Source: Dehalococcoidia bacterium (GTDB lineage: Bacteria; Chloroflexota; Dehalococcoidia; UBA2979). From it: a stretch of 38,099 nt of DNA. Below, piece by piece: positions 1-38,099 of the stretch (position 1 is its first letter; every line of letters starts with the position of its first letter). The stretch is from assembly GCA_022451865.1 (NCBI GenBank), contig JAKUNM010000008.1:1-38099 (forward strand), given 5' to 3'. Below the pieces are notes generated by a model. It searched no databases, was not told the origin of the DNA, and saw only the letters and a list, made by a program, of their open reading frames with translations. Both the position numbers and the translations under genes were made by a program.

Positions 1-81
1 GGTATAGATGGAAGAGATTCATATCAAGCATTGATTCGCTATAACATCGAAACAATTGCCGAGACACTCAAGGATAAATAG
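1..81 (+). CDS. Metal-binding ABC transporter substrate-binding protein (ZnuA/AdcA-like), C-terminal fragment
   Basis: An open frame runs from the first base to a TAG at 79-81 and encodes 26 residues; the gene starts outside the window. The fragment contains a Tyr, then RYN, then an alternating hydrophobic helix. This matches the closing helix of family 9 solute-binding proteins, which bind Zn or Mn outside the membrane and deliver it to the permease. The next two genes are the ATPase and permease of exactly this transporter class, which supports the call more than the short sequence does. Metal specificity cannot be read from this piece. Confidence 0.65.
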   Translation, partial: GIDGRDSYQALIRYNIETIAETLKDK

Positions 82-104
82 TACTTAGAATTTTACGATG
101 TGAT

Positions 105-175
105 TGCGCATCTTCATCAAGATTAGAAAGTCAGAATCCCTTCTTTTGGCTTTCTAATATTGATTAAGATGCGTA
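105..175. repeat. Long imperfect inverted repeat between binding-protein and ATPase genes
   Basis: Bases 105-132 pair with 148-175 over 28 positions, with two mismatches and two G-T pairs, around a 15-base loop. The core arms are ATTAGAAAG / CTTTCTAAT and CGCATCTT / AAGATGCG. No T-run follows, so it is not a typical intrinsic terminator. It may be an RNA processing or stabilising hairpin that adjusts expression of the binding protein relative to the transporter, or a small palindromic repeat. It covers the TTG160 and ATG169 start candidates of the next gene, which is one reason to prefer GTG205. Confidence 0.55.
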
Positions 176-204
176 TCATACTATTCAGCCCAAAGGAAAA
201 TTTT

Positions 205-963
205 GTGACATCCAAAGTATTTAGTAGTCAAGCAAACATTATTGAATGTGAAGAGATCACTGTTATCAGAGATAATAAAGAAATCCTTTGTGCAGCTTCC
301 TGCTGTGTACCAAGGAATTCATTAACATTTCTCGTAGGTGAAAATGGAACAGGTAAAACAACACTTGTCCAAACCATGTTGGGAATATTGCCACAGCGTG
401 AAGGAAAAATTTCTGTACACTCGTTAAATAGAGAAAAAGTAAATATTGGATATGTCCCACAAAGTATAGAATTCCCCAAACAGTTACAGTTAACAGTTGC
501 AGAATATCTCCGATATGTCTCTAACTTAGATACGGAAGACATACAAAATTCCCTGGGAATTGTCGATTTTCCTTTGTCGCACCTACCTAAAACTATTAAT
601 CAATTGTCAGGTGGACAGCGACAAAAATTATTACTAGCTGCAGAACTTTCAAGAAAACCTGACATTTTATTCTTAGACGAACCGCTCTCAAACGTTGACG
701 ATACGGGTGAAAAACACATTCTCGATGTCATTCTTGAGATTAAAAATAAAGGCGTCACAATCATACTAATAACACATGACTGGCAAATGGTATCTACCTA
801 TGCAGATCATGTTATTTGTTTAAACAAAAACTTCCTATGTGAACAAGGAACTTCATGTATCTGTAAAAATTCGTTATCAAAAGTGAATATAAAACAAATA
901 CAAAAAATTACCCCAGACCCCCTGAATACGCATGATGGTTATTGCTATATTGAAAATGTGTGA
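205..963 (+). CDS. Zn/Mn-type ABC transporter ATP-binding protein (ZnuC-like)
   Basis: This cytoplasmic ATPase powers import of a divalent metal through the permease encoded next. Counting from GTG205, 252 residues show Walker A GENGTGKTT (about 45-53), a Q-loop (VPQS, about 84-87), signature LSGGQ (about 134-138), Walker B ILFLDEP (about 154-160) and the H-loop His (about 191). The ORF track begins at TTG160, but that start and ATG169 lie inside a strong hairpin. GTG205 follows AAAGGAAAA at suitable spacing and leaves an N-terminus of normal family length. The gene sits between the binding-protein end and the permease, with 3 bases to the latter. It belongs to the ZnuC/MntB/TroB class, but the transported metal is not determined. 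Confidence 0.9.
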   Translation: MTSKVFSSQANIIECEEITVIRDNKEILCAASCCVPRNSLTFLVGENGTGKTTLVQTMLGILPQREGKISVHSLNREKVNIGYVPQSIEFPKQLQLTVAEYLRYVSNLDTEDIQNSLGIVDFPLSHLPKTINQLSGGQRQKLLLAAELSRKPDILFLDEPLSNVDDTGEKHILDVILEIKNKGVTIILITHDWQMVSTYADHVICLNKNFLCEQGTSCICKNSLSKVNIKQIQKITPDPLNTHDGYCYIENV

Positions 964-966
964 CCT

Positions 967-1815
967 TTGTATTTAATTGAAATAATTGAAATTCCCTTCA
1001 TGCAAAGAGCACTTATAGGAGCTGTCCTTCTAGCAGTCATACTTGGTTTTTTTGGCGTATTTATGGTGCCACGCAAACTTTCTTTTATGGCCGACGGTAT
1101 AGCGCATGCCTCTTTATTCGGGATAGCTGTAGGATTACTTGTTGGTGGAATGCCTTTACTTTGGGCAATAGGATTAGCCGCAATTTTAGGCTGTTTCCTC
1201 GCAAAAATTAGCGATAATGAATCCATCCCAATGGATGCTGTAATTGGAATTTGTCTTGTAGGTGGTATGAGTGGCGCACTAATTACTATGACTTTTATCC
1301 CAGGTTACAAACCAGAACTTTTTAGTTATCTGTTTGGAAGCATACTTGGTATCGGATGGGATGATATATATATCCTTGGTGTATTAACTGCCATAACACT
1401 CGTTATGTTCAAAATGCAGTGGCGTACATTAGTAATAACTACAATACATAATGATCTTTCCAAGGTCCTTGGTCTCAAGGCCAACACTGCAAAATATTTT
1501 CTCTTTATTGGAACATCTATAGCGCTAATTGGAGGAGTTAAATTACTAGGAGTAATCCTGATCTCTGCACTACTAGTAATACCTTATTCCAGTGCCAGTC
1601 TGATTGGAAAATCATTGAAATCATGTGTGATTCTAACGCAAATCATTGCAATAACTGGGACGATAGCTGGGATATTCATTTCATACATTTTTGATTTTCC
1701 AACAGGACCAGCAATCGGACTATTCTTGGTCACAATCTATATACTGGCTGCCACATATGCAAAAATTAGAGCACAACCAATATGGTGGAAGTCTCAGCAC
1801 ACACCGTTGGATTAG
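967..1815 (+). CDS. Zn/Mn-type ABC transporter permease (ZnuB-like)
   Basis: This is an integral membrane permease of the ABC-3 family, which forms the metal channel with the preceding ATPase. Its 282 residues carry about eight hydrophobic segments. The N-terminus has the family pattern PFMQRAL, and DGIAHAS follows TM1. The TTG967 start is 3 bases after the ATPase stop and gives the expected short N-terminus before PFMQRA; ATG1000 would begin inside that motif. The gene ends 9 bases from the convergent dnaN stop with no clear terminator. Zinc is the likeliest substrate by family, but manganese or iron are possible. Confidence 0.9.
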   Translation: MYLIEIIEIPFMQRALIGAVLLAVILGFFGVFMVPRKLSFMADGIAHASLFGIAVGLLVGGMPLLWAIGLAAILGCFLAKISDNESIPMDAVIGICLVGGMSGALITMTFIPGYKPELFSYLFGSILGIGWDDIYILGVLTAITLVMFKMQWRTLVITTIHNDLSKVLGLKANTAKYFLFIGTSIALIGGVKLLGVILISALLVIPYSSASLIGKSLKSCVILTQIIAITGTIAGIFISYIFDFPTGPAIGLFLVTIYILAATYAKIRAQPIWWKSQHTPLD

Positions 1816-1824
1816 TACAATTAT

Positions 1825-2958
1825 CTACCACTGAACAAACATTGGCATCACAACATGTACAAAGGATTCATCTGCAACTGGACGAATTATACCCGGGCTG
1901 GAAGGAGATGACGTATCAATAACCGCACGATCGGTATCCATCACCTGCAAAGCGTCAAGTAAATATCTTCCATTAAAAGCTATCTGTGTAGGTTCACCTT
2001 CGACAATCGCGTCAATTTCACCTTCATTATCACCAACTTCATCAGCACGGGCGGTAATTTCTAATCTCCCTGGAGAATTACCTTCTCCGGGGTTACCAAC
2101 TAAACGTACAATTCCTGAACCATCTCGAGCAAAAATTGAGGCAATCCTAGTTTCGCGAATCAACTCAGAAACGGAAAATTCAGTATGTGTGGCAGAATCA
2201 CTAGGTATTAGCTGATTGTAGTTTGGAAAACTACCTTGGATAAGTTGAGCAACCAATTTTGCGTGACCTAAATCAAATTGCACTTGGGTACCTGAAGAGT
2301 TAAACGTCATGACCACATCACCACTAGTTTCTGCAAGTAAACGACTCAATTCACCTAGCGCGCGTGCGGGGATAATTACCGAACGAGACTCAATTTCTTG
2401 TTGAATATCCATTGTATGAACTGATAATCGAAAACCATCTGCAGCAGCAAAACATATTTCATCCGAAGAAATTTCTATATTAACACCAGTCAGAACAGGA
2501 CGAGAGTCATCTGTAGCTGCTGCGAATACTGTTTGATTAATTGCTTTACGTAGCCGATCACTATTCAAAGTTAAACTAGCAGCATTATCAACTGGGGGAA
2601 TGGGAGGAAAATCTTCAGGATCAAGCCCACCAATAGAGGCCGTATTCCTAGCACATGACAAACTAACTTGTTTTGCACGTCCTGCAAGGCTGAGCATAAT
2701 TGTTTCGCTCGGAAGTGTAGCAACAAAATCTGATACCAACCTTGATGGCATAGTAATCGATCCTGGTTCATCAATTTCAGCTGGAATACTATAGGTTATA
2801 GCGATTGTTTCTGCGTCAGTTGCAGAAAGTAGGACTGTATCTCCAGAAGCATCAAACAAAATATGTTGAGTAATAGGTAATGTCGTTCGTGCAGGGATAG
2901 CACGAGCAACAGCTGAAAGACCTCGGTGTAATTGTTCTTGTTGACAAGAAAGGCGCAT
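1825..2958 (-). CDS. dnaN: DNA polymerase III beta subunit (sliding clamp)
   Basis: This protein forms the ring-shaped clamp that holds the replicative polymerase on DNA. Recognisable features are the N-terminal start MRLSCQQEQL, a TRTTLPIT-like stretch (here ARTTLPIT), the central DDSRPVLTGV and the C-terminal HVVMPM, which forms the partner-binding pocket. The ORF track begins at GTG3003 with 15 extra residues not typical of the family; ATG2958 gives the canonical N-terminus and a 377-residue protein of normal length. It stands alone, convergent with the metal-transport permease, and is not next to dnaA or recF here. Confidence 0.95.
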   Translation of the reverse strand: MRLSCQQEQLHRGLSAVARAIPARTTLPITQHILFDASGDTVLLSATDAETIAITYSIPAEIDEPGSITMPSRLVSDFVATLPSETIMLSLAGRAKQVSLSCARNTASIGGLDPEDFPPIPPVDNAASLTLNSDRLRKAINQTVFAAATDDSRPVLTGVNIEISSDEICFAAADGFRLSVHTMDIQQEIESRSVIIPARALGELSRLLAETSGDVVMTFNSSGTQVQFDLGHAKLVAQLIQGSFPNYNQLIPSDSATHTEFSVSELIRETRIASIFARDGSGIVRLVGNPGEGNSPGRLEITARADEVGDNEGEIDAIVEGEPTQIAFNGRYLLDALQVMDTDRAVIDTSSPSSPGIIRPVADESFVHVVMPMFVQW

Positions 2959-3083
2959 TTTTTGCCTACTTTTTTCTATAATTGAAAATAATTGCTGGAA
3001 CACACTGTCTACTACATAAATTATTATAAAACTGATTACTCACTTCAGCAATACTAATAATATTACTCACAAACGTAATCTTA

Positions 3084-3875
3084 TTATCCATTCATTAATT
3101 TTGGAATCGACATAAGAGAATCTGTGACAAAATCAGGTTTTGGTAACTTTTCTAACATTAAGGCAAATTTATGGTCGCTGTTTATTTTTTCATCTTTTTT
3201 AATAGGGTCTCTTCTAATCCAAAGTGTTTGAAGTCCGGCGTTATGGGCACCACCAATATCAGCGATAGGTGAATCTCCTACATATAAAACTTCATCTGGG
3301 TTGTATCCTGATATTTTGCAAACATTATGAAAAATATCTCTATGCGGCTTATATATACGTAAGGATTCAGAACTCTCAACGATATCAAATGAAAGTCCAG
3401 CCTTATTTAGTGACATATGTAAGAAATCGTCATCGGCATTAGAGAGAACACCCAAATTGATTTTTAATTTTGATAATAAAGATAAGGACTCTTTAGCATC
3501 AGTATATAATACTGCCTGTGCAATTAACTCACGTACAGTGTTAGCAGCTTCTAGAGGATCACCTGTTATCTCATGATACAAAAATGCTTTTTCAAATTGC
3601 CTACGCCATATTTCCCATTGTGAATGCCATTCGGGAAGAGGGCCATTAAGTGCAATATCAGGACAAGGATCTTCTTGTTTTGGGCCTTTTAAACCCCAGA
3701 CCCCTGATTCAGAATATTTATCGACCCAAGTCGTGTAAAATTCTTCATGATTAAAATTAATTTTTTGATCATCTAAAATTTGTGCAATAGCCGCGCGAAA
3801 TTGATCTCCTTCAAATTCAAAAAGTGTGCCGTAGGCATCAAATAAAATTAATTTCACATTTTGAATTTTCAACAA
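3084..3875 (-). CDS. HAD-superfamily hydrolase, haloacid dehalogenase / phosphatase-like
   Basis: This is a soluble phosphohydrolase or dehalogenase-fold enzyme of 263 residues. All four HAD motifs are visible: nucleophile Asp13 in LFDAYGT, the Ser/Asn of LSNADDD, the Lys of IYKPHRDIF, and GDSPIADIGGA with acidic residues. A cap domain of about 100 residues follows motif I. The Asp-Ala-Tyr-Gly-Thr form is common in type II haloacid dehalogenases and in HAD phosphatases, so the substrate is open. The TTG start follows GGTAGGAA at good spacing; GTG3857 is an alternative. It begins 8 bases after the HTH gene stop, so the two are probably co-transcribed. Confidence 0.85.
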   Translation of the reverse strand: MLKIQNVKLILFDAYGTLFEFEGDQFRAAIAQILDDQKINFNHEEFYTTWVDKYSESGVWGLKGPKQEDPCPDIALNGPLPEWHSQWEIWRRQFEKAFLYHEITGDPLEAANTVRELIAQAVLYTDAKESLSLLSKLKINLGVLSNADDDFLHMSLNKAGLSFDIVESSESLRIYKPHRDIFHNVCKISGYNPDEVLYVGDSPIADIGGAHNAGLQTLWIRRDPIKKDEKINSDHKFALMLEKLPKPDFVTDSLMSIPKLMNG

Positions 3876-3883
3876 CAGTATTC

Positions 3884-4507
3884 CTACCTGTCATATGAAG
3901 CAGCGACACTTAATAACACACGGTCTGCCAATTCAGCTATTTCTTTTCGTGCCAATTCTGCATCTAGTTCTTGCAGTTTATTTCTTACTACCAAATGTCG
4001 AGCAGTTTCATCTAATGATCTTCGAAAAAAAACAACTGCTTGTATCGCTTGTAACAAAGTAATTTCAAGTCTTCTTAATTCTAAACCGTACATCATCCCA
4101 ATTTCTTCTACTTCTTGATCTAAAGAACTTCTATCACCGCGACCAATTATATAATCATTAACGATTTCTGCTAAACGGTGCCCCAATGGTCGAAGTTTCG
4201 ATCTTTTCTCTGTATTAAGATCACGGTACCAAACCGGTTCACCGGAAAATTGGGCTAGTTCATGACGGATTCGACTGACAGCCTCATTAGCAAGCTGATC
4301 TACATTTTTGCCATTATCAATTAATGCTAATACATCTCTCTCCGAAAAACGTCTATGGCCTCCTGGTGTTCGAAAAACTCGTAACTTACCAATATCTGCC
4401 CATCGCCGGACAGTACTCCCATTTACCCCTAAAATTGAGGAGGCTTGACTCAAAGTGACCCACTTTTCTGGAAAGTCATCATTTATATGAGGTCGTTTTT
4501 GTTCCAT
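3884..4507 (-). CDS. BldC/MerR-type helix-turn-helix protein with C-terminal helical domain
   Basis: This is a putative DNA-binding regulator of 207 residues. Residues about 14-65 form an excisionase/MerR-like winged HTH (LSQASSILGV, then STVRRWADIGKL, then TPGGHRRF). The remaining 130 or so residues are predicted helical and have no effector signature I can name; they loosely resemble RsbR-type N-terminal helical domains (inference). The ATG is at 4507. Just upstream lies a TTTAC-N-GTAAA palindrome (4538-4548), which could be its own operator. Its position directly before the HAD gene suggests a shared transcript. What it controls is unknown. Confidence 0.8.
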   Translation of the reverse strand: MEQKRPHINDDFPEKWVTLSQASSILGVNGSTVRRWADIGKLRVFRTPGGHRRFSERDVLALIDNGKNVDQLANEAVSRIRHELAQFSGEPVWYRDLNTEKRSKLRPLGHRLAEIVNDYIIGRGDRSSLDQEVEEIGMMYGLELRRLEITLLQAIQAVVFFRRSLDETARHLVVRNKLQELDAELARKEIAELADRVLLSVAASYDR

Positions 4508-4583
4508 ACCCTATCTGGCACCATCTGTATCTATTCTTTTACAGTAAATCTTGTTCTGTGAAAAAGAAGGCAAAAAAATTAAG

Positions 4584-4895
4584 TTAATCAGAGTTATTTT
4601 TTTTCTGTCTTGGTTCATTTTTTGGAGTCTCAAGTTCTTCTTCTGTTATATCGGCTACAGCTTCTTGAGCTGTCTGCCCACGACGCATTCTTCTTGCAAT
4701 AGCTACTGCAGCAATTATTACCAGAGATGAAGATATAGCTGCACCACCAGCAAGAAATTTATGTCTTTTAACAAGATCTGGAAATCTATCAAGTAATTCA
4801 TGTGCTAACTTAATCGCATCACGAGTAACTTGATCTATTACTTCACCACCACTTGCTTTTTCTTCCTCGGGCAAATGATCCAATTTATCCTCCAT
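4584..4895 (-). CDS. Small single-pass membrane protein of unknown function
   Basis: This 103-residue protein has an acidic N-terminus, a basic patch (KRHK), one hydrophobic segment at about residues 49-68 and then RRMRR, followed by an acidic, Lys-rich tail. The charge pattern suggests one membrane helix with the C-terminal tail in the cytoplasm. I do not recognise a family. It starts two bases after the ribH stop, so it is probably the last gene of the riboflavin transcript, but nothing in it suggests a riboflavin role. Coding status is supported by its length, tight spacing and absence of a better frame. Confidence 0.65.
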   Translation of the reverse strand: MEDKLDHLPEEEKASGGEVIDQVTRDAIKLAHELLDRFPDLVKRHKFLAGGAAISSSLVIIAAVAIARRMRRGQTAQEAVADITEEELETPKNEPRQKKNNSD

Positions 4896-4897
4896 AA

Positions 4898-5362
4898 TTA
4901 AAAATTCTTGAACAGTGAAGCCATACGAATAGCTGCTTCCATAGCATCACTACCCATGTTTGTTTTAGATCCCCCAGCACGTGCTTCTGCTTGTTGCCTA
5001 TCTTCTGCAGTTATCACACCTAACGTTACAGGCACTCGATACAATCGACTGACGTCAGCAATACCTCTTGCACATTCACCAGCCACATAATCAAAGTGAG
5101 ACGTCTCGCCACGTATAACACATCCTAAACAAATTACGGCATCATAGGAATATGAAGATGCTAGCTCTTCTGCAATCAATGGAATTTCAAATGCACCTGG
5201 GCAATAAAAAACTGAAATGGAAGTATCAGAAACCCCAGCTTTTTTTGCTGTCTCTAGAGCCCCTTCTAGTAGGCGCTCTGTTAAATCTTCAGTAAATCTT
5301 GAAACAATAACAGCCAAACGTAAAAAAGATCCGTCAAGTTCACCTTCATAGAATTTAGTCAT
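4898..5362 (-). CDS. ribH: 6,7-dimethyl-8-ribityllumazine synthase
   Basis: This enzyme condenses 5-amino-6-ribitylaminouracil with 3,4-dihydroxy-2-butanone 4-phosphate, the penultimate riboflavin step. It usually assembles into cytoplasmic pentamers or 60-mer shells. Family motifs are PGAFEIPL, GCVIRGETSHFDYV with the catalytic His, and a C-terminal region with AEARAGG and the EAAIRMA helix. The ORF track extends back to 5395 into ribBA; ATG5362 lies 4 bases after the ribBA stop and gives a 154-residue protein with the usual N-terminus (FYEGEL then RLAVIVSRF). Gene order ribD-ribE-ribBA-ribH is classical. Confidence 0.95.
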   Translation of the reverse strand: MTKFYEGELDGSFLRLAVIVSRFTEDLTERLLEGALETAKKAGVSDTSISVFYCPGAFEIPLIAEELASSYSYDAVICLGCVIRGETSHFDYVAGECARGIADVSRLYRVPVTLGVITAEDRQQAEARAGGSKTNMGSDAMEAAIRMASLFKNF

Positions 5363-5366
5363 CTGA

Positions 5367-6677
5367 TTAACCAAAATCTGGCATGGGCATCTCAAAGATA
5401 TGACCCATTTTGTCTCTTTTTGCAGTTAAGTAACGAACGTTATGTTCATTAGGTTCGATCTCAATAGGAACGCGCTCAGTTACCTGCAATCCAAAGCCAT
5501 CGAGGCCAGCACCTCTTAACATTCCAACAGTATTTAATTCTTTTATTTTTATAGGGTTATTAGTCATTAGCCGCATTTTTTGAACACCTAGATCAACCAA
5601 TATTTGAGCACCAATACCATAATCTCTACTTTCTGCTGGTAATCCAAGTGCCTCATTTGCCTCTACCGTATCTAATCCATCATCTTGCAAGTTATATGCT
5701 CGTAACTTGTTGTGTAGGCCTATACCTCTCCCTTCTTGATCCATGTATACAACAACGCCACTACCTTCATCAGAAATCATCCGCAATGCCGATTGCAGTT
5801 GTTCACCGCAATCACACCGCAGTGAACCAAAAACATCCCCGGTAAGACATTTATCATGGACACGAACTAAGGTAGGTTGTTCTGGATTGATATCACCAAA
5901 CACCAGAGCAACATGCTCTTTCGAATCTATTCCTGTACTAAAACCAACAGCTTTGAATTCACCAAACGGGGTAGGAAGAACTGTTTCTCCCTTTCGGGTA
6001 ATTAAACGCTCTGTCCGCATACGATACCTAATCAAATCTGCGACTGAAGCTATCTTTAAATCATGTTTATCTGCAAATTCGAGTAGATCTGGCATCCTAG
6101 ACATTGTGCCATCTTCATTCATTATTTCACAGATTGAGGCAACTGGTACCACACCTGCAAGACGACATAGATCGACCGAAGCTTCAGTCTGCCCAGCACG
6201 AACCAGAACTCCACCTTCTTTAGCCCTTAAAGGGAAAATATGTCCTGGTCGAGTAAAATCTGTAGATGTGCTTTGAGGATTTGCTAACACATTAATCGTA
6301 TGTGCACGATCAGAGGCAGAAATTCCTGTAGTAACCCCTGCTGCAGCTTCCACACTAATTGTAAAGGCCGTACCTAAAGGTGCATTACCATGTTCGGTCA
6401 TCAGCGGTAACCCTAAGTTATCTGCCCATTGCTCTGTCATAGGAACACAAACTAATCCACGTGCTTCACTAACCATAAAATTAACCAATTCAGTAGTAAC
6501 AAATTGAGCAGGAATAGCTATATCACCTTCATTTTCTCGATCTTCATCATCAACAAGAATAATTGGATGTCCATTTTGGAACAGTTCTATAGCATCTTGT
6601 GTAGATATTAGACGACTAGAAAAAGTATCATTCTTTTGTAATTCTTCGCTGCTATCTTCGTTATTAAGAGCACCCAT
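5367..6677 (-). CDS. ribBA: Bifunctional 3,4-dihydroxy-2-butanone 4-phosphate synthase / GTP cyclohydrolase II
   Basis: This enzyme makes both riboflavin precursors. The N-terminal half (to about residue 225) is the RibB domain, acting on ribulose 5-phosphate, with DDEDRENEGD and ARGLVCVPM. The C-terminal half is GTP cyclohydrolase II, with the zinc-binding CLTGDVFGSLRCDCGEQL and MDQEGRGIGL. At 436 residues it is slightly longer than usual because of a Ser/Glu-rich N-terminal extension of about 25 residues. ATG6677 has AAGGA upstream at good spacing. Both domains retain their visible catalytic or metal residues, so both activities are expected. Confidence 0.95.
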   Translation of the reverse strand: MGALNNEDSSEELQKNDTFSSRLISTQDAIELFQNGHPIILVDDEDRENEGDIAIPAQFVTTELVNFMVSEARGLVCVPMTEQWADNLGLPLMTEHGNAPLGTAFTISVEAAAGVTTGISASDRAHTINVLANPQSTSTDFTRPGHIFPLRAKEGGVLVRAGQTEASVDLCRLAGVVPVASICEIMNEDGTMSRMPDLLEFADKHDLKIASVADLIRYRMRTERLITRKGETVLPTPFGEFKAVGFSTGIDSKEHVALVFGDINPEQPTLVRVHDKCLTGDVFGSLRCDCGEQLQSALRMISDEGSGVVVYMDQEGRGIGLHNKLRAYNLQDDGLDTVEANEALGLPAESRDYGIGAQILVDLGVQKMRLMTNNPIKIKELNTVGMLRGAGLDGFGLQVTERVPIEIEPNEHNVRYLTAKRDKMGHIFEMPMPDFG

Positions 6678-6703
6678 AAATATTCCTTAAACTGTAAGAT
6701 TAA

Positions 6704-7288
6704 CTACTTTTCTCTGTTTTCAAGTATTTGCTCCACATAACGAGCAAATATATCAGTTTCTAAGTTAACCTGATCGCCTATACTTCTTCGTGTCAGATTA
6801 GTATTTTCCTGCGTATATTGCACGAGTGAAACTGAAAAAGAATTTTTATTACGACCCATGACGGTCAGCGAAACCCCATCAAGGCATACTGGACCTTTCA
6901 TAACTATATATTTTAAGTATTCTGGTGCGACCTCATAACTTGCAATAATTGATTCATTGTCTTCCTGAAATTCTGAAACATTACAAGTAGTTTCTACTAC
7001 ACCTCTCACGATATGACCAGATAACTTAGTACCTGTTGTCACAGATCGTTCAAGGTTAACAAAATTGCCTTTTATTAGACCTTTAAGGTTTGAACGATTA
7101 TACGTCTCATTCATCACATCAAAAGTTAAATTACCTTCCCCAATAGAACGTACAGTTAAATCTACTCCATTTACTGCTATTGAGTCTCCCAAACTAGCAT
7201 CAGAGGTCACCAAAGGGCATTCTAAAATCAACTCACCTTTACCATGCGTGAGAACAGTACCAATTTCCTCTATAATTCCTGTAAACAT
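6704..7288 (-). CDS. ribE: Riboflavin synthase, alpha subunit
   Basis: This enzyme catalyses the dismutation of two lumazine molecules into riboflavin plus the pyrimidine that returns to RibH. The 194 residues start with the invariant MFTGIIEE, and two lumazine-binding barrels follow (about 1-90 and 91-185). The first has DSIAVNGVDLTV and the second GPVCLDGVSLTV. The C-terminus has NLETDIFARYVE, the trimerisation helix. It lies 26 bases before ribBA on the same strand. No strong ribosome-binding site precedes the ATG, so translation may partly depend on upstream ribD. The symbol ribC is used for this gene in some species. Confidence 0.95.
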   Translation of the reverse strand: MFTGIIEEIGTVLTHGKGELILECPLVTSDASLGDSIAVNGVDLTVRSIGEGNLTFDVMNETYNRSNLKGLIKGNFVNLERSVTTGTKLSGHIVRGVVETTCNVSEFQEDNESIIASYEVAPEYLKYIVMKGPVCLDGVSLTVMGRNKNSFSVSLVQYTQENTNLTRRSIGDQVNLETDIFARYVEQILENREK

Positions 7289-7358
7289 AAGAAAATTCTA
7301 ACTCGAATTAGTTTTGATTGCTTGATTATTACCAAAATCCAATAAAAAAATTAATGAG

Positions 7359-8516
7359 TCAATGCCATTCGGGAATACCAGTAACTAGTAAATCATCACC
7401 TAAGAATTGAATTTCAACTTGGGTAAGTGATGTAGCTTCCTTCATATACATTGCTCCCTGCCCTGAGACTGCAGATGGAGCAGAATCAGCACCAATTATT
7501 ATAGGTGCGAGAATTGCATGAACTTTATCGACTAATTGGCGATCAAAAAGCGACCCTAACAATACTCCACCTCCTTCAAATAAGATATTGTGCATCCCAT
7601 GATTGCCGCATACTTGAATCAATTCCTTCAGATCAACACGTGAAATGCCATTCGCATCTTCATAAAGTGGCAATATTAAGATTTCTGCACCTACATTTTC
7701 AATTTCATCTCGCCATTGCTTGGAGGACAGTTCAGTCGTAGCAACAATCGACTTTTGATCTCCAGCAAATATTCTCGCTGCAGAATCAACTTTACCGCGT
7801 GAATCAACCACAACACGAATGGGTTGGTGTACATCTAAATCAACTGGCCCATCAGGATTATTCGGACGTGCAGAAAGTTGAGGATCATCAATAACTACTG
7901 TATTAGAACCAACAACAATTGCATCATATGTTGGTCGGTTTTTGTGTGCCCACAATAAAGTTTTACGCCCAGATACCCAGCGTGAATCTCCAGAGTTCGA
8001 AGCGATTTTTCCATCAAGTGAAGCAGCATATTTTACGATTACCAGAGGTAAACCAGTTTTTACATACTTAAAATATCCACCTAGCTGATCAAGTACTGCC
8101 TTTTCACATTCTCCCACATATACTGATATTCCTGCATTTTCAAGTATGCTATGGCCGCGTCCATTAACCTGATCATATGGATCTCGCACTGCATAATGTA
8201 CGCTCTTGATGCCAGCACTAATAATGGAGTCGACACAAGGAGCAGTTCTCCCTTGATGGGCACATGGTTCTAAAGTAACGTACAGTTCACTTCCTTGAGC
8301 TTTATCGCCTGCATCTCCAAGTGCCATAATTTCTGCATGTGCCGAACCCACTGGTTGAGTATTTCCAACACCAACAACAGAGCCATTATTCACAATTACA
8401 GCACCAACCGCAGGATTAGGAGAAGAAACACCTAGTGAAGCAAATGCTTGTTCCACAGCCATAGTCATAAATTTCGAAGAAGTAAAATCAGATTTAGGTA
8501 AGTTAGAGCTACCCAT
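7359..8516 (-). CDS. ribD: Bifunctional diaminohydroxyphosphoribosylaminopyrimidine deaminase / 5-amino-6-(5-phosphoribosylamino)uracil reductase
   Basis: This is the two-step enzyme between GTP cyclohydrolase II and lumazine synthase. The N-terminal zinc deaminase domain shows HAEIMAL with the catalytic Glu, and LEPCAHQGRTAPC with the two Cys ligands. The NADPH reductase domain starts near residue 155 (VIVKYAASLDGKIA, then SRWVSG) and includes a FEGGG motif near the C-terminus. The 385-residue length is normal. It starts 15 bases after the dcd stop. No FMN riboswitch fits in that gap or before dcd, so flavin feedback at the RNA level is not evident. Confidence 0.95.
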   Translation of the reverse strand: MGSSNLPKSDFTSSKFMTMAVEQAFASLGVSSPNPAVGAVIVNNGSVVGVGNTQPVGSAHAEIMALGDAGDKAQGSELYVTLEPCAHQGRTAPCVDSIISAGIKSVHYAVRDPYDQVNGRGHSILENAGISVYVGECEKAVLDQLGGYFKYVKTGLPLVIVKYAASLDGKIASNSGDSRWVSGRKTLLWAHKNRPTYDAIVVGSNTVVIDDPQLSARPNNPDGPVDLDVHQPIRVVVDSRGKVDSAARIFAGDQKSIVATTELSSKQWRDEIENVGAEILILPLYEDANGISRVDLKELIQVCGNHGMHNILFEGGGVLLGSLFDRQLVDKVHAILAPIIIGADSAPSAVSGQGAMYMKEATSLTQVEIQFLGDDLLVTGIPEWH

Positions 8517-8531
8517 GAAACGGCTACCAAA

Positions 8532-9095
8532 TCATCTATAATCACGATGCACACGACTTGCAGTTGGACGACTTTGCCCTTGATATCGAGATTGCAAGTC
8601 AGTATGACCATATGGTTTATCAGCAGCTGTAGTAAGATTTTGGAATGAAAGTTGGCCTATTTTCATTCCAAAATATAACCGAATAGGCAACGTAGCTACA
8701 TTTGAAAGCTCGAGAGTTAATTGACCTTGCCATCCAGGATCGACATATCCGGCAGTTGCGTGAACAAGTAATCCTAATCTACCTAGTGATGATTTACCTT
8801 CAACACGGGCAACTAAATCATCTCCAAGTTCAACATACTCAAGAGTAGATCCTAAAACGAATTCTCCTGGATGTAGAACAAATGGCTCATCATCTCCTAC
8901 TTCATGCTCTTCAGTAAGAGCTTCCGCTGACTCTCTGATATCGATATATGCATCTTTATGATTACGAAAGACTCTAAAATATCTATCCAATCTGATATCG
9001 ATAGATGCAGGTTGCACTGCATTATCACCAATTGGTTCAATAATTAATCTTTTATTTTCAAGAGCTTCAATAATTGAACGATCACTCAGAACCAC
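8532..9095 (-). CDS. dcd: dCTP deaminase (Dcd/dUTPase fold)
   Basis: This enzyme deaminates dCTP to dUTP for thymidylate synthesis; some members also hydrolyse dUTP. Family motifs are SDRSIIEAL at the N-terminus, [25 protein letters not shown] with the catalytic region, and [14 protein letters not shown]. The ORF track starts at 9125, but GTG9095 gives the canonical MVLSDRSI N-terminus and is preceded by GAGG six to seven bases upstream; this yields 187 residues. Whether it is mono- or bifunctional cannot be decided by eye. It is the gene before ribD on the same strand and may share its transcript. Confidence 0.93.
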
Positions 9096-9211
9096 ATCTA
9101 ACCTCAGAACGGAGAGAACTATCATAGAAATTCATTAATATCTCGAGCCTACCTCGATGTGCCGCAGTAGTCATCTTAATGGTGCAATCATTTTTAAATA
9201 TTCTATTTCGC

Positions 9212-10024
9212 TTATCGAATCTCAAATGTCACACTTACTTGAATTGATATATCTTGTTGACCTGGAGAAATAGGAGTAACAGATGAACTACTAGGAGAGG
9301 CCATTTCTAGAGACATTCTAGGCATAGGACTTACAAAATTAGAAGATTCAGATATTCGTATAACGGAACCAAGTTCGACTTTGGCCGCATCAGCAAATAA
9401 TTCTGCTTTATTACGCGCATTTTCAATAGCTAGTTTGCGAGCAAGATCGAGGTAACTATCAGAATTTTCAACCTTAAAATGGATATTATTAATTCGTATG
9501 TTATTTCCACCAATAGAAACAGCATCGTCAATAAAAGAACCAATCTCTTCCATATCGCGGAATTTCACAGTTATCGTGTTAGTAACACGAAAACCTATTA
9601 TTTCTGGCCCCGATTCATTACGGTAATTATATTGCGGCGAAACGTTAAAATGAGAAGTTTTTAAATCATTATCTTCAATATTGTATTGACCGATTACCTT
9701 CTGCAAGTGTGACATAGATAAAGATGCTTTTTTATTAGCATTTTCAACAGTTTTTGCTATTACTTCGACACCTAAATTTATTTCAACGACATCAGGATCT
9801 GCACCAACTATGCCAATACCAGTAACCGTCAAACCGGTATCGGCGCTTGTACCTAAATCAGAATTGTTGCTTCCATATAAACCGGTATTAGCACTTGTAT
9901 ATAAATCCGTGATGCTGACTCTATTAGTATCATTACTGTTAATTGCAAATATCGCACTAATCATAATGACAGAGCTTAAAACTATCCCAATTACAACAGC
10001 AAGAGACAGACGAAAATCTACCAT
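9212..10024 (-). CDS. SIMPL-domain (DUF541) secreted or membrane-anchored protein
   Basis: This is a 270-residue protein with one N-terminal hydrophobic segment (about residues 5-27), likely a signal anchor or signal peptide, and a C-terminal SIMPL domain. The domain is recognisable from TVTGIG, then VEINLGVEV, the LKTSHFNVSPQY block, GFRVTNTITVKF, and the ARNKAELFADAA helix. SIMPL proteins (BP26/OMP28, YggE) form periplasmic or surface assemblies with poorly defined, often stress-linked roles. Between anchor and domain is a Ser/Asn-rich linker containing TSANTGL and TSADTGL, a short internal duplication. It lies upstream of dcd with a 116-base gap and diverges from lepB. Confidence 0.85.
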   Translation of the reverse strand: MVDFRLSLAVVIGIVLSSVIMISAIFAINSNDTNRVSITDLYTSANTGLYGSNNSDLGTSADTGLTVTGIGIVGADPDVVEINLGVEVIAKTVENANKKASLSMSHLQKVIGQYNIEDNDLKTSHFNVSPQYNYRNESGPEIIGFRVTNTITVKFRDMEEIGSFIDDAVSIGGNNIRINNIHFKVENSDSYLDLARKLAIENARNKAELFADAAKVELGSVIRISESSNFVSPMPRMSLEMASPSSSSVTPISPGQQDISIQVSVTFEIR

Positions 10025-10179
10025 AACAACCTCAAAGATCTATGATGCGCTAACATTTTTTTTACTTATCTTACTTAACTGCATCTATTATCTATCTATA
10101 TTATCGTATTCCAAATATTCAAGACAAATTGATCCCAATTGAGATGCAATAGAATGAAATTTCCAGCACTATAGTATTA

Positions 10180-10917
10180 ATGAATTACGATCCAAAAGAA
10201 GAGAAAAGAAACGTGACCTCAGAAAAATCTGAGTCAATCAACCATTCTAAGAATACATATTCAGAGCGAGATTATTACCCTAATCATATTGGCTTAGAAT
10301 CTGAAAATTTATTATTTAAAAACTTACAAACAACAAGAAGATTTTTTTGTTCACCGAGACAATTATCAGAAACTTTGGAGATAGTTGCCTTGGCCCTAAT
10401 AATCTTCTTGGGAGTTAGAGGTATAGCACAAAATTTTATTGTTAGTGGTGAATCAATGTCACCCACATTTCAGCCTAACCAATTACTCATCGCGAATAGA
10501 TTAGCTTATATTGATATCGACATAACTTGGATACCTTGGCATACAGGTAACCAGTGGCAACCATTTGGTAATCCTGAGCAAGGAGAAATAGTTATCTTCG
10601 CGTTTCCAGGTGATACTGAAAGAGACTTCCTAAAAAGAATACTTGCAGTACCAGGGCAAACCATTGAAATTAAGAATGGCACAATATTTATTGATGAAAA
10701 AGCATTAAACGAACCTTACGTAACAGATCCATGGTTTGGGACAATGCCCCCACAAATTGTCCCGCCTGGTAATTTTTTTGTTGTAGGTGATAATCGTAGA
10801 AATTCCTTTGATTCCAGATCTTGGGGCATGTTAGAAAAAGATCTATTAATTGGAAGAGCTGATTTTAGATATTGGCCAATACAAAAATTAGGTTTTATAA
10901 AACATCATGAATACTAA
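10180..10917 (+). CDS. lepB: Signal peptidase I
   Basis: This membrane-bound serine protease removes signal peptides from secreted proteins. A hydrophilic N-terminus of about 65 residues is followed by one membrane segment (about 68-83). The catalytic core follows, with Ser92 in SGESMSPT, Lys152 in DFLKRILAVPGQ, and the conserved VGDNRRNSFDSRSWG box. The Ser/Lys dyad is intact. The single-anchor layout resembles Gram-positive SipS-type enzymes, although the N-terminal tail is unusually long and charged. It diverges from the SIMPL gene across 155 bases and precedes pyrE by 42 bases. Confidence 0.93.
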   Translation: MNYDPKEEKRNVTSEKSESINHSKNTYSERDYYPNHIGLESENLLFKNLQTTRRFFCSPRQLSETLEIVALALIIFLGVRGIAQNFIVSGESMSPTFQPNQLLIANRLAYIDIDITWIPWHTGNQWQPFGNPEQGEIVIFAFPGDTERDFLKRILAVPGQTIEIKNGTIFIDEKALNEPYVTDPWFGTMPPQIVPPGNFFVVGDNRRNSFDSRSWGMLEKDLLIGRADFRYWPIQKLGFIKHHEY

Positions 10918-10959
10918 TAAAATCAATATTGGGAAACAGAAAAATGGGAGTATCTTGCC

Positions 10960-11544
10960 ATGGAATCAATAGAAGAGCTTAGAAAAGATCTTGAAACACT
11001 TTGTATTTTACGAGGTGATTTTACACTCGCATCTGGTAAAAAAAGTAACTACTACTACAACGGTAAAGCGGCGATGCTTTCTGGAAAAGTAAAAATACAC
11101 TTAGCAAGAGCTCTACTAACCCTTGCTGAAGGAATCGATTTTGATGTAGTAGGCGGTCCTGCCGTTGGTGCGGTACCTTTAGTTGAGCATATGTCTATAA
11201 TTTCTGCCTTAGAAAAAAAACACATATTCGATACTTTTTACGTACGAAGTGAAGCAAAACAACACGGTACGGCTTCTTCTTTATATCAAGCAAAAGATTT
11301 CAATGGGAATGATATTCTCATTCAAAATACAAAAGCATTAATAGTTGAGGATACCTTAACAACAGGTGGTTCTATTCAAGTTGCCTTAAAGGCAGTGGAG
11401 GAGATCGGTGCAAAAGTAGTTGGAGTATTAATAGTTGCCGATCGGCAAGATCCTGATGCCAATTGGATTAGAAACGAATATGATTATCGGGCTTTATTCA
11501 ATGTCAGTGATAGTGGACATTTAATCAATCCAACTAAAAATTAA
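10960..11544 (+). CDS. pyrE: Orotate phosphoribosyltransferase
   Basis: This enzyme converts orotate plus PRPP to orotidine 5'-monophosphate in pyrimidine synthesis. At 194 residues it has the type I phosphoribosyltransferase fold: FTLASGKKSNYYYN near the N-terminus, GGPAVGAVPL as the PPi loop, a basic flexible-loop region (RSEAKQHG), and the PRPP motif ALIVEDTLTTGGS. It is probably translated with lepB as a plus-strand pair. The ATG at 10960 follows a purine-rich tract. No other pyr gene is in the window. Confidence 0.93.
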   Translation: MESIEELRKDLETLCILRGDFTLASGKKSNYYYNGKAAMLSGKVKIHLARALLTLAEGIDFDVVGGPAVGAVPLVEHMSIISALEKKHIFDTFYVRSEAKQHGTASSLYQAKDFNGNDILIQNTKALIVEDTLTTGGSIQVALKAVEEIGAKVVGVLIVADRQDPDANWIRNEYDYRALFNVSDSGHLINPTKN

Positions 11545-11610
11545 TTATCGTTTTCTAGATTTGAAACAGCTGTTCTGACAGACATTCCAAAAATCAGGTA
11601 TGGTATATGT

Positions 11611-11633
11611 ATTCAGATATGCGGCATCTGAAT
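11611..11633. other. Perfect 8-bp stem-loop after pyrE
   Basis: ATTCAGAT and ATCTGAAT form a perfect inverted repeat around a 7-base loop, and TTTTT follows seven bases later (11641-11644 region). It could be a weak plus-strand terminator for the lepB-pyrE unit or an operator for the following small gene. The stem is AT-rich and the T-run is displaced, so the assignment is uncertain. Confidence 0.3.
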
Positions 11634-11703
11634 GTGTGATTTTTACATTACTTATTTCTTGTAGCAGGATTTCTGTAAATGAGACTCGTGCATTGGGGGG
11701 GAT

Positions 11704-11907
11704 ATGGTTGATACTGCGAAACCTTCTAATGATTTGTGTGTACATCATTGGGTACTACCTGCACCAGGTGACAAAGATGCAAATGGCATTTGTAATAGGT
11801 GTGGTGCAGAGAAAAAATTTGCAAATAGCTCAAGCAATACATCTGGGCATTGGATGCGCCAAAAAGGGCACCAAATCAACTCAAAAGGACAATCAGCTAC
11901 AAAATAA
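11704..11907 (+). CDS. Small zinc-ribbon protein with HHW motif
   Basis: This 67-residue protein contains CVHHW, a short acidic loop and then CNRCG followed by a basic stretch. The Cys/His pairs make a probable single zinc ribbon. I recall similar short proteins (HHW, then GVC..CG) as widespread in Chloroflexota without assigned function. It is flanked by pyrE and the tRNA-Lys gene. A run of seven G residues (11695-11701) ends two bases before the ATG, unusually close for a ribosome-binding site. The overlapping 105-residue ORF at 11600 is in another frame and lacks recognisable features. Confidence 0.7.
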   Translation: MVDTAKPSNDLCVHHWVLPAPGDKDANGICNRCGAEKKFANSSSNTSGHWMRQKGHQINSKGQSATK

Positions 11908-12008
11908 ATTCTTTTAAAGACTATCTTTATTTAAAAAAAAAAGAAAAAAATTAGATTTTTTTTGTAAAAGGGCTTCCATCTGAGCGATTCATTGTGAATA
12001 CTGCTGGT
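11908..12008. other. Intergenic A/T-tract region before tRNA-Lys
   Basis: This contains the small TAAAGA-CTA-TCTTTA stem-loop, then a long A-tract followed by a T-tract (about 11931-11964). The stem-loop and tracts may terminate the preceding small gene. The tRNA promoter should lie in the last 60 bases, but I see no clear -35/-10 pair. Confidence 0.35.
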
Positions 12009-12082
12009 GGGCCCGTAGCTTAGTGGTAAAGCAGGCGGCTTTTAACCGCTCGATGAGAGTTCGATTCTCTCCGGGCCCACCA
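12009..12082 (+). tRNA. tRNA-Lys (anticodon UUU)
   Basis: A full cloverleaf can be folded by eye. The acceptor stem GGGCCCG pairs with CGGGCCC, the D stem is GCTT/AAGC, and the anticodon stem GGCGG pairs with CCGCT (one G-T). The anticodon loop CTTTTAA places TTT at positions 34-36. A four-base variable loop and T stem GAGAG/CTCTC with loop TTCGATT complete it. Discriminator A is followed by an encoded CCA. UUU reads AAA and AAG, giving lysine. The MFS gene starts 27 bases after it. Confidence 0.97.
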
Positions 12083-12109
12083 ACAATCAAAAAACCAAGG
12101 ATTTAGAAT

Positions 12110-13405
12110 TTGATCTCACTTTACCGAGACATTCGGACCGGCATCATTGATCAATCTACAGGGAAAATTTTCTACGGCTGGTACATAGCGCTCAGTGGAA
12201 TTGTAATTATCACAATTGCAACAGGACTAATTAATCAAGCATTTGGGGCGTACTTTGTTTTACTACAAGCCGACTTCGGTTGGAGTAAAACTTTACTCTC
12301 ATCAGGGTATGCATTCGCACGCGTAGAAAGCGGAGTGTTAGGCCCTGTTCAAGGATGGCTCATCGACCGTTATGGACCCCGAATTATTATGACCATCGGG
12401 CTCTCAATCTATGGATTAGGATTTATAGCATTCAGCCAAATTTCAAGCCCACTCACTTTTATTGTCACTTTTGCCATTATGTCAGTCGGATCAAGTTTAG
12501 GTGGATTTATGGCACTCCAAGTTGCTGTAGTAAATTGGTTTAATATTCGTCGTGGACGTGCTTTAATTCTGCTCTCTGTTGGCCTATCAATGGCTGGCTT
12601 TACTGCACCAATCGTAGCTATCGCTCTAGATTATTTTTCATGGCGAAGTGTAGCTATCGGTTCAGGTCTTATAGTTTTATTTGTGGGACTACCACTAGCG
12701 CAGCTTGTACGTCATCATCCACATGAAAAAAATACATATATCGATGGAATTATCAATAACGATGACGATAATCCATCCCATATCTCAGTGACACCATCGC
12801 ACCAATCCAACGACTTGACTCCAAAGGAAGCTCTCAAAACTCAAGCATTTTGGTTTATTTCATTAGGACATGCTGCTGGTGTATTAGTTGTTAGTGCAAT
12901 TATGGTTCACATGATCCCTCACCTAATAGAAGAATTAGACTATTCGCTAAGTAAGGCAGGCATAATAACTGCTATTATCCCATTTGCTATGTTACTAGGA
13001 AGGTTTACTGCTTTATTTTTTGGAGAAAAATATGACAAAAGAAAAGTTGTTGTTGTTGCAATGTTAGGACACACAATTGCTTTACTTTTACTTGCTTATG
13101 CGCAATCAACATGGATGGTAGTTTTATTTGCATTAATAATAGGAACCTCTTGGGCAACTAGAGGTCCTCTTACTCAAGCCCTTCGTGCTGACTATTTTGG
13201 AACTAAAGCATTTGGAACGATTATGGGATTTTCTTCAATGATTGTTATGATTGGTTCAATAGCAGGACCTATTGTCGCCGGTGTACTGGCAGATGTAACT
13301 GGAAATTACAAATTTGGGTTTACACTTTTAGCTATCCTTGCCGGCTTAGGATCAGTGTTTTTTCTGACAGCTTCCCCACCAAAAACATCCACCCAGCAAA
13401 ATTAA
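12110..13405 (+). CDS. MFS transporter, monocarboxylate / oxalate-formate-antiporter-like
   Basis: This is a 431-residue secondary transporter with twelve hydrophobic segments and a charged loop of about 35 residues in the middle. Motif A between TM2 and TM3 reads GWLIDRYGPR. The opening FYGWYIALSG followed by an FG...F stretch is typical of the MFS branch that includes oxalate/formate antiporters and monocarboxylate carriers. The TTG start follows AAGGA at normal spacing, just after the tRNA. The neighbouring 2-hydroxyacid dehydrogenases suggest an organic acid substrate, but this is inference. Confidence 0.85.
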   Translation: MISLYRDIRTGIIDQSTGKIFYGWYIALSGIVIITIATGLINQAFGAYFVLLQADFGWSKTLLSSGYAFARVESGVLGPVQGWLIDRYGPRIIMTIGLSIYGLGFIAFSQISSPLTFIVTFAIMSVGSSLGGFMALQVAVVNWFNIRRGRALILLSVGLSMAGFTAPIVAIALDYFSWRSVAIGSGLIVLFVGLPLAQLVRHHPHEKNTYIDGIINNDDDNPSHISVTPSHQSNDLTPKEALKTQAFWFISLGHAAGVLVVSAIMVHMIPHLIEELDYSLSKAGIITAIIPFAMLLGRFTALFFGEKYDKRKVVVVAMLGHTIALLLLAYAQSTWMVVLFALIIGTSWATRGPLTQALRADYFGTKAFGTIMGFSSMIVMIGSIAGPIVAGVLADVTGNYKFGFTLLAILAGLGSVFFLTASPPKTSTQQN

Positions 13406-13412
13406 GTTCCCA

Positions 13413-13991
13413 CTAAGTCTCTTCTGGTCGACTAAAGCCATGAAAACCATCCGAACCTGGCTCAACATCAAAAGAGCGCAGCTGAAAAGCAACCATGGTA
13501 TAAAATCCTAATAGGCTAGACATTTCTGTAAGGCCACGTTCACCAAATAGGTCAATAACTTTGTTATATAGATCATTAGATAATGATTTACCTGTCAATA
13601 GAGTCATTGAGAGATCATAGGTGACCAGAACATCATCCCTATCAGAAAATGGACGATTACCGATTTGAACATCGTCTAGTACCGATTGAGGGATACCATA
13701 CTCGACGGCCCGATCTGCATGTGTCCATTCAACATTTGACTGCCAGTAAAATGCAGCAACTGAAATAGCGAATTCAACAATCCCACGATCGAGGGATGTT
13801 TTTTCCCAAAACCATAATCCAAATGTACGCATTTGATGACATAATTCTGGGCTACGAAACCATGGATCATAAGGACCACCCCAATAACCAGATTCTGGCA
13901 CACCTTTATAAAAGCGGACTAAACTATCAAATTCTGTCTTTGTTACTTCATCCATTGTTGATGGATCAGGTATTGGACCTAAACGACTCAT
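13413..13991 (-). CDS. Carboxymuconolactone decarboxylase-fold (AhpD-like) protein without redox cysteines
   Basis: This is an all-helical protein of 192 residues. The stretch SNVEWTHADRAVEYGIPQ (about residues 104-121) has the E..W..H..A...G pattern of the carboxymuconolactone decarboxylase / AhpD superfamily. The CxxC pair of AhpD peroxidase partners is absent, so a thiol redox role is unlikely. ATG13991 has AGGA six bases upstream and is preferred over the TTG14021 extension. Family members act on lactones or unknown substrates. It is convergent with the MFS gene (7 bases) and divergent from the LDH2-type dehydrogenase. Confidence 0.8.
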   Translation of the reverse strand: MSRLGPIPDPSTMDEVTKTEFDSLVRFYKGVPESGYWGGPYDPWFRSPELCHQMRTFGLWFWEKTSLDRGIVEFAISVAAFYWQSNVEWTHADRAVEYGIPQSVLDDVQIGNRPFSDRDDVLVTYDLSMTLLTGKSLSNDLYNKVIDLFGERGLTEMSSLLGFYTMVAFQLRSFDVEPGSDGFHGFSRPEET

Positions 13992-14120
13992 AAGCTTTCC
14001 TATCCTATTACCAACCTTCAATAAGATTATTTTGATTCAATTCTTCAAAACATTACCATCATCTGCATATAATTGCCTTAGAATATCTTGTAAATATAAC
14101 TAGTTTAGATCGGAATCTTC

Positions 14121-15203
14121 ATGCCGCTTGAAATTTTTAAAGTACCCGAAGAAGAAGCAATTCATGTATCTGATACATGGCTATTCGATATTACAAAAAA
14201 AATATTTGAACATGTAGGAGTACCTTCTGACGACGCTTCTCAAGCTGCTGACGTACTTGTCCAGGCTGATCTACGAGGTGTTGATAGTCATGGAGTATCT
14301 AATATGCTCCGTAATTACGTTGCGTCCTATCAAGAAGGATCTTACAACCCGACTCCTTCTTGGGAAATTGTAAGAGAACGTGCCTCTACTGCAACAATTG
14401 AGGCCGACCAAGGCCTTGGCATAATCATTGCTCCCAAAGCAATGAGAATAGCTATTGAAAAAGCAAAGCAAACTGGATTTGGTGTCGTCACAATTCGTAA
14501 CAGCGCGCACATGGGCATGGCATCTTATCACGCCATGCTCGCCCTAGAACATGACATGATTGGAGTTTCTATGAGTGCCATAGGTTCAGGTGTTTTTCCC
14601 ACTTTTGGTTCAGAGGGAAGATTTGGGACTAATCCTATTGCCATTGCTGCACCTGCATTAAATATGCATCCTTTTGTTTTTGATATTGCTACTAGTATTG
14701 TAGCGGGTAATAAATTAAGACTTGCTAAAAGATTGGGGACAGTTATGCCAGCAGGTCTTTTTGCAGATGCCGATGGGAATATAGTTGATACACCAGGGCA
14801 AGTCCCTGAAACATATAACATGATACCCATAGGCGGTACACGAGAGCATGGATCACATAAAGGGTATGGTTTCGCTCTGATGATCGAGATCCTGTCAACT
14901 CTCCTATCAGGCGGCATTCCTTGTACTCTTCTTGAGACAGGAAGACCCGCAACACACCATGTCGCTGCGTACGATATTGATGCATTTACAGATGTCCATG
15001 AATTTAAGGAAATGATGGATAAATGGCTAATGCATTTAGAGAATACCCCCCCTGCACCTGGGCATGAAAGAGTTCTTACTCCAGGCTTAGAAGAAGAAGA
15101 GGCAACAATTAGGCGTAAAGAGGAAGGTATCCCTCTTCACCCAGAGGTGATTGATTGGTTCAAAGTAATCTGTAATGATTTTTCTATCCCGTTTAAGTTA
15201 TAA
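14121..15203 (+). CDS. LDH2/MdhL/YlbC-family NAD(P)-dependent 2-hydroxyacid dehydrogenase
   Basis: This 360-residue oxidoreductase belongs to the non-Rossmann malate/L-lactate dehydrogenase superfamily. Hallmarks are DLRGVDSHGV near residue 55, the catalytic-His segment NSAHMGMASYH, FGTNPIAIAAP, and HKGYGFALMIEIL. Members oxidise L-malate, L-lactate, ureidoglycolate or sulfolactate, usually with NAD(P). The true substrate is not readable. It points toward a D-2-hydroxyacid dehydrogenase gene, so the locus encodes dehydrogenases from two unrelated 2-hydroxyacid families. A C7 tract (15046-15052) lies in its coding sequence. Confidence 0.88.
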   Translation: MPLEIFKVPEEEAIHVSDTWLFDITKKIFEHVGVPSDDASQAADVLVQADLRGVDSHGVSNMLRNYVASYQEGSYNPTPSWEIVRERASTATIEADQGLGIIIAPKAMRIAIEKAKQTGFGVVTIRNSAHMGMASYHAMLALEHDMIGVSMSAIGSGVFPTFGSEGRFGTNPIAIAAPALNMHPFVFDIATSIVAGNKLRLAKRLGTVMPAGLFADADGNIVDTPGQVPETYNMIPIGGTREHGSHKGYGFALMIEILSTLLSGGIPCTLLETGRPATHHVAAYDIDAFTDVHEFKEMMDKWLMHLENTPPAPGHERVLTPGLEEEEATIRRKEEGIPLHPEVIDWFKVICNDFSIPFKL

Positions 15204-15212
15204 ACGAATCAA

Positions 15213-16199
15213 TTATTGAACAATCCAATTAAGTGATTCACCTTTACGCCATCTTAATAAGTTTTCAAAAAATCTTTCCGCAGATCGTTCATGGTATTTA
15301 TCGGAAATCGCCGAATTATGTGGGCTGATAATTACATTAGGCAATTCCCAAAGTAGTGAAGTTGAAGGTAAAGGTTCTTCTTTAAAAACATCAAGATAAG
15401 CACCACCTAAATGTCCTGAAATTAATTTTTGCGTCAATGATTCTTCATCGACCACAGGACCACGTGACACATTTATGATCCGTGATCCTTTTGGTAATTT
15501 TGACAAACGTTCAGAACTAATCAAACCTTCCGTCTCATCATTAAGTGGGCAAGCCAGAATTAACCATTCAGCACTCGGCAAAAGATTATCAAGATCACTA
15601 TTATGGTATAACTCATCGACACCTTCCGGAATATCATTGACGTTACGTCTAACACCAATGACACGCATTCCGACAGATTTTGCATACCGTGCCACACGGC
15701 TACCTATCTCACCTAGGCCAATGATTAATAATGTTTGTCCTGCAATATCAGGAGGCGCATCATCATAATGGATAGGGTCCCAAACATGCTGAGCTTGCAA
15801 TTCACGCCAATATTGAAAAGGCCTCCCTAGCCAAAGTATAGCCGCCAAAACATTCAGTGCAATTGGTTCGGCATTAGCACCAGGGGAATTTGTAATTGAT
15901 ATATCACGCCCCAACAGTTGGGGAAAGTTTTTAGGATTAATACCAACAGCAAAAAAATGTAACCACTGTAGATTTTTTGCACGATTCAAAGTCTCCAAAA
16001 AAATATCGCGACGATAACGGACATCATTGGAAAAAAAAGCAACTTTGACATCATTCAGAACGTCATCAGGTATAATTTGATCGTTATCGACATCAATTAT
16101 AATGCGAGTAGTTTTTAATCCTGGACCAGATTCTGCCTGGTATAATTCAGCATCAAATCGTTCAACAAATTTCTTACTGAGCAGGATCCCAGAATTCAT
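15213..16199 (-). CDS. D-isomer-specific 2-hydroxyacid dehydrogenase
   Basis: This is a cytoplasmic NAD(P)H-dependent enzyme of 328 residues that interconverts 2-ketoacids and D-2-hydroxyacids. The Rossmann motif GLGEIGSRVARYA is followed by the catalytic Arg in NVSRGPVVDE, Glu in FKEEPLP and His in SPHNSA. All three catalytic residues are present. The SPHNSA form and layout resemble glyoxylate/hydroxypyruvate reductases of the GhrA type. ATG16199 has GGAGGG upstream. It is the last gene of the UGSC operon, 27 bases after the preceding stop, so its product probably processes the hydroxyacid or ketoacid of that pathway (inference). Confidence 0.9.
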   Translation of the reverse strand: MNSGILLSKKFVERFDAELYQAESGPGLKTTRIIIDVDNDQIIPDDVLNDVKVAFFSNDVRYRRDIFLETLNRAKNLQWLHFFAVGINPKNFPQLLGRDISITNSPGANAEPIALNVLAAILWLGRPFQYWRELQAQHVWDPIHYDDAPPDIAGQTLLIIGLGEIGSRVARYAKSVGMRVIGVRRNVNDIPEGVDELYHNSDLDNLLPSAEWLILACPLNDETEGLISSERLSKLPKGSRIINVSRGPVVDEESLTQKLISGHLGGAYLDVFKEEPLPSTSLLWELPNVIISPHNSAISDKYHERSAERFFENLLRWRKGESLNWIVQ

Positions 16200-16226
16200 T
16201 ATTTATTCCCTCCATTTTGTAATTTA

Positions 16227-17309
16227 TTAGAACGAATCAATTGGGCGAGTTATGGCTTTTTCAGTAGCTGACCATGTTGGAATGAACGTAGCCTTAATAC
16301 CAACACCACCAGTAACAATTATTAGTATGTCCTCAGGCGATACAGCAGCAAAGACACTTTCCGATTCTGTAATGCCTAATTCTTCTCGATTTGCTGTTAT
16401 GCGAGATACAGAATGTGAAGGCAACCAAGACAATGGAGTCATTGATTCTGTGTATAAAGCTTCTTGAAATCTTTCCCTATCCCATCCTTGTTCAGAAAGA
16501 AATTTTGCAGACTCTGGAGGAAGAAGAATTACTGGTTGACCACCACCAAATGATTGTCTACCTAAATTACCTGCAATTAACATTGAGCGCGACATAGTAC
16601 GTACCACCTCTTCAGCTGTGGTCTGTGGAAGTACAACTTCAACACTTCCAACTCCAGCAATTACGGTTACAGCGCTCTCATCGATATTAAATCCACGCGT
16701 GGTATGAAAAGGTGCCCATACACTATCTTCTTCATTTTCAGCTATTAACCAAGTATATTTACCAGGATGACCATGTGTCGCCATATCACCACTACCTGGA
16801 ATAGCAAAGGCTATATTTTGTAAAGCTAACCGAATGGCTCTCCCGATAGTTCCATTCGGTTTCCATCCTTGCCCCAATGCATTGTGTGAGCTATTTATAT
16901 GAAGTTCATTAATTATTGGACCATTCAGAGCAATTAGTGGTGCAGCCGCTCCAGTAGTTGTTTGAATGCCTAAAAGATTAAAATCAGGATCTGTCATGGC
17001 GTCCAAAGCTGATGCAATCAATGGAACAACACCAAGACCACAGCCAGCCAAAACAGCACACGCAGCAATATCACCTAGAGTTGGAATCACAAAGCCTGGA
17101 GGAAGAGGTAATTTAGTCGCTGGCAACTGAGAATTTAAGCCTCCCAGCATTTGATTTATTTTCTCTGCAGTAGGAGCAATTACTGGAAGCCCATCTGTAA
17201 GTCCAGCATTATAAAGTACTAAATTAGCACTATCAGCATTTATAAATTGATCTTCAAGATCGGCTAAACGTTCACAAATAGGTCGTACATCTAAGGGAGG
17301 AGTCGTCAT
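16227..17309 (-). CDS. UGSC-associated conserved protein, paralogue B (function unknown)
   Basis: This is a 360-residue soluble protein homologous along its whole length to the preceding gene product. Shared blocks are TDGLPV..PT near residue 38, AVLAGC, FNLLGIQTTT, LNGPI..E..IN, GQG..PNGTIGRA, PGSGD.ATHGHPGK and AENEEDSVW. The Asn, Gly, His and Glu rich conserved positions look like an active or ligand-binding site. I cannot name a characterised family. ATG17309 follows an in-frame TTG used by the ORF track. It starts 13 bases after the paralogue A stop, suggesting stoichiometric production and perhaps a heteromer. Confidence 0.75.
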   Translation of the reverse strand: MTTPPLDVRPICERLADLEDQFINADSANLVLYNAGLTDGLPVIAPTAEKINQMLGGLNSQLPATKLPLPPGFVIPTLGDIAACAVLAGCGLGVVPLIASALDAMTDPDFNLLGIQTTTGAAAPLIALNGPIINELHINSSHNALGQGWKPNGTIGRAIRLALQNIAFAIPGSGDMATHGHPGKYTWLIAENEEDSVWAPFHTTRGFNIDESAVTVIAGVGSVEVVLPQTTAEEVVRTMSRSMLIAGNLGRQSFGGGQPVILLPPESAKFLSEQGWDRERFQEALYTESMTPLSWLPSHSVSRITANREELGITESESVFAAVSPEDILIIVTGGVGIKATFIPTWSATEKAITRPIDSF

Positions 17310-17322
17310 CAAAAAAATCTAA

Positions 17323-18399
17323 TCAAGCAAAAATAGAACGTACTGGTTCGCCCTTTGCCGTCTCTATCCTTCTTGAAACTGTATCAGTGCCACCAAATGT
17401 AGGTAACCAACATGAATGTTTCCCTGGACCTCCAGCAACTATCACATCAATATCGTTCCAGTTTTCAGCAACACGGAATCCTTCTGGATGTACTGCGCCT
17501 GATGTACCGCTTCTTCCTCCATCTAACCAATCTTGTGCTTGATCACTAAATTTAAGTATTGTGTTTTCCCAAACAAATTTTTTAACATCGTCTTTAGAAT
17601 ATCCATCATGAGCAATTTGATCTGCATGTTCAGGACCAAAAATAATCATTGGTTCACCTCGGCCACCAATATTATTGCTACCTGATTGCCGTAACGATGT
17701 AGTGACTGTAGTTAGAAGACCTTTGCCACTAATGCTTCCATGATCATTGATATTATGTGGAGCTTCACAAGCTAATACTGTAACGACATTGTCATCATTA
17801 GCAAATCCATTTTCGACATGAAGTGGCTCCCACGGACTCGCTGTTTCGTTTTCTGCTGTGCAAAAAGAGATTTTAGCTGGAGTCCCGTGAGTAGCACGAT
17901 CTCCATCACCAGGAGTACCCCCTCCAATATTTAGTAGCGACAAACGCACAGCACGTCCTATTGTCATATTCGATCTTGTCCCTTGCCCAAAACAATTTGG
18001 CCCGCTATTGATACCGATTTCTTGTGCGATAGGGCCATTCAAAAGGACGAAAACAGCACAAGGATGAGTCGTAGATTGTATACCATTTAAGTTAAATTCA
18101 TCTTGAGCAACTGCTTGTAATGCTGCTATCACTACAGGAAAATATTCTGGACGACATCCTGCCATCACCGCATTTGTAGCAATCCGCTCTAAAGTAGCCT
18201 CACCATTACGTGGACCCAAAGTTGCAATTAAATCATCACTGTTCCAATCAACATATTCACAAATTTCATCAACTCGTGAACGAGTAGGTGGCACAATAGG
18301 CAGACCATCAGTCCATCCTTGTGTCTCAAAAAAGTCTTGTACAGCTTCTAATGAGTCTTCTAGTTCAACAATTGGTGGCAGATCAAGATTAACTGACAT
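17323..18399 (-). CDS. UGSC-associated conserved protein, paralogue A (function unknown)
   Basis: This is a 358-residue soluble protein that opens with GWTDGLPIVPPT after about 28 residues and then shows AVMAGC, FNLNGIQSTT, LNGPIAQEIGIN, NMTIGRAVRL, PGDGDRATHG and TAENETASPW. The same blocks occur in paralogue B, so the two arose by duplication and diverged. No signal peptide or membrane segment is seen. ATG18399 has TGAGGA upstream. It follows the UGSC selenoprotein gene by 63 bases. I recall GWTDGLP-type proteins next to UGSC genes but know no biochemical role, so none is assigned. Confidence 0.75.
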   Translation of the reverse strand: MSVNLDLPPIVELEDSLEAVQDFFETQGWTDGLPIVPPTRSRVDEICEYVDWNSDDLIATLGPRNGEATLERIATNAVMAGCRPEYFPVVIAALQAVAQDEFNLNGIQSTTHPCAVFVLLNGPIAQEIGINSGPNCFGQGTRSNMTIGRAVRLSLLNIGGGTPGDGDRATHGTPAKISFCTAENETASPWEPLHVENGFANDDNVVTVLACEAPHNINDHGSISGKGLLTTVTTSLRQSGSNNIGGRGEPMIIFGPEHADQIAHDGYSKDDVKKFVWENTILKFSDQAQDWLDGGRSGTSGAVHPEGFRVAENWNDIDVIVAGGPGKHSCWLPTFGGTDTVSRRIETAKGEPVRSIFA

Positions 18400-18462
18400 A
18401 TTTCCTCACAGAAAACTAAACCCTATGGGCAATACAAAAAAATAAGGATGCAAATTTATATG

Positions 18463-18984
18463 TTAATCAGCACCCATTAAGCTACTTACTGAAGAAGCAG
18501 CATCCGGAACTTTCTTTAATACTTCTTCTGGATCAATTCCTCCAAGTGGATGTTCTATGGTTATGATCCGTAAATCAGGAAAACCCATAGCGCGAGCCTG
18601 AAGGTGAGCTAATTGAATAAAAGCGCTGGTTGCTAAAGTAACTGTTGGAGTTCCTCTTTTTTCAAGTTCTACAGAAGCGTGGATACTCCACGCTGTACAA
18701 GAACCTCAATCAGCACTCCCAACCATTACCCAATCATTCTCAGCAGCTAACTCATCAAGTATAGCTGGATCAGCAGGAGTTGAAACTGGCTTGTGACGAG
18801 TCATGGAATGTATTACGCCATATCTTTGACCTAACTCTTCGGCAATAGAAGTCATCACAAGTTCTGCATGTTGTTTCCCATTCTCCAGAACACCAACTAT
18901 TGATTCCCTTATTTCAGGAAAATCTTCTAGTTCACCTACAGCTGCAGGTTCTGGAGCAGTAGGGTTATGTAATTCAATAACCAT
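18463..18984 (-). CDS. UGSC-family selenoprotein with in-frame TGA decoded as selenocysteine
   Basis: The ORF track reports only the first part (ending at 18706), because TGA 18708-18706 is read as stop. The same frame continues 80 codons to TAA at 18463-18465, giving 173 residues. The junction reads VGSAD-U-GSCTAWS, with Sec93 and Cys96 forming the UGSC motif of a selenoprotein family described from marine metagenomes. A downstream Rossmann-like pattern (VELEKRGTPTVTL, later IEHPLGG) completes the domain. ATG18984 has AAGGAGA at five bases. A SECIS-like hairpin directly follows the TGA. The UxxC arrangement suggests a redox or reductive catalytic role; the substrate is unknown. The Sec machinery (selA, selB, selC, selD) is outside the window. 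Confidence 0.9.
18664..18706 (-). promoter_or_regulatory. Bacterial SECIS-like hairpin for selenocysteine insertion
   Basis: On the coding strand the hairpin begins at the A of the TGA. Stem AGGTTC/GAACTT is followed by a 3-base bulge (TTG), stem TACAG/CTGTA, a 3-base bulge (CTT) on the 3' side, stem CGTGG/CCACG and a five-base loop AGTAT. The loop begins 18 bases after the TGA and has a G at its second position. Published bacterial SECIS rules ask for a loop about 16-37 bases after UGA with a G in its first two positions, so this fits. The element lies inside the coding region, as expected in bacteria. Confidence 0.8.
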
Positions 18985-19046
18985 GTCATTCTCCTTAACG
19001 TTACTTGTATCCAAACATAAACCGAAAAACTTCTCAAGTATTTATC

Positions 19047-19925
19047 TTAAATACCTATTAAGTTTTCTGGGTTTTTACATACCATTTGATGTACTTGATC
19101 GGCATCAAAGCCTACATCTAAAAGACATTCAATCCACATACCCATTCCTAGTGGTGGAGACGGATTATTGATCTGACCTAAGTCAGTTGAGGCAATAATT
19201 TGCTCAACACCGACTGCTTTAATTTGTTCAGCAATGGAACGTACTGACTCACCATCATCGTTTCGAAATGCAGCTAACCCACAATGCTCAATATATACAC
19301 CAAGACCTGCAAGTTCTTGTTGAACTTCTACAGGAATACCAAATGAAGCATGTGTTATAACACTACGGATCCCGCGTTCACGAGCTGTTCGTAACAACAC
19401 TAAAGTTTCTTGCGGTGAAATATGACCACTAGCTAAAACAGCATCATGACTAGCAATTTCATCTAAAATGTCGTGACATTCAGGTAATAATTCACCTGAA
19501 TCATTAAGAATTGGAATACCTGCACCTTTACTAAAAAAATTACCACCACGATCACGATAAGCTGCAGAATCAAAAGTAGGCATCCAAATCACTGTCGCAC
19601 CAATAGCAAGAGAAACAGCTACAGCATCTGGATTCAGACCCCCAACACCCCAATCGAGTGCAACACTGCCATAGACATCTATAGCATCAAATTCTGTATC
19701 AAGTGCCCAAGCAATAGGTTGTGTTGCATAATCGTGACTCTTCAGAACTAACCCCCCCATCCCAGCTTCAATAGCTGAAACAACTAGTTCTCGTGAGTCA
19801 GTACGTCTTTCTGTATAGGGATCTGGAGCAGCATGAACATGCATATCTATTGCGCCGCGTATAATATCCTTTACCTCAGGCCTTAATTCATCTAAGTTTG
19901 TTGCTTGTAAAGCTGAAAAAGTCAT
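19047..19925 (-). CDS. DUF6282-type amidohydrolase-superfamily protein
   Basis: This is a 292-residue TIM-barrel hydrolase-like protein. The N-terminal DMHVHAAPD has the HxH metal motif. Further possible ligands are Lys in VLKSHDYA, His in SGHISPQ and THASFG, and Asp in STDLGQ near the C-terminus. This order (HxH, K/H, H, H, D) is that of amidohydrolase-fold metalloenzymes. ATG19925 has AGGTGG upstream. It is the first gene of the operon leading into the UGSC selenoprotein (62-base gap). A C7 tract at 19752-19758 lies in codons near residue 57. Substrate unknown. Confidence 0.82.
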   Translation of the reverse strand: MTFSALQATNLDELRPEVKDIIRGAIDMHVHAAPDPYTERRTDSRELVVSAIEAGMGGLVLKSHDYATQPIAWALDTEFDAIDVYGSVALDWGVGGLNPDAVAVSLAIGATVIWMPTFDSAAYRDRGGNFFSKGAGIPILNDSGELLPECHDILDEIASHDAVLASGHISPQETLVLLRTARERGIRSVITHASFGIPVEVQQELAGLGVYIEHCGLAAFRNDDGESVRSIAEQIKAVGVEQIIASTDLGQINNPSPPLGMGMWIECLLDVGFDADQVHQMVCKNPENLIGI

Positions 19926-20027
19926 TCGTACCCACCTTTTGTTAATATTTTGAAAACATAACAGAATTCCATAGGAATGAGTACCATAGATTTTTGAAAA
20001 TGATGAAGGTATGATTCAAATCAGAAA
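19926..20027. promoter_or_regulatory. Divergent control region between UGSC operon and chrA
   Basis: These 102 bases must carry the promoters of both the UGSC operon (minus) and the transporter gene (plus). ATTCC-ATA-GGAAT (19966-19978) is a perfect short palindrome and CCATAG is repeated directly 15 bases apart. Either could be an operator. No consensus -35/-10 pair stands out. Confidence 0.3.
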
Positions 20028-21209
20028 ATGAGAAGATCATTAAATATTTTTTTTGTTGCACTTAAATTAGGCTTTATTTCCTTTGGTGGACCGGTAGCAC
20101 ATATCGGATATTTCCGTGACACATATGTAAGCAGGTTAGAGTGGCTCGACGATGCAACATTCGTAAAGTTAGTTGCTTTATGCCAAATATTACCTGGTCC
20201 AGCAAGTAGCCAAGTTGGAATGGCAATTGGAGCCTTACGTGGAGGAGTATGGGGAGGATTGTTGGCGTGGGTTGGATTCACATTACCTTCTGCCATAGCA
20301 TTGATATTTTTTGGATTTGCGATAGACACCTTTAATTTACAAGGCACTGGCTGGTTGGTAGGTTTAAAAATTGCAGCAGCAGCAGTTGTCACAAATGCAT
20401 TATGGGGAATGTCACGTTCGCTAACACCCGATAGAGTGCGTATTACAATAGCAATAATTGCTGCAATTTTATTGCTCTACGAAAGAACAACTATCACACA
20501 AATTCTTATTCTTGCCGCTGGAGCAACCATCGGATGGAGATTACAACTATCACCAGTTAGTAATTTTAAACCTAACCAAAGTCATTATTGGAAGATAAAT
20601 AAAACAATCGCTGTCGGCTCGATAGTGATATTCTTCTTATTGTTGATATTGCTGCCAATCCTAAGAGAATTTCATACTTCACAATATACATCTTTATTCG
20701 ATAGCTTTTATAGAACTGGATCTCTAGTTTTTGGAGGAGGTCATGTTGTATTACCTTTACTTGAATCAGAAGTGGTCTCATCAGGTTGGCTAAGCAAAGA
20801 TGAATTCATTGCAGGTTATGGAGCAGCACAAGCTATTCCAGGACCTTTGTTCACATTTGCTGCATATATAGGAACCGTGGCAAATATAGAACCGAACGGA
20901 TTCACAGGAGCTTTCATAGCATTATTTGCTATTTATTTGCCCTCTTTTTTATTACTAACTGCCATTTTACCGTTCTGGCAAAAATTCACAATGGGACATC
21001 GATTAGAAGCCGCCTACGCAGGAATGAGTGCTGCAGTAATAGGACTTTTGGTAGCAGCTTTTTACAATCCAGTTTGGACATACGCAATTACAACTACATC
21101 ACATTTTTCGTTATGGTTACTTGCCACGACATTATTAATGGTTTGGAAATGTTCGCCATGGCTAGTAGTTTTACTCACCGCTCTGGGGGGGTATGCGCTA
21201 GAACTATAA
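20028..21209 (+). CDS. chrA: ChrA-family chromate ion transporter
   Basis: This is a 393-residue membrane protein with two homologous CHR halves. The first has SFGGPVAHIG and ILPGPASSQVG; the second has VFGGGHVVLPLLE and AIPGPLFTFAAYIG. The paired GG and PGP motifs are diagnostic of the long-chain CHR family, whose tested members export chromate and reduce its toxicity. In a marine or catabolic context the natural substrate may be another oxyanion such as sulfate. A G7 run near the stop (21185-21191) could slip but would change only the last residues. It diverges from the UGSC operon and converges on an ADH-like gene. Confidence 0.9.
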   Translation: MRRSLNIFFVALKLGFISFGGPVAHIGYFRDTYVSRLEWLDDATFVKLVALCQILPGPASSQVGMAIGALRGGVWGGLLAWVGFTLPSAIALIFFGFAIDTFNLQGTGWLVGLKIAAAAVVTNALWGMSRSLTPDRVRITIAIIAAILLLYERTTITQILILAAGATIGWRLQLSPVSNFKPNQSHYWKINKTIAVGSIVIFFLLLILLPILREFHTSQYTSLFDSFYRTGSLVFGGGHVVLPLLESEVVSSGWLSKDEFIAGYGAAQAIPGPLFTFAAYIGTVANIEPNGFTGAFIALFAIYLPSFLLLTAILPFWQKFTMGHRLEAAYAGMSAAVIGLLVAAFYNPVWTYAITTTSHFSLWLLATTLLMVWKCSPWLVVLLTALGGYALEL

Positions 21210-21215
21210 CAAGGT

Positions 21216-22445
21216 CTACCAGGCTGCTTCCATTAAATCAATAGCGTCTTGAAGTGCCTGATCCGCATCTCTTAAGCCAGCATTGAAGTTAAATACTTTG
21301 ATAGTTTCTTTGGCAATTTCAGAAAAGTCTTCTTTAGGAATATTTAGTTCACTAATCCGAGTGGGCATTCCCACTTTTTTGTACAAGTCTTCTATTCCAT
21401 CTGCAATAGCTAATTTGGCATCTTCAGCTGACATATTATCCGCCCATACATCCATAGCTTGAGCAACACGACGAGCAGATTCAATATCTGGTGCAGGGCT
21501 TCTCCGAGCAACTGTAGCAGTAAGAACTGATGTAGATTCACCTTGCCAAACATGTGGATAACGAATATGCAAAGCAGTAGATATGGCATAATTACCTGAA
21601 AAAGCCTGAGTTGCAGGATTTTGGCGACCGCGCACCTGTTCACCGTCATCTTGAACTCTGTTACCCAACAAAGCAGCTACACACAAATCCATGCGTGGAC
21701 CAATGTCATTTGGATTTTCATAAATTCCTACGTAACCTCTTTTCATTAGTCGCAGAATATGTTCCTTATCTCCTTCCACCAAAGGATTAGAAGGAATAGC
21801 AACAGCAGCAACGGATCCAGCAAATCCTGTAGTCGCCGTAGACCTAAATAATTCATAAGGAGAGTCCAAAATTGCTTCGTGGTCAAATATCAATCCAATT
21901 GGACGTGTTTTTGGATCAAAGTATTCCATCCGTTGATCAAGATCTGGATTGGCTAATCCGGATCCACCTCGATTCATAGCACCCGTAGGCGTAGTAATGA
22001 CATTAATAATAGGCAATTTAGGAGCATTCAAACGCGGGCTATATGCCGGTTTACCTTCAGGATACTGGGTCATAATTTCAAAAGGGTCACCATCTTCACA
22101 AAGGAAAATATCGACTACACGTGTTGCAACAATTACACTCCCGCCACCAACTGATATCAATAAATCTGCTCCTGCTTCTTTGGCAGCTTCTGTCGCCGCT
22201 ACAACTGAATTGTATGTTGAATCAATTTCAATACCATCAAAATAGCCTGCAAAAGAATCGCCAAGAGCACCTTTAATTCGTTCAATATTTCGTGTTTTAC
22301 TCGAGATTGATTTAGAACAAATAACAAATGGACGTTTCGCACCAGACCGAATTACTAATTCTTTCAAACGATCTTCTATAACTTCTTCACCAGCGAACAA
22401 TCGCCAATCAAAACCTCGCGCAGCAAAAGAATTAACATCGCTCAT
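21216..22445 (-). CDS. Iron-containing alcohol dehydrogenase / maleylacetate reductase-like protein, metal site not conserved
   Basis: This is a 409-residue dehydroquinate synthase-fold protein. An N-terminal nucleotide-binding domain carries SVGGGSVIVATR, followed by a TTPTGAMNRGG stretch, and the rest is the helical C-domain. Standard iron-ADHs have an Asp-x3-His pair and two later His as metal ligands. Here the corresponding helix reads TTGFAGSVAAV, without Asp or His, while one HVW..ES segment remains. It is therefore either a metal-free reductase (maleylacetate reductases can be metal-independent) or has a changed reaction. ATG22445, with AAAGG upstream, is preferred over GTG22460. It is followed downstream by chrA in convergent orientation. 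Confidence 0.8.
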   Translation of the reverse strand: MSDVNSFAARGFDWRLFAGEEVIEDRLKELVIRSGAKRPFVICSKSISSKTRNIERIKGALGDSFAGYFDGIEIDSTYNSVVAATEAAKEAGADLLISVGGGSVIVATRVVDIFLCEDGDPFEIMTQYPEGKPAYSPRLNAPKLPIINVITTPTGAMNRGGSGLANPDLDQRMEYFDPKTRPIGLIFDHEAILDSPYELFRSTATTGFAGSVAAVAIPSNPLVEGDKEHILRLMKRGYVGIYENPNDIGPRMDLCVAALLGNRVQDDGEQVRGRQNPATQAFSGNYAISTALHIRYPHVWQGESTSVLTATVARRSPAPDIESARRVAQAMDVWADNMSAEDAKLAIADGIEDLYKKVGMPTRISELNIPKEDFSEIAKETIKVFNFNAGLRDADQALQDAIDLMEAAW

Positions 22446-22474
22446 ATGACGACCTTTCACTAGGTTAGCAATAT

Positions 22475-23764
22475 CTATGCAGAACCTATGACACCTGAAT
22501 CAATCAATTTTCCAACCAATTCAGGGTCAATACCATGCTCAATCAAAACTTCTGCACTATCTGCACCTAAAACTGGTGCGTGACCTTGTACTACTGTAGG
22601 AGTTTCAGACATAGTTGCTACAGGACCAACAACTTTTTGAGGTCCAGTAACAGGATGAGTAAGATCTTGCATGATATTCAATGCAACAACTTGAGGATCT
22701 TCTGACATTTCCTCAGGGATATTCACTGGTGCACATGGAACACCAGCTTCTTCTAGTTCTGAGATCCATACATCAATAGATTTCGTCAATATTATTTCAG
22801 CAACTCTATTTCTTAAATTTTGAGCTGCCACCATACTAGCAGGATCATTTGCATCAAAGTCGGGAGAATCACTGTGATCATCTGTTATTCCAAGTACTGT
22901 TCTCGCTGATTGTCGCGTAGCAGGTGTCAATGCCCCTAATACAAGAAAACGACCATCTCCTGTTTGATATCCACCATAATAAGATCGAAAATGCGCTCGC
23001 ATCCCTCGGCCTTTGGCACGGGCGGCTAGAATTTCTGGATATGAAGCTCTATTATCTCGTAAAGTTGATATTTCATCCATCATACCATCACGTGTTACAG
23101 CGTCATGTACTGGTTCACGCATTACATTTGTATCTTGAATCGCGAGCCCTGCACGTAATAATGAAGTCTCAATTTTTTGGCCTTTTCCAGTTTTTTCTCT
23201 ATGAAAAAGGGCTGCATTAATAGAAGATGCTGCAGAAAATCCGGCACAGTAATCCGCGATTGAAGAGCTAGTAACACCAATAGGCAATCCATTCTCATCA
23301 ACTTTAGCTTCACCAACCATTAAGCCTGTATAGGCTACACCAACAACATCTGTTCCAGCACGATTTTTCAGAGGACCTTCCGAACCAAAGCCCGTAATTT
23401 CACAATAGATCAACTTCTCATTCAATTGTTTTAAAGATTCATAATCAATGCCTAAACGTTCAGCAACGCCAACGCGAAAATTAATTAACACAACGTCATA
23501 ATCAGGAATAATTTGATAAATCAAATCTCGACCTTCAGGAGACTGTAAATCTACAACTAAACTACGTTTCCCTCGATTAAGAGATTGCCAGCGTTTTCCT
23601 AAGCCAGGTATCACAGCACCGGCATTGCGATGTGGATCACCTTTGGGTCCTTCTACTTTGACTACATCCGCACCTTGATCAGATAAAATACAACCACAAA
23701 AAGGAGCAGCAACGATTTGAGTAAACTCCAAAACACGTATGCCTTGAAGTGGACCTGCAGCCAT
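22475..23764 (-). CDS. CaiB/BaiF-family CoA-transferase (Glu in place of the usual catalytic Asp)
   Basis: This is a class III CoA-transferase-like protein of 429 residues. It opens with GIRVLEFTQIVAAPF and shows GADVVKVEGPKGDPHR, the NRGKRSLVVDL block and the GKGQKIETSL helix. In characterised enzymes the last block has an Asp (Asp169 of formyl-CoA transferase) that forms the acyl and CoA intermediates; here it is Glu. Such proteins move CoA between carboxylic acids. ATG23764 has GAGG at five bases and is preferred to GTG23770. It lies between an ADH-like gene and a crotonase in the same direction, consistent with a catabolic operon. Confidence 0.85.
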   Translation of the reverse strand: MAAGPLQGIRVLEFTQIVAAPFCGCILSDQGADVVKVEGPKGDPHRNAGAVIPGLGKRWQSLNRGKRSLVVDLQSPEGRDLIYQIIPDYDVVLINFRVGVAERLGIDYESLKQLNEKLIYCEITGFGSEGPLKNRAGTDVVGVAYTGLMVGEAKVDENGLPIGVTSSSIADYCAGFSAASSINAALFHREKTGKGQKIETSLLRAGLAIQDTNVMREPVHDAVTRDGMMDEISTLRDNRASYPEILAARAKGRGMRAHFRSYYGGYQTGDGRFLVLGALTPATRQSARTVLGITDDHSDSPDFDANDPASMVAAQNLRNRVAEIILTKSIDVWISELEEAGVPCAPVNIPEEMSEDPQVVALNIMQDLTHPVTGPQKVVGPVATMSETPTVVQGHAPVLGADSAEVLIEHGIDPELVGKLIDSGVIGSA

Positions 23765-23818
23765 AATCACCTCACGATTTCTTAGAGAATCCCAACTTAA
23801 CTCTAAGAGATATAACTA

Positions 23819-24673
23819 CTAAGTACCTGTAAAGGTTGGGTCACGTCGTTCCATCAAAGCAGCTTTTGCCTCTATGGCATCATTAGAATTATTCAAAACA
23901 TAAGCAGCATTCGATGTTAGCACTGAAGTTGTTTCTAAATTACTATCCACTGCTGCACGTAAATTTTTCTTATTGATCCACTGCGTAATTGGAGGGTGCT
24001 TAATCATTCGTGCACAAAGATCTCGAACTTCAGCTTCAAGCTCTTCAGCAGGTACTAACTTATTTAGCACTCCCCACTGATAAGCTCTCTCTGCATCTAA
24101 ATGACCTGTATATGCGAACTCAAGTGCACGACCAAGACCAGCTAATTTTGTTAGATGGTATGCACCACCGTTTTCAATAATCTGACCTACCTGGTGATAA
24201 GAGATATATCGCATATGCTCAGAGCCATAACGAATATCACAAGCAAGGGATAAATCCATACCAAAACCTGCAGCGACACCATTGATCATTGCAATAGTAG
24301 GCTTCCGTATGTAGTTGACGTCCTTGATTAATTTCGTTGTCCCGTAGAGAAAACCTTGTCGTGACGCATCAGGACTGTTGGGGTGTATCGCTGCACCGAG
24401 AAAGTTTCCTCCACCGTCATAACCTTCAACTCCGCGGACATCTACTCCTGCAGAAAAAGCACGACCTACACCAGTCAGAACAATAACCCGAACATCAGGG
24501 TCATCATCACCAGCACGCATGTATTCGCCAACTTTTGCTAACGTACCAAATCTTTCATTCCCACCAATACAAGCATTAAGTCGCTCAGGACGGTTGAATT
24601 TGATCCATAGAATTCCATTATCTTCTTTTTCATATAGTAAATAAGGAACTTCTTCTAAAGCATGATCTGACAT
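23819..24673 (-). CDS. Enoyl-CoA hydratase/isomerase-family (crotonase) protein
   Basis: This is a 284-residue crotonase-fold protein. The first oxyanion-hole segment is GRAFSAGVDVRG and the second GVAAGFGMDLSLACDIR. The two catalytic Glu of enoyl-CoA hydratase are replaced: Asp in GMDLSLACD and His in the YHQVG position. A Gly-rich insert follows the first oxyanion loop. It probably binds a CoA thioester, but simple hydration is not assured. The ATG is preceded at five bases by AGAGAGAGAG, a (CT)5 tract on the plus strand (24679-24688). It lies downstream of an acyl-CoA dehydrogenase gene on the same strand. Confidence 0.85.
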   Translation of the reverse strand: MSDHALEEVPYLLYEKEDNGILWIKFNRPERLNACIGGNERFGTLAKVGEYMRAGDDDPDVRVIVLTGVGRAFSAGVDVRGVEGYDGGGNFLGAAIHPNSPDASRQGFLYGTTKLIKDVNYIRKPTIAMINGVAAGFGMDLSLACDIRYGSEHMRYISYHQVGQIIENGGAYHLTKLAGLGRALEFAYTGHLDAERAYQWGVLNKLVPAEELEAEVRDLCARMIKHPPITQWINKKNLRAAVDSNLETTSVLTSNAAYVLNNSNDAIEAKAALMERRDPTFTGT

Positions 24674-24740
24674 TAAAACTCTCTCTCTCTATAAAGATTA
24701 ATAACTAGTTCACTAGTAAAATGCACCTAGTCATAAGTGC

Positions 24741-25877
24741 TTACTCATCATCCAATTGCAAAGTGGGCATTAATTTTGCTAGTTGTTTTCGGTGATATCG
24801 TGGTTCACCTAAAGCATGAAACAGAGAACGAGATTGTCTAGTGTATAGAGTTAACCCATATTCACGAACAACTCCCGTACCTGCATGAACTTCATGACCA
24901 TAATCACATGCCTGACGATATCCATCACTCGTCACTGCCTTAGCAAGATGGATGGCTGCTTCAGTCTCACGACCAGTGTCCATCTTCCATAATGCTTCAT
25001 AGGTAGTCCAACGTGCAGAATCCAAATGAATAACTAATTGGACTATATGGTTTTGGACAAATTGGAATCGTCCAATTGGACGTCCGAATTGCACTCGATC
25101 ACGGCTATACTGTACAGATAAATCAAAAACAGCTTGTGCACCACCAACTTTGTAGGCACATAACAATGGAGTTGCACGCATAAGTGCAGCATGTAACCCG
25201 TCAGTAATAGCGTTAGACTCACCTAATAAAGCTGATTTAGGAATACGGGCATTTGCAAACACTACAGAACTTTCAGAAGATGTAAAACCCTCTAATTTTC
25301 GTGCCGAAACGCCTAGGGTACTAGTATCGACTAGCAACAGACTAATGTCATTATCTCCTGAGCCAGTGCGAACAGCTGTAATTATTAAATCAGCAGCATG
25401 GCCATCATAAACAAAAGACTTCTCACCATTTAATATATAATCTTCACCATCTTCAGTTGGTGTTAATTGCACACCAGCAACTCCCCATTGATAATCTGGC
25501 TCAGACATAGCTAACGTAGCGATAAGAGAACCATTTGCAATACGAGTTAGATAATTTTCTTTCTGAGAATCATTACCCAGTTCTTTTATAATCTCACCAG
25601 CAAGGACTGTTGAAAAAAACGGTCCCGGTACTGGCCCTTTACCCAAAGCTTCAAACACAACCCCAGCATCGGTATAACCAGTATTACTTCCACCATATTC
25701 TTCAGGAATTAACATACCCAGCCAACCAAGTTCACCTGCAGTACGCCACATATCATCTGAAAAACCACGTTCAGTTTGTTGCAGTTCAATTAAAGATTCT
25801 ATTGGAGCGTCACGGCTAACAAAATCATCAACTGCTTGTTTTAACATTTCTTGTTGATCGGTTAACGAAAGATCCAT
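24741..25877 (-). CDS. Acyl-CoA dehydrogenase-family protein, subunit type 1
   Basis: This is a 378-residue flavoprotein-fold protein: helical N-domain, central beta domain (ATLAMSEPDYQWG, then EDYILNGEKSFV) and C-terminal helical domain with DRVQFGRPIGRFQ. The usual Glu base of the C-terminal helix (as in YEGT of medium-chain enzymes) is not evident; the region reads ARSLFH-like (QSRSLFHALGEP). This resembles one partner of the two-subunit enzymes of actinobacterial steroid degradation. ATG25877 is preceded by GGGGGGGG six bases upstream. The gene sits downstream of another acyl-CoA dehydrogenase gene but beyond a terminator. Confidence 0.88.
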   Translation of the reverse strand: MDLSLTDQQEMLKQAVDDFVSRDAPIESLIELQQTERGFSDDMWRTAGELGWLGMLIPEEYGGSNTGYTDAGVVFEALGKGPVPGPFFSTVLAGEIIKELGNDSQKENYLTRIANGSLIATLAMSEPDYQWGVAGVQLTPTEDGEDYILNGEKSFVYDGHAADLIITAVRTGSGDNDISLLLVDTSTLGVSARKLEGFTSSESSVVFANARIPKSALLGESNAITDGLHAALMRATPLLCAYKVGGAQAVFDLSVQYSRDRVQFGRPIGRFQFVQNHIVQLVIHLDSARWTTYEALWKMDTGRETEAAIHLAKAVTSDGYRQACDYGHEVHAGTGVVREYGLTLYTRQSRSLFHALGEPRYHRKQLAKLMPTLQLDDE

Positions 25878-25883
25878 TTTCTA

Positions 25884-25891
25884 CCCCCCCC
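25884..25891 (-). promoter_or_regulatory. G8 tract acting as ribosome-binding site
   Basis: On the coding strand eight consecutive G residues lie six bases upstream of the ATG of the acyl-CoA dehydrogenase gene, where the Shine-Dalgarno should be. Such tracts can gain or lose bases during replication, which would change spacing and translation. Confidence 0.5.
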
Positions 25892-25896
25892 GCTTG

Positions 25897-25937
25897 AGAA
25901 AACACACCCGATACCCTTTAAAAGGTATCGGTGTGTT
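25897..25937 (-). terminator. Intrinsic terminator between the two acyl-CoA dehydrogenase genes
   Basis: Read on the minus strand, AACACACCGATACC pairs with GGTATCGGGTGTGTT (one-base bulges) around a short AT loop, and TTTTCTC follows. Stem of about 17 pairs plus T-run is a convincing rho-independent terminator. It follows the 25959-27182 gene by about 21 bases, so read-through into the next gene would be partial. Confidence 0.8.
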
Positions 25938-25958
25938 CTAATTTAAAACAATAGATTT

Positions 25959-27182
25959 CTATTCGACAGTCTTACCTGCTTTATAACGTTCAGCTTCAGA
26001 ACGTCCCATACCAATTCGTCTAGCCATTAAGACTTTCTGAACATCAGCAGTTCCACCAGGGTGTAGTGCCACAATTGCACTACGCTGATATGCATCAAGT
26101 GCACCTTCCGAGAAATCAGTAATTTCATCATTAGTCAGTGCATATGGGCCAAAAAGCTCATGCAAAGCTGTAGTGATATCCAATCCTGAAAGTTTTCTGA
26201 AATAAGAAGATTGCGGACCTTCATACGTCATAGCTTGATGAGTTCTATTCATCCAGAAATTTCGAATTCCAAATAATCTCTGAATCTCAGTCTTCTCATA
26301 TATTTCTACTAAACGATCTTGAGCATCAGAATCTTCGACTAATGGTCGACCATTCAACCGACGCTCTCTAGCCCATTCTAATGCCCGAGCGAACCATAGG
26401 TTACGGGCAACTGACCCACCTGCACCATGCTCAAGTTCAAGGTGTGTAGTTGCAACTTGCCAACCATTATTCTCTCCACCTACTAACCGTTCAGCTGGGA
26501 CTCGTACATTGTCAAAATAGACCGTGTTCTTAACACCAGAGCCCACTCCTTCACCACCATCACCTAATAAATCCATCGGACGAATAGTAATACCAGGTAA
26601 ATCAGCCGGTATCATAAACCAACTTAAATTCTTGTGTCGTTCGCCATCAGGATCTGTTCGTGTGAGAGTCCAAAGCATATCAACGCCGTTTGAGCCACCG
26701 ACATAAATTTTCTCGCCATTTACAATATAATCATCACCATCACGGACAGCATCTGTTTGTGTACCAGCAAGGTCTGAACCGGCTTCTGGACCAGTTAAGA
26801 GTTGCCATGTAACTACATCACCTTTGAATATCGGAGGAAGAAGAGCTTGCTTTTGTTCATCAGAACCCCAAACGAGTATTGAAGCACCTCCAAGCCAACC
26901 GCCTGAATCATAATAAGGAGGAATTGAAAGATCGCGTCGACTCATTTCTTCATAGAGCACAACGGTTTCCTCAAAACCCATACCGCCTCCACCAAATTCA
27001 ACTGGAGCAGTAGGACGTAACCATCCTTGTTGCCCTAAATCACGCCCTAATTGACGAAATTTAGCATAGTTTTCTGGAGAGTCTTGATCTCCTTCAATGA
27101 CTGGAGCATGATCATCCAACCAACTTCGAACTTCTTTTCTAAAAGCTTCCTGTTCAGGAGTATATGATGGTGCAAAATCCAT
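25959..27182 (-). CDS. Acyl-CoA dehydrogenase-family protein, subunit type 2
   Basis: This is a 407-residue acyl-CoA dehydrogenase-fold protein. The central beta domain has GPEAGSDLAGTQTDAV and DDYIVNGEKIYVGG, typical FAD and acyl-chain contacts. The C-domain has HPGGTADVQKVLMARR, the motif at which single-subunit enzymes carry YEGT, so the usual Glu376-type base is absent. ATG27182 follows CGAGGAA and is preferred to the TTG/GTG-extended start. A near-consensus promoter lies about 80 bases upstream. With the next gene it may form a two-subunit enzyme. The substrate is unknown; the class includes branched, aromatic and steroid side-chain acyl-CoAs. Confidence 0.88.
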   Translation of the reverse strand: MDFAPSYTPEQEAFRKEVRSWLDDHAPVIEGDQDSPENYAKFRQLGRDLGQQGWLRPTAPVEFGGGGMGFEETVVLYEEMSRRDLSIPPYYDSGGWLGGASILVWGSDEQKQALLPPIFKGDVVTWQLLTGPEAGSDLAGTQTDAVRDGDDYIVNGEKIYVGGSNGVDMLWTLTRTDPDGERHKNLSWFMIPADLPGITIRPMDLLGDGGEGVGSGVKNTVYFDNVRVPAERLVGGENNGWQVATTHLELEHGAGGSVARNLWFARALEWARERRLNGRPLVEDSDAQDRLVEIYEKTEIQRLFGIRNFWMNRTHQAMTYEGPQSSYFRKLSGLDITTALHELFGPYALTNDEITDFSEGALDAYQRSAIVALHPGGTADVQKVLMARRIGMGRSEAERYKAGKTVE

Positions 27183-27254
27183 AGTTCCTCGATTCTTAAA
27201 CACTATTCAGACAAAATACAGTCCGGTACACAAAGTCATGCTACACGGACTACG

Positions 27255-27290
27255 AACAGCTATTACAGCTGCTCTATAGCAGTTTGTCAA
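27255..27290 (-). promoter_or_regulatory. Near-consensus sigma-70-type promoter with overlapping palindrome
   Basis: On the minus strand TTGACA (27290-27285) and TGTAAT (27267-27262) are separated by exactly 17 bases. This is a perfect -35 box and a one-mismatch -10 box. An imperfect inverted repeat, AACAGCTAT / ATAGCAGTT (27255-27263 and 27276-27284), overlaps the -10 and spacer and could be a repressor site. It would drive the acyl-CoA dehydrogenase gene at 27182. Confidence 0.7.
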
Positions 27291-27310
27291 CTCTTTTAAT
27301 CGAACTTTGA

Positions 27311-28756
27311 CTACTTCAGTGCATGGATATTTTTGCCACCAACAATATAATAAGTACCGGATTCGATAGATATAGGTGAAGAGATGTTTTGCTTGTAATC
27401 TAGTAGCCCAATTTCGTCCCCAGATTCCGGATCAAGTAGTATTAACATAGGCCCTGCAGCTATAAGTAATCCATCTGATGTTATTAACGGTGCACTAGTG
27501 ACTTGAGGAAGGGATTTTTTCCAATCAATTGACCCATCTTTACGATTGTAAGACTGCAAAAGTGCTTCTGTAGAAAATTTAGATCCCCGCTCGCCTGCAA
27601 CGTAAATACTATCCGAGCTCACTGCAGGTGCAAAATATAGGCGTGGTGGATTAAAATTTCCCCACAATCTCTCTGGTAAAGGAGTGGGAGGTGCTACTCC
27701 CCAAACATAAAGCTGCAGCCACAGACTTCGCAAACGTCCTTCCCACCACGGATTTTGTGAATCTTCATCCACAGAAAAGATTAACCATGGTGAAATGGAT
27801 ATAACTTCATCGTTATCTATTGCAATTTTTGTAGGAAAAGACACTGAGTTATACCAGTATGTTTGTTCACCTGAAAGTCTATCAAAAATAAGTAATTTCT
27901 GACCTAACCCGACGGCGATATAATGATCATTCATAACCGGACTTTCAAATCGCCTACCACTTTTATGAACGACCGTATCCATATCTTTTTGCCAGAGTCT
28001 TTCTCCATTTCCTGCATCAAAAACGTACCATGTGTCTTTCCCGAAAAGATAAATTCGACCGTCATAGATAAGAGGTGTGGATTCAAGCAAATCACCAGCT
28101 TGAACAGACCATAATTCATTTCCATTTGACGAATCTAACGCATACAAAATTCCATTCGCAGAAGGTACGAATAACATTTCCTCAACAGCTAAAGGAGCTG
28201 CTAATAGAAAATCTTCAAACTGTTTCTTCCAAACCTCTGACCCATCAAGTTGAGAATATGCAATAAGCAATCCGTTAGATAATGAAATATATAAATGCTG
28301 AGAATCAGCTACTAAAGAGGTTTCGGCATTTGCTGGCAACTGTGTTTGCCACGCAACTGGTTGCTCTATACGACTTTGATACAATGACCTTCTTAAACGG
28401 CCACTACCACCATCACCATTTTGCCAACCTGTATCAGCAGACAAACGACCACTAAGATTAGATGTAGAAATGGGTAAATTACCTGCTGTGCTTATGAAAG
28501 TGGCATACGTCCAGAACATACAAACAATTAACAATAAAAAAGCACATACAATTTTAATCGACTTAATAGCTAACTGCCGACGTGAATTACGCTGAACAAC
28601 CCTTGCACGGTGCATTCTAGCAGATATTGCATCTTCACCAGATAAAGGTTCTACTGCCCTTATATCTGTTAAACAATATGAACACCGCTTTACGCCTGCT
28701 TTGATGACACGTTCACATGTTCGACAAACGATAGAATCAATTTCTGTGTTTACCAT
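27311..28756 (-). CDS. Zinc-ribbon, membrane-anchored PQQ-type beta-propeller protein
   Basis: This is a 481-residue protein with a cytoplasmic zinc ribbon (CRTC and CSYC, residues 11-28), a basic stretch and one membrane helix (about residues 66-90). A large outer domain carries repeated propeller blades with G.LYALDSSNGNELW, VFDAGNGERLWQK and similar PQQ-like repeats. Such propellers (BamB-like) usually serve as scaffolds; no catalytic dehydrogenase residues are evident. Topology suggests the propeller faces outside. It lies upstream of the acyl-CoA dehydrogenase promoter and diverges from the VOC gene. Its link to the catabolic genes is unclear. Confidence 0.82.
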   Translation of the reverse strand: MVNTEIDSIVCRTCERVIKAGVKRCSYCLTDIRAVEPLSGEDAISARMHRARVVQRNSRRQLAIKSIKIVCAFLLLIVCMFWTYATFISTAGNLPISTSNLSGRLSADTGWQNGDGGSGRLRRSLYQSRIEQPVAWQTQLPANAETSLVADSQHLYISLSNGLLIAYSQLDGSEVWKKQFEDFLLAAPLAVEEMLFVPSANGILYALDSSNGNELWSVQAGDLLESTPLIYDGRIYLFGKDTWYVFDAGNGERLWQKDMDTVVHKSGRRFESPVMNDHYIAVGLGQKLLIFDRLSGEQTYWYNSVSFPTKIAIDNDEVISISPWLIFSVDEDSQNPWWEGRLRSLWLQLYVWGVAPPTPLPERLWGNFNPPRLYFAPAVSSDSIYVAGERGSKFSTEALLQSYNRKDGSIDWKKSLPQVTSAPLITSDGLLIAAGPMLILLDPESGDEIGLLDYKQNISSPISIESGTYYIVGGKNIHALK

Positions 28757-28853
28757 TCGGTCATACCTAATTAATAATAATTCCTAAATCAACAAAGCTA
28801 TTAGCTGATATATATACTGTATCGTAGCTAACCATTTATTAATTCGAGGTCAT

Positions 28854-29663
28854 ATGTTTAATAATATTAACGGAATACAACTAGCAACCAAAGATAACGC
28901 ATTAGTAAGTAATCAATGGCAGAAGTTATTATCCGCACAGGAAGTATCTCAAGATACTATAGATACACTCAATGCAAAAAGAACAACTTTATCTATTGGT
29001 AATGCAAAAGTAGAACTATTAGAACAACTAGGTAGTGGCCCAATAGCTAATTTCTTAACGAAAAATCCACGCGGAGGTTTATTTTCAGTAGGATTGTCAA
29101 CCGTTGATCTCAAGGAATTTGCTATTTCTTTAGATACGAAAAATATCTCATATACTGCAGAGAAGGGACAAATATACATCGACCAGACCTTCACAAGTGA
29201 AGGTGGTTTACGTATGAATGTAAGTACTTTCGAAAAAAATGATATTCGCGGTTTATTAAATCGTTTCTTTGAGGTTTCATATTTAGTTTCAAACCCTGAG
29301 GCTATCTCATCTGAATTGGCAACTCAATTGCGACTTAATCAAGCAAGCTTCGATCTTACTGAATCTACAGAGTTTGGATTTACAGGATTCCACACATATA
29401 TTAATGAATCATGCAATGATGATATCGAAGTAATACATCCTCTAAATGAAACAAACGCTATGGGAAGATTTTTCAACAATAGAGGTGCAGGTTTGTATAT
29501 GTGCTTCGCTGAAAGTAGCAATATGAACGAAATTCGATCTCGTGCAAATGAAATTCTTCCAGGGGGATGGATCGGTAGTATGGAGGAGAACATTATCCCA
29601 GAAACAGCTTTTTTACATCCAAAACTACTTGGAGGCGTCATGGTCGGAGTTAAAGGAAAATGA
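28854..29663 (+). CDS. Double VOC/glyoxalase-fold protein, methylmalonyl-CoA epimerase-like
   Basis: This 269-residue protein is apparently built of two vicinal-oxygen-chelate units. The first unit has NAKVELLEQLGSGPIANFL and GLFSVGLSTVDLKEF, which follows the methylmalonyl-CoA epimerase pattern. The second unit ends in AFLHPKLLGGVMVGV, again epimerase-like. Metal ligands expected from the fold (His, Glu) are only partly recognisable, since the usual His in the first strand is replaced (GLFS). It may bind or isomerise a CoA thioester. It ends 37 bases before the next ATG, so it is likely co-transcribed with the ADH-like gene. Confidence 0.65.
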   Translation: MFNNINGIQLATKDNALVSNQWQKLLSAQEVSQDTIDTLNAKRTTLSIGNAKVELLEQLGSGPIANFLTKNPRGGLFSVGLSTVDLKEFAISLDTKNISYTAEKGQIYIDQTFTSEGGLRMNVSTFEKNDIRGLLNRFFEVSYLVSNPEAISSELATQLRLNQASFDLTESTEFGFTGFHTYINESCNDDIEVIHPLNETNAMGRFFNNRGAGLYMCFAESSNMNEIRSRANEILPGGWIGSMEENIIPETAFLHPKLLGGVMVGVKGK

Positions 29664-29700
29664 ATAGTCAAAGTAATATTTTAAATTTAATGGAGTGAAA

Positions 29701-30906
29701 ATGACAGAAAATAATTATAAATATCGAGGTTTTGGAACAAGGGTATTTTCTGGGAACGAAGCTTTAGGAAATCTGCGAGCAGAAGTTGAAAGATTAGAAG
29801 CAAAAAAAGCTTTTATTGTTTGTGGACAATCAATTGCAAAAGAAAAAAAATTGCTAGAGAGAGTTAAAAAAGAATTAGGCACTCGTTTTGCTGGAATATT
29901 TGATGGATTACAAACTGACTCACCGGCTCCTATTGTAGAAGAGGCTGCACAGGCAGTAGAAAATGCTGGTACGGACTTAATAATTCCCGTCGGTGGTGGA
30001 ACTGCTGCAGTGAGTGCACGCGCAATTGCCATGCGAATTGGAGAACAAAAATCATTTCATGAAATGGCTACAAAATACCCACCAAATCAATTACCCGTCA
30101 GCCCTAAATTACTGTCACCAAAAATTCCAATAATTCAGATCTTAACATTGCCCACAACTGCAATGTTAAGATCAGGTGCAGCAATCAAAGACATGGATGA
30201 ATTGAGAAGGATCGAATTATATGATCCGAAAACCAGGGCGATTAGTATGATTTGGGATACTGAGGCAGTTATGACAGCTGCACCCGACGTTTTCCTGAAT
30301 ACTTGTATGGGCTTCTTAAGTGGATCAATAAGAAATTTAGCACAACCATCTCCTGTTGCTATTGCACATGCCGATCACGTGGAGGTATTCCACTTAGCAA
30401 AAAAATATGTACCTCAAATTATTAGTGCACCTAACGATCCAGAGCCTCGGATGCAACTGATGGCTGCCGGTTACATGATTAATCGATCATCAGAATATGA
30501 TTCAACAGATCAACCACGTGCTAATTTCTCAATACTATCAGGTGCTGGCGGATCTATTAACACACGTTATAAATGTGGTCAGGGCCCTTGTGGAGCCGTC
30601 TTAGGACCTGCTTCACTCCGCTATAGCCTGCCAGCAGCTGAAAGTGATCTAGCAATCGCAGCACGTGCAGTGGGTATAGCGGACAATTCAACTACTGACG
30701 CCATAGCTGCAGAAGCCGTGATTATAGAAATAGAAAATTTTTACAAAGCAATAAATCAGCCTTCTCGTCTACGTGATCTTGGAGTCCCCAAAGAAGACAT
30801 CCCACGAATTGCAGAAGATACTATGATACATTTCTTCATACGGCATGACTCACGCACATCAAATCATCAAGCGGATCTAGAAAGAATGCTTGAAGAAATT
30901 TGGTAG
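29701..30906 (+). CDS. Second iron-ADH / maleylacetate reductase-like protein, metal site lost
   Basis: This 401-residue paralogue of the 21216-22445 gene has the same N-terminal layout: YRGFGTRVFSGNEAL, then PVGGGTAAVSAR, then ILTLPTTAMLRSG. The Asp-x3-His helix is replaced by CMGFLSGSIRN, and the later His pair by a CGQGPCG stretch, so no standard metal site remains. GGAG lies five bases before ATG29701, which is preferred to GTG29695. The Cys pair is a possible new feature of this copy. Its position after the VOC gene and before crotonases suggests a role in CoA-thioester or ketoacid chemistry, but the reaction is open. Confidence 0.78.
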   Translation: MTENNYKYRGFGTRVFSGNEALGNLRAEVERLEAKKAFIVCGQSIAKEKKLLERVKKELGTRFAGIFDGLQTDSPAPIVEEAAQAVENAGTDLIIPVGGGTAAVSARAIAMRIGEQKSFHEMATKYPPNQLPVSPKLLSPKIPIIQILTLPTTAMLRSGAAIKDMDELRRIELYDPKTRAISMIWDTEAVMTAAPDVFLNTCMGFLSGSIRNLAQPSPVAIAHADHVEVFHLAKKYVPQIISAPNDPEPRMQLMAAGYMINRSSEYDSTDQPRANFSILSGAGGSINTRYKCGQGPCGAVLGPASLRYSLPAAESDLAIAARAVGIADNSTTDAIAAEAVIIEIENFYKAINQPSRLRDLGVPKEDIPRIAEDTMIHFFIRHDSRTSNHQADLERMLEEIW

Positions 30907-30916
30907 TGAGTTGTTA

Positions 30917-31693
30917 CTAGTGAATTCTTCCTACGTCGGTAGATTCCCAATTAGGAGATCTTTTCTCAACAAAAGCCCGAGGTCCTTCGCTTGCATCAGG
31001 CGTAGTTTTCATTAACCTTTGTAAGCTAAATCCTACTTTAAGGCTTTCAGCTATAGTTGCAGAATCTCTACCGCGAATAGCTGCTTCTTTTGTTAATCGA
31101 GCTGCAGTCGGTGAGTTTTTAAGAATTTTTTCTGCATACTCTTCACATTTTTGTAGTAATTCATCATTAGGTACTACAGCATTAACTAGCCCTATTCGGT
31201 ATGCCGTATCAGCATCAATTCTTTCTGCAGTAAGTAACATTTCCATAGCATGTGCCCATCCAATTGAACGAGGCAATTGTGAAGCACCAGTTGATGCCAT
31301 TACTCCCACTCTTGTCATAGTCATCCCAAAAACGGCATCCTCACCAGCAACACGAATATCACATGGTAAAACCACGTCAATACCAGCTGCCAAGCAGTAA
31401 CCATTCACTCCAACAATAATTGGCTTATAAACATCAAAACCATGCCCCAAACTTAAAGTTGGTCGAGCAGATTCTTCTGGCGGGGAAACTCTATCTTTTA
31501 GATCAGCACCTGCACAAAAAGCCCTACCATTAGCAGTAAGAATTGCAACCCACGCATCTGAATCTGCATCGAATCGATGCCAAGTTTCTTCCAATTCTGC
31601 ACTGAGTTGTTTGTTAATTGCATTCAGCGCTTCTGGTCTATTAAGTGTGACATAGGCAATATGGTTTTTTACTTCATAAATTACAGCAGCCAT
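30917..31693 (-). CDS. Enoyl-CoA hydratase/isomerase-family protein
   Basis: This 258-residue crotonase-fold protein has the normal family length. It shows NRPEALNAINKQ, the oxyanion segment GRAFCAGADLKD, and GYCLAAGIDVVLPCDIR. The Glu144 equivalent is Asp (GIDVVLP) and the Glu164 position reads Met/Thr (FGMTMTRVG), so classical hydratase chemistry is doubtful. C-terminal EKRSPNW is the usual tail. It is convergent with the ADH-like gene (10 bases) and divergent from another crotonase gene across 131 bases. Confidence 0.88.
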   Translation of the reverse strand: MAAVIYEVKNHIAYVTLNRPEALNAINKQLSAELEETWHRFDADSDAWVAILTANGRAFCAGADLKDRVSPPEESARPTLSLGHGFDVYKPIIVGVNGYCLAAGIDVVLPCDIRVAGEDAVFGMTMTRVGVMASTGASQLPRSIGWAHAMEMLLTAERIDADTAYRIGLVNAVVPNDELLQKCEEYAEKILKNSPTAARLTKEAAIRGRDSATIAESLKVGFSLQRLMKTTPDASEGPRAFVEKRSPNWESTDVGRIH

Positions 31694-31824
31694 TCTGATC
31701 CCCTTTCATATTCATCATTAAAATAATCAATATCGATTTCGCCCTTGCGAAACAACAATCCAAAGCATAGCATACGGTTCATCATCATTAATATAAAGAT
31801 AGATAATAGATTGGAATAAGGTTA
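31694..31824. promoter_or_regulatory. Divergent control region between two crotonase genes
   Basis: This 131-base region contains a perfect inverted repeat TTTCGC-CCTT-GCGAAA (31737-31752) near its middle, a candidate operator. No consensus promoter boxes are obvious. Confidence 0.35.
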
Positions 31825-32640
31825 ATGACAGACGAGCTAGTAATATATGAAGTGAAAGATCGTATTGCACATATCACAATCAACCGTCCAAATAAAAGAA
31901 ATTCATTTACTGAAGATACCCGACGTGAATTAATCGATCATTGGGTTACTTTCAAACATGATAATGATGCTGATGTGGCAATTTTAACTGGCACAGGGGA
32001 TATTGCTTGGTCAGCAGGGAGTGATTTAAAGGAAATTGGTACAGGTATCACAGTTTCAAACCCTGATTGGAAACCGCCTATCGAAGGTGTAAGTACAATT
32101 GGACTAGCATGTATGTCTGGTCTAGATATTGAAAAACCAGTCATTGGAGCAATTAACGGTGTTGCACTTGGATTTGGTTTCGCTCTTGCATTAGCGTGTG
32201 ATATTCGTATAGGAACTCCTAATAGCCGCTTTGCTTGCACTGAAGTAAAATTTGGTCATATGGCAGGAGGTGGTCAAGCAACTTTATTACCCTCCACTGT
32301 TCCTTTTGGTTGGGCAATGGAACTGGCCTTAACAGGAGACCAAATTGATGCACCAACAGCTGACAAAATTGGAATTCTAAATAGGATAGTTGAACCTGAT
32401 CAATTAATTGATGAATGTGTTGCTCTAGCAAATCGCATGATTGAATGTGGCCCAACTGTTGTCAGACAAACAAAAAGATTTATGTACAGGGCAATGGGGC
32501 AGAGTTATCTTGATTCTATGGAATTAGAAGGAATTTTTTATCAACGTATTCAATCATCAAAAGATTATGATATAGGTACACAAGCATTTGTGAATGCACC
32601 AAATATAAAAAAGGTTCGTCCTGATTTTATACGCGAATAA
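31825..32640 (+). CDS. Enoyl-CoA hydratase/isomerase-family protein
   Basis: This 271-residue crotonase-fold protein has INRPNKRNSFTED, an oxyanion segment reading IAWSAGSDLKEIG, and GVALGFGFALALACDIR. The Glu144 equivalent is Ala, but the second Glu is retained (FACTEVKFG). A single catalytic Glu is found in crotonase-family isomerases and some other members, so an isomerase-like role is possible (inference). AAGG lies just upstream of ATG31825. It is followed by another crotonase with a 19-base gap, forming a two-gene unit with a shared terminator. Confidence 0.88.
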   Translation: MTDELVIYEVKDRIAHITINRPNKRNSFTEDTRRELIDHWVTFKHDNDADVAILTGTGDIAWSAGSDLKEIGTGITVSNPDWKPPIEGVSTIGLACMSGLDIEKPVIGAINGVALGFGFALALACDIRIGTPNSRFACTEVKFGHMAGGGQATLLPSTVPFGWAMELALTGDQIDAPTADKIGILNRIVEPDQLIDECVALANRMIECGPTVVRQTKRFMYRAMGQSYLDSMELEGIFYQRIQSSKDYDIGTQAFVNAPNIKKVRPDFIRE

Positions 32641-32659
32641 GAATATTGGAGGTATGAAA

Positions 32660-33523
32660 ATGAGTTTTGAAAAAATTGATTCACACACTACGGCAGATCG
32701 TGTTTTAGTACTCACAATGAATGATCCTGAAACACTAAATGCATTAGGTGATCCATTAATGCCTGAATTAGTTTCTGAAGTCGACCGGTTCGCTAGTGAT
32801 CCTGACTTACGTGCATTGCTAATTACAGGAGCAGGAAGAGCCTTCTCCTCTGGAGCGAACGTTCGAACATTCGCTCGAGGTGTTAAAGAGCGAGAAGAAG
32901 AATTGTCGAACGAAAGCTATGAGGCACCACGTATTAGCCCATGGGAACAACTTGACCCTATCTATCACGCAGCTGAGACAAGAAATTATGGAACAGGACC
33001 AGATATTGTTTCAAAACTGCACAATATGCAAAAACCATCATTCGCTGCGGTTAATGGACATGCTTACGGCCTTGGTTGTGGAATTGCCTTATCGTGTGAT
33101 TTTCGTGTTGCTGGAGAAGCAGCAAGATTCAATGAAGCATTTATCCGTAATGGGATCGTTCCCGCTGATGGCAGTGCCTGGCAGTTGCCTAAGCTCGTGG
33201 GGATGTCGAATGCTCTCTGGATGCAGATGTCAGGTGAACCTATCACTGGAGAAGAGGCTTATCGAATAGGACTAGCAAATTGGCTTACAACAGATGATCA
33301 GCTTATGGATAAAACGCTAGAATTAGCTACAAAATTAGCTCGAGGGCCAGTTTATGCAATGGGTATTGTGAAACAATTGGTACACCAGGGCTATCAGCAA
33401 AGCTTAGTCGAGCATCTACCACTGGCATCACGAGCACAAGGTCTAACAAAAGATACATTCGACCATAAAGAAGGTGTTCAGGCATTTATTGAAAAACGAC
33501 AGGCAGAGTACAGAGGCTACTAA
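32660..33523 (+). CDS. Enoyl-CoA hydratase/isomerase-family protein with insert
   Basis: This 287-residue crotonase-fold protein has NDPETLNALGD, GRAFSSGANVRTFA and GHAYGLGCGIALSCDFR. About 40 residues rich in Glu, Ser and Trp sit between the first oxyanion loop and the second, longer than in typical hydratases. Both catalytic Glu positions are occupied by other residues (Gly and Phe). GGAGG lies seven bases before ATG32660, so this start is chosen over ATG32654, which is only one base from the GGAGG. It ends ten bases before a bidirectional terminator. Confidence 0.87.
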   Translation: MSFEKIDSHTTADRVLVLTMNDPETLNALGDPLMPELVSEVDRFASDPDLRALLITGAGRAFSSGANVRTFARGVKEREEELSNESYEAPRISPWEQLDPIYHAAETRNYGTGPDIVSKLHNMQKPSFAAVNGHAYGLGCGIALSCDFRVAGEAARFNEAFIRNGIVPADGSAWQLPKLVGMSNALWMQMSGEPITGEEAYRIGLANWLTTDDQLMDKTLELATKLARGPVYAMGIVKQLVHQGYQQSLVEHLPLASRAQGLTKDTFDHKEGVQAFIEKRQAEYRGY

Positions 33524-33532
33524 AATTGATAT

Positions 33533-33576
33533 AAAAAAGATCGCGTGAAAAGAATAACCACGCGGTCTTTTTTTAT
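33533..33576. terminator. Bidirectional intrinsic terminator
   Basis: AGATCGCGTG pairs with CACGCGGTCT (one G-T) around an 11-base loop, flanked by an A6 run on the left and a T7 run on the right. It can end transcription of the plus-strand crotonase pair and, read on the minus strand, of the CaiB/BaiF gene. Confidence 0.85.
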
Positions 33577-33585
33577 ATTAATTTT

Positions 33586-34863
33586 CTAAAATGCAGTTGA
33601 GCCAAATGCCGTTGGATCATTGGATGTGATACCTAAATCAGAAAGTTCTGTAATTTCCTCGTCAGACAGACCAGCGATATCTCGTAAAACATAATCAGTA
33701 TGTGCACCTAATAATGGTGCATGCGATCTGGTACTTGCCGGATGCTTAGAAAATTTAAATGGCCGACTTAAAAATGGGCGACGTCCAACCATTGGATGAT
33801 CAACTTCTTCCCAAAATTCTCTATCATTTAAATGTTCATCTGCAAGTATTTGTTCGCCTGTTAAGCTAACTCCAGCAGGAATCCCCACCATCTGTAAAGC
33901 ATGCATAACTTCATGTGCATCCTTATCTTGACTCCATTGAGTGATTAGCCTATCTAATTCATCATGCTGTGCAAATCTTTGACTCACAGTTGAAAAAGTG
34001 TTCACTTGCTCCGACGAAAGATTTAACATCTCTGAGAAAGTATTCCACTCATCGTCAGTACGCACAGAAATCGCGATCCAACTATCATCGCCGTAGCATT
34101 TATAAACCCCTTGTGGAGCAAAAACATTATCTCGATTACCGTTTGGTCCCCATTTCCTGCCGTTCATGGTGTAATCCATCACCATTTCCCCTACAACACC
34201 TGTAGTTACCTCACGTTGTGATAAATCGACAAATGTCCCTTTACCAGTAGTTCTACGTTGCTCAATAGCAGAAAGTACTATCCCAATGGCAAGAAATGCC
34301 ACCATCGGGTCAGGTAAAAAAGTTCCGGAAGTTCTTGGATCACCACCTAAATAGCCTGTAAAAGAAGCAATCCCTGCAGTTTGCTCAAGTGTCGCACCAA
34401 AAGAACCGTACGATCGTTCAGGACCACTCCCACCTTGACTAGCAAGACTTACCATAATGATGTCTTTACGGATAAGTTTCAAATCTTCATATGACAATCC
34501 AAAACGTTCCATTACTCCGCTACGAAAACTTTCAATAACTACATCACTTTTTTCGACTAGTTTCTTAAGTACTTCGACTCCTTTTGGATGAGTTAAATCC
34601 AAACAGGCACTGATTTTACTTCGATTCCTATCTGTATATAATCCAGATGTATTCCATGGTTCATCTCCAGCATTACCATCTGGATAAAGTCCAGCACCAG
34701 AATTTGCAGTAGTGCCACCACGAGAGATATCCATACGTCTCCCTGACTCGATTTTAATAATTTCTGCTCCCAAATCACCAAGAATTTTCGTACACGTTGG
34801 CCCCGCCCAAACCTGAGTAAGATCTAAAACTCGAAGTCCTTCAAGTGCATTTTTTGACATCAT
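33586..34863 (-). CDS. CaiB/BaiF-family CoA-transferase
   Basis: This is a class III CoA-transferase-like protein of 425 residues. It has GLRVLDLTQVWAGPTC, GAEIIKIESGRRMD, the DRNRSKISACLDL block and GKGTFVDLSQRE, with the catalytic Asp present. A C-terminal HPMVGRRPFLSRPF segment is typical. The N-terminus has two ATG codons in a row. The glycine- and Asn-rich stretch near residue 50-70 is an insertion relative to short family members. It follows the next gene by 20 bases, so the two transferases form a pair that may act as different subunits or on different acids. Confidence 0.9.
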   Translation of the reverse strand: MMSKNALEGLRVLDLTQVWAGPTCTKILGDLGAEIIKIESGRRMDISRGGTTANSGAGLYPDGNAGDEPWNTSGLYTDRNRSKISACLDLTHPKGVEVLKKLVEKSDVVIESFRSGVMERFGLSYEDLKLIRKDIIMVSLASQGGSGPERSYGSFGATLEQTAGIASFTGYLGGDPRTSGTFLPDPMVAFLAIGIVLSAIEQRRTTGKGTFVDLSQREVTTGVVGEMVMDYTMNGRKWGPNGNRDNVFAPQGVYKCYGDDSWIAISVRTDDEWNTFSEMLNLSSEQVNTFSTVSQRFAQHDELDRLITQWSQDKDAHEVMHALQMVGIPAGVSLTGEQILADEHLNDREFWEEVDHPMVGRRPFLSRPFKFSKHPASTRSHAPLLGAHTDYVLRDIAGLSDEEITELSDLGITSNDPTAFGSTAF

Positions 34864-34883
34864 GATCTCTTTTCAATTCGCAA

Positions 34884-36086
34884 TTAAATTACGCCTTTTT
34901 CAGTTAGAGCAGATACCTCTTCTTTCGAGAACCCGAGAGCTTCATAAACTGATTCATTATGTTCACCCAACAAAGGTGCACGTTCCATAGGTAATTTTTC
35001 ATCATCCCAAAAAAACGAATGCCCGGGATACAACAATTTTCCACAGACAGGATGATCAATTTCTACAAAATAACCACGGTGAATGTATTGTTCCGAGGAA
35101 ATTAAATCTTCCGCATCACAAATATAGCCAAATGGCATTCTCTGCCCCTGCGCCAGATGATACAGCTCTGTCTTATCTTGCTTAATCATCCACTCTGACA
35201 CTATTTGATTCAATTCAATAATATTTTCACGCCGAGCAACATTGTCAATAAAGCGTTCATCATCTTTCATTTCAGGGCGCCCAATCATGTCACAAAAATC
35301 ATCCCAGTTATCCTGTCTATACATTACGCCAACGTGCCCATTACTTACTTGATACATAGGTGCTATATCATTAGCTCGTACACGGTTTTCTCCAAGATAA
35401 GCATAATTCAGACCCGAATACATCTGAGCAGTAGCTATAGCTTCAACCATAGATACATCAACATGTTGACCTTCACCGCTAGCACGTTGTGCATACAACG
35501 CAACCATTGCTCCAGAAAATGCGCTCAATCCAGCAATATACTCTGCCGGTCGACCACCTACTTTTAAAGGTTCTTTATCGACATCACCAGTAATTTGAAG
35601 TAATCCACCTAAAGCTAGGCTAATAAGATTTGTACCTTGGTAATCTTTATAAGGACCACTTTGACCAAAATCGGTTATCGAAACGAGAGATGTCTTTGAT
35701 GATATTTTTTCTATATCTTTATATCCAAGTCCTAAATTTTCCAAGGTGTCAGGTGCATAATTTTCTATAATGATATCTGCCCATTCGATGAGAGGCTTAA
35801 TAACACTTTGACTTTGTTCACTTGATAAATCAAGCGTGATACTTCGTTTGTCAGTATTGAGGTAAAGAAACAGGCCACTTTTTTCTATATGTGGATCATC
35901 TTCAAAAAATGGAGGAATTAAACGAGCATAATCACCATGGATCGGAGGTTCAACAGAAATTACATCAGCGCCCATACCACCTAATAACTTTCCAGCATAT
36001 GGCCCTGCCACACCTTGAGATATATCCAAAACTTTTACGCCGCTTAGCGGAAGATCTTCTGAAAAAGGTTTATCCAATAAAGACAA
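34884..36086 (-). CDS. CaiB/BaiF-family CoA-transferase
   Basis: This 400-residue protein of the same family has GVKVLDISQGVAGPYAGKLL, GADVISVEPPIHGD, LNTDKRSITLDL, and GEGQHVDVSMVEA with the catalytic Asp. A C-terminal EIDHPVCGKLLYPGHSF stretch follows the family. The TTG start at 36086 is preceded by GGAG at seven bases, and an in-frame stop lies just upstream, so TTG is the only reasonable start. It is first of the two-gene minus-strand unit ending at the 33533 terminator. Confidence 0.9.
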   Translation of the reverse strand: MSLLDKPFSEDLPLSGVKVLDISQGVAGPYAGKLLGGMGADVISVEPPIHGDYARLIPPFFEDDPHIEKSGLFLYLNTDKRSITLDLSSEQSQSVIKPLIEWADIIIENYAPDTLENLGLGYKDIEKISSKTSLVSITDFGQSGPYKDYQGTNLISLALGGLLQITGDVDKEPLKVGGRPAEYIAGLSAFSGAMVALYAQRASGEGQHVDVSMVEAIATAQMYSGLNYAYLGENRVRANDIAPMYQVSNGHVGVMYRQDNWDDFCDMIGRPEMKDDERFIDNVARRENIIELNQIVSEWMIKQDKTELYHLAQGQRMPFGYICDAEDLISSEQYIHRGYFVEIDHPVCGKLLYPGHSFFWDDEKLPMERAPLLGEHNESVYEALGFSKEEVSALTEKGVI

Positions 36087-36159
36087 ATTTCAACTCCATT
36101 AAAAAGTAAGATGATAGGGAGAATAGCAGAATGAGGAACAAATCGGTAAAAAATTAAAC

Positions 36160-36204
36160 AAAAAAAGAGGGCAGCTACTCAAAACATGAGCAACTACCCT
36201 CTTT
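36160..36204 (-). terminator. Strong intrinsic terminator of the solute-binding protein gene
   Basis: On the minus strand AAAGAGGGTAGTTGCTCA pairs along 18 positions (three G-T pairs) with TGAGTAGCTGCCCTCTTT and is followed by a T7 run. It lies 12 bases after the stop codon of the binding protein gene and separates it from the CoA-transferase unit. Confidence 0.92.
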
Positions 36205-36216
36205 GAAAACTAAATC

Positions 36217-38004
36217 CTACAGATCAAGCCACGCAGTCTCGAATCGGTTTGCGTTGTACAAGTTTGGATGCTTGACAACATTCTTGACGTATGAACGTCG
36301 TACCATTCGAGCAGCACTCCAGTCTGTAACAATCTTACCGTATAGGTCCAAAGCCGCGATTTCCATTTTCTTAGCGAGCTCTTGACGTGTTGGAACATCA
36401 AGTTCGGTGCTCTGCTTCAAGAATAGATCATCAACTTCAGGTGAAGAAAGCTCAGAGTAGTTTCGAGCTGCACCGGTTACATAGAATTCACCGAATAGTG
36501 CATCCGGATCATCAACTGCATAACCGTGTCTCCATGGTGCAAGGTCGAAGTTACGTGTGTTCAATCGGTCATATGCAGAAGCTGTTTCCTGAACATCAGG
36601 TGTAAAGTTAAGACCAATAGCCTTAGCATTATCAAGAATGTACAGTGAGAAGTTCTCATAAGTACTACCCTGACGTGTCAGAATTGTAGCATCAAAGCCA
36701 TCAGGAACACCTGCTGCATCAAGCATCTTACGTGCTTCTGCAACTACTGCGTCACTGTAAGGCTTATAGCCTGGAACCTTTTGAACAGCATCCAGACCAG
36801 CAGTCCAAATACCGTTAGGGTTGAAGTAACCACCGTGGTAACCCACACCCTTACTAAGTACTGCGATTGCTTCATCACGGTTCATCGCCATTGCAACAGC
36901 TGTACGTACACGGTTGTCGTTCCATGGCTCACGTGATGTATTGAAGTTAATTGAACCAAAACCATTACTTGGCATTGGACCATCCAAAACTGCCTTGTCT
37001 TTCATGATATCCATCATGGACTCAGCATCGGCTTGAGTAGCCATCAAGAAGATGTCAGTCTCACCACCTTGGAAACTTGCGAATCGAGTAGAACCATCTG
37101 GAATAACATACACAGTCTGCTTAGCAAGATAAGGTCGTCCTTCAAGGAAGTAGTCTGGGTTAGCAGACATTTCGAATCGGTTACCACGCTCATACTTGTC
37201 GAGCTTCATTGGACCAGCACCGTTAATCTCTAATTTGAAGTCCATGCCATTAGCAATGTCCTTGTGAGAGTAAATGGTGTTCCAACCTTGAGCCATCATA
37301 GCGAATAATGATGGAGCTGGGCGGTTCAAATTAACAACAACATGTGTGTCATCTGGTGTTTCAATACTTTCGACGGCATCATAGTTCTTCATACGAGGAC
37401 TAACAATCGAACCATCTTTATTAGCGATACGCTCAAATGTAGCCTTCACGTCCTTACTTGTAACAGGCTCACCATTATGGAATTTAGCGTTACTGTGTAA
37501 GTCAAAAGTAACTTTCAAGTTGTTATCAACTGTCCAGCTAGATGCAAGTTGACCTTGAACGTTGTCAGGTCCTTCAACTGCACTTAGTGGATCGAATTCA
37601 ACTAATAATGCGTGCACTGGACTCAATGGTACGTTTACACGGTACGTAGAGTTTGCATGCATATCATAGTTTGGTGGATCACCGGAAATTTCAAATCTTA
37701 GGTGCCCGCCACGTTTTACATTTTCAGCTGGTGCAGGGACTGCTGTTGCTGCTGAAGACTGTAGTTGAGCAGCTCCACCCTGAGCAACAGCTGATTGTGT
37801 TGCTGCAGCTGGTGCTGCTGTTGCTGCTGCTGGTGCAGCGGCTGGTGCTGCTGCTGGTGCAGCTGGTGCTGCGGAGGATGAATCATCATCATCGCTACCA
37901 CAACCAATAAGGGCAGCACCAATAGCGCCTGTCCCTATTACGCCTGCTCCACGGATGAATCTCCGCCGAGCAACTCGATTTCTCATCCAGTAACTCTTTT
38001 CCAT
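36217..38004 (-). CDS. ABC transporter family 5 solute-binding lipoprotein, Tat-type signal
   Basis: This 595-residue extracytoplasmic binding protein for peptides or other small compounds carries a twin-arginine signal (ARRRFIRG, Arg13-Arg14) leading to lipobox LIGC with Cys35, so it should be a lipid-anchored, Tat-exported protein. Next comes an acidic Asp/Ser run, then a linker rich in Ala and Pro (about residues 43-93). The SBP_bac_5 domain follows, with GGHLRFEISGDPPNYD, KFHNGEPVTSKDV and IPDGSTRFASFQ. A transporter permease and ATPase pair is not present on this strand in the window. Its single-gene transcript with a strong terminator suggests high expression. Confidence 0.9.
   Translation of the reverse strand: MEKSYWMRNRVARRRFIRGAGVIGTGAIGAALIGCGSDDDDSSSAAPAAPAAAPAAAPAAATAAPAAATQSAVAQGGAAQLQSSAATAVPAPAENVKRGGHLRFEISGDPPNYDMHANSTYRVNVPLSPVHALLVEFDPLSAVEGPDNVQGQLASSWTVDNNLKVTFDLHSNAKFHNGEPVTSKDVKATFERIANKDGSIVSPRMKNYDAVESIETPDDTHVVVNLNRPAPSLFAMMAQGWNTIYSHKDIANGMDFKLEINGAGPMKLDKYERGNRFEMSANPDYFLEGRPYLAKQTVYVIPDGSTRFASFQGGETDIFLMATQADAESMMDIMKDKAVLDGPMPSNGFGSINFNTSREPWNDNRVRTAVAMAMNRDEAIAVLSKGVGYHGGYFNPNGIWTAGLDAVQKVPGYKPYSDAVVAEARKMLDAAGVPDGFDATILTRQGSTYENFSLYILDNAKAIGLNFTPDVQETASAYDRLNTRNFDLAPWRHGYAVDDPDALFGEFYVTGAARNYSELSSPEVDDLFLKQSTELDVPTRQELAKKMEIAALDLYGKIVTDWSAARMVRRSYVKNVVKHPNLYNANRFETAWLDL
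37795..37880 (-). repeat. Ala/Pro low-complexity linker encoded by GCT/GCA triplet repeats
   Basis: The coding strand consists of runs of GCA/GCT/GCC triplets with CCA. It encodes AAPAAAPAAA-type sequence in the lipoprotein. The repeat is prone to in-frame length change and would alter only linker length. It also produces spurious long ORFs in other frames. Confidence 0.8.
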
Positions 38005-38099
38005 AAAAAGTTAATCCCTCCCGAGGACAAGCCTCTTCTATTTGTCACAAACAAAGAACATACAATTCCACTAATTACGTAAGCTACACTATAAAACTA
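38005..38099 (-). promoter_or_regulatory. Upstream leader of the binding-protein gene
   Basis: No gene is seen here. On the minus strand GGAGGG precedes the ATG by 11 bases, with an overlapping GAGG-CCTC-GAGG arrangement that could form alternative tiny hairpins. The promoter is presumably in the AT-rich part near the window edge, but I cannot place its boxes. Confidence 0.35.

Follow-up and report, generated by a model that had tools for sequence, protein, structure and literature searches.

What do two adjacent paralogous proteins without a known function do beside the gene of a selenoprotein? We addressed this question for proteins A and B, encoded in a 38,099-nt window that is one contig of a draft genome of 1.4 Mb (85% complete). 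The minus-strand gene order is a DUF6282 (PF19799) gene (19047-19925), the UGSC selenoprotein gene (18463-18984), B (17323-18399), A (16227-17312) and a D-2-hydroxyacid dehydrogenase-like gene (15213-16199). The mechanical ORF call placed the start of A at a TTG at 17312; an ATG at 17309 is the more likely start, and the gap from it to the stop of B is 13 bases. Both reading frames were found as an earlier note on this DNA had described them, and A and B aligned end to end with 33% identity and 52% positives (E 6e-55). Because this alignment is far beyond chance, it confirmed that the two adjacent, diverged proteins are paralogues. Elsewhere in the window we observed two iron-containing alcohol dehydrogenase genes (21216-22460 on the minus strand and 29695-30906 on the plus strand), both of which scored far under the NCBIfam cut-offs for named subfamilies, and a minus-strand gene (13413-14021) for a 202-aa protein that gave no credible match in Pfam and NCBIfam searches.

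We named the family of A, B and their relatives TDGLP. When A, B and 64 diverse relatives were compared with the Pfam and NCBIfam models there was no consistent match, profile searches of the PDB gave no credible relative, and none of these comparisons found a known reaction, in line with the earlier statement that A and B have no known function. Plasmid records with annotation label the homologues 'hypothetical protein'; TDGLP is a widespread but uncatalogued protein family. A sequence check found no internal duplication within TDGLP, and a search for phage carriage gave no match. The AlphaFold2 model of B was confident (pLDDT 92.9, pTM 0.93), and Foldseek found no match for it in the PDB at E <= 0.001. 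Its best hits were the folds of class I fumarase and cyclic amide hydrolase (Toblerone), the top one being a fumarase at E 2.7e-3 with a TM of about 0.26. Membership in either group was rejected at a TM of about 0.3 or lower and an rmsd of 11-17 A, and Pfam gave no consistent sequence match to them. A known-enzyme fold was likewise rejected, the candidates being sub-threshold fumarase, cyclic amide hydrolase and ThiL/SelD-like local matches. The earlier note had set its reading against a match to a characterised enzyme family; none appeared.

The blocks TDGLP, FNL.GIQ, LNGPI, TIGRA and AENE were common to A and B. The earlier note had also listed THG.P.K and had placed an enzyme or cofactor site at conserved Asn, His and Glu positions. 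Across 148 TDGLP relatives (B numbering) Glu183 was invariant, and Arg149 (147), Asp31 (146) and Asn144 (145) were near-invariant, so the Asn and Glu of that proposal stood. The His of THG.P.K occurred in only 28 of the 148 and is therefore no family feature. The pattern of conservation suggests that the near-invariant Asp, Asn, Arg and Glu form an active site. Cys82 was present in 137 relatives; we rejected it as a strict partner of selenocysteine (Sec) because the 11 relatives without it include some beside an intact UGSC.

The UGSC gene, the next one upstream of B, scored above both curated cut-offs (PF24696, 142.9 bits against 25; NF041046, 129.5 bits against 125) and encodes a protein of 173 residues with one in-frame TGA (18706-18708, minus strand) within the motif D-U-G-S-C. 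The RNA following this TGA folds as a strong SECIS-like hairpin (18661-18709, minus strand; apical stem 18676-18694; z -4.2). An energy-based hairpin scan against codon shuffles was weak alone, with a mean z of -1.6 for Sec genes and -0.9 for Cys genes, and the case for the hairpin therefore rests on its conserved core, CGTG[GC]AGTNT[GC]CACG. This core was found at a fixed distance in 69 of 90 Sec genes and in none of six Cys homologues, and one of its base pairs shows a G-C/C-G exchange across loci. SelA and SelB genes are present in the genome. A tRNA-Sec was found in both congeners, and the search of this 85% complete assembly did not find one. Taken at the sequence level, this is strong evidence that the TGA is read as Sec. 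The second Cys of the U-x-x-C motif was invariant in 43 diverse UGSC proteins. The UGSC genes at L232:5378-5947 (Paracoccus ferrooxidans) and L215:7422-7712 (Acidovorax sp. T1) appear in their annotations as hypothetical proteins that are short or split; apparently the Sec TGA had been taken for a stop. L217:9054-9866 (Arthrobacter sp. ERGS1:01 plasmid) encodes a Cys-type UGSC with a C-terminal NifU-like domain and ends a trxB-trxA-TDGLP-UGSC run.

A 2008 metagenomic study (PMC2398784) describes UGSC, known since GOS (255 cases), as an abundant selenoprotein without an assigned function, and it was still listed without function in 2026 (PMC13188914). A literature search for SAR202 together with selenoproteins found nothing. 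The 2008 study suggests a thioredoxin-like fold for UGSC, whereas our model (pLDDT 96) was Rossmann/flavodoxin-like, with alternating beta-alpha units and the Sec at the third strand-helix turn. Its best structural matches include flavodoxins, TIR and other Rossmann-like domains, and sequence searches gave no credible relative in the PDB. We rejected the thioredoxin fold since the model does not show the beta-alpha-beta-alpha-beta-beta-alpha order with a C/U-x-x-C in its first helix. Profile comparison instead related UGSC to GrdB: the UGSC profile aligned to the GrdB Sec domain with an hhalign probability of 95.9 (E 5e-9), Sec and HP[LI]G motif included, and the NCBIfam match was weak (0.0026). 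By this profile evidence UGSC is homologous to the C-terminal Sec domain of GrdB (TIGR01917/PF07355).

We then considered whether TDGLP and UGSC belong together. We counted five genes for TDGLP and four for UGSC in this genome; each of the latter adjoins one of the former. From public genomes, 80 loci were retrieved through TDGLP; a UGSC gene lay no more than 400 nt away in 73 of them, and three of the remaining seven begin at a contig edge. In the reverse direction, TDGLP was found in 27 of 28 newly fetched Chloroflexota loci retrieved through UGSC, a few of which overlap. Both gene orders occur: of 119 pairs, 97 have the UGSC gene upstream, and the median gap between the two genes is 73 nt. 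A mirror-tree comparison of the 119 pairs gave r = 0.81 on raw distances that include species history; no value above 0.12 arose in 500 permutations. The earlier note had proposed a search for fusions to UGSC domains; single open frames running from UGSC into TDGLP turned up in eight Chloroflexota loci, three of which were read, and fusions also occur in Sporomusa termitida, Vibrio europaeus and Variovorax boronicumulans. TDGLP and UGSC are one genetic and evolutionary module, and we are almost certain that TDGLP is the partner of UGSC, a partnership that the earlier note had raised and that linkage, co-divergence and natural fusions bear out. A few TDGLP loci without a nearby UGSC (L048, L107 and L117) would suit the view that A and B make an independent enzyme and UGSC is a functionally unrelated operon neighbor. 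The near-universal adjacency, in either gene order, the co-divergence and the single-chain fusions in several lineages leave that view very improbable. The UGSC literature does not name TDGLP as a standing partner. The 2008 study reports a UGSC fusion to an unnamed domain, 'Unknown_1', which may be the same domain as TDGLP (PMC2398784).

The presence of two TDGLP copies had led to the idea that A and B form an obligate heteromer. B is of the main TDGLP type. The family tree groups A in an old clade (support 0.987-0.995) whose ten second-copy members come from this Chloroflexota group, Alphaproteobacteria and Blastococcus, and every A-type protein has a B-type gene in the same locus (10 of 10 loci). 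A retains the near-invariant residues and is thus no obvious dead copy. Haloarchaea have separate duplications, in several of which UGSC lies between the two TDGLP genes; since these are distinct from the A clade, paired copies have arisen more than once, which fits hetero-oligomers. These patterns make an A/B heteromer plausible in the loci of the second-copy clade. Most TDGLP loci are single-copy, so the heteromer is no property of the whole family and the earlier idea holds in this narrower form.

Thioredoxin is linked to the pair in two ways. Several TDGLP proteins of about 535 aa, four of which were scanned, have an N-terminal thioredoxin/AhpC-like domain, with C-x-x-C in some and C-x-x-S/T in others. 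TrxR-like genes adjoin the pair or lie close to it on contig C9 of this genome and in family relatives, Reyranella-type bacteria, Roseovarius, two Variovorax and Haloterrigena; the gene order is trxB, trxA, TDGLP, UGSC in Arthrobacter and TDGLP-UGSC-trxB in Roseovarius. Most TDGLP-UGSC loci have no adjoining thioredoxin gene. The fused domains, together with the neighboring trxB or trxB-trxA genes, point to a selenoenzyme that thioredoxin recycles, and because TDGLP and UGSC are almost always together and sometimes fused, they most likely constitute one thioredoxin-fed selenoenzyme. We consider it probable that TDGLP-UGSC is a thioredoxin-linked redox enzyme.

Other neighbors of the pair bear on what such an enzyme might act upon. 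DUF6282 recurs next to it from this Chloroflexota group to haloarchaea, and the DUF6282 gene of the window probably shares an operon with the pair. The D-2-hydroxyacid dehydrogenase-like gene downstream of A is on the same strand, and its association was seen at this locus only. CoA transferases, TctC receptors, MmgE/PrpD, isocitrate-lyase-like and AcnX enzymes and an amidohydrolase also occur. TctC receptors made up 19 of 78 same-strand neighbors and are very abundant in Betaproteobacteria. The neighbors are in keeping with a breakdown of small organic acids, yet they change from locus to locus; a single shared substrate read from gene context was rejected as they are too varied. Thioredoxin and TrxR links would also accompany a thiol/selenol redox-maintenance or detoxification system (peroxidase- or disulfide-reductase-like) in which TDGLP is a scaffold or docking protein rather than a substrate-binding one, and selenoproteins of known function are mostly antioxidant enzymes (review PMC9312934). 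We regard such a role as improbable, since up to four diverged paralogous pairs per genome fit substrate-specific metabolism better, the pair is placed among catabolic genes (CoA transferases, DUF6282, amidohydrolase, isocitrate-lyase-like) and the near-invariant residues of TDGLP suggest an active site.

The explanation that we favor, by a modest measure when taken as a whole, is that A and B are the large subunits of a selenoenzyme, with UGSC as the redox subunit, that works as a thioredoxin-recycled reductase. Judged from conservation alone, TDGLP would bind a small, probably carboxylate-bearing substrate through Asp31, Asn144, Arg149 and Glu183. The Sec of UGSC would attack or reduce this substrate, the Cys of U-x-x-C would resolve the intermediate as a selenenylsulfide, and a thioredoxin, either separate or fused to TDGLP, would re-reduce the center from NADPH together with a TrxB-type reductase. 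In the A/B type, B and A would probably act as a hetero-oligomer with A as the derived second copy. Such an enzyme would reduce its substrate or cleave it reductively, much as the GrdB half of glycine reductase does, but alongside a partner subunit that is unrelated. That TDGLP-UGSC specifically cleaves a C-X bond in a carboxylate is a doubtful extension of the scheme.

Some fused relatives have lost the Sec and the resolving Cys, so that redox chemistry is not universal in TDGLP-UGSC. In the plasmid-borne fusions L219:7323-9044 (Sporomusa termitida) and L220:7374-9056 (Vibrio europaeus) the Sec is replaced by Met and the Cys by Ser, and each lies near aconitase X (AcnX) and DUF126 genes; the Sec position of L198 is occupied by Thr. 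The two plasmid-borne fusions are a possible non-redox branch. Such replacements leave two options, a change of function in the lineages concerned or a core reaction that is non-reductive. Under the second option TDGLP-UGSC would be an isomerase, racemase, lyase or hydratase-like enzyme using Sec or Cys as nucleophile or in acid-base catalysis, and thioredoxin would merely keep the selenol reduced in aerobic cells. Cys acts as nucleophile or acid-base in Asp/Glu-racemase-type Rossmann domains, and both the predicted Rossmann/flavodoxin-like fold of UGSC, with its Sec at a strand-helix turn, and the AcnX-type dehydratase genes beside the fused forms without Sec or Cys are consistent with this option. 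The invariance of the second Cys in the 43 UGSC proteins argues against it, and trxB-trxA operon membership and the GrdB match exceed what acid-base chemistry needs; we judge a non-reductive reaction unlikely.

The 2008 study places UGSC among the most abundant selenoproteins of ocean metagenomes (PMC2398784). The present analysis gives UGSC a standing partner with a confident model, a relation to GrdB and a likely thioredoxin supply. Culturable hosts (Arthrobacter, Roseovarius and haloarchaea with natural Cys versions) make the scheme testable even without selenoprotein expression. We put forward, at slightly less than even confidence, a new widespread class of selenoenzyme complex that joins a GrdB-type Sec domain to a thioredoxin-fed substrate subunit of an undescribed fold. 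Through paralogy, including the A/B hetero-oligomers and the independent haloarchaeal duplications, it would have branched out into several catabolic pathways, and some lineages would have dropped the Sec chemistry.

Finally, we compared the pair with known systems. A published classification puts PrdB of D-proline reductase (PrdA/PrdB) with UGSC in one broad group of U-x-x-C selenoproteins (PMC9312934); no proline reductase genes were identified in this analysis. Same-class relatives (L149-L165) encode small stand-alone proteins whose match to the GRDB model covers its last 140 positions and is closely followed by an in-frame TGA; they are apparently another group of GrdB/PrdB-like selenoproteins. 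GrdB of glycine/sarcosine/betaine reductase shares a U-x-x-C-type motif with UGSC, whereas the 173-residue UGSC lacks the N-terminal part of GrdB. TDGLP matched neither GrdE nor GrdB and was rejected as a relative of GrdE or of that N-terminal part for want of profile similarity (probability 0.4% for TDGLP against GrdE). Searches of this genome found no match to PF07355 (the part before the Sec) or to PF09338 (GrdE-type). Among the neighbors of the pair as surveyed by their general annotation, no gene for a GrdA-type acceptor was noticed. Since neither a GrdE-type partner nor a full-length GrdB was found, TDGLP-UGSC does not belong to the glycine reductase complex. Thioredoxin system genes accompany grd operons, as they do the TDGLP-UGSC pair in part of its loci, and the way the pair works may resemble that of a part of the GrdB system.
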